NCBI RefSeq assembly: GCF_000379085.1
Contig: NZ_KB905379.1
Location: 304,677-368,676 of the forward strand
DNA length: 64,000 bases
From: Halomicrobium katesii DSM 19301
GTDB taxonomy: Archaea > Halobacteriota > Halobacteria > Halobacteriales > Haloarculaceae
Reading direction: 5' to 3'
Shown: positions 1-64,000 of the stretch, one piece after another
How positions within the stretch are numbered: position 1 is the first letter of the stretch
Layout of the letters: each line of letters starts with the position of its first letter
The notes under the pieces: model-generated
The model's database searches: none
Told to the model about the DNA's origin: nothing
What the model saw: only the letters and a program-made list of their open reading frames with translations
Position numbers and translations under genes: made by a program

Positions 1-1227
1 TGAGAGTGTTTGATCGACGAGTTCTGAGACGATGCGGTCACGGTCGAGGTGCGAGGAGACGATCCGCTCGGCGTCGTCCTCGCCGACGCCGCCGTACCAG
101 ACGCCGTCGGGGTAGACGGCGACCATCGGCCCCTCGCCACAGCGACCGAGACACGAGGAGCGGGTCACGCGGGCGTCACAGGCCTCCGAGTCGCGTTCGG
201 CCTGCCGGAGCCGCTCCAGGACGGCGGCCGAGCCGTCGGCCGCGCAGGTCTGGTTCGTACAGACGGCGACGTGTTTCTCCGGGGCGTCGTGTGCGTGGGG
301 TTCGTCGTCGACGTTCTCGCGGTCGGCGTGGGTCTCCTGGTGGGTCAGCGCCCGGAGCATCGCGCGCGCGCCGCCCACGTCTTCCTCGTAGCCGTCGAGT
401 TCGACCTTGTACTTGCAGGTGTCACAGGACATCTCGACGCTGTCGGTGCGGGCCTCCTGCCAGCGGTCGCCCAGCACGTCCAGCAGCCGCGAGTCCGTCC
501 CGAGGGGGTCGCCGGCCGCGGCGTCGACGTAGGGGTACTCCTCGTCGAACGCGTCGGCGCGGTCTCGAATCCGCTGGGTGAGGACCCCGTCGCCGAGCAT
601 GTACGGGAGGACGACGACGCCGTCCGGTCGCCGCTTGGCGACCGTGTGCAGCGTGTCCTCCAGGAGCGGTTCGGTCACGCCGATGAAGCCCGTCTCGACG
701 TGGTCGAACGCGCGCCCCTCGTACAGCAGGCGCGCCAGTTTGTGCGCGTCGCTGTTGGCGTCGGGGTCGCTGGAGCCCCGCGCACAGAGGACGACCGTCA
801 GGTCGTCGGCCGTGCGGTCGAGTCCGAGTTCCGCCTCGACCGCCGCCGCGCGATCGTCCAGCAGGTCCACGATCGCCGGGTGGACGCCGAGGTGTGCCCC
901 GTTGTGGATCGTCAGATCGGGATGGGCAGAGCGGGCCTGCTCGACCGCCAGCGGCACGTCGTTCTTGACGTGGCTCGCGGCGAAGAGCGAGAGCTGGACG
1001 ACGGTGACCCGCGAGACCGACGCCGCCAGTCCCGCGATGGCCGCCTCGATCGAGGGCTCGGCGAGTTCGAGAAAGCCCGCGTCGGTCGGCACGCCGAGGC
1101 GCTCCTCGACGGCCGCGGCCAGCTCCCGGACCTGTTCGTTCGACTTCTCGCGTCGAGAGCCGTGCCCGACCAGCAGGACGGCCTCGTCGTCGAGCGAGAC
1201 CGGCGTCGCGGCGGCGTCGGCGGTCAT
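1..1227 (-). CDS. cbiX: Sirohydrochlorin cobaltochelatase CbiX with C-terminal [2Fe-2S] thioredoxin-like domain (3' end outside window)
   Basis: CbiX inserts Co2+ into sirohydrochlorin at the entry to anaerobic B12 synthesis. The reading frame is open for 409 codons from ATG 1227 to the window edge with no stop seen. Residues about 17-130 carry the CbiX/SirB fold with LLVGHGSRR (His22 is a likely metal ligand). A middle segment has CDTCKY followed by a His-rich linker (HQETH, HAHD). The C-terminal part has Cys-x4-Cys and Cys-x3-Cys pairs (CTNQTC, SCLGRC), typical of thioredoxin-like [2Fe-2S] ferredoxins. The start overlaps the TGA of the upstream gene by three bases. The fused architecture is seen in the sequence; a redox or cobalt-holding role for the added domains is inference. 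Confidence 0.9.
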   Translation of the reverse strand, partial: MTADAAATPVSLDDEAVLLVGHGSRREKSNEQVRELAAAVEERLGVPTDAGFLELAEPSIEAAIAGLAASVSRVTVVQLSLFAASHVKNDVPLAVEQARSAHPDLTIHNGAHLGVHPAIVDLLDDRAAAVEAELGLDRTADDLTVVLCARGSSDPDANSDAHKLARLLYEGRAFDHVETGFIGVTEPLLEDTLHTVAKRRPDGVVVLPYMLGDGVLTQRIRDRADAFDEEYPYVDAAAGDPLGTDSRLLDVLGDRWQEARTDSVEMSCDTCKYKVELDGYEEDVGGARAMLRALTHQETHADRENVDDEPHAHDAPEKHVAVCTNQTCAADGSAAVLERLRQAERDSEACDARVTRSSCLGRCGEGPMVAVYPDGVWYGGVGEDDAERIVSSHLDRDRIVSELVDQTLS

Positions 1228-1937
1228 TCTAACGCCCCCACGTCGCTCCCGGTCGCGCGTTCGACGCTGCGCCGGAGCTTCTGGCGGCGCTGGGCCGAGT
1301 AGAGCCCCGTCTCGTCGCTGCCGGCGTACACCCACTCGGCCAACGCCGCCACGTCGGCGTCGTCGGCGAGCCCGAACCAGTAGCCCCCCGAGGACGTCTC
1401 CGAGCGGTCGTCCGTCGGCAGCGTCGGCGCTGCCTCGGCGAGCAGCGACTGGATCGTCGCCAGCAGCCGCTCGTCGTCGTGGACGAACGAGACCCCGACC
1501 GACCCGGCGGACTCGCGGAAACAGACCGTCCCGCAGGCCTCCAGCAGGCCACGCACCAGCGCCGCTCGCTCCTCGCTGAAGGCGTCGAAGCGGTAGCCAC
1601 CGGGCTGGCCGTCCAGCGGGAGACCGAGGGCCGCGCTCGCTCGGTCCGCGGGCGGGCCGAACACCCGTAGCTCGTAGGCGTCCTCGTACCGGACGATCGA
1701 GGCGTCGTGGGCCGACTCGCGCTCGGCGACGCGGTGGTCGCGGTCGGTGCGATCGGCACCCGCCACCGCCGCCAGCGCGTTCGCGGCCGTCTCGTCGCCC
1801 GCCCTGACGGTCACGCAGTCCGCGGTGAGATCGCCGTCTCCGGCGACCCGGCCCCAGAAGTACGCCGTTCCGGGCGTGACCGTCAGCAGGTCCTCGGCGG
1901 CTCTCGGCGTCGCCCTCGCGCTGTCGGCGTCACTCAT
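1224..1937 (-). CDS. Conserved protein of unknown function in the cobalamin operon
   Basis: This is a 237-residue acidic protein without an obvious catalytic motif. I chose ATG 1937, which overlaps the ferredoxin stop region, over the longer arginine-rich read-through to 2105. It contains two segments that look alike in outline (YFWGRVAGDGD near residue 30 and GGYWFGLADDAD near residue 190), so an internal repeat of a small alpha/beta unit is possible. It sits between the ferredoxin and cbiX and overlaps both, so it is almost certainly co-translated with B12 genes. I do not recognise the family; a role in cobalt handling or corrin modification is inferred from position only. Confidence 0.75.
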   Translation of the reverse strand: MSDADSARATPRAAEDLLTVTPGTAYFWGRVAGDGDLTADCVTVRAGDETAANALAAVAGADRTDRDHRVAERESAHDASIVRYEDAYELRVFGPPADRASAALGLPLDGQPGGYRFDAFSEERAALVRGLLEACGTVCFRESAGSVGVSFVHDDERLLATIQSLLAEAAPTLPTDDRSETSSGGYWFGLADDADVAALAEWVYAGSDETGLYSAQRRQKLRRSVERATGSDVGALE

Positions 1938-2172
1938 CGCTCCCCTCCGACACCGAGATCGCGTCGACCGGACAGGCGGCCGCGGCCTGTCGAGCCGCCT
2001 CGATCCGGTCGTCGTCGAACGTCGCGACGACGGTCTCCTCGCCGTCCGCGTCGGTCGCGCCGATCGTCGCCAGCCCGTCGCTGGCCTCCACGAACCGATC
2101 GTCACGGACGAGACAGGCGAAGATCCCGTCGCAGGCCGCCCGGTCGAGTGCCACGCGGTACTCAGTAGTCAT
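1930..2172 (-). CDS. Small ferredoxin, probably [3Fe-4S] type
   Basis: This 80-residue acidic protein has Cys14, Cys20 and Cys67 followed by Pro. The cluster motif is Cys-x2-Ile-x2-Cys...Cys-Pro, so the position that is cysteine in [4Fe-4S] ferredoxins is Ile17, which favours a [3Fe-4S] cluster. It overlaps cbiH2 upstream by 11 bases and the unknown gene downstream by 8. In the cbi operon it may supply electrons to a ring-contraction or reduction step, or to cobalt reduction; this is inference from context. Confidence 0.82.
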   Translation of the reverse strand: MTTEYRVALDRAACDGIFACLVRDDRFVEASDGLATIGATDADGEETVVATFDDDRIEAARQAAAACPVDAISVSEGSDE

Positions 2173-3124
2173 ACTTGGACTCGTACCCCCGCGGCGTCAC
2201 CATCCGGTCGTCCCAGACGTAGGTGTCCTCGTTGCCCACGAGGATGGTCGTCGTCATGTCGATCAGGTCGGTCTCGCCGAGGTCTTCGAGCTCGCCCAGC
2301 GTGACGATCTCGACGCTTTCGTCCTCGCGGCCCGCGCCGTGGACGATCCCCACGGGCGTGTCCGGGTCCCGGTGGTCCAGCAGGATCTCACAGCACCGCT
2401 GGAAGTTCTCCCGTCGCTTGCGGCTCCAGGGGTTGTAGACGGCGATGGTGAAGCCCTCGTCGGCGACGGCGTGCAGGCGCGACTCGATGGTCTCCATCGG
2501 CGTCAGGTGGTCGGACAGCGAGACGCTGACGGTGTCGTTGACCAGCGGTGCGCCCAGCCGCGCGCCACAGGACTGGGCCGCGGGCACGCCGGGGACGACC
2601 TCGAAGTCGACGGCGCTTGCCGTCCCGCCCTTCGATTCGAGGATCTCCAGTGCGAGGCCGGCGAGCGCGTAGACGTTGGGGTCGCCGCTGCCGATGATCG
2701 CCACGTCGTTGCCCGCCAGCGCGCGGTCGATAGCCTCCTCCGTCCGAGAGACCTCGCCACACATCGGCGTGTCGTACAGTTCCTCGGCCGACTCGGTGAT
2801 CTCCGCTGGCAGCAGGTCGACGTAGGTCGTGTAGCCGACGATGTGCTCCGCGTCGAGCAGCGCGCCCCGCGCCCGCTGGGTCATCCCCTCGGGCTGGCCG
2901 GGACCGAGCCCGACCGCCACGAGGCGGCCGGGGTCGGCGTCGAAGTCGTCGACGGTCGCGCCGACCTTCTCGTCGGTCGTCGAATCCGAGCCGCCACAGC
3001 CGGAACCGGACGACGAACTGTCGCCGCTGGCCCCGCACGTGGCGGCGCTGTCGTCGTCGGTACTGCTCGCGCCACAGTTCGATTCGGTGTCGGTACTCGC
3101 GTCGGTGGTGTCGTCAGTGCTCAT
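2162..3124 (-). CDS. cbiH: Cobalt-precorrin-3 C17-methyltransferase paralogue CbiH2
   Basis: This SAM-dependent tetrapyrrole methylase belongs to the ring-contraction step of anaerobic cobalamin synthesis. The SAM-binding motif VAVGLGPGQPEGMT lies near residue 72 and the family motif GSGDPNVYALAG near residue 145. Its 320 residues exceed a usual CbiH (about 240-260) because of a Ser/Asp-rich N-terminal extension. That extension carries Cys17, Cys30 and Cys43, each followed by Gly and spaced exactly 13 residues apart. The gene directly follows its paralogue with 3 bases between them. Two adjacent CbiH paralogues are common in haloarchaea; which one performs the methylation is not clear. Confidence 0.88.
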   Translation of the reverse strand: MSTDDTTDASTDTESNCGASSTDDDSAATCGASGDSSSSGSGCGGSDSTTDEKVGATVDDFDADPGRLVAVGLGPGQPEGMTQRARGALLDAEHIVGYTTYVDLLPAEITESAEELYDTPMCGEVSRTEEAIDRALAGNDVAIIGSGDPNVYALAGLALEILESKGGTASAVDFEVVPGVPAAQSCGARLGAPLVNDTVSVSLSDHLTPMETIESRLHAVADEGFTIAVYNPWSRKRRENFQRCCEILLDHRDPDTPVGIVHGAGREDESVEIVTLGELEDLGETDLIDMTTTILVGNEDTYVWDDRMVTPRGYESKYDY

Positions 3125-3127
3125 TGT

Positions 3128-4048
3128 TCAGAAGTCGTCGACGTCACGCCCGCCGCGCGGGGTGACGAGGTGTTTGCCGTAGTCGTTCTCCCAGACCTCC
3201 GTCTCGTGGTTGCCCACGAGGATCGAGGTGCCCATGCCGCCGACCTCGTCGTCGTGGTCGGTCGCCGCGCCCAGCGTCGTGATCGTGTGGGTCTCGTCCT
3301 CCAGATTGCGACCGGCCTCGCCGCGGCCGGCGTCGTTGAAGATGCCCACCGGTACGTCGTCGGCCCGCTCCTCGCGGAGCACGTCGATGGCGCGCTCGTA
3401 GTCGCGCCAGCAGTTGTAGAGGACGACGACGAAGCCGCTGATCGCCGCGGCCCGGAGCTTCTCCTCGATCTCGTCCCAGCCGCGCCACTTGTCGGACAGC
3501 GAGATCGTACAGAAGTCGTTCGACAGCGGCGCGCCGAGGTTGGCCGCGCCGCCGAGCGCCGCCGTCACGCCGGGGACGACCTCGATGGGCACGTCGGTCG
3601 CGCCCTCGGCCTCGGCCATCGTGTACAGCAGGTCGCTCTTGCCGTAGACGTTCGGGTCGCCGCCCGAGACGTGGGCCACGTCCTCTCCCGCTCGAACCCG
3701 CTCGAAGGCCTCTCTGGCGAGTTCGATCTGGCGGCCCATCGAGGAGCGCACCAGCTCCTGGCGGGTCCCGTTCGGCCGTTCGAGGACGGTCCCCGACTCG
3801 CTGTCGGCCCCTCCGTCCGCGACCGCCTCGATCGCCGCGCTCTCGGGTGGCAGCGTGCCGTCCTTGCGGAGGAACTCCTGGTAGAGGTTGGAGGCGATGA
3901 CGCAGTCCGCGGTGCGGATCACGTCTTTGGCCTCCTGTGTCATCGCGTGGGGGAGGCCGGGACCGATCCCGACGACGGAGAGCGTGCCGTATTCCTCGGC
4001 GTCGGTTGAGCCGCTCGCGTCCGAATCGCCGGGCGACTCCGCTGCCAT
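3128..4048 (-). CDS. cbiH: Cobalt-precorrin-3 C17-methyltransferase CbiH1
   Basis: CbiH methylates C17 and contracts the corrin ring. The 306-residue protein shows SVVGIGPGLPHAMT (SAM loop, near residue 24), VSGGDPNVYGKSDLLY and VPGVTAALGGAANLGAPLSNDF, all classic for the family. An acidic N-terminal tail of about 20 residues precedes the domain. It is separated from cbiG by one base and from cbiH2 by three, which points to tight translational coupling. The start ATG at 4048 is the only sensible one. Confidence 0.92.
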   Translation of the reverse strand: MAAESPGDSDASGSTDAEEYGTLSVVGIGPGLPHAMTQEAKDVIRTADCVIASNLYQEFLRKDGTLPPESAAIEAVADGGADSESGTVLERPNGTRQELVRSSMGRQIELAREAFERVRAGEDVAHVSGGDPNVYGKSDLLYTMAEAEGATDVPIEVVPGVTAALGGAANLGAPLSNDFCTISLSDKWRGWDEIEEKLRAAAISGFVVVLYNCWRDYERAIDVLREERADDVPVGIFNDAGRGEAGRNLEDETHTITTLGAATDHDDEVGGMGTSILVGNHETEVWENDYGKHLVTPRGGRDVDDF

Positions 4049-4049
4049 T

Positions 4050-5036
4050 CTACCGCCCCACCGCCACGGTGACGGCGTCGTCGAAGCGCTCCTTCTCGCG
4101 GGCGAGGTCGTGCTCGCGGCCGCCAGCGATGGCCGAGGCCTCCGCGATGCCCGGCCAGCCGATCAGCTCCTTCGACCGGGAGGGCGAGGGGCCCTCGAAC
4201 GCTTCCAGAGTCTCTTTCTCGAAGAGGACGACGCCGGCCCCGATCTCCTGGGCGGCCTCGTAGAGCCCGTCTTCGCCCTCCTTTCGGGTCCCCGTGGCGA
4301 CGAAGTCCACGTCCGAGCGGTCGAGATCCAGGTCGTCGAGCGCGGCGTCCCAGGCGTCGAGCACCTGCTGGGTGTCGACGCCGGAGACCGTCCCCGTCCC
4401 CAGCACCACGCCGTCGTCTCCGTTGCGCTTGAGCACGGTCACGTCGTCGCCCACGAGGACGGCCTTCGGGCCGTCGAGTCGCGCCACGGGACCCAGTTCC
4501 TCGTTCAGCACCGCGAGGTTCGTCGCCACCGTCGAGTCGCCGTTGACGACGTGGGTGTCCAGCGCTTTCGCCTTGCTCTCGACGCCCTGCTTGCCCGCGG
4601 CCTCGCTCGCGGTCGTCATCGCCGGCACCGCGCCGAGGCGGGCGAGGTCGTTGGCGACCTGATTGGCACCGTGGTGGCCCCCGGTGATCGGGATGGCCCA
4701 GGTCAGGGCCTCGTCGATCACGACGATCGCGGGGTCGTCCCACTTGTCGTCGAGCAGCGGCGCGGTCTTTCGCATCGCGATGCCCGAGGCCATCAGGCCG
4801 ACGAAGCAGTCGTACTCGCCCCAGTGCTCCTCGAACACGTCGCCGTGGTACTCGACGATGTCGACGCTCTCGTAGTCGTCGCCGATCTCGGCCTCGATCT
4901 CGCGCGCGGTGTCGAGCTTGCGCTCGAAGCTGATGATCGCGATCTCCTCGGCCACCTCGCCGTCCGAGTCGGGCGTCGAACAGTGGCCGCTCGATTCCTC
5001 GTTGCCTGTGTCGTTGTCGTCTGTTTCGGTACTCAT
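4050..5036 (-). CDS. cbiG: Cobalt-precorrin-5A hydrolase CbiG
   Basis: CbiG opens the delta-lactone of cobalt-precorrin-5A and releases acetaldehyde. Typical segments are FVGLMASGIAMRKTAPLLDDKWDDPAIVV (cut here: MASGIAMR), VIDEALTWAIPITGGHHGAN with the conserved GGHHGAN, and the C-terminal VATGTRKEGEDGLYEAA. Length is 328 residues, normal for archaeal CbiG. The first 28 residues are acidic and contain one Cys. It lies between cbiF (4 bases) and cbiH1 (1 base) in the same operon. Confidence 0.93.
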   Translation of the reverse strand: MSTETDDNDTGNEESSGHCSTPDSDGEVAEEIAIISFERKLDTAREIEAEIGDDYESVDIVEYHGDVFEEHWGEYDCFVGLMASGIAMRKTAPLLDDKWDDPAIVVIDEALTWAIPITGGHHGANQVANDLARLGAVPAMTTASEAAGKQGVESKAKALDTHVVNGDSTVATNLAVLNEELGPVARLDGPKAVLVGDDVTVLKRNGDDGVVLGTGTVSGVDTQQVLDAWDAALDDLDLDRSDVDFVATGTRKEGEDGLYEAAQEIGAGVVLFEKETLEAFEGPSPSRSKELIGWPGIAEASAIAGGREHDLAREKERFDDAVTVAVGR

Positions 5037-5039
5037 GTA

Positions 5040-5903
5040 TCAGTCGTCCGCCTCGCTCTCGCTTCCGTCGCGATTCGCCCAGCCGTCGTACAGATACGAG
5101 CGTTCGTAGCCCGCCTTCCGGGCCGCGTCGCCGATCACGACCATCGCCGAGGCGCGGTAGCCGGCGGCCTCGACGCGGTCGCCGATCGTCTCGATCGTTC
5201 CCTCGATCACGTCCTCGTCCGGCCAGGAGGCGTGATAGACGACGGCGACCGGGGTGTCCGGGTCGTGACCGTCGTCGAGCAGGCGGTCCATCGTCTCGGC
5301 GACGGCGTGGGTCCCCAGATAGAGGCAGGTCGTCACGTCGCCCATCTCGACGAACTCGGAGATGTGGTCGTCCTCGGCGTCGAGGGTCTTGCCCTGCGGG
5401 CGGGTGAAGGCGACGTGGTTCGCCACGCCGTTCAGGGTCAGCTGGGTCCGCAGCGTCGCACTCGCCGCGAACGCCGAGGTCACGCCGGGGACGATGTAGG
5501 TCGGAACGCCCTCGTGTTCCAGCGCGTCCATCTGTTCCAGCGCCGCGCCGTAGATCGCCGGATCGCCGCTGTGGAGCCGCACCACGTCACGCCCGTCCTC
5601 GTAGGCGTCTCGCATCAGCGGCACCAGCTCTTCGAGGTCCTTGCCGATGCTCGAAACCCGTTCGGCGTCCGCACAGTAGGCGTCGAGCAGCTCGCTGTTG
5701 ACCAGCGAGCCGGCGTGGACGACCAGATCCGCGTCCTCGACCAGTTCCCTGCCGGTGACCGTCAGCAGTCCCGGATCGCCGGGGCCGGCACCGACGAAGG
5801 GGATCCCGTCCTGTACGTCGCCAGCGGCGTGGGCCTGTATCCGGTCGTCGCGGTCCTCGCGGTCGTCCGCGGCCGCGTCGATCGCGTCCTGTGGGTCAGT
5901 CAT
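5040..5903 (-). CDS. cbiF: Cobalt-precorrin-4 C11-methyltransferase CbiF
   Basis: CbiF transfers a SAM methyl group to C11 of cobalt-precorrin-4. The 287-residue protein has IPFVGAGPGDPGLLTV near residue 34, VVRLHSGDPAIYGA near residue 117 and VPGVTSAFAASATLR, all hallmarks of the CbiF/CobM family. I chose ATG 5903, which overlaps the cbiL stop by four bases; the much longer frame reaching 6695 is arginine-rich read-through across cbiL. The first 33 residues are a poorly conserved acidic extension. Confidence 0.93.
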   Translation of the reverse strand: MTDPQDAIDAAADDREDRDDRIQAHAAGDVQDGIPFVGAGPGDPGLLTVTGRELVEDADLVVHAGSLVNSELLDAYCADAERVSSIGKDLEELVPLMRDAYEDGRDVVRLHSGDPAIYGAALEQMDALEHEGVPTYIVPGVTSAFAASATLRTQLTLNGVANHVAFTRPQGKTLDAEDDHISEFVEMGDVTTCLYLGTHAVAETMDRLLDDGHDPDTPVAVVYHASWPDEDVIEGTIETIGDRVEAAGYRASAMVVIGDAARKAGYERSYLYDGWANRDGSESEADD

Positions 5904-6670
5904 CGCTGTCCCCCCGCGGACGCGTCGGCGCTGGCATCGCCGTCGGTCGCCTCGACGGCCGTCCCGGCCTCTCCCCGCTCGTCTGCCGTCTCGAAGGTCG
6001 CCGTCGCCGGCTCGGCTTCGAGCCCTCGCTTCTCGGCGTAGGCCAGCGTGTAGTAGTCCCGTTCCGCGAGTTCCTCGGGGTCGTCGGTGACGACCGTCTC
6101 TCCCTGTTCCATGTAGAGCCGGCGGCCGTAGACGACCTCGTAGCCGGCGTCGACGAGCCGTTCGTGGGTCGCCGGCACGTCCGTCACCTTGAACAGCACC
6201 ATCCGGTCTGGCCCGGTCGGGGCCGCGCCGCGGGCCGCCTCGTGGAGCGTGAGGCTCGCGCCGGCCGCCACTTCGACGCCAAGCGCCGTCGTGAACGCGC
6301 TGACGGCGCTGACGCCGGGAATCGTCTCGACGGTCACGTCGGGGTGGAACGCGTCCAGCGTCCGGCGCAGGTGGCCGAACGTCGAGTAGACGTTCGGGTC
6401 CCCGAGCGTCACGAACGCCGCCGTCCCGTCGCGGGCTCGCGGTGCGATCTCGGCGGCGGCCGCCTTCCAGGCCCGGCGGAGTTCGTCCTCGTCGCGAGTC
6501 ATCGGGAAGTCGAGGTCTCCGATCCGGTCCTCGTCGACGTACGCCGTCGCGACCGACCGCGAGAGCCTGCCGGGCGTGTACACCACGTCGGCGGTTTCGA
6601 GGACCTCGCGCCCGCGCACGGTCACGAGGTCGGCGTCCCCGGGGCCGAGCCCGACGCCGTAGAGGGTCAC
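5900..6670 (-). CDS. cbiL: Cobalt-precorrin-2 C20-methyltransferase CbiL
   Basis: CbiL methylates C20 of cobalt-factor II/precorrin-2. The protein starts straight into the SAM site (LYGVGLGPGDADLVTV) and has FVTLGDPNVYSTFGHL and IPGVSAVSAFTTALGV. Its 256 residues match the family; the last 25 are a low-complexity Ala/Asp/Gly tail. It overlaps cbiT and cbiF by four bases on each side. Confidence 0.93.
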   Translation of the reverse strand: MTLYGVGLGPGDADLVTVRGREVLETADVVYTPGRLSRSVATAYVDEDRIGDLDFPMTRDEDELRRAWKAAAAEIAPRARDGTAAFVTLGDPNVYSTFGHLRRTLDAFHPDVTVETIPGVSAVSAFTTALGVEVAAGASLTLHEAARGAAPTGPDRMVLFKVTDVPATHERLVDAGYEVVYGRRLYMEQGETVVTDDPEELAERDYYTLAYAEKRGLEAEPATATFETADERGEAGTAVEATDGDASADASAGGQR

Positions 6671-7227
6671 TGCTCTCTCTCCCGGTTCCCCGCACCGCCG
6701 ACGAGCATGTACACCGGGTTCTCGGCGTCGAAGCTCGTCGCCCCGGCGAGTTCGTAGCCGTGGCTCACCTGGAACTGGACGACCTCGTCGAGGATCTCTC
6801 GCTCGCGGAACGCCTCGGTCGCGCTACCCGCCACTTCGAGCCGCGAGACGTTCATCACGATCCGATCGACCTCGGTCTCGACGGCGTGGTCGAGGATCGC
6901 CTCGTAGTTCCGACTCCCGCCCAGAAAGAGCGCGTCGGCGTCGTCGGGGAGTCCGTCGGGGGCCTCGGCCTCGCGGACGGTCACGTCGGCGGCCGCGTCG
7001 TTGGCCGCGAGGTTCTTGCGCGTCGTTGCAACCTTACTTGCCTTGCGCTCCAGGGCAGTGATCGATCCGGCCCGGCGACTCGCCTGGATCGTCACGGCAC
7101 CGGTACAGGAACCGACTTCGACGAAGTGGTCGTCCGGGCCGAGAGCGAGCTTGTCGAGCAGGACGGCCCTGACTTCCGGCTTCGTCGGGCCTGCCTTGGC
7201 GTCGTGGGGAAGCGATACGTGCGCCAT
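6667..7227 (-). CDS. cbiT: Cobalt-precorrin-6B C15-methyltransferase/decarboxylase subunit CbiT
   Basis: CbiT is a SAM methyltransferase that methylates C15 and decarboxylates the C12 acetate of cobalt-precorrin-6B. The motif VEVGSCTGAVTIQASR (near residue 36) is the CbiT-type SAM motif I, and LFLGGSRNYEAIL follows. I chose ATG 7227 (MAHVSLPHDAKAG) over 7260 because the conserved part begins there and the extra 11 residues cross the promoter. It is the first gene of the operon; a perfect 9-bp inverted repeat lies 25-48 bases upstream. Confidence 0.9.
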   Translation of the reverse strand: MAHVSLPHDAKAGPTKPEVRAVLLDKLALGPDDHFVEVGSCTGAVTIQASRRAGSITALERKASKVATTRKNLAANDAAADVTVREAEAPDGLPDDADALFLGGSRNYEAILDHAVETEVDRIVMNVSRLEVAGSATEAFREREILDEVVQFQVSHGYELAGATSFDAENPVYMLVGGAGNREREQ

Positions 7228-7251
7228 CGGCGAACACAAAGCTCGTTGTGC

Positions 7252-7275
7252 GTAAAACAATTTTGGTTGTTTTAC
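7252..7275. promoter_or_regulatory. Perfect inverted repeat at the cbi operon promoter, candidate operator
   Basis: GTAAAACAA at 7252-7260 and TTGTTTTAC at 7267-7275 are exact reverse complements separated by six bases (TTTTGG). On the minus strand the repeat covers the region expected for the TATA box of cbiT (ATG 7227), and it is the only AT-rich stretch in this gap. A repressor bound here would occlude TBP/TFB. The cognate factor is unknown, and no regulator gene is adjacent except the HalX response regulator further upstream. Confidence 0.55.
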
Positions 7276-7315
7276 CCCAAAGGAGCTTTCGTCTGGCTGG
7301 GCCCCGGCGGCGGCC

Positions 7316-7873
7316 CTAGCTTCCCCGCTCGATCTGTTCGTGGGTCTCGACGACGCTCTCGAAGTCGTCGATCTCGGCTTCGAGTTGCCCGCGGAGCTCG
7401 CTCGCCCGCCGCTTTAGCTCCTGGTACTCCTCGCTGTCGGCCAGCTCGTACTGTGGCTGCTCGGATTCGAGCACGTCGAGTTTCGATCGGAGCTCGAAGA
7501 ACTCGTCGAGCCGCTCGTCGAGCTCTCGGTCGACGTGCTGGGCGACCGTCTCGCCGTCGATCGGTTTCGTCAGGTAGTCGTCGAAGTCCATCTCCAGAAT
7601 GTTGAGGTCCGGACCGACGGCGGTCGCCATGATCACGGGACAGTCGTACCCTCGCTCGCGCAACTCGGCGAGCACGTCGTCCCCGTGCAGCTCCGGCATT
7701 CGCCGGTCGAGCAACACGGCGTCGACGTCGTCGTCGATGGCGTCGAGACCGGCGGCTCCACCGATCGCGACGCGTGTCTCGAACGCCTCGTCGAGGGCGA
7801 GCGCGTACGTCTCGGCCACGCTCTCCTCGTCTTCGACGACGAGGACGAGCGGCCGGTGATCCGTTCGTGCCAC
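7316..7873 (-). CDS. Response regulator with receiver and HalX domains
   Basis: The protein has 185 residues from GTG 7873. The receiver domain (about residues 9-120) has the acidic pair E14/D15, phosphoacceptor Asp56 in AVLLDRRMP, and the conserved Lys in YLTKPI. A HalX domain follows (about 125-185), predicted helical, with a long charged coil (SEEYQELKRRASELRG). HalX regulators are haloarchaeal and have no classical DNA-binding domain. The GTG is supported because the frame upstream to 8209 is arginine-rich nonsense. No partner kinase is adjacent. Confidence 0.85.
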   Translation of the reverse strand: MARTDHRPLVLVVEDEESVAETYALALDEAFETRVAIGGAAGLDAIDDDVDAVLLDRRMPELHGDDVLAELRERGYDCPVIMATAVGPDLNILEMDFDDYLTKPIDGETVAQHVDRELDERLDEFFELRSKLDVLESEQPQYELADSEEYQELKRRASELRGQLEAEIDDFESVVETHEQIERGS

Positions 7874-7991
7874 GTTTGTGGTCGTAGGGTCCCTGACGCA
7901 AAGAAGCTGACTGCAGTCGGGACGGCCTCGGTTGCCGTCGATTCGTATCGCCTTTCTCGTCACGAAACCACCACGGGCGTTTCGGTGATTT

Positions 7992-8024
7992 GATAGTGTC
8001 CGACAGTCGGATACCCGATAGTGA
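7992..8024. promoter_or_regulatory. Divergent intergenic region with GATAGTG direct repeats around a small palindrome
   Basis: Between the HalX regulator (minus) and trkH (plus), GATAGTG occurs at 7992-7998 and 8018-8024. Between them is TCCGA-CAG-TCGGA (7999-8011). This is about 20-50 bases upstream of the trkH start at 8044 and could be a promoter-proximal regulator site. Evidence is only the symmetry and position. Confidence 0.3.
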
Positions 8025-8043
8025 TGTGCGGGCGTGGTCGGCC

Positions 8044-9606
8044 GTGAGCTGGGGCGTCGACTGGCGGGCCAGCATGAGCCTCGTCGGTACCGTCGTGAAG
8101 TACCTCTCTCTGACGATGCTGGTGCCCCTCGTCGTCGCGGTCGTCTACGGCGAGGATATCGCCGTCTTCGTCGTGTCGATCGCCGCCACCGCCGTGCTCG
8201 GGCTGGCACTCGAACAGCTCGATCCGGAGCCAGACGTCGGCCCCCGCGAGGCGCTCGTGTTGGTCTCGTTCGCGTGGCTGGCCGCGGCCGCCGTCGGGGC
8301 GATCCCCTATCTGATCGCCGGGAACGGCGTCCCGTTCGTGATGGCCCCGAGCACGCCAGCGTCGACGCTGGCCAACCCGGTCAACGCCCTCTTCGAGTCG
8401 ACGAGCGGCTTCACGACGACGGGAGCGACGGTGCTGGGCGAGATCAGCACGGATCGTCACTCCCACGCGGTGATGCTGTGGCGACAGCTCACCCAGTGGC
8501 TGGGCGGCATGGGGATCATCGTCCTAATGATCGCGATTCTGCCGGAGCTGGCGGTCAACGGCGCACAGCTGATGCAGTCCGAGGCCCCCGGCCCGGAACT
8601 CCAGAAGCTCACCCCCAAGATCGTCGAGACGGCCCGCGCGCTGTGGCTGATCTACTTCGGCTTCACCGTGCTGTACGTCGCCGTGATGTACGCTCTCCAG
8701 CTCGTCGGGCTGGCCGAGAACATGACGCTGTACAACGCGGTCGCCCACGGCTTCTCGACGATGCCGACTGGCGGCTTCTCGCCCGAGGCCGCCAGTATCG
8801 CCGCGTTCAAGCCGATCGTCCAGTGGGTCGCGATCCCGTTCATGGTCGCGGCTGGTGTCAACTTCGCCCTGTTCTGGCACGTCGTCCGCGGCGAGTTCCG
8901 ATCGCTGCTCGAAGACACGGAGCTCCGGGCCTACGCCGGTGCGACGGCGGTACTGATCGCCGTGCTGTCGGCGCTGCTGTTCCGCGGGGCCGCACCGCCG
9001 CTCGAACTCGGCGGGACGACGGCCGGCGCGACCGAGAACGCGCTGCGTCAGGCGGCCTTCCAGATCGCTTCCCTGCTGAACTCGACGGGATTCGCGACCA
9101 GCGACTTCGCCCAGTGGGACGACCACACGAAGATCTTCCTGCTCTTTACGATGTTTATCGGCGGCTCGGCCGGATCGACCGGCGGGGGCGTGAAGGTCGT
9201 CCGGTGGCTCGTCGTGTTCAAAGCGGTCCGTCGGGAACTGTTCACGACGGCGAATCCAAACACGGTTCGTCCGGTTCGGCTCGCCGGACGGGTCGTCGAC
9301 GAGGACGCGATCCGCGGAATCATGGGCTTTACGCTGCTGTACCTGGTGCTGTTCGGCATTAGCGCGGTCTTTCTCGGTCTCGATTCTGCGCGAGTGGGCT
9401 ACGACCTGACCGTCCTTGAGTCGGTCAGTGCCTCACTGGCAGCACTGGGGAACATCGGCCCGGGATTCGGCCGCCTGGGGCCGTTCGGGAGCTACCTCGA
9501 TCTCCCGGACACCTCGAAGCTGTTGATGGTGTTCCTGATGTGGATCGGTCGCCTCGAGATCGTGCCGGTGCTCGCGCTGTTCGTCGGCCGACTGGACCGA
9601 TCGTAG
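8044..9606 (+). CDS. trkH: Trk-type potassium uptake membrane subunit TrkH
   Basis: TrkH is the K+-translocating subunit of the low-affinity Trk system. About 520 residues form multiple membrane helices with four pore-loop regions; the selectivity segments ESTSGFTTTGATVL, HGFSTMPTGGFSPE, LLNSTGFATSDF and LGNIGPGFG are visible. I chose GTG 8044 so that the conserved VDWRASMSLVGTVVKYLS start is included; ATG 8074 and an ATG at 7990 are alternatives. trkA follows 64 bases later, and the pair forms the complete transporter. It fits the salt-in strategy, in which molar KCl is held in the cytoplasm. Confidence 0.92.
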   Translation: MSWGVDWRASMSLVGTVVKYLSLTMLVPLVVAVVYGEDIAVFVVSIAATAVLGLALEQLDPEPDVGPREALVLVSFAWLAAAAVGAIPYLIAGNGVPFVMAPSTPASTLANPVNALFESTSGFTTTGATVLGEISTDRHSHAVMLWRQLTQWLGGMGIIVLMIAILPELAVNGAQLMQSEAPGPELQKLTPKIVETARALWLIYFGFTVLYVAVMYALQLVGLAENMTLYNAVAHGFSTMPTGGFSPEAASIAAFKPIVQWVAIPFMVAAGVNFALFWHVVRGEFRSLLEDTELRAYAGATAVLIAVLSALLFRGAAPPLELGGTTAGATENALRQAAFQIASLLNSTGFATSDFAQWDDHTKIFLLFTMFIGGSAGSTGGGVKVVRWLVVFKAVRRELFTTANPNTVRPVRLAGRVVDEDAIRGIMGFTLLYLVLFGISAVFLGLDSARVGYDLTVLESVSASLAALGNIGPGFGRLGPFGSYLDLPDTSKLLMVFLMWIGRLEIVPVLALFVGRLDRS

Positions 9607-9670
9607 CGGGTCCGTAACGTACTTGCCGACACCTCCGGAAAGTCGTGGGAATGACACGGGAGTGGACCGT

Positions 9671-11008
9671 ATGCGCGTGATCGTCGTCGGGGCCGGTGAG
9701 GTCGGCCGCTCGATCGCCGCGAACCTCGCCGACGGACACGACGTCGTGGTCGTCGAACGCGACGCCGAACTCGTCGAAGAACTCACCTACTCGCTGGACG
9801 TGCTCGCGATCGAGGGCGACGGTACCAAACTCGACGTTCTCCGAGAGGCCGGCGTCGAGGAGGCCGACATGCTGATCGCCAGTACCGACATCGACGAGAC
9901 CAACATCGTCGCTTGCGGCGCGGCGAAGGCGATCTCTGACGCGTTCACCATCGCGCGGGTAAAGCGCCGGGACCTCCTGGAGACGTGGCAGAACACGAAC
10001 CGGGCGTTCGATGTCGACTTCATGGTCAGTTCCGACCTGTTGACCGCAGAAGCCATTTTCCGCATCTCCGGCGTGCCCGGTGCCCAGGACGTCGATACGT
10101 TCGCGGGCGGAATCGTCCGGATGGCGGAGTTCGAGATCGACGAGGACAGTCCGGTCACCGGCCAGTCAGTCAGAGACGCGGACCGCTACGCGTCGCTGAC
10201 GTTCGCCGCCCTGTTCCGAGACGAGGCAGTCATCATTCCGACCGGCGACACCGTCATCGAGATCGGCGACCGGGTGGTCGTCATCGGGAGCCCGGATTCG
10301 ATCGGCGACTTCGCGACCGATACGGTGTGTGCGGACGAGGAGAGCGGGGCCGACTCGGTCGTCATCGTCGGCGGCAGCAAGATCGGGTTCCAGGTCGCTC
10401 GCCTGTTCGAAGAACACGGGTACTATCCACAACTGATCGAGCGCGACGAGGATCGGGCCCGCGAACTGGCCGAACAGCTCCCGAACACGACCGTCCTCCA
10501 GAGCGACGCGACCGATTCGGAGTTTCTCCTCGAAGAGCGCGTCGACGAGGCGGACGTCGTCGCCGCCGCTCTGGAAAGCGACGAGAAGAACCTGCTCGTC
10601 TCGCTGCTGGCCGCGCGCATCGGCGTCGACCGGACGATCGCCGTCGTCAACCAGGTCGAGTACGCCGACCTGTTCGAGACTGTCGGCGTCGACATCGCGG
10701 TCAACCCCCGCGAGGAGACGGCCGAGGAGATCGTTCGCTTCACGCGGGACAACCGAACCGAGAAGATCGCCATGCTCGAACACGATCTGGCGGAAGTCAT
10801 CGAGATCGAGATCGAATCCGACAGCGTGTTGGCGGGTCGCCCGATCGCCGACGCCGTTCAGGACCTCCCGCCGGGCGTCGTCGTCGGGGCGGTCTCCCGT
10901 AGCGGCACACTCGTGACGCCACGCGGCGATACGACGATCGAGGTCGGTGACCACGCAATCGTGTTCGTCGAATCGGCAATCGTCGACGAGGTCAGCGCGA
11001 TTATCTGA
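9671..11008 (+). CDS. trkA: Trk potassium uptake regulatory subunit TrkA
   Basis: TrkA is the cytoplasmic NAD(H)-binding gating ring of the Trk system. Its 445 residues form two RCK_N-RCK_C units. The first Rossmann motif VIVVGAGEVGRS begins at residue 3 and the second, VVIVGGSKIGFQ, is near residue 225. RCK_C domains follow each (EFEIDEDSPVTGQ and IEIESDSVLAGRPI). ATG 9671 begins directly with MRVIVVG, so the longer form from 9623 is unlikely. Confidence 0.93.
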   Translation: MRVIVVGAGEVGRSIAANLADGHDVVVVERDAELVEELTYSLDVLAIEGDGTKLDVLREAGVEEADMLIASTDIDETNIVACGAAKAISDAFTIARVKRRDLLETWQNTNRAFDVDFMVSSDLLTAEAIFRISGVPGAQDVDTFAGGIVRMAEFEIDEDSPVTGQSVRDADRYASLTFAALFRDEAVIIPTGDTVIEIGDRVVVIGSPDSIGDFATDTVCADEESGADSVVIVGGSKIGFQVARLFEEHGYYPQLIERDEDRARELAEQLPNTTVLQSDATDSEFLLEERVDEADVVAAALESDEKNLLVSLLAARIGVDRTIAVVNQVEYADLFETVGVDIAVNPREETAEEIVRFTRDNRTEKIAMLEHDLAEVIEIEIESDSVLAGRPIADAVQDLPPGVVVGAVSRSGTLVTPRGDTTIEVGDHAIVFVESAIVDEVSAII

Positions 11009-11087
11009 GCCCCCGCCCGGTGGGTCACGGTCGGCGTCTCCCAGTCTCGCCGTCCTCACCAGCCCTGCGGGACCTCGACGGCGTCGC

Positions 11088-11933
11088 TCACCCGTCCAGC
11101 GTCGCCTCGGTGTCGACGCCGTACACGCGGGCGGGCGTCTCGACGTGGGCCCGGTGGACGGCCTCGTCGTGCCCCTCCTCCAGGAGCCACCGGACCCGCC
11201 GCGGGACTGTCTTCGGTCCGAGCACCGCGCCGGGTCGGTCGGGGTCGTCGATGTAGTCGGTCTCCATCAGGAACGGCTCGTCGGTCTCGATAGCGTCCTC
11301 GATGTCGTCTTTGTTGGCGATGACGCTCTTGACCGGGCCGCGGACGCGGCCGTTCGAGTAGTGTTTGACGACCTGCTCGCGGGGCAGCCCCTCGCTCTCG
11401 GCCCACTCGGCGATCTCGGTGAACTCCTCGCCGCCCTCCGTGTGGAGCTGGACGACACAGCCCACCTCGCCGGCCAGATCGAAGGCGTGGCGCATCACCG
11501 CGTTCGACGCCTCCCAGACGGCGTCGTCGACCTCGTAGTGCGGCCGCCCGGACTTGATCGCCAGCGCCGGGCCGTCGGCGACGTACTCGGCGGCCACGTC
11601 CAGCCCGGCCTGCATGATGTCCCGGGCCTCCGCGGGCGCGTAGCCGTCGTCGACGAGCCGGCTGATCAGCGCCGGATGGACGCCAAGCACCGGCCAGGCC
11701 TTGCCGGGCAGGACCTCGTCGGCCGCCGCCGTGATCTCGACCGTCAGATCGAAACACTCCCGGAAGATCGACTCGTCGGTCGCCGCCTCGACGAGGTTCC
11801 AGGAGGGCTTGTTCAGCACGTTCAGGTGGGTCCCGCCGTGGTCGGCGAACTCCGCGACGGCTTCGACCCCGCGACCGTTGACCGGATCGAGGTGGAGGTG
11901 GTTGTCCAGTACCGGCGTGTCGAGTTCGTCCAT
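11088..11933 (-). CDS. TatD-family metal-dependent hydrolase
   Basis: This is a TIM-barrel hydrolase of 281 residues. Metal ligands include the N-terminal HLHLD (His12, His14), VVQLHTEGG near residue 150, HYSNG near 190 and the closing METDYIDDP near 225. TatD proteins are described as 3'-5' DNA exonucleases, but many archaeal members are uncharacterised and could act on other substrates. It is followed on the same strand by nothing for about 79 bases and lies 35 bases from the NYN gene upstream, so it may be co-transcribed with it. Confidence 0.8.
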   Translation of the reverse strand: MDELDTPVLDNHLHLDPVNGRGVEAVAEFADHGGTHLNVLNKPSWNLVEAATDESIFRECFDLTVEITAAADEVLPGKAWPVLGVHPALISRLVDDGYAPAEARDIMQAGLDVAAEYVADGPALAIKSGRPHYEVDDAVWEASNAVMRHAFDLAGEVGCVVQLHTEGGEEFTEIAEWAESEGLPREQVVKHYSNGRVRGPVKSVIANKDDIEDAIETDEPFLMETDYIDDPDRPGAVLGPKTVPRRVRWLLEEGHDEAVHRAHVETPARVYGVDTEATLDG

Positions 11934-11967
11934 ACGCGGTCGTGGGGCGGCCGAGACAAAAGGAGTG

Positions 11968-12426
11968 CTACTCTTCGAGCGTCGTCGCGTTCTGGGCGGC
12001 GTTCCTGAGTGCGTCCGAGCGGCCGTGTTCGCCCGGCGCGATCGCCAGCGTCTCGATGGCCCGCTCGCCGACGCTCTCCAGGACGGGCTTGAAGTCGGTG
12101 TCTCGCGAGACGATCGCCAGCAGATCGATCGCGTCGTCGGCTCCGGCGGCGGTGGCGTCGACGGCCAACTTCACGTCCACGTCGCCGCTGGTGACGACGA
12201 CCTCGAAGCCACGCGCCTCCGCGGCCTGAATCAGGCCCGGCGTGGCGTGTTCGTCCACGTAGAGTCGCGTTATCGCCAGCCGCCCCCAGTTTTCGGCCTC
12301 CTCGCGCACGTCGTCGAGGTCCACGTCGAACTCGCTGCGCAGCACGTTCGGTCCGTCGACGAACACTCCCACCCGCGGCTCGCTCGCATCGTCGCCGCCC
12401 CCGAGGAGCCGGCTCACCAGTTTCAT
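11968..12426 (-). CDS. NYN-domain protein (PIN-like ribonuclease fold)
   Basis: This 152-residue protein has VFVDGPNVLR (Asp24) near the N-terminus, SGDVDVKLAVDA in the middle and VSRDTDFKPVL near residue 110. These carry the acidic residues of the NYN/TIGR00288-type PIN-like fold. It is probably a metal-dependent RNase acting on tRNA, rRNA or mRNA, as inferred for the family. A short basic/Gly leader (MKLVSRLLGGG) precedes the domain. Confidence 0.8.
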   Translation of the reverse strand: MKLVSRLLGGGDDASEPRVGVFVDGPNVLRSEFDVDLDDVREEAENWGRLAITRLYVDEHATPGLIQAAEARGFEVVVTSGDVDVKLAVDATAAGADDAIDLLAIVSRDTDFKPVLESVGERAIETLAIAPGEHGRSDALRNAAQNATTLEE

Positions 12427-12487
12427 ACCTGCCGGTCCGACCGGACGAGTAAAGGGGTTACCTCTCTGGGATCGGCGTGGCGTCCCC

Positions 12488-12775
12488 TCACTCGATTTCG
12501 AGCGTCCCGCTCCCCGACGCGTCGCCGTCGGCGTTCTCCGGCCACTCCAGTTCGAACTCGACGCTGAGTTCGCCGTCGCCGTCGGTCGGTCCTTCGCGTT
12601 CGGCTTTCACCTCGAACTCGACGGTCTCCGGGGGCTCCATCGTCACGGACTGGTCGCCCGCACGCAGCGTGAGCGGTCCGTCCGCGTCGAGGCTGTCGGC
12701 GACCTGCCGGAGGTACGCGGCGACATCGGTACGGCGCTGGTCGGATTCGGACTCGAAGAGGACTTCTTCTGGCAC
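12488..12775 (-). CDS. Amphi-Trp domain protein
   Basis: This 95-residue, very acidic haloarchaeal protein starts at GTG 12775. EVLFESESDQRRTDVAAYLRQVADSLD (first half), then VTMEPPETVEFEVKAERE and VEFELEWPE, match the amphi-Trp family, which has amphipathic strands ending in a conserved tryptophan. The role of the family is not established. A TATA-like GTATATCAG on the minus strand lies at about 12800-12808, near 27 bases upstream, fitting a leaderless transcript. Confidence 0.82.
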   Translation of the reverse strand: MPEEVLFESESDQRRTDVAAYLRQVADSLDADGPLTLRAGDQSVTMEPPETVEFEVKAEREGPTDGDGELSVEFELEWPENADGDASGSGTLEIE

Positions 12776-12899
12776 ACTTCCCCGTTGGAGCCCCGTACTG
12801 ATATACTGTCCCGACAGTCGAATCAGTTGACACGGTGATCGAACTGCCCTCGGTGTGAATCGAGCGCGTCGATCCTCCGTGGCGACGAGAGCGGCCCGG

Positions 12900-14081
12900 C
12901 TACGCGCTCGGGGCCGCGCCGCGGCGACGCCAGTGAAGAAACACGGGCAGGGTCAGGGCCGCGATCCCGATCTCGATCCCGCCGGTGACGAGGAAGGCGG
13001 TGACGTAGCCGGCCCGCTCCGCGACGGTGCCGCCGATCAACACCCCCGCGAGGAAGCCGACGCTCCCGAAGACGTTGAACCCCGCCATGGCCGCCCCGCG
13101 TTCTTCGGGGGCCGCCAGGTCCGTCACGAGTGCCATCGTCGCCGGAGCCATCAGCGCGCCGATGATCCCCACCGCGACCATGCTGAGGCCGACCAGCTCG
13201 ATCCGGGGCGCGAGCCCCACGCCGACGACCGCGACGCCGTAGCACGCAGAGCCAGCGACGATCGGACCCGTTCGTCCGATCCGGTCCGAGAGGACGCCGA
13301 AGGGGTATTGCAGGAGCGCGAAGGGCGCGAAAAAGAGCGCGAGCACGATCCCGGTCGCGCCCGGCGAGAGCTCGAAGGCCGTCCGGAAGTACAGCGTCCC
13401 GACCAGCGCGAAGAAGCCGGCGGTAAAGCGATCGATGAAGCCGTAGGCGTAGGGGACGACCAGCCGCGGACGTGCGGTGACGCTCTCGACGGCCGCAGCG
13501 AGGCCGCGCCGGTCCGTCGGTGCCCGGTCGGTCACCGTCACGGCCAGTACCGCGCTACAGGTCAGGAGGACGCTCGCGCCCGCGACCGGGACCAGCGGCC
13601 CGATCTCGTACAGCTGCCCGCCGAGTGGCGCACCCAGTGCCGTCCCCGAGCCGATGGCGATCCCCGCTGCCCCCATGTTGCGGCCGTGGCCCCCGTCCAG
13701 GTCCATCAGCATCGTCATCGCCAGCGAGAAGGCACCGATCGTCATCGCTCCCTGAGCGATCCGCAGTCCGAGGACCGTCGGGAAGGCGGGGCCGAGCCGG
13801 GGCGCGACCAGCAACGCGGCGTAGCCCGCCGCGCCCCCGAGCGCACCGGCGACGATGTAGGGCGTGCGGCGTCCGGTCGCGTCGCTGACGACTCCCCAGA
13901 CGCCGGCACAGAGCACGAACGCTCCGAACTCGGCAGCGAGAAACCACATGCTGGCCTGGAGGTCGGTCGTCGCCCCCAGCGCAGCCACGAGTGTGTCGAT
14001 GCCCGGGTAGAGCAACACCTGTGCCAGCAGGACCAGGAACACGACGCCGGCCAGCGCTCCCCGCGCTCGTCGCTCGCTCAC
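12900..14081 (-). CDS. MFS transporter
   Basis: This is a 393-residue protein with about 12 hydrophobic segments. The motif GVVSDATGRRTPYIVAG between TM2 and TM3 and GVLSDRIGRTGPIVAG between TM8 and TM9 are the two copies of MFS motif A. The start is GTG 14081. The substrate cannot be told; the family outline resembles drug/efflux-type MFS proteins. It is divergent from the luciferase-like gene, with 120 bases between them. Confidence 0.85.
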   Translation of the reverse strand: MSERRARGALAGVVFLVLLAQVLLYPGIDTLVAALGATTDLQASMWFLAAEFGAFVLCAGVWGVVSDATGRRTPYIVAGALGGAAGYAALLVAPRLGPAFPTVLGLRIAQGAMTIGAFSLAMTMLMDLDGGHGRNMGAAGIAIGSGTALGAPLGGQLYEIGPLVPVAGASVLLTCSAVLAVTVTDRAPTDRRGLAAAVESVTARPRLVVPYAYGFIDRFTAGFFALVGTLYFRTAFELSPGATGIVLALFFAPFALLQYPFGVLSDRIGRTGPIVAGSACYGVAVVGVGLAPRIELVGLSMVAVGIIGALMAPATMALVTDLAAPEERGAAMAGFNVFGSVGFLAGVLIGGTVAERAGYVTAFLVTGGIEIGIAALTLPVFLHWRRRGAAPSA

Positions 14082-14201
14082 GGTCGCCGCTTGGGTCGCG
14101 AGGATAATACGAATGTCGGGTTCGGACCGCCCGCGGGCGAACTACCGGCCGGGACGGGCGCGGGCCAAACCGTTATCCGTGGCACTCTCCGGGCTGTGGC
14201 T

Positions 14202-15230
14202 ATGGACCTCTCGATCGTCGACCTCTCCCCGGTACCGGCGGGCGGCACCGCGACCGACGCCTACGCTAACACCGTCGCGGCCGCACAGCAGGCAGAACGA
14301 CTCGGCTACGAGCGGTTCTGGGTGGCCGAACACCACGGGATGGCCGACAAGCTCGCGGGAACGACGCCGGAAGTGCTGCTCGGCCACCTGGCCGCCGAGA
14401 CGACGGCGATCCGCCTCGGGTCGGGCGCGGTGTTGCTCAACCACTACAGCCCGTTCAAGGTCGCCGAGCAGTTCGGCGCGCTGGACGGGCTCGCGCCCGG
14501 CCGGATCGACGCCGGGCTGGGCCGGGCCAACGGCTCGCCGGCCGTCGACCGCGCGCTGGGGACCGACCGCCGCGTCCAGAACCCGGACGAGGACCACGCC
14601 GAGAAGATCGAGGCGGTCGTCAACCATCTCTACGACGACTATCCGCCGGAACACGCCTACAGCGACGTAGAGATCCCACGCTCGGACGCGGCCCCGCCCG
14701 CCCCGTGGGTGCTCGGATCGAGCCCGTCGAGTGCGACGATCGCCGGCGAGCTCGGTCTGCCGTTTTGCTTCGCGGCGTTCATCCGGCCGCAGTTCGCTAC
14801 CCACGCCTTCGAGGCGTACCGCGAGGCCTTCCAGCCCAGCCAGCTCGCCGGTGGTCTCGACGAACCCGACTGCATGGTCGCGGTCAACGCGGTCGCCGCC
14901 GAGAGCGACGCCGAAGCGGCGCGGCTCCGCGCGGTGGCCGAGGCGTCGTACAAACGGATGGAGCGTGGCGTCGTCGGCACGACGCCGTCCGTCGAGGAGG
15001 CCATCGACGAACTCGGAGCCGTTCCGGAACCGACGCCGGCCACGCTCGACGGCGACGAGTGGCCCCGCGCCATCTCGGGCAGTCCGGAGACGCTGGCCGG
15101 CCTGCTCGAACAGCTCTCCGACCGCGTCGGCGTCGACGAGGTGATGATCCAGCACGTCGTCGCGGACCACGACGACGCGATGCGCTCCCACGAGCTGCTG
15201 GCCGAGGGCGTCGGGCTCACACCCCGGTAG
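14202..15230 (+). CDS. Luciferase-like FMN/F420-dependent oxidoreductase
   Basis: This 342-residue TIM-barrel protein of the bacterial luciferase-like family has DLSPVPAGGTATDAYAN at the N-terminus, ERLGYERFWVAEHHGM, LGSGAVLLNHYSPFKVAEQF and PWVLGSSPSSATIAGELGLPF. It belongs to the alkanal-monooxygenase-like subgroup that binds FMN or F420; the substrate is unknown. ATG 14202 is about 27 bases after a TATA-like CGTTATCC, fitting a leaderless mRNA. The long upstream frame from 12855 is a shadow of the MFS gene. Confidence 0.87.
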   Translation: MDLSIVDLSPVPAGGTATDAYANTVAAAQQAERLGYERFWVAEHHGMADKLAGTTPEVLLGHLAAETTAIRLGSGAVLLNHYSPFKVAEQFGALDGLAPGRIDAGLGRANGSPAVDRALGTDRRVQNPDEDHAEKIEAVVNHLYDDYPPEHAYSDVEIPRSDAAPPAPWVLGSSPSSATIAGELGLPFCFAAFIRPQFATHAFEAYREAFQPSQLAGGLDEPDCMVAVNAVAAESDAEAARLRAVAEASYKRMERGVVGTTPSVEEAIDELGAVPEPTPATLDGDEWPRAISGSPETLAGLLEQLSDRVGVDEVMIQHVVADHDDAMRSHELLAEGVGLTPR

Positions 15231-15235
15231 CGGCC

Positions 15236-16621
15236 CTACGCGTACGCCTCGAACTCGCGGCCGAACGCGAGAAAGGCGGCGACGCCGACGATCCCGATCG
15301 CCGAGGCGACGGCGAACGCCAGCTCCGGGCCGGCCGTGATCGCTCCGAGGCCGGTCGACAGCGTCCAGTCGCTGCCGTAGAGCCACCCGCCCAGCGCGGC
15401 GCTCGGGATCACGAGCGTGTTTCGCAGGAGGTAGTAGGTCCCGGTGACGCGTCCGCCGGTGTCCTGTTCGGCCGGACCGACGATCAGCGCTTTGTGTGCC
15501 GGCAGGCCCGCGAACCGCAGCCCGGAGAAGGCAAACAACAGGACCAGCACCCACTGATCGGCCGGCGCGAAGATCAACAGGAGCGGGAAGACGGCGTAGA
15601 CGGCGAAGCCGATGGCGACGACCGGCTTCAGCCCGACCCGCTCGGCGAGCTTCGAGACGGGGATCATCGACAGCAACGCGACGACCATCTCGACACCGAG
15701 CAGGACGCCGAAGAACGCGTCGGGACGCAGCGAGACGCCGGCGACGTCGAAGCCGACGGCGAGGAAGTCGGTGACGACGATGACGAAGAAGACGTACACC
15801 ATCCCGTTGGCGAAGCGCACGAGCGTGTCGGCGACGAGCAGCGGTCGCAACGTCGCGGGCATCGCTCTGAGGTCGTCGACGACGCCGGAAACGCCCTCGA
15901 AGGACTTGCCGACCGTATCGTCGCTGGCGTCGTAGAGGACGTGCTGTGCGACGGTCGCGACCGCGCCGAAGGCGACGGCGACGAGCAGGATCCACTGGAA
16001 GCCGGTGACGAAGCCGGCCGCGACGGCGAGCAGACCGGCCGCGAGCAACGGTCCCAGCAGGAAGCCGATCCGGCGGAACACCTCGGTGCTGGCGAATCCC
16101 ACCGCCAGATGTTCCCGGGCGACGCTCTGCTTGACGACCGCAAACGTCGCGCCCAGCCCGAACGACTTCCAGGCCTGCGTGAGAAAGAGGCCGACGAACA
16201 GCCAGAGCCACGGTTCGAGACGGCCGCCGACCGTCACCGTGCCCGCGACCGGCAGGGCGAACTCGACGACCGGCACCGAGACCGTCGGGACGGACGGCGC
16301 GACGTACCACAGCAGGAAGCCGACGGTCGCGATCGTTCCGAACAGCGTCAGCGCGAGCCGCGAGCCGATCCGGTCCGAGACGGCTCCGCCGGGATAGGGG
16401 TAGACCGCGCTGATGAGGTTGCCGACGCTCCCGTAGAGGCCGATCACGCCGGCACTCGCCCCCAGGACGTTCAGGTACTCGGGGACGTACCGACTCGTCA
16501 TCTGGAAGGCGAGGCTGAAGGCGAGCATCGCGAGCGAGAGCACGAGCACGTCCCGTTCGAGCGCGAAGAACCGCCGGAACGGTGCCAGAACGCTCGTGTC
16601 GTCGCCGGTTTCAGCCGTCAT
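15236..16621 (-). CDS. MFS transporter
   Basis: This 461-residue protein has about 12 membrane segments. PYPGGAVSDRIGSRLALTLF is the MFS motif A after TM2. A 70-residue cytoplasmic loop (residues about 215-270) separates the two six-helix halves. It is convergent with the luciferase-like gene (5 bases apart) and divergent from the GH3 gene. A minus-strand TATA-like ACAATAAT about 30 bases upstream supports ATG 16621. The substrate is unknown; sugar or drug export are possible given the GH3 neighbour. Confidence 0.84.
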   Translation of the reverse strand: MTAETGDDTSVLAPFRRFFALERDVLVLSLAMLAFSLAFQMTSRYVPEYLNVLGASAGVIGLYGSVGNLISAVYPYPGGAVSDRIGSRLALTLFGTIATVGFLLWYVAPSVPTVSVPVVEFALPVAGTVTVGGRLEPWLWLFVGLFLTQAWKSFGLGATFAVVKQSVAREHLAVGFASTEVFRRIGFLLGPLLAAGLLAVAAGFVTGFQWILLVAVAFGAVATVAQHVLYDASDDTVGKSFEGVSGVVDDLRAMPATLRPLLVADTLVRFANGMVYVFFVIVVTDFLAVGFDVAGVSLRPDAFFGVLLGVEMVVALLSMIPVSKLAERVGLKPVVAIGFAVYAVFPLLLIFAPADQWVLVLLFAFSGLRFAGLPAHKALIVGPAEQDTGGRVTGTYYLLRNTLVIPSAALGGWLYGSDWTLSTGLGAITAGPELAFAVASAIGIVGVAAFLAFGREFEAYA

Positions 16622-16792
16622 GACTCAGCGTTCGCACTCTCATACGGATTATTGTAGCGACTTACCGGTGAGCGTTTACCCCGTGGCGACGATCGCCGGT
16701 CAGCAACTGCGATAATCCCGTATCTGGTCTAAACGTGGGGGAACCGGCAACGGCCGTCCGCGACCTGTCGGAACCAAAGCGTTAAGCCGGCG

Positions 16793-16812
16793 CTGACTGA
16801 ATGGTCAGTCAG
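16793..16812. promoter_or_regulatory. Perfect inverted repeat over the GH3 transcription start, TetR-style operator
   Basis: CTGACTGA (16793-16800) and TCAGTCAG (16805-16812) are exact reverse complements with a four-base spacer ATGG. The site ends two bases before ATG 16815 and lies just downstream of a TATA-like GTTAAG (about 16780), so it would cover the transcription start. The size and symmetry resemble TetR/AcrR operators. No TetR gene is present nearby, so the regulator would act from elsewhere. Confidence 0.55.
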
Positions 16813-16814
16813 GA

Positions 16815-18992
16815 ATGAGTGACCGCGAGCATCCGCCTACCCACACTATCGAACTGTCCGATCGAGTCGCAACACTCGTCGACGACCTCACCGCCGAAGA
16901 GAAACTCTCGCTCGTCCGGGGAGCCGTCGACCCCGAGGGCAACGCGACGGGCTATCTGCCCGGTGTCGAGCGACTCGACGTGCCGGAACTGCGCCTGGCC
17001 GACGGCCCTCTGGGGGTCCGGACGGAGGAGCCGGCGACGGCGTTCCCGGCCTCGACCGCGCTGGCGTCGACGTTCGATCCCGGCCTCGCGCGCCGACAGG
17101 GCGAGTCGATGGGTGTGGAAGCGGCGGCGCGCGACCAGGACGTGTTGCTGGCTCCGGGACTGAATCTGATTCGGGTTCCCCAGTGTGGCCGCACCTTCGA
17201 GTACTACAGCGAGGACCCCATCCTGACGGGCGCGTTCGCGGGTGCCGCCGTCGCGGGGATCCAGTCGGCCGGCGTCGTGGCGACGCCGAAACACTACGTC
17301 GCCAACAGCCAGGAGACCCGCCGAGCGTCCGTCAGCGCCGCGGTCGACGAGCGCGTGCTCCGCGAACTGTACCTCCCTGGCTTCAGAGACGCCGTCGACG
17401 CCGGTGCCCGCTCAGTGATGACCGCGTACAACCGGGTCAACGGCACGTACATGAGCGAACACCGCCACCTCCTCGCTGAGGTCCTCAAGGGTGAGTGGGG
17501 CTTCGAGGGGTTCGTCGTCTCCGACTGGTTCGGGACCGAGTCGGCCCGACGCGCCGCCAACGCCGGGCTCGACGTGGAGATGCCCGGCGTCTCTCTCGAA
17601 GAGCAGTTCGCCTCGATGGGGATGGAGCCGGAAGCCGTGGCCGACGAGATGGATCCCGACATCGCCGAGGGGATGCCCGACACCGGCGCTGGCGGGCACT
17701 TTGCCGACGATCTCCTCGACGCCGTCGACGCGGGTGACGTACCCGAGGCGCGCCTCGACGACATGGTCGCTCGCGTCCTGAGCGCGATCGAGTGGGCGGG
17801 ACTGCTCGACAGCGCCGACGCCCCGAGCGACGCGACCGGCGACGCACGCGGCGGCGATGCTACCGACGAGCCCGACCACCGCGAACTGGCCCGTACCATC
17901 GCCACCCGGGGGACGGTCCTGCTGAAAAACGAGAGCGTGCTCCCGCTGGCCGACGACGCGAGCGTCGCGGTCGTCGGTCCGAACGTCGACGAGGCGATCC
18001 TCGGCGGCGGGGGCTCTTCGGAGACGACCCCCTTCGACGAGACGAGCCCCGTCGAGGGCATCACGGACCGCGCCGACGGCGAAGTGACTGTCGCCCGCGG
18101 CCTGCCTCCCGTCGAATCGGTGTCGATGTTCGACGGCATGCTCGGCGGCGACGACGCCGATACCGAGGCCGCCGACGAACCGGAGCCAGACATCGACGCG
18201 GCGGTCGCCGCCGCGAGCGAGGCCGACGCCGCCGTCGTGTTCGTCCGTGACGCGGCGACGGAGGCCGCGGACCGCGACACCATCGCACTGCCCGGTCAAC
18301 AGGATGCACTCGTCGAGCGCGTGGCCGCAGTCAACGACGACACGATCGTCGTTCTCAACACCAGCGGTCCCGTCGAACTCCCCTGGCGCGAGGACGTTGC
18401 CGCTGTCGTCTCCCAGTGGTACCCCGGCCAGTCTCACGGCGAGTCGATCGCTGCCGTCCTCTACGGCGACGCCGACCCCGGCGGTCGCCTCCCCGTCACG
18501 CTCGCCCCGGAAGACGCCTACCCGGCCGATACGGCGACACAGTTCCCCGGTGTCGACGACGTGGCCGAGTACTCCGAGGGGCTGCTCGTGGGCTACCGGC
18601 ACTTCGACGCGACCGACGCCGAGCCGACCTACCCGTTCGGACACGGCCACTCCTATGCCACTTTCGCGTACGAGGAGTTCGCCGTCGAAGGGGAGACGGC
18701 CACCGTCACGGTAACGAACGAGAGCGAGCGGGCCGGCCGCGAGGTCGTCCAGGCCTACGTCGACGCGCCCGATGCCCCCGACGATCTCGAACGCCCGCCC
18801 CGCGAGCTGGCCGCGTTCGAGGCCGTCGAGATCTCGGGCGGCGAGACGGTGACGATCGAACTGACGCTCGACGACCGCGCACTCGGTCGCTACGACGCCG
18901 CGGACGGCTGGACGATCGACGACGGACGCTTCACCGTCGCGGTCGGGCGTTCCTCGCGTGACCTGCGACTGTCGGCCGACATCGAGCGATAG
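16815..18992 (+). CDS. Glycoside hydrolase family 3 beta-glucosidase
   Basis: The enzyme hydrolyses terminal beta-linked glucose (or xylose) residues. The 725-residue protein has a GH3 N-terminal TIM barrel (about 30-310) with GPLGVR, the substrate-binding KH (159-160) and catalytic nucleophile Asp237 in FVVSDWFG. A GH3 C-terminal domain (about 360-580; GPNVDEAILGGGGS) and a fibronectin III-like domain (about 640-715) follow. No signal peptide is visible, so it is probably cytoplasmic. Acidic inserts are typical for halophiles. A palindromic operator overlaps its promoter. The neighbouring MFS gene might import its substrate (inference). Confidence 0.92.
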   Translation: MSDREHPPTHTIELSDRVATLVDDLTAEEKLSLVRGAVDPEGNATGYLPGVERLDVPELRLADGPLGVRTEEPATAFPASTALASTFDPGLARRQGESMGVEAAARDQDVLLAPGLNLIRVPQCGRTFEYYSEDPILTGAFAGAAVAGIQSAGVVATPKHYVANSQETRRASVSAAVDERVLRELYLPGFRDAVDAGARSVMTAYNRVNGTYMSEHRHLLAEVLKGEWGFEGFVVSDWFGTESARRAANAGLDVEMPGVSLEEQFASMGMEPEAVADEMDPDIAEGMPDTGAGGHFADDLLDAVDAGDVPEARLDDMVARVLSAIEWAGLLDSADAPSDATGDARGGDATDEPDHRELARTIATRGTVLLKNESVLPLADDASVAVVGPNVDEAILGGGGSSETTPFDETSPVEGITDRADGEVTVARGLPPVESVSMFDGMLGGDDADTEAADEPEPDIDAAVAAASEADAAVVFVRDAATEAADRDTIALPGQQDALVERVAAVNDDTIVVLNTSGPVELPWREDVAAVVSQWYPGQSHGESIAAVLYGDADPGGRLPVTLAPEDAYPADTATQFPGVDDVAEYSEGLLVGYRHFDATDAEPTYPFGHGHSYATFAYEEFAVEGETATVTVTNESERAGREVVQAYVDAPDAPDDLERPPRELAAFEAVEISGGETVTIELTLDDRALGRYDAADGWTIDDGRFTVAVGRSSRDLRLSADIER

Positions 18993-19001
18993 GGTCCCCG
19001 T

Positions 19002-19409
19002 TCACCGCGTGGCGGCGACGACGGCCAGGGTCACGAGCACGAACCCCACCAGCGCGAGGTTCGGAATCGTCAGTCCGAGCAGCGGCGACTGCCACTGGAC
19101 CGCCGCACACGGGCCGTTCAGCGTGCAACTGTCCACTGTCGCCTGCAGGTACGAGTGGTACGCCGCGACGCCGCCGCCGAGCACCGACAGCGGCAGTGCG
19201 GTCCGCCACACCCCCGGTCGGTCCTCGATCGCGGCGACGCCGAGGACGACCACCAGCGGATACATGAGAATGCGCTGGTACCAGCACAGCCCGCAGGGCA
19301 CCAGCCCGAGCCCGAGGCTGAACCAGAGGCTCCCGGCCGTCGCGACGGCTGCGACGATCGCTCCGCCTGCCAGCCAGTGACGTGACCGTCCGTCGGTCAG
19401 TGCATCCAT
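19002..19409 (-). CDS. dsbB: Disulfide bond formation protein DsbB
   Basis: DsbB oxidises a DsbA-type thiol oxidase and passes electrons to quinone. The 135-residue protein has four hydrophobic segments, the periplasmic-side CGLC pair (Cys39, Cys42 in VPCGLCWYQRILMYP) and a second pair (CTLNGPC, near residues 93-99). It lies head-to-head with cydAB; both proteins connect to the quinone pool. ATG 19409 is the natural start, with a TATA-like GTAAACT about 27 bases upstream. Confidence 0.9.
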   Translation of the reverse strand: MDALTDGRSRHWLAGGAIVAAVATAGSLWFSLGLGLVPCGLCWYQRILMYPLVVVLGVAAIEDRPGVWRTALPLSVLGGGVAAYHSYLQATVDSCTLNGPCAAVQWQSPLLGLTIPNLALVGFVLVTLAVVAATR

Positions 19410-19638
19410 TGCCCGTTCGTTTCACCAGTCAGTGCTTAGTTTACACGGTTCGAGTTGCTGTGCTCTCTTCTCCAGTGTCGGCCGAGAGGCGGCGGCGTCG
19501 CGCGATCGGTGGATACACCGCTCCGGAATTCGACGATTGTACCACAACTATCTGCGGAGGCGATTCCCAGTTCCTGAAAACCGATGAAACCGCTATGTAT
19601 GGGAGGGAAGTAGTACACAGCGGATAGAGGAGATCATA
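19410..19638. promoter_or_regulatory. Divergent promoter region dsbB / cydA
   Basis: This 229-base region has no credible gene. A TATA-like CTATGTATG (about 19588-19597) would place the cydA start of transcription near 19620, giving a leader of about 18 bases that contains GAGGAG, a Shine-Dalgarno-like stretch before GTG 19639. A dsbB promoter lies around 19436. I see no perfect operator. Confidence 0.45.
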
Positions 19639-21093
19639 GTGTCCGCCACAGGAGCCCTGATCGACGGCACGGTATTGCTCGCCGAAAACAATATTCTGTT
19701 GTCTCCGGAGTTCGCCAGCCGGGTCCAGTTCGGGTGGACGATCACCGTCCACATCCTCTTTGCGGCGCTCTCGATCGGGCTCGCCCCGTACATCGTCTAT
19801 TTCACCTGGAAGGACGTTCGAAGCGACGATCCGGCGTACGCGCGGCTTCGAGAGTTCTGGATCAACGTGTTCGCCGTCGGCTTCGTGATGGGCACCGTGA
19901 CGGGGATTCCGATGAGCTTCCAGTTCGGGACGAACTTCCCGCGCTTCGCAGAGGTCAGTGGCGAACTGATCGGCGGCCCGCTGGCGTTCGAAGCGAAGAT
20001 GGCGTTCTTCCTCGAAGCCGTCTTCCTCGGGATTCTCCTGTTCGGCCGCGAACGGGTCTCCGACCGGACGTACGTCCTCTCGTCGATACTGACTGGTGTG
20101 GGCGCGTGGCTCTCTGGATTCTGGATTCTCGTCGTCAACGCCTGGATGCAGACACCACGGGGGTTCGAACTCGTCCGGCGAAACGGTATGGAGATCGCCA
20201 GGCTCACCGACCCCGTTGCCGCGTTTTTCACGCCGCGGATGCCGTGGATGTACGTTCACATGATGAACGCGTCGGTGATCGCCGTGACACTGGTCGTCGC
20301 CGGGATCGCCGCGTACTTTGTGTGGCGCAAGCGTGACTCCGAGGCCTGGAACACGGCCCTCCGTATGGCCGTCGTCGTCCTGTTGATCACTGCTCCGCTG
20401 CAGGCGCTTCACGGGGACGCGTACGGGCGACACGTGGCCGACACCCAACCCCAGAAGTTCGCGGCGATGGAGGCCCACTACGAGACCGGGCAGGCGGATC
20501 TCCACCTGATCGCGATCCCGCGGAGTCTCGACGCGCTGACCGACCCCCGAACGGACACCCTCTTTACGATCAGTCTCCCCGGGCTCGGCTCGTTCCTCGC
20601 CAGCGGGGGTGACTTCTCGGCCGAGGTCGTCGGGTTACACGAGTACGACGAGAACCCCCCGGTCGCGCTCGTGTTCTGGTCGTTCCGGCTGATGGTCGGA
20701 CTCGGCTTCCTGTTCGTCGGGCTGGCGCTGTGGGGCGGCAACCGACTCCGCAAGGGCCGCCTCTCCGACTCCGGGCGGTACTTACGCGCGATGATGCTGT
20801 CGAGCCCACTGGGCTACGTGGCGCTGCTGACTGGGTGGTACGTCACCGAGATCGGTCGTCAGCCCTGGGTCGTTCAGGACGTCCTCAAGACGAGCGACGC
20901 GGTCTCACGGAGCCTCACTGCCACGGCGGCCACCGGGACGCTGGTGGCCTTCGTCCTGCTGTATCTCGCCTTGCTCGCCGCCTTCGGAGCCGTCCTCAAG
21001 TGGCTGATCGAGGGCGAACTCGAACGCATGGGCGTCAGGACGGTCGACGACACCAGCCGGCCACGCCTCCCGTGGGTGAGCGGCGATGACTGA
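19639..21093 (+). CDS. cydA: Cytochrome bd quinol oxidase subunit I
   Basis: CydA carries haem b558, b595 and d, oxidises quinol and reduces O2 to water. The 484-residue protein has about nine membrane segments. His38 in FGWTITVHILFAALS is the likely b595 ligand, and MYVHMMNASVIAV holds the b558 His region. GRQPWVVQDVLKTSDAVS is a classic CydA signature. The Q-loop is short, as in non-E. coli types. The GTG start at 19639 is supported by a GAGGAG motif just upstream. It overlaps cydB by eight bases. Confidence 0.93.
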   Translation: MSATGALIDGTVLLAENNILLSPEFASRVQFGWTITVHILFAALSIGLAPYIVYFTWKDVRSDDPAYARLREFWINVFAVGFVMGTVTGIPMSFQFGTNFPRFAEVSGELIGGPLAFEAKMAFFLEAVFLGILLFGRERVSDRTYVLSSILTGVGAWLSGFWILVVNAWMQTPRGFELVRRNGMEIARLTDPVAAFFTPRMPWMYVHMMNASVIAVTLVVAGIAAYFVWRKRDSEAWNTALRMAVVVLLITAPLQALHGDAYGRHVADTQPQKFAAMEAHYETGQADLHLIAIPRSLDALTDPRTDTLFTISLPGLGSFLASGGDFSAEVVGLHEYDENPPVALVFWSFRLMVGLGFLFVGLALWGGNRLRKGRLSDSGRYLRAMMLSSPLGYVALLTGWYVTEIGRQPWVVQDVLKTSDAVSRSLTATAATGTLVAFVLLYLALLAAFGAVLKWLIEGELERMGVRTVDDTSRPRLPWVSGDD

Positions 21094-22075
21094 GCTGCTC
21101 CCGGTCGACCGGTATCTCGTCGACTCCTTGCCGACGATCTGGTTCGGCGTCGTCGTGTTCTCGCTGGCGATGTACGTCGCGCTCGACGGCCTGGACTTCG
21201 GCATCGGGATGCTGTACGCCACTCGCGACGAGCACGAGCGAGAGACGCTCCTCTCCGCGTTCGGTCCGATCTGGGACGCCAACGAGGTGTGGCTGGTCGC
21301 CTTCGGGACGACGCTGCTCGCGGCCTTCCCGCCGATCTACGCGCGGCTGCTGAGCGGGCACTACTTGCTCTCGATCGCGATCGTGATGGGCCTGCTCGTC
21401 CGCGGCGTCGCGCCGGAACTCCGCGAGCAGCGTGACGATCCCGACTGGCGACGGCGCTGTGACCGGCTGTTCGTGTTCGGCAGCACGGTGACGCCGCTGC
21501 TGCTCGGCGTCCTCGTCGGGAGCTGGGCGTTCGGGACGCCGACGCTGAGCGCTCCGAGCCTGCTGACGGGCGTCGGGCTGGTCGCGCTCTGTGTCACCAG
21601 CGGCGCGGCCTTCGTCGCCGCGAAGACGAGCGGCTCGCTGGCCGACGCGATGGTTCGCTACGGAACCACGGCGACGGTCGTCTATCTCGTCGGCGTCGTC
21701 GCCCTGCTGGCGGTCGCCGCTCTCGCGAACCCGTCGAACGTCCGGGCGCTGTTGCTCTCGGCCCCGGCGCTCGGCGCTGTCCTCGCCACCGTCTCGTTCG
21801 CCGGGGCCGGTCTCGCCGCCGCCCGACTCGGCAGGCACCGCCTCTGGTTCGGGACGGCGTTCGGACTCTCGTTCGCACTCGTCGGGCTCGTCGCGGCGTT
21901 GCTCTATCCGAGGGTGCATCCCGCGAGCGGGCTGACAGTCGACGCCGCCGTCGTCTCGCCGCTCGCGCTCAACCTCACGACCGTTCTCGGGCTACCGGTG
22001 TTGGCGCTCGTGCTGTGGTACTTCAAGTTCCTCTACGGGACGTTCGCCGGACCGGTCGACGGCGCGAACGCGTAG
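21086..22075 (+). CDS. cydB: Cytochrome bd quinol oxidase subunit II
   Basis: This is the second membrane subunit of cytochrome bd. The 329-residue protein has about eight membrane segments. The signatures LPTIWFGVVVFSLAMYVALDGLDFGIGML and FGPIWDANEVWLVAFGTTLLAAFP (conserved GPIWDxNEVWL) identify CydB. No CydX-like small subunit can be recognised downstream. The oxidase would allow respiration at low oxygen, using quinol produced by the complex I encoded at 45406-56103. Confidence 0.93.
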   Translation: MTELLPVDRYLVDSLPTIWFGVVVFSLAMYVALDGLDFGIGMLYATRDEHERETLLSAFGPIWDANEVWLVAFGTTLLAAFPPIYARLLSGHYLLSIAIVMGLLVRGVAPELREQRDDPDWRRRCDRLFVFGSTVTPLLLGVLVGSWAFGTPTLSAPSLLTGVGLVALCVTSGAAFVAAKTSGSLADAMVRYGTTATVVYLVGVVALLAVAALANPSNVRALLLSAPALGAVLATVSFAGAGLAAARLGRHRLWFGTAFGLSFALVGLVAALLYPRVHPASGLTVDAAVVSPLALNLTTVLGLPVLALVLWYFKFLYGTFAGPVDGANA

Positions 22076-22194
22076 TGTGGAACGGCGTCGCTCGGAGTCG
22101 GCGCCCATTCTATATCGCGGATTGTGGTTTATGTACGCGTGATCGAACGCACGAAAGACCAAACGATATGCCTGCGCCGGGCGAGAGCAGCGAC

Positions 22195-23286
22195 ATGGGT
22201 CTACGAGCACCCCCTCTCGACGACGTTCACGCCGCGGCCGAGGCGAGCTTCACCGACTTCGGTGGCTGGGAGATGCCCGTCGAGTTCGACTCGATCCGGA
22301 CCGAACACGCCGCCGTCCGCGAGGCGGCCGGCAAGTTCGACGTGTCTCACATGGGCGAGATCGTCGTCTCGGGGACCGAAGCGACGGGTCTGATGCAGCG
22401 GCTCACGACGAACGACGCGACCGACCTCCGGCCCGGCCAGGCACACTACGCGGCGATCACCCGCGAGGACGGGGTGATGCTCGACGACACCGTCGTCTAC
22501 CGGCTGCCAGAGCCCGTCGAGGGCGAGTACCTGTTCATCCCCAACGCCGGTCACGACGAGCAGATGGCGACGCGGTGGCGCGAGTACGCGGACGAACGCG
22601 ACCTCGACGCCAGCGTCGACAATCGGACGACCGAGTACGGCCTGATCGCGCTCCAGGGGCCCGATGCACCGTCGCTGCTCGCAGAGGAGACGACGCTGTC
22701 GCTGGACGAGCTTGGCCGCTTCGAGATCGCCACGGCCACCGTCGCGGGCGTCGAGACGCTCGTCGCGACGACCGGATACACCGGCGAGGCGGGCTACGAA
22801 CTCGTCGTGCCGTGGGACGAGACCGAGACCGTCTGGGGTGCGCTCGACTGCCAGCCCTGCGGACTGGGCGCGCGAGACACGCTCAGACTGGAGATGGGCT
22901 TTCTCCTCTCCGGGCAGGACTTCGATCCCGAGGACGATCCCCGCAACCCCTACGAGGCAGGGATCGGCTTCGTCGTCGACCTCGACACCGAGTTCGTGGG
23001 TCGTGACGCGCTGGAAGGCGTCGACGTGGAGGGTCCCGCGGAGAAGCTGACCGGCCTGTCGCTGATCGACCGCGGCGTTCCGCGTGCGGGCTACGACGTG
23101 ACGACGCCGAACGGCGACCGCGTCGGCACGGTCACCAGCGGGACGATGAGCCCGACGCTGGGCGAACCGATCGCGCTGGCGTATATCGACACTGACTATA
23201 TCGAACCCGGACGGACGGTCCGGGTCGTCGTTCGGGGCGAACCGAAGAAGGCACGTATCAGGACCACGCCATTCCTCGATAGATGA
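22195..23286 (+). CDS. gcvT: Aminomethyltransferase (glycine cleavage T protein)
   Basis: GcvT transfers the methylene unit from aminomethyl-lipoyl-GcvH to tetrahydrofolate (or an archaeal pterin) and releases ammonia. From ATG 22195 the protein has 363 residues; conserved segments are [52 protein letters not shown] and [12 protein letters not shown] 22168 adds nine unconserved residues and is the alternative. A TATA-like TCTATAT lies at 22109-22115. The stop overlaps the gcvH start by four bases (ATGA). Confidence 0.92.
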
Positions 23287-23666
23287 GCTTCGACGTTCCC
23301 GACGACTGTCGGTACCTCGACTCCCACGAGTGGGTGCGACAGGCAGACGACGCGGCGACGATCGGCATCTCAGACTTCGCGCAGGACGAACTCGGCGACG
23401 TGGTCTTCGTCGAACTGCCCGACGAGGGCGCGGAACTGACTGCCGGCGAGGAGTTCGGCGTCGTCGAATCGATCAAGGCGGTCTCGGACATCTACGCCCC
23501 CGTTTCGGGAACCGTCACCGCGGTCAACGACGCCCTGTTCGACGAGCCGGAACTGGTCAACGACGACCCTTACGGCGACGGCTGGCTGCTGGAGATCGAA
23601 CTGGCCGACGACTCGGAGCTGGACGACCTGCTCTCGCCCGACGAGTACCGCGAGCAGATCGCCTGA
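23283..23666 (+). CDS. gcvH: Glycine cleavage system H protein
   Basis: GcvH is the lipoyl carrier that shuttles the aminomethyl group from GcvP to GcvT. The 127-residue protein matches family size. The lipoyl attachment site is Lys65 in [35 protein letters not shown] is the typical N-terminal signature. It is translationally coupled to gcvT. The partner P-protein genes lie about 1.1 kb downstream, past an inserted lipoprotein gene and a MITE. Confidence 0.95.
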
Positions 23667-23690
23667 CCGGCTCGAACCGCTGGCCGTCTC

Positions 23691-24245
23691 TCACTTCCCG
23701 GTCGTCGTCTCGGCGGGCGCTCCCGGTGGCTCGGCGATGCCCAGCTCGAACTCGACTTCGATCGGGTCGTCGGTCGCCGGTGTCTGCTGGTCGGTGTTGT
23801 CCAGCGCCAGGAGCAACTCTCGGTCGTCCAGTCGTTCGACCAGCGCCGTCTCACTGACGTTCTGACGGGTGTACTCGTCGACGACCGACACGTTTCGGGC
23901 CCCGCTCTGGTAGGCGTCGTAGGCCGCGCGCTCGAACACCAGCACGTCGACCGTCGCGTCGTCGACGACCGACACCTCGTAGCTGAGATAGGAGCCACCG
24001 GTCGCGTCGTCGGTCTGTAACTGGTGGGCGCTGAACTCGCCCGGTGGGAGTTCGACGGTCCCCTCACTGGTGCTCGACCTGAACGCTCGACGAGGGTCTT
24101 CGGGGTAGTCGTCCGCGCGGTCGGGAACGCCGTCGCCGTCACTGTCGGGCGGTGTGGGCGTCGGCGTCTGATCGCCGCCCAGCGCCGAGCAGCCGGCGAG
24201 CAATGCTGCGCCGCTCAGGAGGAGTTCGCGACGGGGGACACGCAT
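23691..24245 (-). CDS. Tat-exported lipoprotein with a calcium-type Asp repeat
   Basis: This 184-residue protein begins MRVPRRELLLSGAALLAGC. Arg5-Arg6 fit a twin-arginine signal and LAGC with Cys19 is a lipobox, the usual haloarchaeal export route. Residues about 34-46 (DSDGDGVPDRADD) form a thrombospondin-type-3-like calcium motif. The remaining about 130 residues are a predicted beta-rich domain of unknown function. It is antisense to the gcv genes and sits between gcvH and gcvPA. It is probably anchored on the outer face of the membrane. Confidence 0.8.
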   Translation of the reverse strand: MRVPRRELLLSGAALLAGCSALGGDQTPTPTPPDSDGDGVPDRADDYPEDPRRAFRSSTSEGTVELPPGEFSAHQLQTDDATGGSYLSYEVSVVDDATVDVLVFERAAYDAYQSGARNVSVVDEYTRQNVSETALVERLDDRELLLALDNTDQQTPATDDPIEVEFELGIAEPPGAPAETTTGK

Positions 24246-24314
24246 GCTGATTCGTTCGGGCAGAACGGTGGTAGACGTTTCGGTGACGGTGTCGCGAGCG
24301 CGACCTGCCTGCGG

Positions 24315-24717
24315 GATCGTGTTCAGATAAGCCGCTGCATTTTCTGAGTTGGAGACACCGAAAGCCCTCGTACAGTTGCGGTCCCGCGACTCGCTGCGCG
24401 CGCTTCGCGTGCTTGCATCCTCGGGGTTCCCGCAACTGTACTCGCCCTTTCATCCGCCAGGGTTCAGACTGTGATACGGAAAGTTGTAGGTCTTTACCAG
24501 ATCGACCGCACGCCGTCGTGCGGTCGACTGGGTAAACGCCTACAACCGTCCGTATGAGGCAGCCGAATCCTGGCGGATGAAAGGGCGAGGCGCGGTCCGG
24601 GGTTCTGCGGCGGCACTATCCGAACGGAGTGAGGATATCCGCCACAGAACCCCGGAGCGGGCCGAGGGCTTTCGGTGCTTCAGACTGCCTGCACTGATCT
24701 CTTATCTGAACACCACC
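24315..24717. mobile_element. MITE-like palindromic element with terminal inverted repeats and 8-bp target duplication
   Basis: This 403-base non-coding element is flanked by exact direct repeats GCCTGCGG (24307-24314 and 24718-24725). Its ends form a 17-bp terminal inverted repeat, of which GTGTTCAGATAAG (24319-24331) and its complement (24701-24713) match perfectly and the outer four bases match at two. Inside are nested stems: 15/15 (24356-24370 with 24663-24677), 12/12 (24370-24381 with 24430-24441), 21/21 (24441-24461 with 24569-24589), 14/16 (24475-24490 with 24539-24554), 11/11 (24502-24512 with 24517-24527) and 16/17 (24597-24613 with 24639-24655). It encodes no transposase, so it would be mobilised in trans. 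An 8-bp duplication suits IS6-type transposition among others. Confidence 0.75.
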
Positions 24718-24794
24718 GCCTGCGGAACGCGCACACTAATGTAGGCCCAGCCGCAAGCCTCGCCTATCACGTCCCTACGGGGACGACCTACATC

Positions 24795-26132
24795 ATGAGC
24801 GAAGACGATTCTCGCGGGACACCCTATGCACCGCACACGGCGGCGACGACGGCGGCGATGCTCGACGCCGTCGGCGTCGACAGCGAGGCCGCACTGTTCG
24901 ACATCCCCGAGTCCGTCGCTTTCGACGCGGACTTCGACATCCCGGAACGCTCCGAGCGGGAGACGCGCTCGCACGTCGAGGAGATCCTCGGGCGCAACGA
25001 CGACCTGACGGCGTTCCTGGGCCGGGGTCACTACGACCACTACGTCCCCAGCGTCGTCGACGACCTGGCGGGACGCTCGGAGTTTCTGACCTCCTACACC
25101 CAGTACCAGCCCGAGATCGCACAGGGGTTCCTGCAGGCGCTGTTCGAGTACCAGTCGATGCTGGTCGAGCTGACGGGCCTGGGCGTCGCGAACTGCTCGA
25201 TGTACGACGCCGCGACCGCGCTGGGCGAGGCCGCGACGCTCTCACAGCGGCTCCGGAGCGTCTCCGGCGACCGGGTACTCGTGCCGGACCTGCTGCGAGC
25301 GGGCAAGCGCGCCGTGCTGGACAACTACGCCGGGGGGCCGGGACTGACCGTCGAGACGTACCCGACGGCGGACGGCAACGTCGATCTCGACGCCCTGCGC
25401 GGGGCACTCGACGACGACGTGGCGATGGTCTACGCCGAGAACCCGACGGTCCGGGGCACCATCGAGGAAGGGCTGGCCGCCGTCGGCGACGCCGCCGACG
25501 CCCACGACGCGCTGTTCTGTCTCGGGACGGACCCGGTAGCGATGGCGCTGCTCGAACCGCCGGCCAGCGTCGGCGCGGACGTGGTCGTCGGCGACGCGAG
25601 CTCGCTGGGGACCGGCACGGCCTACGGGTTCGGACTCGGGCTGTTCGTCACCCGCGAGGCGTACCTCCGGCAGGTCCCGGGACGCCTCGTCGGCGCGGCC
25701 GAGGACGACAGCGGCCGGCGGGCCTACACGCTCACGCTCCAGACGCGCGAACAGCACATTCGCCGCGAGCGGGCCACCTCGAACATCTGTACGAACCAGG
25801 CCTGGGTCGCGCTGCGAGCGGCGATGCACGCCGCCTGGCTCGGCCCCGACGGGCTGGTCGATCTCGCCGAGTCCTGTGTCACCCGCGCTCGCGACCTCGC
25901 GGCGCGGATCGACGAGATCAGCGGCGTGCGAGCGCCGGTCCACGACCGCCACCACTTCCGCGAGTTCGTGGCCCACACCGACCAGCCCGCCGAGGCGATC
26001 CGCGCGGACCTCGCCGAGGAGGGGTACGCGGTCCACGCGGTCGGCGACCACGAGATACAGATCTGCGCGACCGAGACGACCGAACGCGCCGTCGACGGCT
26101 TCGTCGACGCCCTCGCGGAGGTGGCCCGATGA
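24795..26132 (+). CDS. gcvPA: Glycine dehydrogenase (decarboxylating) subunit 1
   Basis: This is the N-terminal half of the split, PLP-dependent P-protein, which decarboxylates glycine and loads GcvH. The 445-residue protein has [32 protein letters not shown], cut here to the hallmark [10 protein letters not shown], then [14 protein letters not shown] and [19 protein letters not shown] 24795 was chosen because conservation starts with the next residues (GTPYAPHT); upstream codons run into the MITE. It overlaps gcvPB by four bases. Its promoter must lie within the 77 bases right of the MITE or inside the MITE. Confidence 0.93.
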
Positions 26133-27544
26133 ACTACGCACAGGCCCGCTGGACGGACGACGACGACCGGTACGAACCGCTGCTCTCCGAGAAGTCCAGC
26201 GAAACGGTCTCGACCGAGGACGGCCCCCTGCCAGACGATCTGACCCGCGACTCGCTGACGCTGCCCGACGTGAGCGAACCCGAGCTGGCCCGCCACTACA
26301 CACGGCTCTCACAGACGAACTACGGCGTCGAGAGCGGCCCCTTCCCGCTCGGCTCGTGTACGATGAAGTACAACCCCTCGTTCACCGAGGATCTGGCCGC
26401 CAGCCCCGACGCGGCGGTCCACCCCGATCAGCCGACGGAGACGACACAGGGGACGCTGGAGTTGCTGTACCGGCTCCAGGACTATCTCGGGCGGATCGGG
26501 GGGATGGACGCCGTCTCGCTCCAGCCCCCCGCCGGTGCGGCCGGCGAGTTCGCGGGGATCCTCGTCGCGAAGGCCTACCACGAGCACAACGGCGAGGACC
26601 GCAGTGAGGTCCTGATCCCCGAGTCGGCTCACGGCACCAACTTCGCCAGCGCGGCGATGGCGGGCTACGACGTGGTCTCGCTGGCCGGCGACGACGACGG
26701 CCGCGTCGACCTCGACGCGCTGGAAGCGGCCGTCGGCGAGGAGACCGCGGCGCTGATGCTGACGAACCCGAACACGCTGGGCCTGTTCGAGCGCGACATC
26801 GAGGCGATCGCCGCGATCGTCCACGACGCTGGCGGCCTGCTGTACTACGACGGCGCGAACCTCAACGCGCTCCTCGGCCGCGCCCGGCCCGGCGACATGG
26901 GCTTCGACGTGATGCACTACAACGTCCACAAGACCTTTGCGACGCCCCACGGCGGCGGCGGTCCGGGCGCGGGTCCGATCGGCGTCACCGACGACCTCGC
27001 GCCGTTCCTCCCCGCCCCGCGGGTCGCAGAGTCCCGCGGCGGCTACGAGTACGTCGATCCCGACCGCTCGATCGGCAAGGTCCACGGCTTCTACGGCAAC
27101 TGGCCGGTGCTGTTGAAGGCCTACGCGTACATCGCTCGCTTGGGCGACGCGGGGCTCGCCGACGCCAGCGCCAAGGCCGTCCTCAACGCGAACTACCTCG
27201 CCGAGCAGATCGACTACGAGATCCCGTTCGGTCCCTTCCACCACGAGTTCGTCGCCAGCGCGGGCGAGCAGGACGCCGCGGACGTGGCAAAGCGGATGCT
27301 CGACTACGGCGTCCATCCGCCGACGACGAAGTGGCCCGAGATCGTGCCCGAGGCGCTGATGACCGAACCGACCGAGGCCGAGTCTCGACGGACGCTCGAC
27401 CAACTGGCCGCGGCGTTCGACGCCGTCGCCGGGGAGAGCGACGAGACGCTCGCGAGCGCTCCGGAGTCGACCGCGGCCCGCCGGATCGATCAGGTCCGTG
27501 CCGCTCGCGAGCCGCGCCTCAGTTGGCAATCGCTGGACGAATAG
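26129..27544 (+). CDS. gcvPB: Glycine dehydrogenase (decarboxylating) subunit 2
   Basis: This is the PLP-binding half of the split P-protein. The 471-residue protein has the PLP lysine at residue 268 in [20 protein letters not shown], together with [12 protein letters not shown] and [12 protein letters not shown]. It forms a heterotetramer with GcvPA. The ATGA overlap with gcvPA indicates coupled translation. Confidence 0.95.
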
Positions 27545-27563
27545 CCGCTGGAGGTAGGCAATC

Positions 27564-27575
27564 CTTATTATTTTA
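27564..27575 (+). promoter_or_regulatory. TATA box of nikR
   Basis: CTTATTATTTTA in an otherwise GC-rich gap, centred about 28 bases before ATG 27598. This predicts a leaderless or nearly leaderless nikR transcript. Confidence 0.55.
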
Positions 27576-27597
27576 CTGGCGCTGGGTTAGCGTCTCG

Positions 27598-28005
27598 ATG
27601 CCCGACGAACTGCTCGAACGGATCGACGAGTTCTCCGAAGATCACGGGTACACCGGCCGGAGCGAGGTGTTTCGCGAGGCCGCCCGGACCCTCCTCGGCG
27701 AGTTCGAGGACCGCAAGCTCGAAGATCGCGAACTGCTCGGCGTCGTCACTGCCCTGTTCAACTACGAGACCGCGAGCGTCGAAGAGCGGACGATGCACCT
27801 GCGCCACGAACACGAGGGGCTGGTCGCCTCGAACTTCCACAGCCACGTCGGCGACGCCTTCTGCACGGAACTGTTCGTTCCGGAGGGGCAACTCGACGAG
27901 GTCTCTGCGTTCGTGGGCAAGATCCGCGCGACCAAGGACACGCTGACCGTCGACTACTCGGTGACGCCGGTCGACGGCTTCGAACCGACCTTCGAGGGCG
28001 CGTGA
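27598..28005 (+). CDS. nikR: NikR-family nickel-responsive regulator
   Basis: NikR represses nickel uptake genes when Ni2+ is bound. From ATG 27598 the protein has 135 residues: a ribbon-helix-helix segment ([24 protein letters not shown]) and a C-terminal ACT-like metal domain with the full square-planar ligand set His70, His81, His83 and Cys89. The ribbon strand itself (Val-Ser-Val-Ser) is encoded just upstream of this only ATG, where no ATG, GTG or TTG is in frame, so the true N-terminus is uncertain. No nickel transporter genes are in the window. Confidence 0.87.
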
Positions 28006-28023
28006 ACGCCCCGATCCCCGCTT

Positions 28024-28039
28024 CCTACAACCGTCCGTA
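28024..28039. repeat. 16-base exact copy of an arm of the MITE at 24539-24554
   Basis: CCTACAACCGTCCGTA occurs here, 18 bases after the nikR stop, and inside the MITE on the same strand. In the MITE it is half of a stem; here the partner arm is missing. It may be a remnant of another copy or a dispersed regulatory or terminator motif. Confidence 0.6.
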
Positions 28040-28102
28040 TCATTCCCGTCTGCCGTTGACCGGTTGATATATCTCCCTCCGCGCGTTATCTGACGCCGTT
28101 CG

Positions 28103-31100
28103 ATGTCCGCTCTTCGCGTCCTCCACGTCAGACCCGCCGACTGGTCCGGCCCCGAATTCGGTGACGACTTCGCGGTCACCGTCGTCCACGAGATCGACGG
28201 CGCTGACTTCGAGACGGCGAGTCTTGACTGTGCCGTCGTCGAGGCGGCCCTCGGCGACGACGACGGGACCGACGCGCTGAGGGCGCTGCGCGAGCGGGCT
28301 CCCTCGCTGCCGGTCGTCCTCTGTACTGCGGTCGCCGACGGGACCGTCGCGGCCGCCGCCACGCGCCACGGCGTGACCGAGTACGTCCCCCGAGACGGCG
28401 CGGTTCGCGTCGCCGATCGGGTGCGAGCCGTTGTCGCTGACCACACGTCCGACGATGCGTCCGCGCCCGAGTCGACGGGGAGGTCGGCGGCCGCCAGCGC
28501 CGGCATCTCGGAACGCGAGCAGCGCCGGCACGCGCTGACGGCGACCAACGAGGCACTGGAGTCACTCGCCACGCTTGCGTCGCGAAACGACCTCACGCAG
28601 ACGGAACGGATCCGCCGGGCCCTGGAGATCGGCCGCCAGCGTCTCGGGCTCTCGCTCGGATACTTCACCCGGATCGACGGCTCGACCCAGCGGATCGAGG
28701 TGACGGCCGGTCGCTCTGATCTGGTCAGTCCGGGACTGTCGGCTCCCCTATCGAAGACGTACTGTCGGCGGACGATCCAGCAGGACGGTCTGCTGACGAT
28801 CGCCGACGCCGAGCGGGAAGGGTGGAGCGACGACCCGGCCTTCGAGAGCTTCGGCGTCTCCTGTTATCTCGGCGGGACCGTCGTCGTCGACGGCGAGACC
28901 TACGGTACGCTGTGTTTCGCCGCGATGGATCCCAGAGACCGGTCGTTTACCGACGCCGAGAAGCGCCTCGTCAACCTGCTCGTCGAGTGGGTCGGCAACG
29001 AGATCGAGCGCAACCAGCGAGCGACGGATCTCCGGCGATACGCCGACATCATCGAAGCCGTCGACGACGGCGTTTACGCGCTCGACGACGAGGGCCGCTT
29101 TACCCTGGTCAACGAGGCGATGACGGATCTCAAGGGCTACGACCGCGAAACGCTGCTGGGCTCGCACACGGCCCGCATCAAGGACGACGGGACCGTCGAC
29201 CGCGCCCAGTCGATCCTCGTGGAGATGCTCCGCGGGGTCCGATCCGACGAGGAGACGTTCGAGCTGTCGATCCAGCGCGCCGACGGGACCGCCTTTCCCG
29301 CACAGGATCACATGACGATTCTGCGCGACGACGGCGCGTTCGCCGGGACTGCCGGCGTGATCCGCGACGTGACCGCACAGCGAGCCCGCGACGAGGCACT
29401 GGAGGGGCTGTTAGAGACGACCCGATCGCTGATGGCCGCCCAGACACCGACGGAGGTCGCAGAGATCGTCGCCGGTGCCGCCAGCGAGACGCTGGGGTTC
29501 GAACTCAATCTGGTTCGACTGTACGATTCCGACGACGACACGCTCGTCCCGATCGCCAGAGCCGGCGACAGCGCCGACGAGATCGAGCGCCCGACGTGGG
29601 ACAGCGACGAGGGGTATCCCGGTGAGGCCTTCACCACTGGCGAGACGCTCGTCGTCGACGACCTGAACGACCGCGCCGGCTACGACAGCGGGCCAGCGGC
29701 GTCGGCGATCTACCTCCCACTCGGCGAGTACGGGGTCTGTACGGTCGCCAGCACCGAGCCGCGCGCCTTCGACGACAGCGACCGATCGATCGCCGAGATC
29801 CTCGCCTCGAACGCCGCGGCGGCGTTCGAGCGCGTCGATCGCGAACAGGAGCTGTCGCGCTACGAGACGGCCGTCGAGAACGTCAACGACATGCTCTACG
29901 TCCTCGACGAGGAAGGGCGATTCCAGCTGGTCACACAGCCGCTGGCGACGTACCTCGGCTTCGACCGGTCCGAACTTCTCGGGGCGCGCCCGGAGATCGT
30001 CCTCGACGACGCGACCGTCGGCCGGTTCGAAGCCGAGATCGGCTCGCTCCGCCGTGGAGACGCCGACCACGCCGACGTACAGACCGAGCTGTCGACGGCA
30101 GACGGCAACGATCGACCGGTCGAGATCGAGATCTCGCTCATCTCCGGCGAGGGGGCGTTCCAGGGGACCGTCGGCGTCGTCCGCGACCGGACGGAACTCC
30201 AGCAGACCCGCGAACAGCTCCATCAGGAACAGACTCGCTTTTCCTACCTCTTCGACGCGCTGCCGGACCCGGTCGTGGAGGCGGAGCTGGTCGACGGCGA
30301 GCCGGTCGTTCGATCGGCCAACCCCGCGTTCGCCGAGACGTTCGATCTCGGCGACTCGTCGCTGTCGGGTCGGACGATCGATTCCCTGCTGCGGGGGCCG
30401 GACGACTCGGAGTCGACCGGTCCCTCGCTGTCTGCGGTCGCCGACGGCGAGTCGGCTCAGGGCGAACTCAGGCGCTGGACAGCCGACGGGTTCCGAGACT
30501 TTCTCTTCCGGGCGGTCCCCTATCAGCGGGGCGACGGCCGGCAGTTCGCCTTCGGTATCTACACCGACATCACCGAGCAGCGCGAGCGCCAGCGGCGGCT
30601 CGAAGTGCTCAATCGCGTCTTGCGCCACAACCTCCGCAACGACATGACCGTCATTCTGGGGACGGCCGAGGAACTGGTCGACCGCGCCGACGACGAGGAG
30701 CACCGCACCCTCCTCAGGCGACTCCTCCGAAAGGCCGAGGGCGTCGTCTCGCTGTCGGATCGGGCCCGCGAGATCGAGGCGGCCGTCCGCCGGGACTCCG
30801 CGACGACGGACTCCGTCTCGGTGCCGGAGATCGTCGAGAGCGTCGTCGACGAACTCGCGACCGAGCACCCCGAGGCGACGCTCCGGACCGACTGCGATCC
30901 CGTTCCGCCCATCGCGGACCCGCGGCTCCGAACGGCGCTGTACGAGACCGTCGAGAACGCCCTGGAACACAACGAGGCACCGACCGTCTCCGTCGACGTG
31001 ACGGCCGACCCCGAGAGCGTCCGTATCCGGATCGAGGACGACGGCAGCGGCATTCCGGCGGACGAACTCGCCGTCGTCACCGGGGACGGAGAGATCACGC

Positions 31101-31231
31101 AACTGACACACGGCACCGGCCTGGGCCTGTGGCTCATCACGTGGCTGATCGAGTCCTACGGCGGCACCGTGACCTTCGAGAACACCGCCGGGACGACCGT
31201 GACGCTCCGCGTACCCCACACGGACCGCTGA
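28103..31231 (+). CDS. Multi-sensor histidine kinase (pseudo-receiver, GAF, PAS, GAF, PAS, PAS, kinase)
   Basis: This 1042-residue cytoplasmic kinase has no membrane segments. Domains in order, approximate: receiver-like 1-105, GAF 150-300, PAS 310-430, GAF 435-575, PAS 580-700, PAS 710-830, His-box (VLRHNLRNDMTVIL) near 840, and HATPase with N-box ENALEHNE near 952, DDGSGI near 982 and GTGLGLWL near 1004. The receiver-like part lacks the usual acidic pair and has Glu where the phosphoacceptor Asp is expected (LDCAVVEAAL). A TATA-like GATATATC lies about 35 bases upstream. The stop is one base from the convergent CheY-like gene, a possible partner. Confidence 0.9.
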   Translation: MSALRVLHVRPADWSGPEFGDDFAVTVVHEIDGADFETASLDCAVVEAALGDDDGTDALRALRERAPSLPVVLCTAVADGTVAAAATRHGVTEYVPRDGAVRVADRVRAVVADHTSDDASAPESTGRSAAASAGISEREQRRHALTATNEALESLATLASRNDLTQTERIRRALEIGRQRLGLSLGYFTRIDGSTQRIEVTAGRSDLVSPGLSAPLSKTYCRRTIQQDGLLTIADAEREGWSDDPAFESFGVSCYLGGTVVVDGETYGTLCFAAMDPRDRSFTDAEKRLVNLLVEWVGNEIERNQRATDLRRYADIIEAVDDGVYALDDEGRFTLVNEAMTDLKGYDRETLLGSHTARIKDDGTVDRAQSILVEMLRGVRSDEETFELSIQRADGTAFPAQDHMTILRDDGAFAGTAGVIRDVTAQRARDEALEGLLETTRSLMAAQTPTEVAEIVAGAASETLGFELNLVRLYDSDDDTLVPIARAGDSADEIERPTWDSDEGYPGEAFTTGETLVVDDLNDRAGYDSGPAASAIYLPLGEYGVCTVASTEPRAFDDSDRSIAEILASNAAAAFERVDREQELSRYETAVENVNDMLYVLDEEGRFQLVTQPLATYLGFDRSELLGARPEIVLDDATVGRFEAEIGSLRRGDADHADVQTELSTADGNDRPVEIEISLISGEGAFQGTVGVVRDRTELQQTREQLHQEQTRFSYLFDALPDPVVEAELVDGEPVVRSANPAFAETFDLGDSSLSGRTIDSLLRGPDDSESTGPSLSAVADGESAQGELRRWTADGFRDFLFRAVPYQRGDGRQFAFGIYTDITEQRERQRRLEVLNRVLRHNLRNDMTVILGTAEELVDRADDEEHRTLLRRLLRKAEGVVSLSDRAREIEAAVRRDSATTDSVSVPEIVESVVDELATEHPEATLRTDCDPVPPIADPRLRTALYETVENALEHNEAPTVSVDVTADPESVRIRIEDDGSGIPADELAVVTGDGEITQLTHGTGLGLWLITWLIESYGGTVTFENTAGTTVTLRVPHTDR

Positions 31232-31232
31232 A

Positions 31233-31598
31233 CTACAGGGCTTCTCGGATCTCTCGGGCCAGGGTCGCGTACTGTTCGGTCCCCGTGCTCTTCTTGACGA
31301 ACGCCGTCGGGCAAGCGGCCGCTCCATCGTCGACGTCGTCCTCGTCGCGGCCGGTAAACACCAGAAACGGGATCTCCGGTCGGCTCGCGCGGATCTCCCG
31401 ACAGAGTTCGAGTCCGTCGAGTTTGGGCATCGTCAGGTCGCTCACGACGGCATCGAAGGAACCGGCACGCACCCGCTCCAGGGCCGCTTCCGGATCGCTC
31501 TCGGTCGCGACCGTCAGTCCCTCCTGTCTCCCCAGAAATGCCTCGGTGATCTCGAGTACGTCTTCGTCTTCGTCTACGATCAGGACCTCGATTGCCAT
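31233..31598 (-). CDS. CheY-like single-domain response regulator
   Basis: This 121-residue receiver has Asp9 and Glu10/Asp11 in LIVDEDED, phosphoacceptor Asp54 in VVSDLTMP, FTGRD with the conserved Thr, and Lys in FVKKS. It has no output domain. I preferred ATG 31598 over 31619 because the fold begins at once with IEVLIVDE. It is convergent with the histidine kinase (one base apart). The palindrome TCACATGTGA (31600-31609) sits directly upstream of the start. Confidence 0.88.
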   Translation of the reverse strand: MAIEVLIVDEDEDVLEITEAFLGRQEGLTVATESDPEAALERVRAGSFDAVVSDLTMPKLDGLELCREIRASRPEIPFLVFTGRDEDDVDDGAAACPTAFVKKSTGTEQYATLAREIREAL

Positions 31599-31716
31599 CG
31601 TCACATGTGAATGGCACACACTGAGTTAAACCCCCGGGTCACGGGGCCTCCCGCCGCCGTCTGTCGCTTCCCGGGGCGACTCGCCACCTCGCGGTGACGA
31701 GAGCGGTTACCCCCCC

Positions 31717-31908
31717 TCACCGCATCGCGGCCAGGTCCTCGAACACGTCCCGGTCGGCACTCAGCCAGGTGGTCGTTCGCTCACCCTCCTCGACTGTCCG
31801 GGGCGACACCGTACAGCGATCCGGGCCGTCGTCGTACTCTACGACCGTCGCTTGCAACGCCAGTGATCGACCAGCGCACGCCGTCGCGCGGGTGCCGTGC
31901 GGGCTCAT
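31717..31908 (-). CDS. DUF7511-type small haloarchaeal protein
   Basis: This 63-residue protein has VVEYDDGPDRCTVSPRTVEEGERTTTW in its middle and ends with LSADRDVFEDLAAMR. The CT-x-P...T-x-W-x-SAD...L...R pattern is typical of small haloarchaeal DUF7511 proteins. Function is unknown. It is flanked by gaps of about 118 bases on both sides and appears monocistronic. Confidence 0.7.
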   Translation of the reverse strand: MSPHGTRATACAGRSLALQATVVEYDDGPDRCTVSPRTVEEGERTTTWLSADRDVFEDLAAMR

Positions 31909-32025
31909 TCGGTTCGATGCTCACAGACGAGGGCAAAAACGGCTACTAAGAGTGCTATCGAGAGCTATAGTCGCTATTGACCGCGCCGACGCGTCGTCGG
32001 TGTCTCCGCTCGGCCCCGCCGCCGA

Positions 32026-32196
32026 TCAGGCCGTCGCGCCGGTGTCGACTTCGCCGTCGATGCGGACGAATCCGTAGTCGCACTCCTCGCAGTGCCACTT
32101 CGTCTTCGTGCCCAGGTGCATCGTCGTGCTCGCGACTTTCCAGAACGTCCGGTACTCCTCACAGTCGGGACAGTAGTGCTCAAGGTCCATCGCCAT
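32026..32196 (-). CDS. 56-residue zinc-ribbon protein
   Basis: From ATG 32196 the frame encodes 56 residues with two CxxC knuckles: CPDC (residues 9-12) and CEEC (36-39), separated by a basic, aromatic strand. This is a minimal zinc ribbon seen widely in haloarchaea. The TGA is at 32026-32028. Nothing shows the target; RNA, protein or DNA contacts are all possible. Confidence 0.75.
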   Translation of the reverse strand: MAMDLEHYCPDCEEYRTFWKVASTTMHLGTKTKWHCEECDYGFVRIDGEVDTGATA

Positions 32197-32293
32197 AACG
32201 AGCGCTTTTTTCCGGTCGTAATTGAAGCTCCCGGTTTCACCGCCGTAAATCAGAGAGCGCTATATCGAATCTCGGCCGTCTCCCGCCTCGACT

Positions 32294-32305
32294 AACGTTA
32301 TAAGT
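32294..32305 (+). promoter_or_regulatory. TATA box upstream of the PduO adenosyltransferase gene
   Basis: AACGTTATAAGT, an AT-rich block centred about 29 bases before ATG 32329, fits a leaderless haloarchaeal promoter. The rest of the 132-base divergent gap holds a second AT-rich stretch (GCTATATCG, about 32260) that could serve the same gene or the opposite strand. Confidence 0.5.
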
Positions 32306-32328
32306 CACTGGCCGCCCCAGCGTCGACC

Positions 32329-32862
32329 ATGACGATCTACACGGGCCGTGGCGACCAGGGCCAGACCGACCTCCGAAACATGGAACGGGTTTCGAAGGAC
32401 AGCAAACGGATCGAAGCCTACGGCACCGTCGACGAGGTCAACGCGCTCGTCGGCGTCGTGCGGCCGACCGGCCACGACGACATCGACGAGAAGCTCCGGG
32501 AGATCCAGAACCACCTCCACGTCGTCCAGGCCGACTTTGCGAACCCCGCGCCGGAGGACGACGATCCACAGATCGGCGACCGTCACGTCGAGACCCTGGA
32601 GTCGTTCATCGACGAGGCCGACGCCGAACTGGAGCAGCTCACGCAGTTCATCCTCCCGTCGGGCTCCGAACCGGGCGCGAAACTCCACCACGCTCGGGCG
32701 GTCTGTCGGCGCGCCGAACGGCGAGCGGTCTCGTTCTCGGCCGAAGAGCCGGTCAACGAGACTGCGATCGTCTATCTGAACCGACTGTCGGACGCGCTCT
32801 TTACGCTCGCGCGGCTGGTCAACAAACGCGAGGGCGTCCGCGAGGAGAATCCCGAGTACTGA
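32329..32862 (+). CDS. pduO: Cob(I)alamin adenosyltransferase, PduO type
   Basis: The enzyme transfers adenosyl from ATP to cob(I)alamin or a corrinoid precursor to give the coenzyme form. The 177-residue protein has the ATP-binding TGRGDQGQTDL at residues 5-15, IEAYGTVDEVNALVG and the C-terminal RAVCRRAERRAVSF motif of PduO/EutT-like trimers. It lies far from the cbi operon (1-7227) but belongs to the same pathway. Haloarchaea often call this gene pduO or cobO-like; only the fold class is certain. Confidence 0.92.
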   Translation: MTIYTGRGDQGQTDLRNMERVSKDSKRIEAYGTVDEVNALVGVVRPTGHDDIDEKLREIQNHLHVVQADFANPAPEDDDPQIGDRHVETLESFIDEADAELEQLTQFILPSGSEPGAKLHHARAVCRRAERRAVSFSAEEPVNETAIVYLNRLSDALFTLARLVNKREGVREENPEY

Positions 32863-32949
32863 TCGGCCAGCCGGCGTGGCCCGCTCGTCGGCGGGCGCTC
32901 ACGACTGCGGATGGAAACGCCTTTGATCCGGACAGACACACATCAGAGC

Positions 32950-34197
32950 ATGAGCAACGGGGACGACGACGGCGAGGACGCTGCACTCGACGTGACTCTC
33001 GACAGTCGCCTCGACGACGCAGCCGAGGCCCTGGAGGCCGCAACGACCGAGTCGGCACTGGACGACGTCGAGGCGACCCTCGACGAGATCGAATCGGACC
33101 TCGAAGACGCCGAGCTACCGGAGCCCGACGAGGACGACGAGGACGCGGACGACCCCCGCGAGCAACTGGAGTCGCGCCTCTCGGAGCTGCGTGACGACCT
33201 CGAAGACCAGCGCGGCCCCTACGTCGAGGACGTCGCCGAGACCGTCGATTCGGCGTCCGCGACCGTCGCGGACAGCGAGTGGACCGACGACGGGGAACGG
33301 GAGGCCGTCACCGCCGTCGAGTCGTTCCTCGACGCCGCTGGCGAGCACTACGACCTCGACGCCGACGCGGGCGACACGCCCCAGAGGGCGTCCGACGCGC
33401 TGGCCGACGCCGCGACGGCACTCGATGCGTCCGGCCTCGATCCCGACGAAGACGCCGACGCCGTCGCCGGACTGGTCGAAGCCGCGGACGCGCTCGCAGA
33501 CGACCTCGACGCCGCGGAGACGTGGGACGATCTCACCGTTCAGGAGCAACTCGACGCTCGGGGCTTCTACGACGTGCTGGACAACGAGAACCGCAAGGAC
33601 TTCCCGCCGGAGTGGTCGGCCCTGAAGATCTACGCCAAGCAGGGCGAGGTCGAGCCGATGCTGTTCGCGCTGGGGAAGCTGGACGACTCGGAGTTCATGG
33701 AGGAGTACGTCCTCGACCAGTTCCTCCACATGGGCAGCGAGGCGGCCGACGCCTTCGACGAGCTCCACCAGCGCGCACAGAAGCGCGACAAGCTCCCGAT
33801 CCGGATCCTCGGAAAGATGGGCGACGAGCGTGCCGCCGACACTCTCCACGACTTCATCGAGGGCGACGGCGATCCGGCGCTCCAGAAGGTGACGCTGCGC
33901 GCGCTGGGTGAGATCGGCAGCGCGGACTCCGTCCAGCCGGTCGCCAACCGACTCGTGGCCGAGGACGACGAGGTCCGGTCGGTCGCGGCCCGCGCGCTTG
34001 GCCTGCTCGGCGACACCCGTGCGATCGAGCCGCTCGCCGACGTACTCGGCGAGGACGACGCGGACTCCGTTCGAGCCTCTGCCGCGTGGGCGCTGCGCCA
34101 GATCGGCACCGAGCGCGCGCTGGACGTGGCCGGCGAGTACACCGACGACGAGGCCTACCTCGTCCAGGCCGAGGCCGAGAAAGCCGCGAGCGTCTGA
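32950..34197 (+). CDS. HEAT-repeat protein with long acidic N-terminal region
   Basis: This is a 415-residue protein. Residues 1-200 are extremely Asp/Glu/Ala-rich and predicted mostly helical. From about 200 to 410 there are helical pairs of HEAT/PBS-lyase type (DALQKV-like turns: PALQKVTLRALGEIG, DEVRSVAARALGLLGD, DSVRASAAWALRQIG). Such repeats mediate protein-protein contacts. ATG 32950 follows a GC-poor promoter patch; the ATG at 32911 adds 13 unconserved residues. Partner unknown. Confidence 0.83.
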   Translation: MSNGDDDGEDAALDVTLDSRLDDAAEALEAATTESALDDVEATLDEIESDLEDAELPEPDEDDEDADDPREQLESRLSELRDDLEDQRGPYVEDVAETVDSASATVADSEWTDDGEREAVTAVESFLDAAGEHYDLDADAGDTPQRASDALADAATALDASGLDPDEDADAVAGLVEAADALADDLDAAETWDDLTVQEQLDARGFYDVLDNENRKDFPPEWSALKIYAKQGEVEPMLFALGKLDDSEFMEEYVLDQFLHMGSEAADAFDELHQRAQKRDKLPIRILGKMGDERAADTLHDFIEGDGDPALQKVTLRALGEIGSADSVQPVANRLVAEDDEVRSVAARALGLLGDTRAIEPLADVLGEDDADSVRASAAWALRQIGTERALDVAGEYTDDEAYLVQAEAEKAASV

Positions 34198-34243
34198 GCG
34201 TCTCGCCCACAGTTTATCAGGGAAGACGGCCCATCCCGTCTCG

Positions 34244-35854
34244 ATGGTCCGTTTCGCCCCGCTCCTCTGTGTCTGCTGTCTGTTCCTCGCAGCGAGTGCG
34301 CTCCCGGCCGTCGCACAGGACGAGACGACACCGTCTGCTCCGCACCCGGAGATCGTCGCCGCGTACCCGGACCCGATCGCCGACGGCGACGCGGGCGAGT
34401 TCGTCGTCCTCCGGCTTCCCGCCGAGGCGGCGCTCGCCGGCTACGTCTTCACCGACGGCGACACGACCGTCTCGCTGTCGAACGTCTCCCGGCGGGGGCG
34501 GGTCGCTCTCTCTGCTGGACCCGACCGCGCTCGCAATCACACGGCCGCACCGGTCGTCGCGGTCGACCGACTCGGACTCGCAAACGGCGGCGAACACCTC
34601 CAGGTGCGTCGGAACGGGACAGTCGTCGACCGAGCCGTCTATCGCGACACGGAGGAGGGCGAACGCGTCACCTGGAACGGGACCGAGCCCGTCTGGCGAC
34701 CGATCGGTGCGACGGATCGGCCGGTGGTGTCGGCAGAGGGCGGGCACGTCCGTGCGTTCGTGCTCCCGGACGGCCCCGCCGTGCCGATCCAGACGGTGCG
34801 TGACGCCGACGACCGCGTCCTTCTGGCGGGATACACGCTCACCTCCGACCGGGTCACCGACGCGCTCGTCGCGGCACACGAACGGGGCGTCACGGTGCGC
34901 GTCCTGCTGGAGGGCGCGCCGGTCGGCGGGCGCACGCGCCAGGGCGCACGACGACTCGACCGTCTGACCGAGGCCGGGATCGAGGTTCGCCTGATCGGCG
35001 GCGAGTACGCACGCTACGACTACCACCACGCGAAGTACGCGGTCGCCGACGACCGCGCGCTCGTCCTCACCGAGAACTGGAAGCCGAGTGGGACCGGCGG
35101 CCACAGCAGCCGCGGCTGGGGCGTCCGAACCAACCAGTCCCGCGTCGTCGACGGTCTCGCGGCGACGTACCGGGCCGACGCCAGCGGTCGCGATGCGCGC
35201 CCCTGGTCGCAGTTTCGCCGCGGCCGCTCCTTCGAACGGGGCGCGGTCTCGAACGCGAGCTACGAGACGACCGTCGCTCCCGAGACCGTCCCCGTCGAGG
35301 AGACGACGCTGCTGGTGACTCCGGACAACGGCGAGCCGCGACTGGTCGATCGGCTGGACGGGGCACAGACCTCGATCGACGTGATACAGGTGTCGCTGGG
35401 ATGGGACGGCACGCTCGCCGCCGCGCTCCGCCGCGCCGCCGACCGCGGGGTTCGCGTTCGCCTCCTGCTGTCCAGCGCGTGGTACGTCCGCGAGGACAAC
35501 GAGCGTCTCGCCGAGCGCTTCGAGGAATGGGCCAGCGCCAACGACGCACCCCTGTCGGTTCGCCTCGCCGACCCTGCGGGACGCTACGAGAAGATCCACG
35601 CGAAGGGCGCGATCGTCGACGACCGCCGCGTCGTCCTCGGGAGCCTCAACTGGAACGACCGAGCGGCCGCGAACAACCGCGAGACGGTCCTCTTACTGCG
35701 TGGCTCTGCGGTGGCCGACTACTACGGAACGGTGTTCGACGCCGACTGGCGGGGCGGTCGCTCGCCGCTGCCCTACGGACTGCTCGCGGCGGTCGCTGGC
35801 TGTCTCGGACTGGCCGCGATCGTCGGCGGGAAAATCAGGTTCGAACGGCGGTAG
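34244..35854 (+). CDS. Secreted/membrane-anchored phospholipase D-family protein
   Basis: This 536-residue protein has an N-terminal signal peptide (hydrophobic LLCVCCLFLAASALPAVA), a lamin-tail-like beta domain (about 30-150) and two PLD domains. Each PLD domain has an intact HxKx4D motif (HAKYAVAD in the first, HAKGAIVD in the second). A C-terminal membrane helix (LLAAVAGCLGLAAIVGG) with basic end would anchor it with the domains outside. It may be a nuclease or phospholipase; substrate unknown. Confidence 0.85.
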   Translation: MVRFAPLLCVCCLFLAASALPAVAQDETTPSAPHPEIVAAYPDPIADGDAGEFVVLRLPAEAALAGYVFTDGDTTVSLSNVSRRGRVALSAGPDRARNHTAAPVVAVDRLGLANGGEHLQVRRNGTVVDRAVYRDTEEGERVTWNGTEPVWRPIGATDRPVVSAEGGHVRAFVLPDGPAVPIQTVRDADDRVLLAGYTLTSDRVTDALVAAHERGVTVRVLLEGAPVGGRTRQGARRLDRLTEAGIEVRLIGGEYARYDYHHAKYAVADDRALVLTENWKPSGTGGHSSRGWGVRTNQSRVVDGLAATYRADASGRDARPWSQFRRGRSFERGAVSNASYETTVAPETVPVEETTLLVTPDNGEPRLVDRLDGAQTSIDVIQVSLGWDGTLAAALRRAADRGVRVRLLLSSAWYVREDNERLAERFEEWASANDAPLSVRLADPAGRYEKIHAKGAIVDDRRVVLGSLNWNDRAAANNRETVLLLRGSAVADYYGTVFDADWRGGRSPLPYGLLAAVAGCLGLAAIVGGKIRFERR

Positions 35855-35855
35855 G

Positions 35856-37766
35856 TCAGTCCTGGCTCAGCACGCCCGTGCTCTGTAGTTCCTCGTCGAT
35901 CTCGGCGTCGGCCATCTTCTCGACCAGCGCGTCGATCACCTGTTCGCGCATCCCCTTGACGAACTTGATGGAGCCGACGACAAGGTGGCCCCCACCGCTG
36001 ACGCCGCCGCCGTCGATCTCGTCACTCAGCTCGGTGACGTACTCCGGAATGTCGAGGCGGACGCCGTCAGAGCGGAGGACGGCGAAGTCCGGACCGTAGC
36101 CGATCGTGATGACGGGATCGCCGGTCTCCTGGACCTTGCGGTCGTGGATCTTGCCCGTGGTCTTGCCCGGCGCAGGGTAGGTAAAGCGATGGGCGTGGTG
36201 TTCCACGTCGATCTGGTAGAGGTGTGCGCCGTTGTCCAGGCGCTCGTGTTCGAGGTGGTCCATCGCGGCGTCGAGCTGGGTGTCGACGTCTCGCTCGGCC
36301 CGAGTCGAGAGGAACTCGACGATCTCCTCGTGGCGGTCCCGGTCGTCGCAGTTGACGTTCAGCGCGTCGTCGATCAGTTCGCGACCGTCGTCGTACTTGA
36401 GCCAGAAGGTTGCGTAGTCGAGTGCTTCGCCGACGTCTCGGAGGTCTGCCTCGTCGTAGCCCTCCTGTCGGGCCAGCTCGACGTACTCGGGCATGGCCTC
36501 GCCCTCGGAGCGGTCCGAGACTCCGGCGACCGCCGGGACGTGGCGTAGCTCGTCGGTCAGCGACGGGTCGATCATGCGGGCGAGTTCGACGCACATCATC
36601 CCGGTCGTGATCCGGTAGTCCTCGTCGTGGAGGTAGGGGTTGACGTGGGCGTCGATCAGCGGCTCGACGGCCTCGGGATCGGGGTGGTGGTGGTCGACGA
36701 CGACCACGGGGATGTCGTAGTGTCGGAGGTTCCGGTAGGCCGGCGTGTCCTCCTCGGTCGAGCCGTTGTCGAGCATCAGGACCAGCGGGAGCTTCTGGCC
36801 GTGACGCTCGCGGTTCTCCAGCGCGAAGTTGAGGTCGCGGGTCACGTCCTCCAGCTCGTAGTAGGGTGCCTTGCTCGGCAGCCGCTTGAGCATGTGTCGG
36901 CCCGCCTCGTCGTCCTGGTAGTGCCGTGCGACGAACCGCTCTAGCGCGAGCTGTAGCGGGACGCTGGCACAGAGGCCGTCGCCGTCGGCGTGGTGTCGCA
37001 TCCGGATCGGCCGTCCTTCGAGGACGGTCCGACGGAGCTGCCGGGCCACGTCTCTGAGGTCGTCCCACAGCTTCTCGAAGGCCGGCCACTCGACCAGCGG
37101 GTCGATGTCGGCCGGCTCGGCGGCTTCGTCCAGCGCCTCGTCGATGTCGTCACGGACAGCCCGCTCGCGGTCGCTCCCGAGGACGGTCAGCTCCTCGACC
37201 TCGACCTGGACGCCGCCGTTGCGGCTCTCGACGCGGCCGGTCACCTCGGCCACGTCGCCGAGGTCGACGGCCGGGAACGCCCGGACGCCGGCCTCGTCGA
37301 AGGCCGCGCAGGGAACGACGCCGCTCTCGTCTCGGAGCTGGAAGATCGTCGGGCCGCCGGTCTGTTTGATCTGGAGAATCTCGCCCCGGACCGTGACTGT
37401 CTCGCCGGTCACGTCCGCGAGGTCGTCGACGACGGCGTCGGTCCCGCGGCCGACCGCTTCGGTCGTGTAGTCGGCGAACTGGACCTCTTCGAAGCTCACG
37501 TCGCCGTTCTCTCGCACCTCGGCGAGCTCGACGACGAGCTCGTCGCCCACGTCGTAGTCGCCGACGAGGTTCGAGTCGTGGACGAGCCCGGACAGTTCTT
37601 CCGAGAGATCGACGAAGACGCCGTACTCGACGACGCCGTTGACTGTACCAACGTAGCAGCTGCCCTCCTCGACGTCGTCGAGGGTGCAGCCGTCAGCGAG
37701 TTCGTAAACGACGGTTCCCCCGTCGGGAACCGGGGCACCCGTGTCGGTGCCGGCTGGCGGAGACAT
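35856..37766 (-). CDS. RecJ-like DHH-family phosphoesterase with S1 and OB domains
   Basis: The 636-residue protein has an S1 domain (about 28-95), an OB-fold nucleic-acid domain (about 115-195) and the DHH domain with motif I RHHADGDG (near 257) and motif III VVVVDHHHPD (near 355). A C-terminal DHHA1-like end carries GGGVSGGGH. This matches archaeal RecJ-like single-strand exonucleases, several of which occur in haloarchaea (RecJ3/RecJ4 type); the exact paralogue is not decidable here. A minus-strand TATA-like CATAAAAAC lies about 28 bases upstream. Confidence 0.88.
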   Translation of the reverse strand: MSPPAGTDTGAPVPDGGTVVYELADGCTLDDVEEGSCYVGTVNGVVEYGVFVDLSEELSGLVHDSNLVGDYDVGDELVVELAEVRENGDVSFEEVQFADYTTEAVGRGTDAVVDDLADVTGETVTVRGEILQIKQTGGPTIFQLRDESGVVPCAAFDEAGVRAFPAVDLGDVAEVTGRVESRNGGVQVEVEELTVLGSDRERAVRDDIDEALDEAAEPADIDPLVEWPAFEKLWDDLRDVARQLRRTVLEGRPIRMRHHADGDGLCASVPLQLALERFVARHYQDDEAGRHMLKRLPSKAPYYELEDVTRDLNFALENRERHGQKLPLVLMLDNGSTEEDTPAYRNLRHYDIPVVVVDHHHPDPEAVEPLIDAHVNPYLHDEDYRITTGMMCVELARMIDPSLTDELRHVPAVAGVSDRSEGEAMPEYVELARQEGYDEADLRDVGEALDYATFWLKYDDGRELIDDALNVNCDDRDRHEEIVEFLSTRAERDVDTQLDAAMDHLEHERLDNGAHLYQIDVEHHAHRFTYPAPGKTTGKIHDRKVQETGDPVITIGYGPDFAVLRSDGVRLDIPEYVTELSDEIDGGGVSGGGHLVVGSIKFVKGMREQVIDALVEKMADAEIDEELQSTGVLSQD

Positions 37767-37976
37767 TTGACCTGTCTTGGTCGCTACCGCGTTTTTATGC
37801 TTCGGTATCGTCGCGCCGGCAACTGCCCGTCACGCCGACCGGACAACGGCGACGCACGCCGTCGTCTCGACCTCCGCCAGGGCGGGCGTTCGTACGGAAC
37901 GTCGCCTCTTTTCCGTGGTCGCTCCCACCGCACGCTCCTCGGAAAGTTTAGAAGGCGCGATACCACACGTTCAGAC

Positions 37977-38468
37977 ATGGGCCTGTTTCGCTCGGGCGGG
38001 ATCCTCGGCATCGCCGACTCCGCGCTCGAGTTCGCCCTCGCGGCGTCGGAGGAGAGCCACCCCAACGAGTACATGGGGATCCTGCGCGGCGAGGACGCAC
38101 GCACACTCGGACTGGACGAGGACGGCACGGTACTGTCCGACGTGCTCGTGATCCCCGGAACGGAATCGAACCCGGTGAGCGCGACGCTCAAGACGAGCAT
38201 GGTACCCAACGACCTGCGGGCCGCGGGATCGATCCACTCCCACCCCAACGGCGTGCTCAAGCCGAGCGACGCCGACCTGCAGACGTTCGGCCGCGGCGAC
38301 GTACACATCATCGTCGGCGCGCCCTACGGGAAAGACGACTGGCAGGCGTTCGACAACGAGGGCCAGCCGATCGAACTCGACGTGCTGGACGTGGACCCGC
38401 CAGAGGAGGAGTTCTTCGACTTCACCCAGGCGGACATCGACGCCGAGTTGCGGGAGGACGAGTGGTGA
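37977..38468 (+). CDS. JAMM/MPN+ metalloprotease (desampylase-like)
   Basis: This 163-residue protein has the JAMM zinc motif His87-x-His89-x7-Ser97-x2-Asp100 and the upstream Glu31, so it should be active. In Haloferax, JAMM proteins remove ubiquitin-like SAMPs from conjugates; a second paralogue has unproven activity, and this gene could be either. A TATA-like AAAGTTTAGA sits about 30 bases upstream. It overlaps the FAD synthase gene by four bases. Confidence 0.87.
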
Positions 38469-38893
38469 CCCGCGACGTCGTCGCCCAGGGGACCTTCGAC
38501 ATCCTCCACCCCGGACACGTCCACTATCTTCGGGAAGCGAAGGCGATGGGCGACCGACTCCACGTCATCGTCGCCCGTAGCCAGAACGTCACGCACAAAG
38601 CGCCACCGGTCGTCCCCGACCGCCAGCGCGTCGAGATGGTCGAAGCCCTCGATCCCGTCGACGACGCCCGGCTGGGCCACGCCGAGGACATCTTCGTCCC
38701 CATCGAGCAGATCGAACCCGACGTGATCGCGCTGGGCTACGACCAGCACCACGAGGTCGAGGGGATCGAGACGGCACTCGACGAGCGTGGCCTCGACTGC
38801 GAAGTGCGTCGGGCCGGACCGCGAAAAGCCAGCGAGGACGAGATCCTCTCGACGGGATCGATCATCGAGAAGATTCTGGACGAACGGAGGTGA
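38465..38893 (+). CDS. ribL: FAD synthase (FMN adenylyltransferase) RibL
   Basis: RibL adenylates FMN to FAD. The 142-residue cytidylyltransferase-fold protein has [10 protein letters not shown] with the catalytic His15-x-x-His18 pair and the C-terminal [11 protein letters not shown] corresponding to the family ISSTxI motif. GTG 38465 overlaps the JAMM stop (GTGA); GTG 38462 is the alternative. The lumazine synthase RibH lies 1.3 kb further, so riboflavin and FAD genes are close. Confidence 0.9.
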
Positions 38894-39036
38894 CTGGGTT
38901 GCGGTCTTCGGTCTGGAGATTGCTTCTCGCTCGATTCACTGCCCCGATCGGAGTGGGGGGCGGCCGTTTTCACCCACGTTTTTGCGCAAGTGGTTCGCTC
39001 GCTGCGCTCGCGAATCCGAAGTAGAAAACGGTGGTA
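38894..39036. other. Convergent gap with hairpin-forming sequence
   Basis: This 143-base gap lies between convergent ribL and the aminotransferase. CCGTTTTC (about 38962) and GAAAACGG (about 39023) form an 8-bp inverted repeat enclosing TTTTTGCGCAAGTGG and a TTCGCTCGCTGCGCTCGCGAA-like run. Such GC-clamped stems with T-runs could end transcription on both strands. No gene is visible. Confidence 0.35.
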
Positions 39037-40197
39037 CTACAGCAGACCGGCGTCGTCGAGTCGCTCGACGGCTTCTTCGAGCCGCTCCTTGCTGTTGGCG
39101 TAGGAGATGCGCGCGTAGCCCGGCGTCCCGAAGGCGTGGCCCGGCACGGTGGCGACGTGGGCCTCCTCGATCGCTTCCTCGCACCAGGCGTCGTCGTCGC
39201 CGTCGGGCGCGACCTCGGGCATCATGTAGAAGGCTCCCTGGGGCTCGGGGACGTGGACGCCCCGCTCCTCGAAGAGGTCCTTGAGGAAGGTGCGCCGTTC
39301 GTCGAAGGCTTCGACCATCTCCTCGACCTCGCTCTCGGTGTTGCGGATCGCCTCGACGCCCGCGTGCTGGACGAAGTTGACGGCACAGGAGACGGAGTGG
39401 CCGTGGACCTTCCCGGCCTCGTCGATCAGCTCCTCGGGGCCGGCGAAGTAGCCGAGCCGCCAGCCGGTCATCGAGTAGGCCTTCGAGAAGCCGTTGAGCG
39501 TGATGGTCCGGTCTTCTATGCCGTCCAGCGTCCCCAGCGAGGTCGCCTCGCGGCCGTCGTAGGTGATCTCCTTGTAGATCTCGTCGGAGATGACCTGGAA
39601 GTCGTGCTCGACGGCCAGGTCGCGAACGCCTTCGAGGGCCTCGTCGGTGTAGACCGCGCCGTGGGGGTTGCCCGGCGAGTTCACCACGAGCAGTTCCGTG
39701 TCGTCGCTGACCGTCTCGGCGAGATCGTCGAGCGCGCCCGCGAGCTGGAAGTCGTGGGCAGCGGTGTCGACGCGTTTCAGCGAGCCGTCGGCGAGTTTCA
39801 CCATCGCCTCGTAGGAGACCCACGCCGGGTCCAGCAGGACGACCTCGTCCCCGTCGTCGATGAGCGTCTGGAAGATCTCGTAGAGGGCCTGCTTGCCGCC
39901 GGGCGTGACCATGAGGTTGTCTTCGCCGTACTGGGTCAGCCCGTCGTCGTGGAGCTTCTCGGCGATGGCGGTCTTCAGTTCCGGAATCCCGCTCGTCGGG
40001 GTATACCCCGTGTGGCCGGCGTCGAGGGCCGCCTTGGCGGCGTCCTTGATGTTCTCGGGCGTGTCGAAGTCCGGTTCGCCGACGCTCAGGTCGACCACGT
40101 CGACTCCCTGGGCCTCCAGTTCGGCGGCCTTGTTGCTGATCGCGAGCGTCGCGCTCGGTTCGACTCGTCCTACACGTGCGGCGAAGTCCTGTGTCAT
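39037..40197 (-). CDS. Class I/II PLP-dependent aminotransferase (aspartate aminotransferase-like)
   Basis: This 386-residue fold-type I aminotransferase has LSVGEPDFDTPENI, VTPGGKQALYE, NSPGNPHGAVY, ISDEIYKEITYDG and PLP Lys239 in NGFSKAYSMTGWRLGY. It probably makes aspartate/glutamate or aromatic amino acids; substrate preference cannot be read from sequence. ATG 40197 precedes the conserved region by a few residues; the start at 40266 is too long. Confidence 0.9.
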   Translation of the reverse strand: MTQDFAARVGRVEPSATLAISNKAAELEAQGVDVVDLSVGEPDFDTPENIKDAAKAALDAGHTGYTPTSGIPELKTAIAEKLHDDGLTQYGEDNLMVTPGGKQALYEIFQTLIDDGDEVVLLDPAWVSYEAMVKLADGSLKRVDTAAHDFQLAGALDDLAETVSDDTELLVVNSPGNPHGAVYTDEALEGVRDLAVEHDFQVISDEIYKEITYDGREATSLGTLDGIEDRTITLNGFSKAYSMTGWRLGYFAGPEELIDEAGKVHGHSVSCAVNFVQHAGVEAIRNTESEVEEMVEAFDERRTFLKDLFEERGVHVPEPQGAFYMMPEVAPDGDDDAWCEEAIEEAHVATVPGHAFGTPGYARISYANSKERLEEAVERLDDAGLL

Positions 40198-40231
40198 TGT
40201 GGTACTCTCTGTCGTTGTCGTCGGTCCGCGC

Positions 40232-40645
40232 TCACTGTCGCAGTTCCGTCGCGAGCGAGACGGCACTGTCGACGGCGTCGCCGCCTTTGTCGGTCCGTGC
40301 CGTCGCCTCGTCCTGGCTCATGCCCGGGCCGATGACGCCCATCGTCACTGGGGTGTCGCGGTCGAGGCTGACCCGCGTCAGTCCCTGGGCGGCGGCGTCG
40401 GCGATCACCTGATCGTGGTCGGTGTCGCCGGTGACGATCGCGCCCAGCACCGCGACGGCGTCGACGTCCTCGCGCCGCGCCAGCCGGTCTGCGGCCAGCG
40501 GCGTGTCGTAGGACCCCGGCACCTCGCGGGTCGCGACGATCGTCGCGTCGTGATCGCTGGCGGCCTCGCGCGCCGACGCTTCCATCGCTTCGATAACCTG
40601 CCCGTGTTTGTCGTACTGGGCGACGACGAGCCCGAGCTGCACCAT
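40232..40645 (-). CDS. ribH: 6,7-dimethyl-8-ribityllumazine synthase
   Basis: RibH condenses 5-amino-6-ribitylaminouracil with dihydroxybutanone phosphate. The 137-residue archaeal-type protein has VVAQYDKHG, VPGSYDTPLAADRLARR, AVAVLGAIVTGDTDHDQ and TPVTMGVIGPG. It lies 34 bases upstream of the aminotransferase on the same strand, so the two may be co-transcribed. Confidence 0.92.
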   Translation of the reverse strand: MVQLGLVVAQYDKHGQVIEAMEASAREAASDHDATIVATREVPGSYDTPLAADRLARREDVDAVAVLGAIVTGDTDHDQVIADAAAQGLTRVSLDRDTPVTMGVIGPGMSQDEATARTDKGGDAVDSAVSLATELRQ

Positions 40646-40768
40646 ACCCGAGTGGCGGGTGGGAGAGCTAAAAGAAGTACCGCTTACGGCCGAGTCCGCG
40701 CCGATCGGACGGCGTCGGTCTACCGCGAACCAGAAGTGTTCTAAGCGGGCCTCGTTTCAGTGGCCGGT

Positions 40769-42730
40769 ATGCATTCGTCCGGCCCCGACACCGACTCCGA
40801 GCGCCCTCCACAGGAGACGGACGGTGAGGCTGGCGACCCGGGCGACGACGGCAGATCGCTTCGGACGCTGGCGACGACGACCGTCGGTCTGGTCCTCGCG
40901 GTGGCGGCCGTCGGTCTCGTCCTCCGACTGGCCTTCCTGGGTGACCGCATCGCCCACTGGGACGAAGCGCGCGTCGGCTACTGGATCACCTACTACGTCG
41001 AGACGGGGTCGTTCGCCTACCGCCGGATCATCCACGGCCCCTTCGTCCAGCACGTCAACGGCTGGCTGTTCCCGCTGGTGGGTGCCAACGACTTCACGAT
41101 GCGGCTCCCGGTCGCGCTGATCAGCGCGACGCTCCCGCTGTCGGCGCTGCTGTTTCGCGAGCACCTCCGCAGGGTCGAACTGCTCGCGATGGCGCTCTTC
41201 CTGGCCGTCAACCCCGTCGTCCTCTACTACTCGCGGTTCATGCGCAGCGACCTGCTGGTCGCGACGTTCATGTTCCTCGCGCTGGGTGCTCTCGTGCGGT
41301 TCTACGACACCCGGCGCTGGCGCTACGTCTACGCCGCCGGGGCGCTGATGGCGTGTGGCTTCGCCTCGAAGGAGAACGCGATTCTCTACGTGCTGACGTG
41401 GCTCGGCGCGGTCGGTCTGCTCGCCGACCAGGCGCTGTACCGTCCCCGGAACGACGCGAGCGGCTCGGCGCTCCTCCTGGCGAAACTGCGGGCGCTGGCC
41501 GGTCGCGTCCGCGGGGACGCGCCGACGGCCGCCAACGGCGGGTCCTCGCCCGAGCGGTCTCCGGGCTGGCGCTCCCGAGGCGGGCGGATACTGCTGCATC
41601 TCGTCGGCGTCGCCGCGGTCTTTCTCGCGCTCAGCCTGTTCTTCTACGCACCGCGAGGTGCGGGCGAGGCGGGGCTGTACCACCCGCCGGGGACGACAGA
41701 GCAGGTGATGCTCTGGCAGGCGGTCGGGGACCCGGCGCAGTTGCCGACGCTGCTCGAAGAGACCTGGGCCCACGTTCGGTTCGAGTACGGCGAGTGGTTC
41801 GGGCAGGCCGGCGAGAGCGGCGAGGAGAGCATCGCCAGCACGTACGTCGAGTATCTCGGCCGGTTCGTTCGTGTCATGGGGCTGAAGGCAGCGCCCCTGA
41901 CGGTACTCTCGGTCGTCGGGTTCGCCGCCGAGCGATACGGGCGCGCGGAGAGCCGGAACCTCGTGATGCTCGCCGGCTACTGCGGGTTCGTCTCGGTGCT
42001 TGGCTATCCGCTGGGGACGGACATCTTCGGGGCCTGGCTCGTCGTCCACGCGCTCGTCCCGCTCTCGATTCCGGCCGCCGTGGGGCTCGCTCGGATCGTC
42101 GACTGGGCGCGGGGCGCGTTCGTCGCGGACGACGCGGTCGGGCTCACGACCGCCGCGGCGGTCCTGTTGCTCGTCGGCGGCGCGACTGCCGGCGTCGTCA
42201 CGAACTCGGTGTACCTGAACGACCGGTCCGAGGACAACTATCTGGTCCAGTACGCCCAGCCCGGCGACAGCCCGCGGGCCGAACTCGAAGCGATCGATCG
42301 AGCGGCCGGCGACGACCGACCCGGGCCGGACGTGTTGCTGTTCTACGGCGAGGAGGGGGATCGCTGGGCCGACGACGAGGCCCTCGTCGAGCGGGACCGT
42401 GCCGGCTGGAACCGCTCGAAGTTCAACTATCGGCCCCTCTGTAGCAAGTGGTTCAACGCGCTGCCGTTGCCCTGGTACTTCGCCACCAGCGACGCCGACG
42501 TGGACTGTGCGAGGACGCCCGGTAACGTCACGGATCGCCTCGACGACGGGCCGCCGGCCGTCGTCGTCACGGTCGCCTCGGACCGGACGACCCCCGAGGC
42601 GGCGCTGCGCGACGCGTACAGCCGGGAGACCTACGAGATGCGAGCGAACGGCACGCGGATGACCTTCTGGGTCCACGACCGCGTCGAGCGCGACCGGGAG
42701 GTGAGATCCGTCCGTCGCGTCGGTCCGTGA
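40769..42730 (+). CDS. Agl23-like (TIGR03663) multi-spanning membrane protein
   Basis: This 653-residue protein has about 11-12 membrane helices after an acidic N-terminal tail. The first loop WDEARVGYWITYYVETGSF carries the acidic pair typical of GT-C/PMT-like glycosyltransferases. The TIGR03663 family is annotated as flippase-associated protein in N-glycosylation, but activity is not proven. The C-terminal soluble part (about residues 500-650) has a conserved SKWFNALPLPWYF stretch. ATG 40769 is preferred over GTG 40760. Confidence 0.82.
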   Translation: MHSSGPDTDSERPPQETDGEAGDPGDDGRSLRTLATTTVGLVLAVAAVGLVLRLAFLGDRIAHWDEARVGYWITYYVETGSFAYRRIIHGPFVQHVNGWLFPLVGANDFTMRLPVALISATLPLSALLFREHLRRVELLAMALFLAVNPVVLYYSRFMRSDLLVATFMFLALGALVRFYDTRRWRYVYAAGALMACGFASKENAILYVLTWLGAVGLLADQALYRPRNDASGSALLLAKLRALAGRVRGDAPTAANGGSSPERSPGWRSRGGRILLHLVGVAAVFLALSLFFYAPRGAGEAGLYHPPGTTEQVMLWQAVGDPAQLPTLLEETWAHVRFEYGEWFGQAGESGEESIASTYVEYLGRFVRVMGLKAAPLTVLSVVGFAAERYGRAESRNLVMLAGYCGFVSVLGYPLGTDIFGAWLVVHALVPLSIPAAVGLARIVDWARGAFVADDAVGLTTAAAVLLLVGGATAGVVTNSVYLNDRSEDNYLVQYAQPGDSPRAELEAIDRAAGDDRPGPDVLLFYGEEGDRWADDEALVERDRAGWNRSKFNYRPLCSKWFNALPLPWYFATSDADVDCARTPGNVTDRLDDGPPAVVVTVASDRTTPEAALRDAYSRETYEMRANGTRMTFWVHDRVERDREVRSVRRVGP

Positions 42731-42767
42731 GGCAACGCTTAAGCGGGTCGGTCGGAACCCCTCGCAC

Positions 42768-43931
42768 ATGACCATCTCGACACCAGGCGTGACGCTGGGC
42801 GTCGTCGGCGGCGGTCAGCTCGGACGGATGCTGGCGGAGGCCGCCGCGCCGCTGGGCGTCGATCTCGTCGTGACCGATCCGACCGAGGACCCGCCGGCCG
42901 GCCCGGTCGCGAGCGACGCGCTCGTGGGCGATTTCGACGAGCTCTCGACGATTCGAGCCGTCGCCGAGCGCGCCGACTACCTCACCTTCGAGATCGAGCT
43001 GACCGACCCGGACGCACTGGAGCAGGTCGCCGAGGAGACCGGCGTTCCGGTACACCCGAAGCCGGACACGCTCCGACTCATCCAGGACAAGCTCGTCCAG
43101 AAACGCCGCCTCGGCGACGCTGGCGTCCCGGTCCCGGCCTTCCGGCAGGTCGACGACGAGGACGATCTCCGGGCGGCGGGCGAGGAACTGGGCTATCCCC
43201 TGATGCTCAAGGCCCGCGAAGGCGGCTACGACGGGCGGGGCAACTACCCGGTCGAGTCGCCCGACGACGTGACCGACGCCCTCGACGCGATCCAGGGGCC
43301 GGCGATGGCCGAGGAGATGATCGACTTCGAGCGGGAACTGGCCGTGATGGGCTGTCTGGGAGCCGACGAGCGCGACACGTTCCCGGTCACCGAGACGATC
43401 CACCGCGAGGAGATCCTCCGAGAGACGGTCTCTCCTCCGCGAGCCGACGAGGACGTTCGAGAACGAGCCAGAGCGGTCGCGCTCGACGTACTCGACGCGA
43501 TGGAGGGGCGGGGCGTCTACGGGATCGAGCTGTTCGAGACGAGCGACGGCGAGATCCTGCTCAACGAGATCGCGCCCCGCCCCCACAACTCGGGCCACTG
43601 GACTATCGAGGGGTGTCACACCTCGCAGTTCGAACAGCACGTTCGGGCCGTCACCGGGCGACCGCTCGGGACGACCGAGCGCCGTGGACCGACGGTTTCG
43701 GCAAACGTGCTGGGCGACGTACCGGACCGCCAGCGTGCGACACTCTCGGGCGAAGACGCGGTCTTCGAGACGCCTCGGGCGCACCTCCACTGGTACGGAA
43801 AGCGAGCGGTGTACCGGCTCCGGAAGATGGGACACGTGACCCTCGTCGGCGACGGCGAGACGACGGGCAAACTACTCGCGGACGTTCGGGCACTGCGAGA
43901 GCGACTGACCTTCCAGTCCCGCTCGCAGTGA
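42768..43931 (+). CDS. purK: 5-(carboxyamino)imidazole ribonucleotide synthase
   Basis: PurK carboxylates AIR to N5-CAIR using ATP and bicarbonate. The 387-residue ATP-grasp protein has LGVVGGGQLGRML, KPDTLRLIQDKLVQK, EGGYDGRGNYPV, LNEIAPRPHNSGHWTIEG and the C-terminal LHWYGK. PurE, which takes its product, is encoded 0.7 kb downstream with one unknown gene between. Confidence 0.95.
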   Translation: MTISTPGVTLGVVGGGQLGRMLAEAAAPLGVDLVVTDPTEDPPAGPVASDALVGDFDELSTIRAVAERADYLTFEIELTDPDALEQVAEETGVPVHPKPDTLRLIQDKLVQKRRLGDAGVPVPAFRQVDDEDDLRAAGEELGYPLMLKAREGGYDGRGNYPVESPDDVTDALDAIQGPAMAEEMIDFERELAVMGCLGADERDTFPVTETIHREEILRETVSPPRADEDVRERARAVALDVLDAMEGRGVYGIELFETSDGEILLNEIAPRPHNSGHWTIEGCHTSQFEQHVRAVTGRPLGTTERRGPTVSANVLGDVPDRQRATLSGEDAVFETPRAHLHWYGKRAVYRLRKMGHVTLVGDGETTGKLLADVRALRERLTFQSRSQ

Positions 43932-44128
43932 CCACTGTCCGTCTCGATTCGTGTCGGGCGTGGCGAGGCCATGTCCAGTCCCCGCCACGGGAAGAGAGTC
44001 GCGCCGCGTGCCTCTGATAGGAACCGCACCCTCAATTTCGTCCCGGCCGAAATAAACCTCAGTTACAGTTCCGCGAGGCGTTTTGCTAATTGTTAGTACT
44101 TTTCTGAACGGCTGTCGTACTGTCTGAC
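43932..44128. other. Intergenic region purK / unknown gene
   Basis: This 197-base region has no gene. AT-rich patches occur at 44040-44060 (AAATAAACC) and 44085-44099, where CTAATTGTTAG is a small palindrome about 33-43 bases before ATG 44129 and is the likely promoter region. Confidence 0.35.
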
Positions 44129-44557
44129 ATGTCCGAGCTGCCAGACGACTTTCCCGAGTGGCTCACGGCGGAGCGCCACGCCCACTACACCCGGCCGCCG
44201 ACGCTCGCCTACCAGCTCTCTCGCGCGTACCCGAACATCGACACCGAGTCCGAGCTCTACCGCGCGGCCCACCGGGACATCGTCCGCCAGCACGAGGCCG
44301 GCACGACTCCGGAACAGATCTTCTCGAACTTCCTGTCGACGGTCCGCGACGCCGGCGGCGTGGTGCCGGTCGCGCTGGTCGACCGCCCCGGCGGCGATCG
44401 GCTCGTCGCCGACCCTGGCGGCGACACGCTGCTGGAGTTCGGTCTCGACGACGACGATTTCATGGAGTTTCGGGAGCTCTCTCGGAACGATTTCGACGAC
44501 ATGACCCGCGAGGAGCTGATCGATCTCCTCGTCTCGCTTCAAGACGCCGTCGAGTGA
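44129..44557 (+). CDS. Conserved haloarchaeal protein of unknown function
   Basis: This 142-residue acidic protein is predicted alpha-helical at both ends, with a short beta segment in the middle (GGVVPVALVDRPGGDRLVAD). SELPDDFPEWLTAERHAHYTRPP opens the protein. No catalytic motif is recognised. Lying between purK and purE, 50 bases before purE, it is probably co-transcribed with purE; a role in purine synthesis is only a guess. Confidence 0.7.
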   Translation: MSELPDDFPEWLTAERHAHYTRPPTLAYQLSRAYPNIDTESELYRAAHRDIVRQHEAGTTPEQIFSNFLSTVRDAGGVVPVALVDRPGGDRLVADPGGDTLLEFGLDDDDFMEFRELSRNDFDDMTREELIDLLVSLQDAVE

Positions 44558-44607
44558 CCGGCGACGGATCGCCCACACTTACGGCCCAGCGGGACGGAGA
44601 GGCGTTC

Positions 44608-45264
44608 ATGACAGACTCGGAGAGCGTGCAGTCGCTGATCGACCAGCTCCGCGAGGAAGCCGAGATGGACCGTCCGAACGAGGCGACCCCCGACGTGGGA
44701 ATCGTCATGGGCTCGGACTCGGACCTGGCGACGATGGCCGGCGGCAAGGGAAAGCGTCCGGGTGCCTACGCTGCCCTCGCCGAGGAACTGGGCTTTGCCG
44801 AACAGACCGACTTCACCGACGCGCCCGAGGCTCGCTTTACGTTCGAGAGCTTCGTCGTCTCGGCCCACCGGACGCCGGAACTGATGTACGCCTACGCCGA
44901 GACGGCCGAGGCCCGCGGTCTCGATGTCGTCATCGCGGGCGCGGGCGGGAAGAGCGCGGACCTCCCGAACATGACCGCCTCGATCGCCTACCCGCTGCCG
45001 GTGATCGGCGTTCCGGTCCAGGAGAAGTCCGTCGACAGCGTGATCGGGATGCCACAGGGCGCGCCGATCACGGCCGTCGACGCCGGCAAGTCGTTCAACG
45101 CCGCTCTCACCGCGGCGCAGATCCTCTCGCGGAAACACCCCGAACTTCGCGAGCGCCTGCAGGGGTACCACGACGAGCTACAGGACGAGGTCGGCACGGT
45201 GTCTCGCGATCTGCACGAACTCGGGACGCCGGAGTTCAAATCGACGTACTGGGACGGGGAGTAG
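44608..45264 (+). CDS. purE: N5-carboxyaminoimidazole ribonucleotide mutase
   Basis: PurE converts N5-CAIR to CAIR. Class I signatures are IVMGSDSDLATM (near residue 33), VVSAHRTPELMY, IAGAGGKSADLPNMTAS and GVPVQ. The 218 residues exceed typical bacterial PurE (about 160-170) through a 30-residue N-terminal extension and an insert of about 25 residues between the SDSD and AHRTP motifs. ATG 44608 gives the extension; no later ATG precedes the MGSDSD motif in a better place. Confidence 0.93.
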   Translation: MTDSESVQSLIDQLREEAEMDRPNEATPDVGIVMGSDSDLATMAGGKGKRPGAYAALAEELGFAEQTDFTDAPEARFTFESFVVSAHRTPELMYAYAETAEARGLDVVIAGAGGKSADLPNMTASIAYPLPVIGVPVQEKSVDSVIGMPQGAPITAVDAGKSFNAALTAAQILSRKHPELRERLQGYHDELQDEVGTVSRDLHELGTPEFKSTYWDGE

Positions 45265-45356
45265 CCCGGCTGAGCCGGCTCTCGACGCGCTCCGAGCACC
45301 GACGCCCGGGCGTGGCTGTCGTAGGCCACTGGAATCCCCGGAAATCACAAGAATCA

Positions 45357-45368
45357 ACCCTTATATGC
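45357..45368 (+). promoter_or_regulatory. TATA box of the nuoABCDHI operon
   Basis: CCCTTATATGCC in a GC-rich gap, about 40-49 bases before ATG 45406. Transcription would start near 45390, giving a short leader that contains TAGGAG, a Shine-Dalgarno-like motif nine bases before the ATG. Confidence 0.55.
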
Positions 45369-45405
45369 CAGCGGTCGATAGTCACGAACGATAGGAGATT
45401 CCGGA

Positions 45406-45822
45406 ATGAGTAATCCATGGATTGCGATCGGCGCGCTCGCGCTCGTCGGCGTCCTGATTCCGTTGAGCATGATATCGGTATCGGCGCTGTTACGACCGAG
45501 CGTGCCCGAACAAGGCAAACGCGCCACCTACGAGAGCGGTGAAATTCCGACCGGCAGCAGCCAGCAGATCAGATTCAACATCCAGTACTACATGGTCGCG
45601 CTGCTGTTCGTCGTCTTCGACATCGAGACCGTCCTCATCTTCCCCTGGACGGTCATCTATCGGGACGCGGTCGGTGCCCTCGGCTACGAGCAGGTGCTGT
45701 TCCCCATGCTTCTGTTCCTCGGGGTCCTGGTCGCGGGGCTCGCCTGGGCGTGGCGCAACGGCGCTGTACAGTGGGTCAAAAGCCCGCGGGCAACTCGGCA
45801 ACTGAGTACGAACAATGAGTAG
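45406..45822 (+). CDS. nuoA: NADH-quinone oxidoreductase-like subunit A
   Basis: NuoA is a membrane subunit near the quinone site. The 138-residue protein has three membrane helices and the conserved cytoplasmic loop with YESGEIPTGSSQQIRFNIQYY and FVVFDIETVLIFPW. It opens the complex I operon and overlaps nuoB by eight bases. The last 20 residues are a polar haloarchaeal tail. Confidence 0.94.
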   Translation: MSNPWIAIGALALVGVLIPLSMISVSALLRPSVPEQGKRATYESGEIPTGSSQQIRFNIQYYMVALLFVVFDIETVLIFPWTVIYRDAVGALGYEQVLFPMLLFLGVLVAGLAWAWRNGAVQWVKSPRATRQLSTNNE

Positions 45823-46504
45823 TGACCAACCAACACCCGGCGACGCACAGTCTACACAGGAAGCCCGGATCGGGAGCGGTGCTGACGACCGCTTCAACTC
45901 CAAGCTTCGGGAGGCGTTCGGCTCGACGCCGTTCATCCTCACGAAGTTCGACAAGTTCATGAACTGGGTGCGGGGCTCCTCGATGTTCATGCTACAGTTC
46001 GGGATCGCCTGTTGCAGCATCGAGATGATGCACACCTACGCGGTCAAGCACGACCTCGACCGCTTCGGTGCCGGCGTCCCGCGCGCCTCGCCGCGACAGG
46101 CGGACGTGATCATCGTCCCCGGGACGATCGTCTCCAAGTTCGCCCCGCGGATGAAGCGGGTCTACGACCAGATGCCCGAGCCGAAGTTCGTCGTCTCGAT
46201 GGGATCGTGTACCATCTCTGGGGGCCCGTTCCAGGAAGGGTACAACGTCATCAAGGGTGCCGAGGAGGTCATCCCGGTGGACATCCACGTCCCCGGCTGC
46301 CCGCCCCGCCCCGAGGCGCTGATCTACGGCGTCGCGAAACTCCAGGAGCGGATCGCCAACGGCGAGTCCGCGCCGGTCACGGTCAAACCCTACGAGCTCG
46401 AACAGTTCGGCGACCTCGAACAGGACGAACTCGTCGACAAACTGGCCGCCGAGATCGACGAGGAGGACCTCGTGATGCGGTACAACTGGGCTGATTCGCC
46501 ATGA
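45815..46504 (+). CDS. nuoB: NADH-quinone oxidoreductase-like subunit B
   Basis: NuoB binds cluster N2, the last iron-sulfur cluster before quinone. Of 229 residues, the conserved core has GIACCSIEMMH with the two adjacent cysteines, MGSCTISGGPF and VPGCPPRPEAL, together the four N2 ligands. An acidic N-terminal tail of about 35 residues precedes it. A 7-codon mini-frame links its stop to nuoCD. Confidence 0.95.
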   Translation: MSSDQPTPGDAQSTQEARIGSGADDRFNSKLREAFGSTPFILTKFDKFMNWVRGSSMFMLQFGIACCSIEMMHTYAVKHDLDRFGAGVPRASPRQADVIIVPGTIVSKFAPRMKRVYDQMPEPKFVVSMGSCTISGGPFQEGYNVIKGAEEVIPVDIHVPGCPPRPEALIYGVAKLQERIANGESAPVTVKPYELEQFGDLEQDELVDKLAAEIDEEDLVMRYNWADSP

Positions 46505-46524
46505 CTCGGAGGTGTCTCGCATGA
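46501..46524 (+). other. Seven-codon bridging mini-ORF between nuoB and nuoCD
   Basis: ATG 46501 overlaps the nuoB TGA (46502-46504), and its own TGA (46522-46524) overlaps the nuoCD ATG (46521). The peptide would be MTRRCLA. It contains the GGAGGTG Shine-Dalgarno motif (46508-46514) for nuoCD, six bases before the ATG. It may pass terminating ribosomes along the operon; no expression evidence. Confidence 0.4.
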
Positions 46525-48203
46525 GTCTCGAAGAACCTGAACCGTCGACGCAGCTCGACGTCGGCGTCACGGACGACGGACTGGACTACGACCAGATCGA
46601 GGCGCTGATCGACGACTACGTCATCGGTCGCGAGAGCCACGTCAACGCTGAGGGGTTCGTCGTCCGACCCGACGACGTGCAGGCCGTGCTCTCGACCCTG
46701 AAGACCGAGGCCGGGTTCGACTTCTGTTCCTGTGTCACCGCACAGGAGTACCAGGACCGCTACGAATCGATCTACCACCTCAAAAAGTACGACGACCCGA
46801 CACAGGAAGTCAGCGTCGTCGTGCCCTCGCCGCGTGACGACCCGCACAACCAGTCCGGTGCCGACGTGTACGAGACCGCCGACTGGCACGAACGCGAGGC
46901 CTACGACCTCGTGGGGATCGAGTACGACGACCATCCGGATCTCCGCCGTATTCTCCTCCCCGAGACGTGGCAGGGTCACCCCCTCTCGCTGGACTACAAC
47001 CAGGACAAGCCCCAGATCGTCCCGCTGCGGGAACACGCGAACCCGCTGCAAGACGACAAGCGGAGCCCGAGCGACCCGGACACGATGTTCGTCAACATCG
47101 GGCCACACCACCCGGCGACTCACGGTGTGCTCCACATCAAGACCGCACTCGACGGCGAGCAGATCGCCGACCTCGAACCCGACATCGGCTACCTCCACCG
47201 CTGCGAGGAGCAGATGTGCCAGCAGGGGACCTATCGCCACCAGATCATGCCGTACCCGGACCGCTGGGACTACATCTCGGCCGGCCTGCTCAACGAGTGG
47301 GCCTACGCCCGCGCCGCCGAGGACCTGGCGGACATCGACGTGCCCGACTACGCCCAAGTCATCCGAACGATGGGCGCAGAGATGTCCCGGATCGCCGCAC
47401 ACATGCTCGCGGTGTCGACGTTCGCGCTGGACATCAACGGGGACTTCACCGCGACGTTCATGTACGGTATCCGCGACCGCGAGGTCGTCCAGAACCTCCT
47501 CGAAGACCTGACCGGCCAGCGGCTGATGTTCAACTACTTCCGGCTGGGCGGCGTTGCCTGGGACCTGCCAGAGCCCCGCGAGGAGTACTTCGAGAAGGTC
47601 CGTGACTTCGTCGACGGCCTCCCGGAGAAACTCACCGAGTATCACGACCTGCTGACGAACAACGAGATTCTCCAGATGCGGACCGTCGACACGGGGGTCC
47701 TGCCGCCGGAAGACGCCAAGAGCTACGGCGCGACGGGCCCGGTCGCACGCGGTTCCGGCATCGACTACGACCTCCGTCGCGACGACCCCTACGGCTACTA
47801 CGACGAACTCGACTGGGACGTCGTCACGGAGGACGGCTGTGACAACTTCTCGCGCCTGCTCGTCCGCATGCGCGAGGTCGAGGAGTCGGCCAAGATCATC
47901 GAGCAGTGCGTCGACCTGCTGGAAGACTGGCCCGAAGACGAGCGCGAGATTCAGGCCAACGTGCCCCGTACGCTGCGCCCGGACCCCGACCGCGAGATCT
48001 ACCGTGCGGTCGAGGGTGCGAAAGGCGAGCTGGGTATCTACATCCGCTCGGACGGCACCGACAAGCCGGCGCGGTTCAAGATCCGCAGCCCGTGTTTCAG
48101 CAACCTCCACACGCTGCCGACGATGTCGGAAGGCGAGTACATCCCTGACATGATCGCCTCGCTGGGCAGCCTCGACATCGTGCTCGGGGAGGTGGACCGG
48201 TAA
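46521..48203 (+). CDS. nuoCD: Fused NADH-quinone oxidoreductase-like subunits C and D
   Basis: Of 560 residues, the first about 175 are the NuoC domain (HEREAYDLVGIEYDDHPDLRRILLPETWQGHPL) and about 185-560 the NuoD domain (IGPHHPATHGVLHI, IGYLHRCEEQMC, TVDTGVLPPEDA, RSPCFSNLHTLP, GSLDIVLGEVDR). NuoD forms the quinone pocket with NuoB. The C-D fusion is common in haloarchaea. A strong GGAGGTG motif precedes ATG 46521. Its last base overlaps the nuoH start. Confidence 0.95.
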   Translation: MSLEEPEPSTQLDVGVTDDGLDYDQIEALIDDYVIGRESHVNAEGFVVRPDDVQAVLSTLKTEAGFDFCSCVTAQEYQDRYESIYHLKKYDDPTQEVSVVVPSPRDDPHNQSGADVYETADWHEREAYDLVGIEYDDHPDLRRILLPETWQGHPLSLDYNQDKPQIVPLREHANPLQDDKRSPSDPDTMFVNIGPHHPATHGVLHIKTALDGEQIADLEPDIGYLHRCEEQMCQQGTYRHQIMPYPDRWDYISAGLLNEWAYARAAEDLADIDVPDYAQVIRTMGAEMSRIAAHMLAVSTFALDINGDFTATFMYGIRDREVVQNLLEDLTGQRLMFNYFRLGGVAWDLPEPREEYFEKVRDFVDGLPEKLTEYHDLLTNNEILQMRTVDTGVLPPEDAKSYGATGPVARGSGIDYDLRRDDPYGYYDELDWDVVTEDGCDNFSRLLVRMREVEESAKIIEQCVDLLEDWPEDEREIQANVPRTLRPDPDREIYRAVEGAKGELGIYIRSDGTDKPARFKIRSPCFSNLHTLPTMSEGEYIPDMIASLGSLDIVLGEVDR

Positions 48204-49258
48204 TGCAATCCGAGACGCCGCTTCCCGACACGCTCGCGAACCTGCTCGGACTGGACCCGTCGAACCCGCTGGTCCTGTTCGTGATAGCGGTCGTCGCGTC
48301 CGGTGTGATCGCGTCTGGACTGCTCGCCCTGGTCGCCGTCTCGGGGATCTGGGGCAAGCGGAAGATCACGGCAGCGTTCACCGACCGGATCGCTGTCAAC
48401 CGACACGGGCCGGCGGGCATCCTGATCATCCCGGCAGACGCGCTCCGGCTCCTCTCGAAGGAACTGATCGTTCCGGAGGGCGTCGACCGTCCGGCCTGGG
48501 ACCTGGGGCCGCTCATCATGGTCTTCTCGGCGCTGGCCGGCTTCGCCGTCATCCCTATGGGGAACGGCATCCAGATCGCCGACCCGGAGACGGGACTGGC
48601 CTACGTGTTCGCGATGGCGTCTGTCGCCTCGCTCGGGCTCGTGATGGCCGGCTACTCGTCGAACAACAAGTACTCGTTCCTCGGGGGACTGCGCGCGGTC
48701 GCACAGAACCTCGCCTACGAGATTCCGCTGATCCTGACGGGGATGTCCGTGGCGCTTTTCGCCGGGACGCTCCGCCTGAGCGAGATCGTCGCGGCCCAGA
48801 GCACGGCGCTGTTCAGCCTCGGCGGCCTCGCGATCCCGTCGTGGTACGCGTTCGTCAACCCCTTCGCGTTCGTGCTGTTCATGGTCGCGAACCTCGCGGA
48901 GGTCGGACGGAACCCGTTCGACATTCCCGAAGCGCCGACCGAGATCGTCGCCGGGTGGCAGACCGAGTACTCCTCGGTGTACTTCGTGCTCGCGTACCTC
49001 TCGGAGTTCATCCACATCTTCCTCGGCGGTGCGATCATCGCGACGATCTTCCTGGGCGGGCCGGCCGGCCCGGTGTTGCCGGGTATCGTCTGGTTCCTGA
49101 TCAAGATCGTCGGGATCTACCTGTTCACCCAGTGGGCGCGTTCCGCGATCCCACGGGTCCGGATCGACCAGCTCATCGAGATCGGCTGGAAGGGCCTGCT
49201 TGTGCTGGCCTTCGCGAACCTGCTCCTGACGGCCGGGATCGTCGGGGTGATCGCCTGA
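48203..49258 (+). CDS. nuoH: NADH-quinone oxidoreductase-like subunit H
   Basis: NuoH forms the quinone chamber roof and the first proton channel. The 351-residue protein has about eight membrane helices. Conserved parts are NRHGPAGILIIPADALRLLSKE, AYEIPLILTGMSV, EVGRNPFDIPEAPTEIVAGWQTEYS and PRVRIDQLIEIGWK, each with the charged residues of the E-channel. It is coupled at both ends by overlapping codons. Confidence 0.94.
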   Translation: MQSETPLPDTLANLLGLDPSNPLVLFVIAVVASGVIASGLLALVAVSGIWGKRKITAAFTDRIAVNRHGPAGILIIPADALRLLSKELIVPEGVDRPAWDLGPLIMVFSALAGFAVIPMGNGIQIADPETGLAYVFAMASVASLGLVMAGYSSNNKYSFLGGLRAVAQNLAYEIPLILTGMSVALFAGTLRLSEIVAAQSTALFSLGGLAIPSWYAFVNPFAFVLFMVANLAEVGRNPFDIPEAPTEIVAGWQTEYSSVYFVLAYLSEFIHIFLGGAIIATIFLGGPAGPVLPGIVWFLIKIVGIYLFTQWARSAIPRVRIDQLIEIGWKGLLVLAFANLLLTAGIVGVIA

Positions 49259-49296
49259 TGAACGCGACGACCACAACCCGAGGTGACCTGCTATGA
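49258..49296 (+). other. Twelve-codon bridging mini-ORF between nuoH and nuoI
   Basis: ATG 49258 shares a base with the nuoH TGA (49256-49258), and its TGA (49294-49296) overlaps the nuoI ATG (49293). The peptide would be MNATTTTRGDLL. It carries GAGGTGA (49280-49286), the Shine-Dalgarno motif of nuoI. Same design as the nuoB/nuoCD junction. Confidence 0.4.
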
Positions 49297-49754
49297 TCGG
49301 AATCCTGAAATCGATGGCAACGACGATGAAGCACGCGCTGGACGGCGAGACCTTCACGGTCTCGTACCCCGAAGAGGTACCCGAAGTGAGCCCGCGCTTC
49401 CGCGGTGTTCACAAGTTCAGCCAGGAGCGGTGTATCTGGTGTCGCCAGTGCGAGAACGTCTGTCCGAACAACACGATCCAGATCGTCACCGACGACCAGC
49501 GAAACGGCGAACAGTACAACCTCCACATCGGGCAGTGTATCTACTGCCGACTCTGCGAGGAGGTCTGTCCGGTCGACGCCATCCTGCTGACCCAGAACTT
49601 CGAGTTCACGGCCGACACCAAAGACGAGTTCGCCTACAACAAAGAGCAGCTGAAGAACGTCCCGTGGTACAAGGACATCGATCCGCTGCAGTCGCGTGAA
49701 CCCGACCGCGGCGCGTGGATCGGCGAGGGCGACGGCGAAGTCGACTATCAGTAA
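49293..49754 (+). CDS. nuoI: NADH-quinone oxidoreductase-like subunit I
   Basis: NuoI is an 8Fe ferredoxin-like subunit (clusters N6a/N6b). The 153-residue protein has two complete motifs, CIWCRQCENVCP and CIYCRLCEEVCP. Complex I here lacks NuoE, F and G, so a donor such as ferredoxin or F420H2-linked protein must deliver electrons to NuoI (inference from haloarchaeal knowledge). A hairpin 10 bases after the stop may mark the end of the first transcription unit. Confidence 0.95.
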   Translation: MIGILKSMATTMKHALDGETFTVSYPEEVPEVSPRFRGVHKFSQERCIWCRQCENVCPNNTIQIVTDDQRNGEQYNLHIGQCIYCRLCEEVCPVDAILLTQNFEFTADTKDEFAYNKEQLKNVPWYKDIDPLQSREPDRGAWIGEGDGEVDYQ

Positions 49755-50075
49755 ACAGTCGTCTCCGGCGACCGCGTCGCCGGCTCACTCGCTCAACCGA
49801 AGTTCAGGGCTTCTTTTCACACTGCCAGAGAACCCGTTCGAGCGCGTCGGCGACGAACCTGATCGCAGACTCTTTGGCAGGCGGTCGTCGCGCGCGCTGC
49901 GCACCGGCCGCGGATTCGCAGAGACTGGTCGCCGGGCCAGACCACTATCCTGTGGGGCTTTCTCCCTCACTCGGCAACATTCTCCGGCAATTGCTGTCAG
50001 CGAGTGCCAAACCGGCCGTGTTCTGACGAACGGAAAGAGGAATCTTCAAAAGCGCGCCGGCAAGACTGTGCAACA
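49755..50075. other. Gene-free gap inside the nuo cluster with hairpin and T-run
   Basis: This 321-base gap holds no credible gene. A perfect 8-bp hairpin (CCGGCGAC 49765-49772, GTCGCCGG 49776-49783) follows nuoI, then a pyrimidine/T-rich CTTCTTTT near 49811, resembling a terminator. Near the right end, CTTCAAAAG (about 50043-50052) could be a TATA-like promoter for nuoJ1 at 50076, so nuoJ-N may be a separate unit. Confidence 0.4.
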
Positions 50076-50348
50076 ATGATGGGACTGTACGAGACAATAG
50101 CGTTCGTGCTGTTCGCAGTGGTTACCATTGCGAGCAGCTGGGGCGTCGTGCTCGTCCGCGACGTCTGGCACTCGGCGCTGTTACTGGGCGTGGCGTTACT
50201 GAGCGTCGCGGTCCACTACCTCATGCTCAGGGCCGAGTTCGTCGCCGCGATGCAGATCCTCGTCTACGTCGGCGGGGTTCTGATCCTGATCACGTTCGCG
50301 GTGATGCTCACGCGCAAAGACGAGAGCGTCGTCGAGGTGGGGGCATGA
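50076..50348 (+). CDS. nuoJ1: NADH-quinone oxidoreductase-like subunit J, N-terminal part
   Basis: This 90-residue protein has three membrane helices (IAFVLFAVVTIASSWGVVLV; SALLLGVALLSVAVHYLML; ILVYVGGVLILITFAVML) and corresponds to the first half of a normal NuoJ, including the VGGVLILITFAVM signature. ATG 50079 is an alternative start. It overlaps nuoJ2 by four bases. A split NuoJ is usual in haloarchaea. Confidence 0.9.
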   Translation: MMGLYETIAFVLFAVVTIASSWGVVLVRDVWHSALLLGVALLSVAVHYLMLRAEFVAAMQILVYVGGVLILITFAVMLTRKDESVVEVGA

Positions 50349-50668
50349 GCCGTCCACGGCTCCACACCGGCACTTCCCTGTGGCCCGGGCTGGCGGCGGT
50401 CGCGCTCTTTGGCGTCCTCGCGGCGGCGTTCCTCGGGGCGTCGCTGCCGGAGCCCGCTGGCTTCGGGGCCGACGCACAGATCGTCAAGAGCATCGGGGCG
50501 GCGATGTTCAACATCGACCCGACGGCGATCATGGACGAGGGTGCGGTCCCGAGTGAGGGCTTCCTCGCGTTGTTCCTCATCATCGCCGTGGTGCTCGACG
50601 CGGCCCTCGACGGCGCGCTGATGCTCGCCGAACGCGACGAGGACCACTCCGGAGGTGAGAGCCGATGA
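50345..50668 (+). CDS. nuoJ2: NADH-quinone oxidoreductase-like subunit J, C-terminal part
   Basis: This 107-residue protein has two membrane helices (near 14-34 and 72-92), equivalent to the C-terminal helices of NuoJ. Sequence conservation is low, so identity rests on position between nuoJ1 and nuoK and on the helix pattern. The GGAGGTGA at its 3' end (50651-50658) is the ribosome site of nuoK. Confidence 0.82.
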   Translation: MSRPRLHTGTSLWPGLAAVALFGVLAAAFLGASLPEPAGFGADAQIVKSIGAAMFNIDPTAIMDEGAVPSEGFLALFLIIAVVLDAALDGALMLAERDEDHSGGESR

Positions 50669-50967
50669 TCCCCACGCAGTACTATCTGTTGCTCTCGGCC
50701 GCGGTCTTCTGTATCGGGATCTTCGGCGTCCTCACCCGCCGGAACGCGCTCATCTTCCTGATGTCCGTCGAGTTGATCCTCAACGCCGCCAACATCAATC
50801 TCGTGGCGTTCTCGTTTCAGTACGGGAACCTCTCCGGGCAGGTCTTCGCCCTCTTCGCGATGGGGCTGGCGGCCGCGGAGGTCGCCGTCGGGCTCGGGAT
50901 CGTCCTCGTGCTGTACCGCAACTTCTCGGACATCGACGTGACCGAGGCGACGACAATGAGGTGGTAA
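50665..50967 (+). CDS. nuoK: NADH-quinone oxidoreductase-like subunit K
   Basis: This 100-residue protein has three membrane helices and the NuoK signature FGVLTRRNALIFLMSVELILNAANINLVAF, with the conserved Glu in SVELILNAAN. It overlaps nuoJ2 by four bases. GGAGGTGA lies six bases before ATG 50665. Confidence 0.95.
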   Translation: MIPTQYYLLLSAAVFCIGIFGVLTRRNALIFLMSVELILNAANINLVAFSFQYGNLSGQVFALFAMGLAAAEVAVGLGIVLVLYRNFSDIDVTEATTMRW

Positions 50968-50968
50968 C

Positions 50969-53044
50969 ATGACTGCATTCGACTACGCACCCGCGATCGC
51001 GTTGCTTCCGTTCGTATCGTTCCTCGTCGCGCTGTTCGGCGGGCAGTACCTCCCGAAGAAGGGGGCCCTGGCCGGGATCGCAGCCACGGCCGGTTCGCTC
51101 GTGCTGTCGGCGTGGGTCGCGCTGACCGTCGCCGGGGGCCAGACGTACAACGAGGCGCTGTACACCTTCACGGCTGGGCTGGAGACGTTCGATCTCCACC
51201 TGGGAATCCTCATCGATCCGCTGACGGCGCTGATGCTGTTGATCGTCTCCTTTATCGCCCTGCTCGTCCACGTCTTCTCGCTTGGCTACATGAACGACGA
51301 GGGCGAGACGGGCCTCCCACGCTACTACGCCGGGCTGGGGCTGTTCACGGCGAGCATGCTCGGGTTCGTCTACGCCGACAACATCCTGATGGCGTTCATG
51401 TTCTTCGAGCTGGTCGGGCTCTGTTCGTACCTCCTGATCGGCTTCAACTTCCGGGAAGCAGGCCCGCCGAGCGCCGCCAAGAAGGCGTTCCTGGTCACTC
51501 GCTTCGGTGACTACTTCTTCCTCATCGGCGTCGTCGGCATCTTCGTCACCTTCGCGGGTGCGACCCAGACGCCGGGCCTGTTCGCCGGTGAGGGCTCGTT
51601 CCCGGTCGTCGCGGAACACGCGATCGTCGACGGCGCGACCGAGGGGCTGAACACCTTCGGCTTCGAGCCCCAGACCTGGTTCACGATCCTCGGACTGCTC
51701 GTGCTCGGCGGCGTGATGGGCAAGTCGGCCCAGTTCCCGCTGCACACGTGGCTGCCCGACGCGATGGAAGGCCCGACGCCGGTCTCGGCGCTGATCCACG
51801 CGGCGACGATGGTCGCGGCGGGTGTCTACCTCGTCGCTCGGATGTACGGCTTCTACGCGCTGACGCCGACGACGCTCGCGGTGATCGCGCTCGTCGGCGG
51901 CTTCACGGCCCTGTTCGCGGCGACGATGGGCGTCGTCAAGCAGGAACTCAAGCAGGTGCTGGCGTACTCGACGATCTCGCAGTACGGATACATGATGCTC
52001 GCGCTGGGGTCGGGTGGCTACATCGCCGCCGTCTTCCACCTGACCACCCACGCGGTGTTCAAGGCGCTCCTGTTCCTCGGTGCCGGTGCGGTGATCATCG
52101 CGATGCACCACGAGGAGAACATGTGGGAGATGGGCGGTCTCAAGGACAAGATGCCCGTCACCTACTACACGTTCCTCGCGGGCTCGCTCGCGCTGGCGGG
52201 CATCGTTCCGTTCGCCGGCTTCTGGTCGAAAGACGAGGTGCTGTACGAGGCCCTGATACACGGGTTCGGGACCGAGGGCGGTCTCGGCACCGTGTTCCTC
52301 GTCGCGTACGCGATGGGACTGCTGGCCGTCTTCTTCACCGGCTTCTACACCTTCCGGATGGTCTACCTGACCTTCCACGGCGAGGCCCGGACCGAGACGG
52401 CCAAGAAGCCCCACGGCGTTCGCTGGAACGTCAAGGGGCCGCTGGCCGTGCTGGGCATTCTCGCGACGACGATCGGCTTCGTCAACCTCGCCCCGGTCAA
52501 GAAGCTCACCGGCCTCGAGGTCGACTTCCTCCACAAGTGGCTGCTCGGTGCGGAAGGATCCGGCTGGGAGGCACTGCTAACCGGCTACGAGCACTACGAA
52601 CACGTACTCCACGACGGGCCGGCACACGTCCTCGTCGGTGAGCCACTCGGCGCGACGGGGACGCTGATCGCTTCCGCACTGCTCTCGCTGGGGCTCGCGG
52701 TCGCTGGCGTCCTCGCCGCGCGCTCGCTGTACAAGGTGCCCGAACCGGTCGAACACACGGACAAACTCGGCTCGATCAAGACGCTGCTCATGCACAACTA
52801 CTACCAAGACGAGTATCAGGTCTGGCTCGCGACGGGGTTCACCTACCCGCTCTCACGGGCCGCAGACAAGTTCGATCAGGGCGTGATCGACGGCGTCGTC
52901 AACGGAATTAGCAGCGTCAGTCTGTTCTCGGGCAGCCGCGTTCGCCGCCTCCAGACTGGCGTCGTCACCAACTACGCGCTGTTCATCACGATCGCACTGG
53001 TCGTGTTACTGGTCGTCTTCGGCCTCACTGGGGGGTGGTTCTAG
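50969..53044 (+). CDS. nuoL: NADH-quinone oxidoreductase-like subunit L
   Basis: NuoL is the largest antiporter-like proton-pumping subunit. The 691-residue protein has about 16 membrane helices. Signatures are FFELVGLCSYLLIGF with the key Glu, KSAQFPLHTWLPDAMEGPTPVSALIHAATMV with its Lys, and VLAYSTISQYGYMMLALG. The C-terminal lateral helix region is present. GAGGTGG precedes the ATG by four bases. Confidence 0.95.
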   Translation: MTAFDYAPAIALLPFVSFLVALFGGQYLPKKGALAGIAATAGSLVLSAWVALTVAGGQTYNEALYTFTAGLETFDLHLGILIDPLTALMLLIVSFIALLVHVFSLGYMNDEGETGLPRYYAGLGLFTASMLGFVYADNILMAFMFFELVGLCSYLLIGFNFREAGPPSAAKKAFLVTRFGDYFFLIGVVGIFVTFAGATQTPGLFAGEGSFPVVAEHAIVDGATEGLNTFGFEPQTWFTILGLLVLGGVMGKSAQFPLHTWLPDAMEGPTPVSALIHAATMVAAGVYLVARMYGFYALTPTTLAVIALVGGFTALFAATMGVVKQELKQVLAYSTISQYGYMMLALGSGGYIAAVFHLTTHAVFKALLFLGAGAVIIAMHHEENMWEMGGLKDKMPVTYYTFLAGSLALAGIVPFAGFWSKDEVLYEALIHGFGTEGGLGTVFLVAYAMGLLAVFFTGFYTFRMVYLTFHGEARTETAKKPHGVRWNVKGPLAVLGILATTIGFVNLAPVKKLTGLEVDFLHKWLLGAEGSGWEALLTGYEHYEHVLHDGPAHVLVGEPLGATGTLIASALLSLGLAVAGVLAARSLYKVPEPVEHTDKLGSIKTLLMHNYYQDEYQVWLATGFTYPLSRAADKFDQGVIDGVVNGISSVSLFSGSRVRRLQTGVVTNYALFITIALVVLLVVFGLTGGWF

Positions 53045-54613
53045 ATGGTCGCCGTCGCCGCACTACTTGCCGTCACGCTACTCGGTGCCATCGCGACCTT
53101 CCTGGTCGACGACCGCTACGCGGCGAAGTTCGCGACCGCTGTGAGCACGATCCCGCTCGTCGGCTCGGTGTGGATGTACTACGTCTACCTCACCGAGTAC
53201 CAGGGCGTCGGGAACGCCTTGCTCTCGCCCGACACGGTCGCTTTCAGACAGACGATCGACTGGATCGAGCTGGGCGGTTACACGATCCAGTACTCCGTCG
53301 GACTGGACGGCGTGAGCATGCCGCTGCTGGCGCTGACCGGCATCCTGACGACGCTCGCACTCGTGAGTTCCTGGACGCCGATCGACGAGCGCCAGTCGCA
53401 GTTCTACGGACTGATGCTCCTGATGGAGGTCAGCCTCATCGGCGTCTTCTCGGCGCTGGATTTCTTCTTCTGGTTCGTCTTCTGGGAGGGCGTCCTCATC
53501 CCGATGTACCTGCTGATCGGGGTCTGGGGCGGCCCGCGCCGGAAGTACGCCGCGATCAAGTTCTTCGTCTACACGAACGTGGCCTCGCTGGTCATGTTCG
53601 TGGGCTTTTTCACGCTGGTGTTCTCGCTGGGCGACTCCATCGCGACGCTCGGCCTGCCGGAGATCACGCAGGCCCTCGTCGCCGGTGAGATGGGATCCCT
53701 CGCCGGTATCGCCGTCGCCGACCTGAAGCTGCTGGCGTTCGTCCTGATGTTCGTCGGCTTCGCGGTGAAGGTGCCGGTGTTCCCGCTGCACACGTGGCTG
53801 CCAGACGCTCACGTCGAGGCTCCGACGCCGGTGTCGGTGATGCTTGCCGGCGTCCTCCTGAAGATGGGGACCTACGCGCTCCTGCGGTTCAACTTCACCA
53901 TGCTGTCGGACGTGGCGACGGGCTCGGTCCTCGCGATCATGCCGGTCGCGATCGCGGTGATCGGCGTGTTCAGCGTCATCTACGGCGCGCTGCTCGCACT
54001 CGCGCAGCGCGACCTCAAGCGCATCGTCGCGTACTCCTCGATCTCGTCGATGGGCTACGTCATCCTCGGGCTGGTCGCGTTCACGCCACACGGCATGGGC
54101 GGAGCGACCTTCCAGATGATCTCCCACGGCCTGATCTCCGGGCTGATGTTCATGGCCGTCGGCGTCATCTACAACGAGACGCACACGCGCATGGTCGGCG
54201 ATATGTCCGGCCTGGCGGATCGGATGCCGTGGACGGTCGGCATCTTCGTCTCGGCGGCCTTCGGGTATATGGGGCTGCCCCTAATGAGCGGGTTCGCCGC
54301 CGAGGTGTTCATCTTCCTGGGCTCGTTCGGTGCGACGGACACGCTGGGAACGCTCGCGCCGGTGCTGACTTCGATCGCGATGTTCGGCATCGTCATCGTC
54401 GCCGGCTACCTCCTGTGGGCGATGCAGCGGACCCTCTTCGGCGGCTACGAGCTCGAAACCGACTACGAGCTCGACGGTGCGGCGTTCCACGACGTGGCTC
54501 CGCTGGCAGTCCTGCTCTTGCTGGTCATCCTGCTCGGCGTCGCGCCCGACCTCTCGTACGGGATGATCCAGGAAGCGGTTAATCCGATCCTCGAAATCGG
54601 AGGTGGTGTCTAA
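53045..54613 (+). CDS. nuoM: NADH-quinone oxidoreductase-like subunit M
   Basis: This 522-residue antiporter-like subunit has about 14 membrane helices, FFWFVFWEGVLIPMYLLIG (conserved Glu), KVPVFPLHTWLPDAHVEAPTPVSVMLAG and RIVAYSSISSMGYVILG. Its ATG follows the nuoL TAG directly. Its TAA overlaps the nuoN ATG. Confidence 0.95.
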   Translation: MVAVAALLAVTLLGAIATFLVDDRYAAKFATAVSTIPLVGSVWMYYVYLTEYQGVGNALLSPDTVAFRQTIDWIELGGYTIQYSVGLDGVSMPLLALTGILTTLALVSSWTPIDERQSQFYGLMLLMEVSLIGVFSALDFFFWFVFWEGVLIPMYLLIGVWGGPRRKYAAIKFFVYTNVASLVMFVGFFTLVFSLGDSIATLGLPEITQALVAGEMGSLAGIAVADLKLLAFVLMFVGFAVKVPVFPLHTWLPDAHVEAPTPVSVMLAGVLLKMGTYALLRFNFTMLSDVATGSVLAIMPVAIAVIGVFSVIYGALLALAQRDLKRIVAYSSISSMGYVILGLVAFTPHGMGGATFQMISHGLISGLMFMAVGVIYNETHTRMVGDMSGLADRMPWTVGIFVSAAFGYMGLPLMSGFAAEVFIFLGSFGATDTLGTLAPVLTSIAMFGIVIVAGYLLWAMQRTLFGGYELETDYELDGAAFHDVAPLAVLLLLVILLGVAPDLSYGMIQEAVNPILEIGGGV

Positions 54614-56103
54614 TGGTACAACTTCCAACGTGGACGGCGCTCAGTCCGACGCTGCTGCTCGGTCTGACGGCGATCGTCCTCCTGCTCGTCGATAGCATCG
54701 ATCCGGACTCCTCGAACAACGAACTGCTGGCCGGCGTCGCGGGGCTCGGCTCGATCGCCGCCGCGGCGACGAGCGTCTGGTTTATCGTCGCCGGCACGGG
54801 CCTGCCGGCCGAGAACGGCGAGTTGATCTCCCTGTTCGACGACCAGCTCGTCGTCGACCAGATGGCGCTGTTCTTCTCGTTCCTGGTCGCCAGCGTCCTC
54901 ACGCTGGTGGTCGTCGCCAGCTACGACTACATGGCGGACAAGGCCCGACAGGCAAAATACTACTCCCTGACGGTGATGGCTGCGACGGGGATGAGCCTGC
55001 TGGGCAGCGCCAACGGCCTCGCGGTCGCGTTCGTCGCCCTCGAACTGGCCTCCCTGCCGTCGTACGCGCTCGTGGCGATCCTCAAGACGAACAAGGGGAG
55101 CGTCGAGGCCGCGCTGAAGTACTTCCTCGTCGGTGCGCTCTCGTCGGGCGTGTTCCTGTACGGCATCTCGCTGGTGTACGGTGCGACCGGCTCGCTCCAG
55201 TTCGACGCCGTCGCAGCGGCACTGACCGACGGCGTGCCCGCGGGCATCCTCGGCATCGGCGTCCTGATGATCGTCGGCGGCGTCGCGTTCAAGACCGCGA
55301 GCGTCCCCTTCCACTTCTGGGCACCGGAAGCCTACGAGGGCGCGCCGGCTCCGATCTCGGCGTTCCTCTCTTCGGCCTCCAAGGCCGCGGGCTTCGTGCT
55401 CGCGTTCCGCGTGTTCGCTACCGCACTCATGGGCGATGCGGTCCTCGCGGTCGTCGACTGGGTGCTGGTCTTCCAGGTGCTGGCGATCGTGACGATGTTC
55501 GTCGGCAACTTCGCGGCCGCGACCCAGGAGAACGTCAAGCGGATGCTGGCCTACTCCAGCGTCGGACACGCCGGCTACGTCCTGATCGGACTGGCGGCAC
55601 TGACCGGCGGCAGCAGTGACGCCTACGTGCTCGGGTCGGGGATGATGCATCTGCTCGTCTACGGCTTCATGAACACGGGCGCGTTCCTGTTCATCGCGCT
55701 GGTCGAGTACTGGGACATCGGTCGCACCTTCGAGGACTACAACGGGCTCGCGACCCAAGCGCCCCTGGCCTGTGCGGCCATGACGGTGTTCCTGTTCAGT
55801 CTCGCCGGCCTCCCCATCGGCGGGGGCTTCTTCTCGAAGTTCAACCTACTGATGGCGACCGTCCGTTCGGGGACGTGGTTCCTCGGCGCGGCGCTGATCG
55901 TCAACAGCGCACTGAGCCTCTACTACTACACGCGGGTCGTCAAGGCCATGTGGATCGAAGAGCCCGCCAGCGGCCTGGAGATCGAGCGGTACCCGATCGG
56001 GCTGTACACCGCGGTGCTCGTGGCCGCGCTCGTGACGGTCCTGCTCTTGCCGGGCTTCGACGCGGTGTCTCAGACCGCAGAAACAGCTGCGAGCCTGCTC
56101 TAA
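54613..56103 (+). CDS. nuoN: NADH-quinone oxidoreductase-like subunit N
   Basis: This 496-residue antiporter-like subunit has about 14 membrane helices. Typical parts are FVALELASLPSYALVAI (conserved Glu), FKTASVPFHFWAPEAYEGAPAPISAFLSS and RMLAYSSVGHAGYVLIG. It ends the nuo cluster, and its stop overlaps the convergent MBL gene by four bases. GGAGGTGG lies six bases before the ATG. Confidence 0.95.
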   Translation: MVQLPTWTALSPTLLLGLTAIVLLLVDSIDPDSSNNELLAGVAGLGSIAAAATSVWFIVAGTGLPAENGELISLFDDQLVVDQMALFFSFLVASVLTLVVVASYDYMADKARQAKYYSLTVMAATGMSLLGSANGLAVAFVALELASLPSYALVAILKTNKGSVEAALKYFLVGALSSGVFLYGISLVYGATGSLQFDAVAAALTDGVPAGILGIGVLMIVGGVAFKTASVPFHFWAPEAYEGAPAPISAFLSSASKAAGFVLAFRVFATALMGDAVLAVVDWVLVFQVLAIVTMFVGNFAAATQENVKRMLAYSSVGHAGYVLIGLAALTGGSSDAYVLGSGMMHLLVYGFMNTGAFLFIALVEYWDIGRTFEDYNGLATQAPLACAAMTVFLFSLAGLPIGGGFFSKFNLLMATVRSGTWFLGAALIVNSALSLYYYTRVVKAMWIEEPASGLEIERYPIGLYTAVLVAALVTVLLLPGFDAVSQTAETAASLL

Positions 56104-57047
56104 GCGCGCTCGTAGAGGACGACGCCGCCGCTCTCTTCTCTCTCGACGCGACCTCGTTGTTCCAGCACGTCCAGGTGGCCGACAGCCTCGCTCATGCCCG
56201 AGAACTGCTCGGTCACGGGGAGGTCACCGAAGAGCCCCTCCATCACGCTGACCGGCGTCGTGGGGCTATCCAGTAGCGTCTCGACATCGTCGGTGCGGTC
56301 CTCGTGGTCGGCTCTGATGGCCTCGATGCGTGCGCTTGGCTCCTCGATGTCCGTTCTGTGGCCCGGCAGGAATCGATCGTACCCCGCCGTCGCGAGCCGG
56401 TCGAGCGAGTCGTTGTACCGCGGCAGCACCCGCGGTCGCGCCTCGCCGTCGTCGGCCGGCGGCTGGAGGAAAGGGTTCGGCGTGATGTCGGCCAGCACGT
56501 TGTCGCCGACGATCGCCCGGCGTTCGCCGTCGGCCTCGAACGCGAAGAGGACCTCGCCGACGGAGTGGCCGACGAGATCGTCGACCGTGACGAGGCTGTC
56601 GTCGACGGTGACCTCGTCGCCGGCAGCGACCGACTGATCGACCGTGACGCTGGACGCGTAGTTGAGGAACGCCTCGGGCAGCTGTGTGACGGTCTCGGCG
56701 GTCTCGGCCGCCATGCCACAGCGCTCGAAGAAGTCCACGAAGTACGATTGCTCGTGATAGAGTCGTCCCGCGAAGTCTTCGAGGATCGGCGTCGCGGGCT
56801 CGCTGGCGACGATTCGGGCACCCCGTTCGCTAAAGCGGTGCGCCAGCCCGAAGTGGTCTGGATGGGGGTGGGTGATCAGCACTTGCTCGATATCGTCGGG
56901 CGCGAGCGACCGCGCTTCCAAGGCCGTCAGCAGCTCCGACCACGCTTCCTCGCTGTCGGGGCCGGGATCGATGATCGTCCGACCGGTGAGGTAGCTGTTG
57001 ACTGGGCCGACCTGAAACGGCGTCGGAAGTGACACACGGCGAAACAT
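56100..57047 (-). CDS. Metallo-beta-lactamase fold hydrolase
   Basis: This 315-residue MBL hydrolase has HPHPDH at residues 60-65, further ligands in DLVGHSVGEVLF (near 160) and AIVGDNVL (near 178), and FLPGHRTDI near 234. A C-terminal winged-helix-like domain (about 240-315) resembles LACTB2/glyoxalase-II-like relatives. It is possibly a thioesterase or RNA-acting hydrolase; substrate unknown. Convergent with nuoN. Confidence 0.85.
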   Translation of the reverse strand: MFRRVSLPTPFQVGPVNSYLTGRTIIDPGPDSEEAWSELLTALEARSLAPDDIEQVLITHPHPDHFGLAHRFSERGARIVASEPATPILEDFAGRLYHEQSYFVDFFERCGMAAETAETVTQLPEAFLNYASSVTVDQSVAAGDEVTVDDSLVTVDDLVGHSVGEVLFAFEADGERRAIVGDNVLADITPNPFLQPPADDGEARPRVLPRYNDSLDRLATAGYDRFLPGHRTDIEEPSARIEAIRADHEDRTDDVETLLDSPTTPVSVMEGLFGDLPVTEQFSGMSEAVGHLDVLEQRGRVEREESGGVVLYERA

Positions 57048-57136
57048 ACCACCCGTACTCGCTCATGCTGGAAAACAGTTCTCTCAACGTCAGCCGCGCC
57101 ACAAACGATTTATTCGTCCTCTGCCGAAGGTCAGAT

Positions 57137-57385
57137 ATGGACAGGCACGTCGAAGACACACGGTACTACCGCAAACGCGCGGGTACGACGGCGAAGAACG
57201 GCGTCACAGCCGAACTCGAACCGGCCGTCCGCCGAGTTCGCGACCTCACTGGTCGCGAAGCGGAACCAGAGCCCGGCCGTCTCGAATCGGCGCGGGCCGA
57301 TCTAGCGGCGATGCGAGAGCGCGCCGAAGCCGCGGTTGAGGCGGCGCGCGAGCGGATCGGGTCCTATCGCCGGACAGAGGCCTGA
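57137..57385 (+). CDS. DUF7553-type small helical protein
   Basis: This 82-residue protein is nearly all helical and highly charged (RHVEDTRYYRKRAGTTAKNG, then ELEPAVRRVRDLTGREAEPEPG and a final coiled-coil-like helix). The outline matches small haloarchaeal DUF7553 proteins of unknown function. ATG 57137 is preferred over the in-frame ATG 57029, which lies inside the divergent MBL gene. Confidence 0.7.
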   Translation: MDRHVEDTRYYRKRAGTTAKNGVTAELEPAVRRVRDLTGREAEPEPGRLESARADLAAMRERAEAAVEAARERIGSYRRTEA

Positions 57386-57433
57386 TCGGGAAGACAATTC
57401 TTAAGTCGACCCCTCGAATAGCAACAGGTGTCA

Positions 57434-57507
57434 GGGTTGGTGATCTAGTCGGTTATGATACCTCCTTCACACGGAGGAAGTCGGCGGTTCGAATCCGCCC
57501 CAACCCA
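57434..57507 (+). tRNA. tRNA-Val (CAC)
   Basis: This 74-nt cloverleaf has acceptor GGGTTGG/CCAACCC, D-stem ATC/GAT, anticodon stem CCTCC/GGAGG with loop TTCACAC (anticodon CAC, reads GTG) and T-arm GGCGG-TTCGAAT-CCGCC. Discriminator A at 57507; CCA is not encoded. A TATA-like ATTCTTAAG lies about 35 bases upstream. Confidence 0.95.
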
Positions 57508-57747
57508 TCCTCTCTTCCGCTATCTTGTAGGACAGGATATCGCACTCTGAGCCTGTTGAACCCGGTGCTTTCACTTCCGGCGAGCAACTGCCGAGTTTGA
57601 ATCCGTCATCGAAACCGACGATGCTGTCTTGCACCCCGGACACGTCTCCGCAATTGCTTGAAGGAGAAATAAAACCACGGGGACATATACTACCAGCGAC
57701 GGAACCCATACCGCTTATCAAGCATGGTGAGCAACTGTGGTGTACAG
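57508..57747. other. Spacer between the two tRNA-Val genes
   Basis: This 240-base spacer has lower GC than the flanking chromosome on its left. No gene is convincing. A TATA-like GCTTATCAA (about 57713) sits about 35 bases before the second tRNA. The minus-strand frame crossing it reads through the first tRNA and is not a gene. Confidence 0.5.
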
Positions 57748-57822
57748 GGCTGCTGGTCTAGTTCGGTTATGACGGCTCCTTCACACGGAGCAGGTCCGAA
57801 GTTCAAATCTTCGGCAGCCCAC
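57748..57822 (+). tRNA. Second, divergent tRNA-Val (CAC)
   Basis: This 75-nt cloverleaf has acceptor GGGCTGC/GCAGCCC, D-stem GTC/GAC, anticodon stem GCTCC/GGAGC with loop TTCACAC (anticodon CAC again) and T-arm CGAAG-TTCAAAT-CTTCG. Discriminator A at 57822. It is complete but differs from the first tRNA in every stem and is AT-richer in the T-arm. It lies exactly at the border of the low-GC accessory region. Confidence 0.93.
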
Positions 57823-58208
57823 TACCCTCAAAATTTCTTTAGTTGTCGTTGTAGCTGAAACAGTTTTTAAAAAGCTGTACTAATGATTATATATTCATTC
57901 GTTCGAACGATTCTACAAAAGACTGTACAAAGCGTTGTATAACTAATTGTACAATACGCCTATCAGATTGACACGTGGCATGACGAGTGCAGTGTAGACT
58001 CTCCTGACACGCTCAGAGACCTCGCTGCTACGTCTAAATCGCCACGAGATACAGGTGACCCCCACGGGACAGCCAACGAATGGGAACTCCGGTAATTCAA
58101 CCAGTTTCTCAACGTATCTTGGAGAGTTATTCGATTAGTATTCGGTTAGTGGCCACTTTACCCTCCCCGTACTGTTATCCGTAAGGGTGACCAAATTGAT
58201 AGTAGTTC
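57823..58208. other. AT-rich non-coding region between tRNA-Val and the 1325-residue gene
   Basis: This 386-base region without a gene contains TTTTTAAAAA (57864-57873), a 12-bp palindrome TCGTTCGAACGA (57899-57910), a tandem array of TTGTACAA-like units (separate entry) and an 11-bp direct repeat (TTCGATTAGTA 58130-58140, TTCGGTTAGTG 58141-58151). A TATA-like TGTTATC (58173-58179) lies about 30 bases before GTG 58209. Confidence 0.6.
57911..57958. repeat. Four tandem 12-bp units with TTGTACAA-like cores (iteron- or operator-like)
   Basis: The units are TTCTACAAAAGA (57911), CTGTACAAAGCG (57923), TTGTATAACTAA (57935) and TTGTACAATACG (57947), each starting exactly 12 bases after the previous. 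The last core is part of the palindrome ATTGTACAAT. CTGTACTAATGA at 57875 is in the same phase four units upstream. Spacing near one helical turn suggests cooperative binding of a protein. Confidence 0.6.
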
Positions 58209-61200
58209 GTGACCGATGATAACTCGGAGCAGCGTTCGATAACCGACTACTCAAATACGGGAAGTCGTTCGTCGGTGTCAGAACAGCCAGAAACGGAGGA
58301 AGAACCTCCAGCAGCTGGTGACCCAAATGAGTTTCTTACCTGGCTCCGAGAAGAGACAACTCCCGGGGCTGAGAAAGCGGCGGGCAAGTTACCAGAACTA
58401 ATCGACCAAGTTCAAGACGGTGGGTATGGAGCGTGGAGTGCTGGCAAGTGCATCGATATCATTTTGAAGGAAACTACACCGCCTATCGACTGTCCGGGGC
58501 TTGTTGCTGTTCTCGATGACGAACACGTCGATCCACTACCTGTCATTGAGCATTTGCTTGAAATCTATCCACGTGATGCTGCCGCTCTGGAAACGTCATT
58601 TGATTCTGATTGTCTCGAAAGAGACGAACTTTCACATACTGACCGGATGGAAGGGTACCGGGCACTATCTCGTCTTCCACCCGATGACAGTATATACAAT
58701 GAACTGAAGCGCACAGCAGAGATGTTCGATGGCGTAGTAGACTTGGATGAGAGGTATCCTGTTGGTGGATTCTTCCAGACATATGCGATGCGGTGTCTCA
58801 AAACCTATCTTCGATACCCGCAGGAAGCTCCGGGAGAATGTGTTCACCGGGCAATCGTGGATCATCCATGGCAAGCACTTCGCGTAGTAGCCGCCAATGC
58901 AGAGCAGGCTGCTGAGACTGATTTACTCGAACAACTGATTGAGGTTACAGATGAAAAGCCAATTCCAGATGGATTCTATCATGGCAGGGTAATTGCCACG
59001 CTCTGTGATGAATACACAGAAGTTAGTTCTCAAGATACACGGCAGGAGATCGGACATCTGATTGAGACTGTGTTAGAGGCTGGTGTGTATCCGACACAGT
59101 GGAAAGAGACGGTCCCGCAATTAATCGGGTTCTTGGAGCAAGGTGATGGTGGAGAGCAAGGCGGTGCTGTGTTGGCTTCTGTATTTGGTGCCGTCCAGGT
59201 TGAGAGTGCTGGTGATGATCTGAATAACTGGATTGACGAAATCACGAGGCGGTTAGGAGACAATGACCCGTCTCCTTGGACAGGTTCAGTAAAGGTGTTT
59301 GCTGAGTCTTGGCCTGAGAAATTATGCGAACATGTGGACGTACTTGTCACGGTAGCACGTACTTGTGACAGCGATGCTCGGACCGATATTTGTGAAGCGC
59401 TCAGCATACTTGGGGAGGTGAAACCCGCTTTGGTTCTCCCGGCTATAGAACCGCTTGTCGGTGATCTTGAACGTATCACTTCAGCGCAGGAACTCGAAGA
59501 TGTCGGGAAGATACTCCAATCACTAGGGGTGTATCCACCACCGCAACAACTCAAGAACCTGTACGGATCGACTGATGAAGAGATTGATAAGAAGGCAAAA
59601 GAGATCGTTGCCGATCTTCGGCGACAATTTCAAGGAAAGACACCGCAACTCATTCCGGGAGATGTTGAATGTGTGCAGGCGCTTTCAGAGGATTATTCGT
59701 TGGTTCGTCGAACTGGAGCAGTTACGTGGGATTCACCGTCGTTGGGGTCCGCTGAATTGTCTATTATTCAGGCGGTTGCGCGACTTGCTGCCGTTTCGGC
59801 AGAGGAAGATGAAGACCAACACAAAGCTATCTGTGGTGTTCTTGCAGAATTACTTGACACCCCACAAGAAGACCGCAATGAGCTAAATGAATCTCTTCAA
59901 TTTGTGGTGCCATCGTATGATTCGACGTGGTTTGAGTTTGCCGTGCTTGGTGCAGTCTTCGCGCAGATCGTCAATCCAGATACTCGGGTCGCTTTACACA
60001 CACCTGCTACGGGTGGATGGGGGACAAAGAAGGACGTTAGAGAAGCACTGCAGAAATACGCGCTCGCACCATCGGATGATCACACAGAAATCATCCCGGT
60101 TTTAGATCTTGTTCCGACAGCTCGGATAACCGACGAAGAGCTTACAGTAGAAACAACCGGGAGCACGGTAATTGATGATCCACCGTTTCTTACACTGGTT
60201 CGGGACATTGAACCGCTCGCAGAAGCGCCAGCTGATATCATCCTTTACAACTATCTTCCCGGAATTGATGCCGCGGATGCTGCTCAACTTCAGCAGTGGC
60301 GAGGGACGCTGACGGGTGGGTCAATTAGTGACGGTGTTGATCAAGATCCGGCTGTGTCAGCGGACGGATACGGTGAAATTGCCGATCGGGCATCATTGAC
60401 GAACTTGGTACAGGTAGATGACGTTGATCCAAACGAGTTCGACGCATGCCACCGTGACCGTCCTGTGCATATAGAGATGTACAGTATCTTCACGTCCCAA
60501 CACGCTACTGACCGGAGACAGCACGTCGGACCTCCGACCGACCTTCCACAACCGAATTTCATTGAGCAAGAAGCCGAACCAGATGAGACAGTCGCAGCCG
60601 ATGAGAAGAGTCGGAATGCAGTCGAGTTGACATCGGGATCATCTCCTGTAGACCTGCACGCAGTACAAACCGGTGATGGCATTGGCGAGTTACTCACGAA
60701 AATTGACGAGTACAGTCAGCAGATTAGCGATTCAGAGATGACCCGGGCTGTGAGGGGATTCCGGTATACGATTGGGAGTCTCCCGGTCCCTGTGGAGCTT
60801 CACGACACGTGGGTGCAGACTCAAATCGACCAGGGGAACAAATGGGTTCCACGTCAAATTAGTTCACGACGAGACGGGATTCAGGCACTCGCGGATGAGG
60901 CAGGTTTTGATGCAGAATTACTTGATGAGGTAGTCATTACAATCGATACTCTCCTTGATAGAATCGATGGGGCAAATCCGTTGTCTAAGGAACTCATGGA
61001 TGTTCTTGATAACGCCGCAGAGGGTGGGAAGCAGGTTGGAATTCTCTGTGCAAAAAAGACGTATAAAGATATGCTTGACGTATACCTCAAGGAGAAAGCA
61101 AGTAACTGGATCCTTGGTGATGATCTTCGGCTCTTTGATGAGCATACTGTCCGTGAGTTGTCCCCGGGTGAGGTGGATTGGCTAATCACGTTCGACCCGT

Positions 61201-62186
61201 TACCACCGCAGACAGCAATCTACTATCACCATCCTGCTATCGAGAAGACAATCGTATTGGGGCACGCCGATGGAACACTCGAATCACGCGTTTACGGTGT
61301 CGATTATAAACGTCGTCCGTACCTCCCCCGGTGCGTTGATGTTGAGCTCCCTGAAGTAGACGTCACAACTTACGGGAGCACACCCGAGATATCCGAGGAT
61401 GACAAGAGCCTCACCGATGATTTGTACCGGAGTTACCTTTCCGTTGCGGCGCAATCCCGTGACGATGATGGTAGTCAGTCAGGGTCCTCGGGAGAGAATT
61501 CTCGGTATCGCGTCCAGTTTGAAGAAGCAGAAGAAACAACGATGTGGGATTCCCATCCTATGATCGTCCGGTCGGAAGAACATCTTGTCTCAGCCGGGGA
61601 GTATGGGCTGCGATCCCTGTCTCGGGTCAGTAGTGGTGATGAGATGGTGCTTATTGAATCAGATGCCCGGCAGGACCTGTGGGAAGAGTTCCTCCGGGAG
61701 GATTGGGAGGATAGTGATGAAGACGCTGACGCAGAAGAAGCGTTCATGGACGCTGTTGAGTTGTGGTATGAAGCTGTCTCGACTGGTCTGGCTGCACACT
61801 CCGAGACGTCGGATCCCGGTGATGGGATTTGGGGCTTCGCGCGTGAGATTGAGTCAGACGTATCGGTCGCAACTGACACGGTCGTAGGTTGGGCGCGTGG
61901 GGTCTATCGGGCAGATTCACCGTCTGATCTTGTGTTCCGAAGTGAGCTCCGTATTGGTCCCCGGCATGCAGATGGGGTGGAAGCGGTCGCAGAGGCGTAC
62001 GGGAGCGATCGAATGGCGGATAACTGGAATCAGGTGCTCACCCGAATGAAGGCGATACGGGCGACTCATCGGCAGCGAGGAAGCGTCTTCTGGCAATGGC
62101 TTGCCGACCGTGCTTGTGATGGTGACCTGTTTGATCAGCCTGGCGTGAGCCAAGTCATCGTGTCACGGTGTGAAGAAATCGAATAA
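58209..62186 (+). CDS. Large putative defence protein: HEAT-like N-terminus, DrmE-like C-terminal part
   Basis: This 1325-residue acidic protein starts at GTG 58209. Residues about 40-480 look like helical HEAT-type repeats. Residues about 560-720 form an alpha/beta region (FAVLGAVFAQIVNPDTRVALHTP). A second alpha/beta region at about 930-1040 (KQVGILCAKKTYKDMLDVYL, DWLITFDPLPP, IEKTIVLGHADG) resembles the helicase-like half of DISARM DrmE proteins. The C-terminus has IRATHRQRGSVFWQWLADR. No intact Walker A is visible. Codon and base use are much less GC-biased than in the rest of the window. The next gene is DrmA-like. The DrmE assignment rests on my reading alone. Confidence 0.6.
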   Translation: MTDDNSEQRSITDYSNTGSRSSVSEQPETEEEPPAAGDPNEFLTWLREETTPGAEKAAGKLPELIDQVQDGGYGAWSAGKCIDIILKETTPPIDCPGLVAVLDDEHVDPLPVIEHLLEIYPRDAAALETSFDSDCLERDELSHTDRMEGYRALSRLPPDDSIYNELKRTAEMFDGVVDLDERYPVGGFFQTYAMRCLKTYLRYPQEAPGECVHRAIVDHPWQALRVVAANAEQAAETDLLEQLIEVTDEKPIPDGFYHGRVIATLCDEYTEVSSQDTRQEIGHLIETVLEAGVYPTQWKETVPQLIGFLEQGDGGEQGGAVLASVFGAVQVESAGDDLNNWIDEITRRLGDNDPSPWTGSVKVFAESWPEKLCEHVDVLVTVARTCDSDARTDICEALSILGEVKPALVLPAIEPLVGDLERITSAQELEDVGKILQSLGVYPPPQQLKNLYGSTDEEIDKKAKEIVADLRRQFQGKTPQLIPGDVECVQALSEDYSLVRRTGAVTWDSPSLGSAELSIIQAVARLAAVSAEEDEDQHKAICGVLAELLDTPQEDRNELNESLQFVVPSYDSTWFEFAVLGAVFAQIVNPDTRVALHTPATGGWGTKKDVREALQKYALAPSDDHTEIIPVLDLVPTARITDEELTVETTGSTVIDDPPFLTLVRDIEPLAEAPADIILYNYLPGIDAADAAQLQQWRGTLTGGSISDGVDQDPAVSADGYGEIADRASLTNLVQVDDVDPNEFDACHRDRPVHIEMYSIFTSQHATDRRQHVGPPTDLPQPNFIEQEAEPDETVAADEKSRNAVELTSGSSPVDLHAVQTGDGIGELLTKIDEYSQQISDSEMTRAVRGFRYTIGSLPVPVELHDTWVQTQIDQGNKWVPRQISSRRDGIQALADEAGFDAELLDEVVITIDTLLDRIDGANPLSKELMDVLDNAAEGGKQVGILCAKKTYKDMLDVYLKEKASNWILGDDLRLFDEHTVRELSPGEVDWLITFDPLPPQTAIYYHHPAIEKTIVLGHADGTLESRVYGVDYKRRPYLPRCVDVELPEVDVTTYGSTPEISEDDKSLTDDLYRSYLSVAAQSRDDDGSQSGSSGENSRYRVQFEEAEETTMWDSHPMIVRSEEHLVSAGEYGLRSLSRVSSGDEMVLIESDARQDLWEEFLREDWEDSDEDADAEEAFMDAVELWYEAVSTGLAAHSETSDPGDGIWGFAREIESDVSVATDTVVGWARGVYRADSPSDLVFRSELRIGPRHADGVEAVAEAYGSDRMADNWNQVLTRMKAIRATHRQRGSVFWQWLADRACDGDLFDQPGVSQVIVSRCEEIE

Positions 62187-62192
62187 CGAACC

Positions 62193-62230
62193 CTACAGGA
62201 TACCTGTAGATGTTCTCCTATTGTTTTCCT
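62193..62230 (+). terminator. Hairpin plus T-rich tract after the 1325-residue gene
   Basis: CTACAGG (62193-62199) and CCTGTAG (62203-62209) form a perfect 7-bp hairpin with a three-base loop, seven bases after the stop, followed by a T-rich tract (TTCTCCTATTGTTTT). This may end the upstream transcript; archaeal termination depends mainly on the T-run. Confidence 0.45.
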
Positions 62231-62238
62231 GGCAGGGG

Positions 62239-62246
62239 ATTTATAC
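62239..62246 (+). promoter_or_regulatory. TATA box of the DrmA-like gene
   Basis: ATTTATAC centred about 32 bases before ATG 62275. With the hairpin upstream, it suggests that the helicase gene has its own promoter and a very short or no leader. Confidence 0.5.
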
Positions 62247-62274
62247 CTGGATGATGCATACCATCTTATAACAA

Positions 62275-64000
62275 ATGGCAGATATTGACGGGGCATCCAG
62301 GGATGATATTGAGAAGTTCGCATCTCATCTTGTTGGTGACACGACGGATCAGATTTTGGGGGCACATATCGAACACGGTGAGCGGACACCGCCCGGATTT
62401 ACACCACGGACGAAGTTCTTTTCCGGTGTCCTAGTTCCCGAAGAGGAAGAAACGACAATCGATCGGGAAATCCAATCTCGTACATCACCGTCTTCTCTAA
62501 CTTTGATCGGTCGTGTCACTGACACCGGTGACGGAGAAACCGTCGCGTTAGACATCCAGGTTTCCTTTTCTCTGTATTATCGGGTGATTCCGACTCCGTC
62601 TGAACAGGTTGAGTCTGGTGAAAGCGTACCTCTCGTCTACCGGAAATACGAATTACAAGGGGCAAACGGTGATAACGAAGAACGCTCTGGTGTCAGCACG
62701 ACTGTTGAATTCAACGCACAAGCAGCTAACACCGGGTTTCTGTCAGATGTGTCTGTACAGGTCGAACGAGAATTAAATACGAAGATTCAGACCGCGATCG
62801 AGAATCACGTCGAAATACAGCCGGATCTCTACGAGGATGATGAACGTGCAGTTGAGGGGTACCTTTCGGACCGCGAAGGTCAAGACGACGAGGAATTCCT
62901 TACCGAACTGACTGACGGTGTTGTCGGAGGGGATTCTGAGTATGCCCCAACGCCCAACGTCGGCATCGATGTTCGCCTGCTCGAAGGGCTTGACGAAACA
63001 ACTCCCACAGAAGAAGATTCTGCAGGGAAAGCAACTGTCCGTGTCGATATTACGAATGAGAGCGACGAAGAACCTGACTTCAGCAATGTGGATCTCGCCA
63101 CGTACGAAACCCAATTAGCACTGCGAGGAACCGGCGGGACGGAATTCACCGATATGACGTTCGAAGAAGTACCTGAAGGCTTCCGCTACGACCCGTCCGT
63201 GCCAGGACAGGGAGAGAACTGTACAGTGGAACGGACCGATGATGGGGACGGCATAAAGTCAGAAACAATCCCGGTATACGAACAACCGTACTTCGGCCAC
63301 CGTCAGTTCTCGGGGGATGCCAACCCACGGTTTGATACACTTGCCGAAGACCCGCTCCCGGTTCTCCGAGCGATTCGTGGGAAGTTGAAGTCGTATAAGG
63401 AATCCGAATGGGAATCGAAATTACAGGAGGCTAAGGCAAAGGCAGACAATCCAGAATCTGACCCAATTGTTGCGGAGATCAAGGATGACATTACGGAGTT
63501 CGAACGTGAGATCGAACGGTATGACCGGGGTGTGACACTCCTCGAAGAAGACAACGAGGCGCGTGAACTCTTCCAGAACGTCAACCGCGTGTTCCTCCGA
63601 AAGGTTCGAAAGGGAGACCCGTGGGATGAGACAGCTGAGCTTGAGTATCCTGGCTGGCGACCATTTCAGGCTGTTTTCATCGTGTCCCTGCTGCCCGACA
63701 TCATGTACGAAGAACGGGATTTCGACGCCGAAGCACACAACAGAGATATTACTGACCTGCTGTATTTCCCGACGGGCGGTGGCAAGACGGAGGCATACCT
63801 AGCACTCCTCGTGTTCACGGCACTGTTCGATAGGCGACGTGGGAAGGACTTCGGTCTCTCGGCCATGATGCGGTTCCCACTTCGACTGCTATCGCTTCAA
63901 CAGTTCCAACGCGTGGTGGAGATCCTCGTTCATGCAGACGAAGTTCGCAAAGAAGAGGGCTACGGTGGCGAACCGCTTAGTGCGGGGTTCTATACCGGCA
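62275..64000 (+). CDS. DrmA-like DISARM helicase (N-terminal 575 residues, truncated by window edge)
   Basis: The frame is open from ATG 62275 to the window end. An N-terminal region of about 480 residues lacks a known motif, but TKFFSGVLVPEEEE near residue 47 recalls the start of DrmA proteins. A coiled segment lies at about 365-420. The superfamily-2 helicase core starts at about 485 with PFQAVFI, Walker A FPTGGGKTEAY (residues 498-508, Lys504) and motif Ia MMRFPLRLLSLQQFQR. The combination TDLLYFPTGGGKTEAYLAL plus RLLSLQQFQR is characteristic of DrmA, the DISARM core helicase. Druantia DruE is the main alternative. AT-richer than the chromosome. Confidence 0.72.
   Translation, partial: MADIDGASRDDIEKFASHLVGDTTDQILGAHIEHGERTPPGFTPRTKFFSGVLVPEEEETTIDREIQSRTSPSSLTLIGRVTDTGDGETVALDIQVSFSLYYRVIPTPSEQVESGESVPLVYRKYELQGANGDNEERSGVSTTVEFNAQAANTGFLSDVSVQVERELNTKIQTAIENHVEIQPDLYEDDERAVEGYLSDREGQDDEEFLTELTDGVVGGDSEYAPTPNVGIDVRLLEGLDETTPTEEDSAGKATVRVDITNESDEEPDFSNVDLATYETQLALRGTGGTEFTDMTFEEVPEGFRYDPSVPGQGENCTVERTDDGDGIKSETIPVYEQPYFGHRQFSGDANPRFDTLAEDPLPVLRAIRGKLKSYKESEWESKLQEAKAKADNPESDPIVAEIKDDITEFEREIERYDRGVTLLEEDNEARELFQNVNRVFLRKVRKGDPWDETAELEYPGWRPFQAVFIVSLLPDIMYEERDFDAEAHNRDITDLLYFPTGGGKTEAYLALLVFTALFDRRRGKDFGLSAMMRFPLRLLSLQQFQRVVEILVHADEVRKEEGYGGEPLSAGFYTG

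What the first reader, a model, noticed from the sequence alone, without database searches (positions are those of the whole stretch)
57823..64000. Low-GC, tRNA-linked defence island with a DISARM-like pair
Seen: base composition drops sharply right after the second tRNA-Val and stays low to the window end; a 1325-residue protein is followed by a protein with the DrmA-like helicase start. Known: DISARM is built on drmA, drmB and drmC, with drmE in class 2; tRNA genes are common integration sites of archaeal elements. Inferred: this is the left end of a DISARM-like or related anti-virus locus acquired by transfer. The very long first protein and separate promoters suggest a variant rather than a textbook operon.
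Basis: partly seen in the sequence, partly recalled or inferred. Interest (0 to 1): 0.8.

Follow-up and report, generated by a model that had tools for sequence, protein, structure and literature searches.

The report
Haloarchaeal DISARM island with DNA-repair partners
A salt-loving archaeon has acquired, at a transfer-RNA gene, a mobile island carrying a complete DISARM-type anti-virus system whose DNA-marking enzyme is fused to a DNA-repair-like domain and paired with a gene for an enzyme that probably repairs the mutations such marking causes; the system is of a known kind, but this repair pairing has, as far as I could find, not been described for it.

Summary
Window 57,508 to 64,000 is the left end of a low-GC island in a haloarchaeal genome (probably Halomicrobium). 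The 1325-aa protein is a divergent, extended DrmE. The next gene is a full DrmA. Beyond the window follow drmB, drmC, a 5-cytosine methyltransferase (DrmMII type) and a tyrosine integrase, i.e. all class 2 DISARM parts. A 23-bp copy of the tRNA-Val 3' end (22/23 identical) beside the integrase marks a ~30-kb element. The target is the FIRST tRNA-Val. The second tRNA-Val is cargo. Two features are unusual. (1) The methyltransferase has a ~315-aa N-terminal extension with an EndoIII-like HhH-GPD domain; this fusion is in 20 of 391 Halobacteria genomes, 19 of them with DrmA. (2) Head-to-head with it lies a Mig.MthI-like T:G-mismatch glycosylase gene, here broken by an insertion sequence but intact in relatives. 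Such glycosylases also sit beside m5C methyltransferases in other haloarchaeal DISARM loci and in 8/8 loci without DISARM. Most likely a maintenance module repairs T:G mismatches left by deamination of self-methylated cytosine. New variant of a known kind. Function, glycosylase activity and the role of the fused domain are inferred, not shown.

The parts
57434..57507 (+). tRNA-Val(CAC), the integration target
   Evidence: ARAGORN; orthologous tRNA with 88-98% identical flank in two congeners
57485..57508 (+). attL: 3' end of tRNA-Val 1. attR lies beyond the window at C2:392089-392111 (window numbering 87413-87435), about 0.2 kb from a tyrosine integrase gene (C2:390898-391863, minus strand)
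   Evidence: 23-bp match, 22/23 identical; integrase by Pfam Phage_int_SAM_1 5.8e-6 and TIGR02224 8e-15
57747..57822 (+). second tRNA-Val(CAC), element-borne cargo
   Evidence: ARAGORN; absent at this place in G059/G041; no copy above 89% identity (partial) in 96 family genomes
58209..62186 (+). drmE-like, 1325 aa, long N-terminal extension
   Evidence: Pfam DrmE_C 3.1e-5 (24.2 bits, cut-off 27), NCBIfam DrmE_fam 8e-11 (40.9, cut-off 80); 51-52% identical full-length orthologues beside drmA in G352, G257
62275..64000 (+). drmA, SF2/YprA-type helicase; runs past the window end to window numbering 65889 (1204 aa in full). Beyond it, in window numbering: drmB 65886-67700 (+); drmC 67716-68573 (+); Mig-like T:G glycosylase gene, 3' part 68589-69308 (-), split by an IS fragment 69308-69806 that holds a 100-N gap, 5' remnant about 69807-69895 (-); DrmMII-type C5 methyltransferase with fused Cys-rich + HhH-GPD-like region 70045-72297 (+); integrase 86222-87187 (-); attR 87413-87435
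   Evidence: DrmA: PADLOC 6e-134, PDB 7s9v_A 4e-54, Walker A GGGKT, DELH, QASSRVGR. DrmB: PADLOC 1e-43, 7s9v_B 1e-7. DrmC: PADLOC 8e-22, HAKALIAD. Glycosylase: PDB 1kea 4e-25; IS ends CTCAGCTTTGAACG / CGTTCAAAGCTGAG at C2:373984 and 374469. Methyltransferase: PF00145 2e-57, DrmMII 3e-65; N-part EndoIII-like

Best explanation
A ~30-kb integrative element, inserted by its tyrosine integrase into the 3' end of tRNA-Val(CAC), carries a class 2-like DISARM system (drmE-drmA-drmB-drmC plus DrmMII). By homology with the solved DrmAB complex, DrmAB would load on incoming unmodified DNA with a 5' overhang, translocate, and recruit DrmC or other nucleases, while DrmMII marks host cytosines as self. DrmE would be an accessory factor of unknown role. 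Because 5-methylcytosine deaminates to thymine, haloarchaeal versions add a maintenance module: a head-to-head, Mig.MthI-like glycosylase that excises T from T:G, and an HhH-GPD-like domain fused to the methyltransferase that most likely helps bind or present DNA, its catalytic residues being degenerate. In this genome the separate glycosylase gene is broken by an IS. Shown: gene content, homology, integration repeat, conservation, broken glycosylase gene. Inferred: antiviral activity, methylation specificity, T:G repair, role of the fused domain.
For: DrmA/B/C/MII by PADLOC and Pfam; DrmAB match to 7s9v chains A and B; intact motifs; drmE homology. Gene order kept in G352, with the glycosylase intact, and in G257, without it. 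attL/attR plus integrase. Fused methyltransferase in 20/391 genomes, 19 with DrmA, Fisher p = 1.5e-17. Glycosylase: best PDB match Mig.MthI; at the two MutY/Mig specificity positions all 9 carry A/G/S and L/F (not MutY's V and Q), with Tyr126 and Asp144 kept (PMC2714593); paired with an m5C methyltransferase in 8/8 non-DISARM loci and in more distant DISARM loci. Fused domain: EndoIII hits; the 50 best fold matches listed are HhH-GPD enzymes.
Against: DrmE scores stay below curated cut-offs and no PADLOC model matches. No function was measured; host methylation data were not available. Glycosylase genes are broken or absent in many DISARM loci, so the module is not essential. The fused-domain model has pLDDT 64, the best fold match is E = 2.6e-3, and TM-scores are about 0.3. 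Co-occurrence tests are not corrected for phylogeny.
Confidence: 0.85

Rival explanations
1. The locus belongs to another YprA-helicase system (ARMADA, BRIGADE, Druantia, Dpd) rather than DISARM.
For: DrmA belongs to the YprA helicase family shared by these systems, and BRIGADE is known only from halophilic archaea (PMC12458937).
Against: The ten PADLOC families matched by the helicase are all DrmA; DrmB, DrmC and a DrmMII-type methyltransferase are adjacent; the only solved relatives by sequence are DrmA and DrmB.
Confidence: 0.05
2. The Mig-like glycosylase (and the fused HhH domain) is an effector: a base-excision restriction enzyme attacking foreign DNA.
For: Restriction glycosylases exist in the PabI family (PMC10273834); the gene is next to a methyltransferase as a restriction gene would be.
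Against: Residues match the T:G-specific Mig.MthI; the gene is broken or partial in G000, G034, G092 and G260 while the methyltransferase and DISARM genes remain.
Confidence: 0.08
3. The HhH-GPD domain fused to DrmMII is an active glycosylase, so one polypeptide both writes 5mC and repairs its deamination (or erases 5mC).
For: HhH-GPD-like sequence and fold; catalytic-position Asp kept in 12/15 sequences (alignment A1).
Against: Asp is replaced by S, G or N in 3/15; no lyase Lys; no 4Fe-4S motif.
Confidence: 0.15
4. The glycosylase pairing reflects only the methyltransferase's own cassette (an old type II modification unit) hitch-hiking in defence islands, with no functional tie to DISARM.
For: The same glycosylase family sits beside plain C5 methyltransferases in 8 genomes without DrmA and beside separate ~378-aa methyltransferases in wider islands.
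Against: The fused methyltransferase is almost confined to genomes with DrmA (19/20), and full-length glycosylase goes with it among DISARM genomes (9/19 versus 1/33, p = 2e-4).
Confidence: 0.3

Closest known systems
DISARM class 2 (drmE, drmA, drmB, drmC, drmMII; Bacillus-type)
   Same: All five components present, drmE-A-B-C contiguous on one strand with drmA/drmB overlapping, C5 methyltransferase nearby, within a mobile island
   Different: drmE 1325 aa instead of about 785-840 aa (lengths of the NCBIfam DrmE models) and very divergent; methyltransferase carries a 315-aa extension; T:G glycosylase gene between drmC and the methyltransferase
Mig.MthI (PDB 1KEA), T:G mismatch DNA glycosylase of Methanobacterium thermoautotrophicum
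   Same: Best structural-database hit; shares Tyr126, Asp144, small residue at 50, hydrophobic residue at 187, no C-terminal 8-oxoG domain; Mig.MthI acts against 5mC deamination (PMC2714593)
   Different: N-terminal extension with an LPFGRTxV motif in the homologues; linked here to DISARM; interrupted in this genome
Haloarchaeal class 1-like DISARM with DrmMI (e.g. L088, L091)
   Same: Same fused methyltransferase and divergent glycosylase next to drmABC
   Different: Has a DrmMI-type methyltransferase (and in L091 a DrmD/BrxHII-type helicase); no DrmE detected

Membership tests
DISARM | DrmA helicase | tested here: met
   PADLOC 6e-134, PDB 7s9v_A 4e-54; NCBIfam DrmA equivalog cut-off not reached (377 of 950 bits)
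DISARM | DrmB (DUF1998 protein) | tested here: met
   PADLOC 1e-43; 7s9v_B 1e-7; below the NCBIfam DrmB_fam cut-off (65 of 240 bits), and no Pfam match at E 1e-3
DISARM | DrmC PLD nuclease | tested here: met
   PADLOC DrmC 8e-22, HKD motif
DISARM class 2 | DrmE | tested here: inconclusive
   DrmE_fam 8e-11 and DrmE_C 3e-5 but below cut-offs; no PADLOC match; shorter DrmE-like proteins beside drmA in L062 and L077 pass the DrmE_fam cut-off
DISARM class 2 | DrmMII C5-cytosine methyltransferase | tested here: met
   PF00145 2e-57, DrmMII 3e-65, motifs I, IV, VI, VIII, X intact
DISARM | Anti-virus activity with self-methylation | not testable with these tools
   needs infection and methylome experiments
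Mig-type T:G mismatch glycosylase | HhH-GPD core with Tyr126/Asp144 and Mig-type (not MutY-type) specificity residues | tested here: met
   residues from PMC2714593
Mig-type T:G mismatch glycosylase | Intact reading frame in this genome | tested here: not met
   gene split by IS with 14-bp inverted repeats
HhH-GPD glycosylase (fused domain) | Catalytic Asp, and Lys or Fe-S as in EndoIII | tested here: inconclusive
   Asp in 12/15, no Lys, no Fe-S
tRNA-integrating element | tRNA 3'-end direct repeat plus integrase at the far end | tested here: met
   relatives carry the same tRNA-Val followed by tandem scars

The most novel reading that the evidence does not exclude
Haloarchaeal DISARM has built cytosine-methylation maintenance into the immune system: the methyltransferase polypeptide itself carries a working glycosylase-type domain that edits deaminated (T:G) or methylated bases, with a second dedicated T:G glycosylase encoded head-to-head, so that self-marking and repair of self-marking form one unit.
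Probability: 0.15. Interest if true: 0.65.

Novelty: new variant of a known kind. Interest (0 to 1): 0.45.

Why it matters
Immune systems that mark self DNA with 5-methylcytosine pay a mutational price. If confirmed, this would be a DISARM-linked repair solution to that cost and would make the cost measurable: strains and relatives with intact, broken or missing glycosylase genes exist naturally, so C-to-T decay at methylated sites can be compared. It also extends DISARM's accessory repertoire, gives a haloarchaeal DISARM reference locus with defined element ends, and supplies divergent DrmE sequences for a component whose role is not established.

Tried and rejected
Second tRNA-Val as attachment site: rejected, since the far-end repeat matches the first tRNA-Val and relatives lack the second. 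Virus-borne DrmE or fused methyltransferase: no match of DrmE in the phage collection and none of the fused domain in viral contigs. Finding named relatives by DrmA in genome contigs: no hit; the fused-domain alignment worked instead. Structure of the DrmE C-terminal 830 residues: pLDDT 38, unusable. Solved relatives of DrmE by sequence: none. Glycosylase as a MutY: rejected on the two specificity positions. Class 1 typing: no DrmD or DrmMI gene was recognised among the proteins scanned between the tRNA-Val genes and the integrase. Literature on a DISARM-glycosylase link: none found in the open library, which lacks the original DISARM paper.
Full report
OBSERVATION. The window is G000:C2:304677-368676; coordinate on C2 = window + 304676. 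GC falls from 0.65 to about 0.5 at 57.5 kb and remains low to about C2:402 kb. tRNA-Val(CAC) genes lie at 57434-57507 and 57747-57822. The window has no N, so the junction between tRNA-Val and the island is contiguous sequence. The genus is inferred to be Halomicrobium: a congener contig of 418,158 bp (G264:C2) has the length of the Halomicrobium urmianum plasmid NZ_CP084091.1, with drmA at the same place.

GENES. The 1325-aa ORF (58209-62186) matches Pfam DrmE_C (3.1e-5) and NCBIfam DrmE_fam (8e-11), both under curated cut-offs, and no PADLOC model even at E = 10. The next gene (62275-65889, 1204 aa) is DrmA (6e-134; PDB 7s9v_A). It overlaps drmB by 4 bp (604 aa, 1e-43; PDB 7s9v_B), followed by drmC (285 aa, PLD). 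After an oppositely oriented glycosylase gene comes a 750-aa C5-cytosine methyltransferase. The motifs looked for in DrmA, DrmB, DrmC and the methyltransferase are intact. This is a complete class 2 gene set, with drmE the weakest assignment.

MOBILE ELEMENT. The last 23 bases of the first tRNA-Val recur (22/23) at C2:392089-392111, about 0.2 kb from a 321-aa tyrosine integrase gene. The element is thus about 30 kb (window numbering 57485 to 87435). In the two closest congeners the same tRNA-Val is followed by tandem 22-25-bp copies of its 3' end, read here as scars of a recurrent integration site, and no second tRNA-Val is present; the second gene has no close copy in 96 family genomes. The sequence natively downstream of this tRNA-Val in relatives is at C1:2792116 onward in this genome, next to further low-GC DNA with its own integrase, so the region is rearranged or mis-scaffolded beyond the first element.

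THE METHYLTRANSFERASE. Residues 1-315 precede the methyltransferase motifs. NCBIfam finds a monofunctional HhH-GPD glycosylase model at 139-264 (1.6e-4); an alignment of 15 such regions hits EndoIII in the PDB (2e-4). A predicted structure of the Halorhabdus salina homologue (pLDDT 64) has only HhH-GPD enzymes (EndoIII, OGG1, MutY and relatives) among the 50 best PDB matches listed, best E 2.6e-3, TM about 0.3: moderate evidence. Invariant or near-invariant Cys in the first 110 residues suggest a metal site (inference). The catalytic-position Asp is kept in 12/15 and the lyase Lys and Fe-S motif are absent, so activity is doubtful. In 391 Halobacteria genomes the region occurs full-length in 20, of which 19 have DrmA (52 genomes with DrmA; p = 1.5e-17). 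It is found with both DrmE-type and DrmMI-type loci.

THE GLYCOSYLASE. The oppositely oriented gene encodes an HhH-GPD protein whose best solved relative is Mig.MthI (4e-25). In nine homologues the catalytic Glu, Tyr and Asp and the four Fe-S cysteines are invariant. At the two positions that separate MutY (Val45, Gln182) from Mig.MthI (Ala50, Leu187; PMC2714593) all nine carry A/G/S and L/F. Full-length copies lie in 10 DrmA genomes and in 8 genomes without DrmA; in 8/8 of the latter the next gene is a C5 methyltransferase, head-to-head. More distant Mig-like genes lie beside another C5 methyltransferase in several DISARM islands (L146, L147, L148, L150, L151, L152, L156) and in L129. In this genome the gene is split by an IS with 14-bp inverted repeats, both halves being recognisable; other DISARM loci also have broken or partial copies (G034, G092, G260). 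The genome has six other HhH-GPD genes, one with a Mig-like active-site segment, so some T:G repair may persist.

MECHANISM. From the DrmAB structures (PMC9142583): DrmAB is held inactive by a trigger loop, loads on 5'-overhang DNA, is stimulated by unmethylated DNA and may recruit DrmC. Homology suggests the same here. The added parts fit maintenance of self-marked DNA: a T:G glycosylase against deaminated 5mC. This is inference; the glycosylase appears dispensable, since it is broken or missing in several loci.

NOVELTY. DISARM in haloarchaea is not new in kind: many named haloarchaeal plasmid records carry DrmA homologues. I found no published description of the fused HhH-GPD methyltransferase or of the glycosylase partner in DISARM, within an open-access library only. 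Verdict: new variant of a known kind.

Noticed in passing
G000:C1:2792116-2792283 versus C2:362160: The sequence that follows this tRNA-Val in two congeners lies on C1 in this genome, next to another low-GC stretch with an integrase: an island-associated rearrangement or a scaffolding artefact. A 334-bp repeat (99.4%) links C2:401060-401394 (ending at a 100-N gap) to C1:2789491-2789824 in inverted orientation.
   Followed up: partly
L005:3748-4560 (C2:383748-384560, right of the window): Nmad3 (nucleotide modification associated domain) protein in the same element; a relative sits next to drmC in locus L090.
   Followed up: partly
L142:1308-1500 and L143:1443-1650: Tandem 22-25-bp tRNA-Val 3'-end copies spaced about 80-110 bp apart in relatives: probably an integration hot spot keeping scars.
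   Followed up: partly
window 57860-57960: Several TTGTACAA-like imperfect palindromes upstream of drmE, possibly an operator; read by eye only.
   Followed up: no
L146-L151, L156: Wider haloarchaeal DISARM islands with recurrent 'FFFSGGPGAPRYGDDPTKHAVDHD' proteins (about 640 aa) beside a C5 methyltransferase and a Mig-like glycosylase; identity of the 640-aa family not determined.
   Followed up: no
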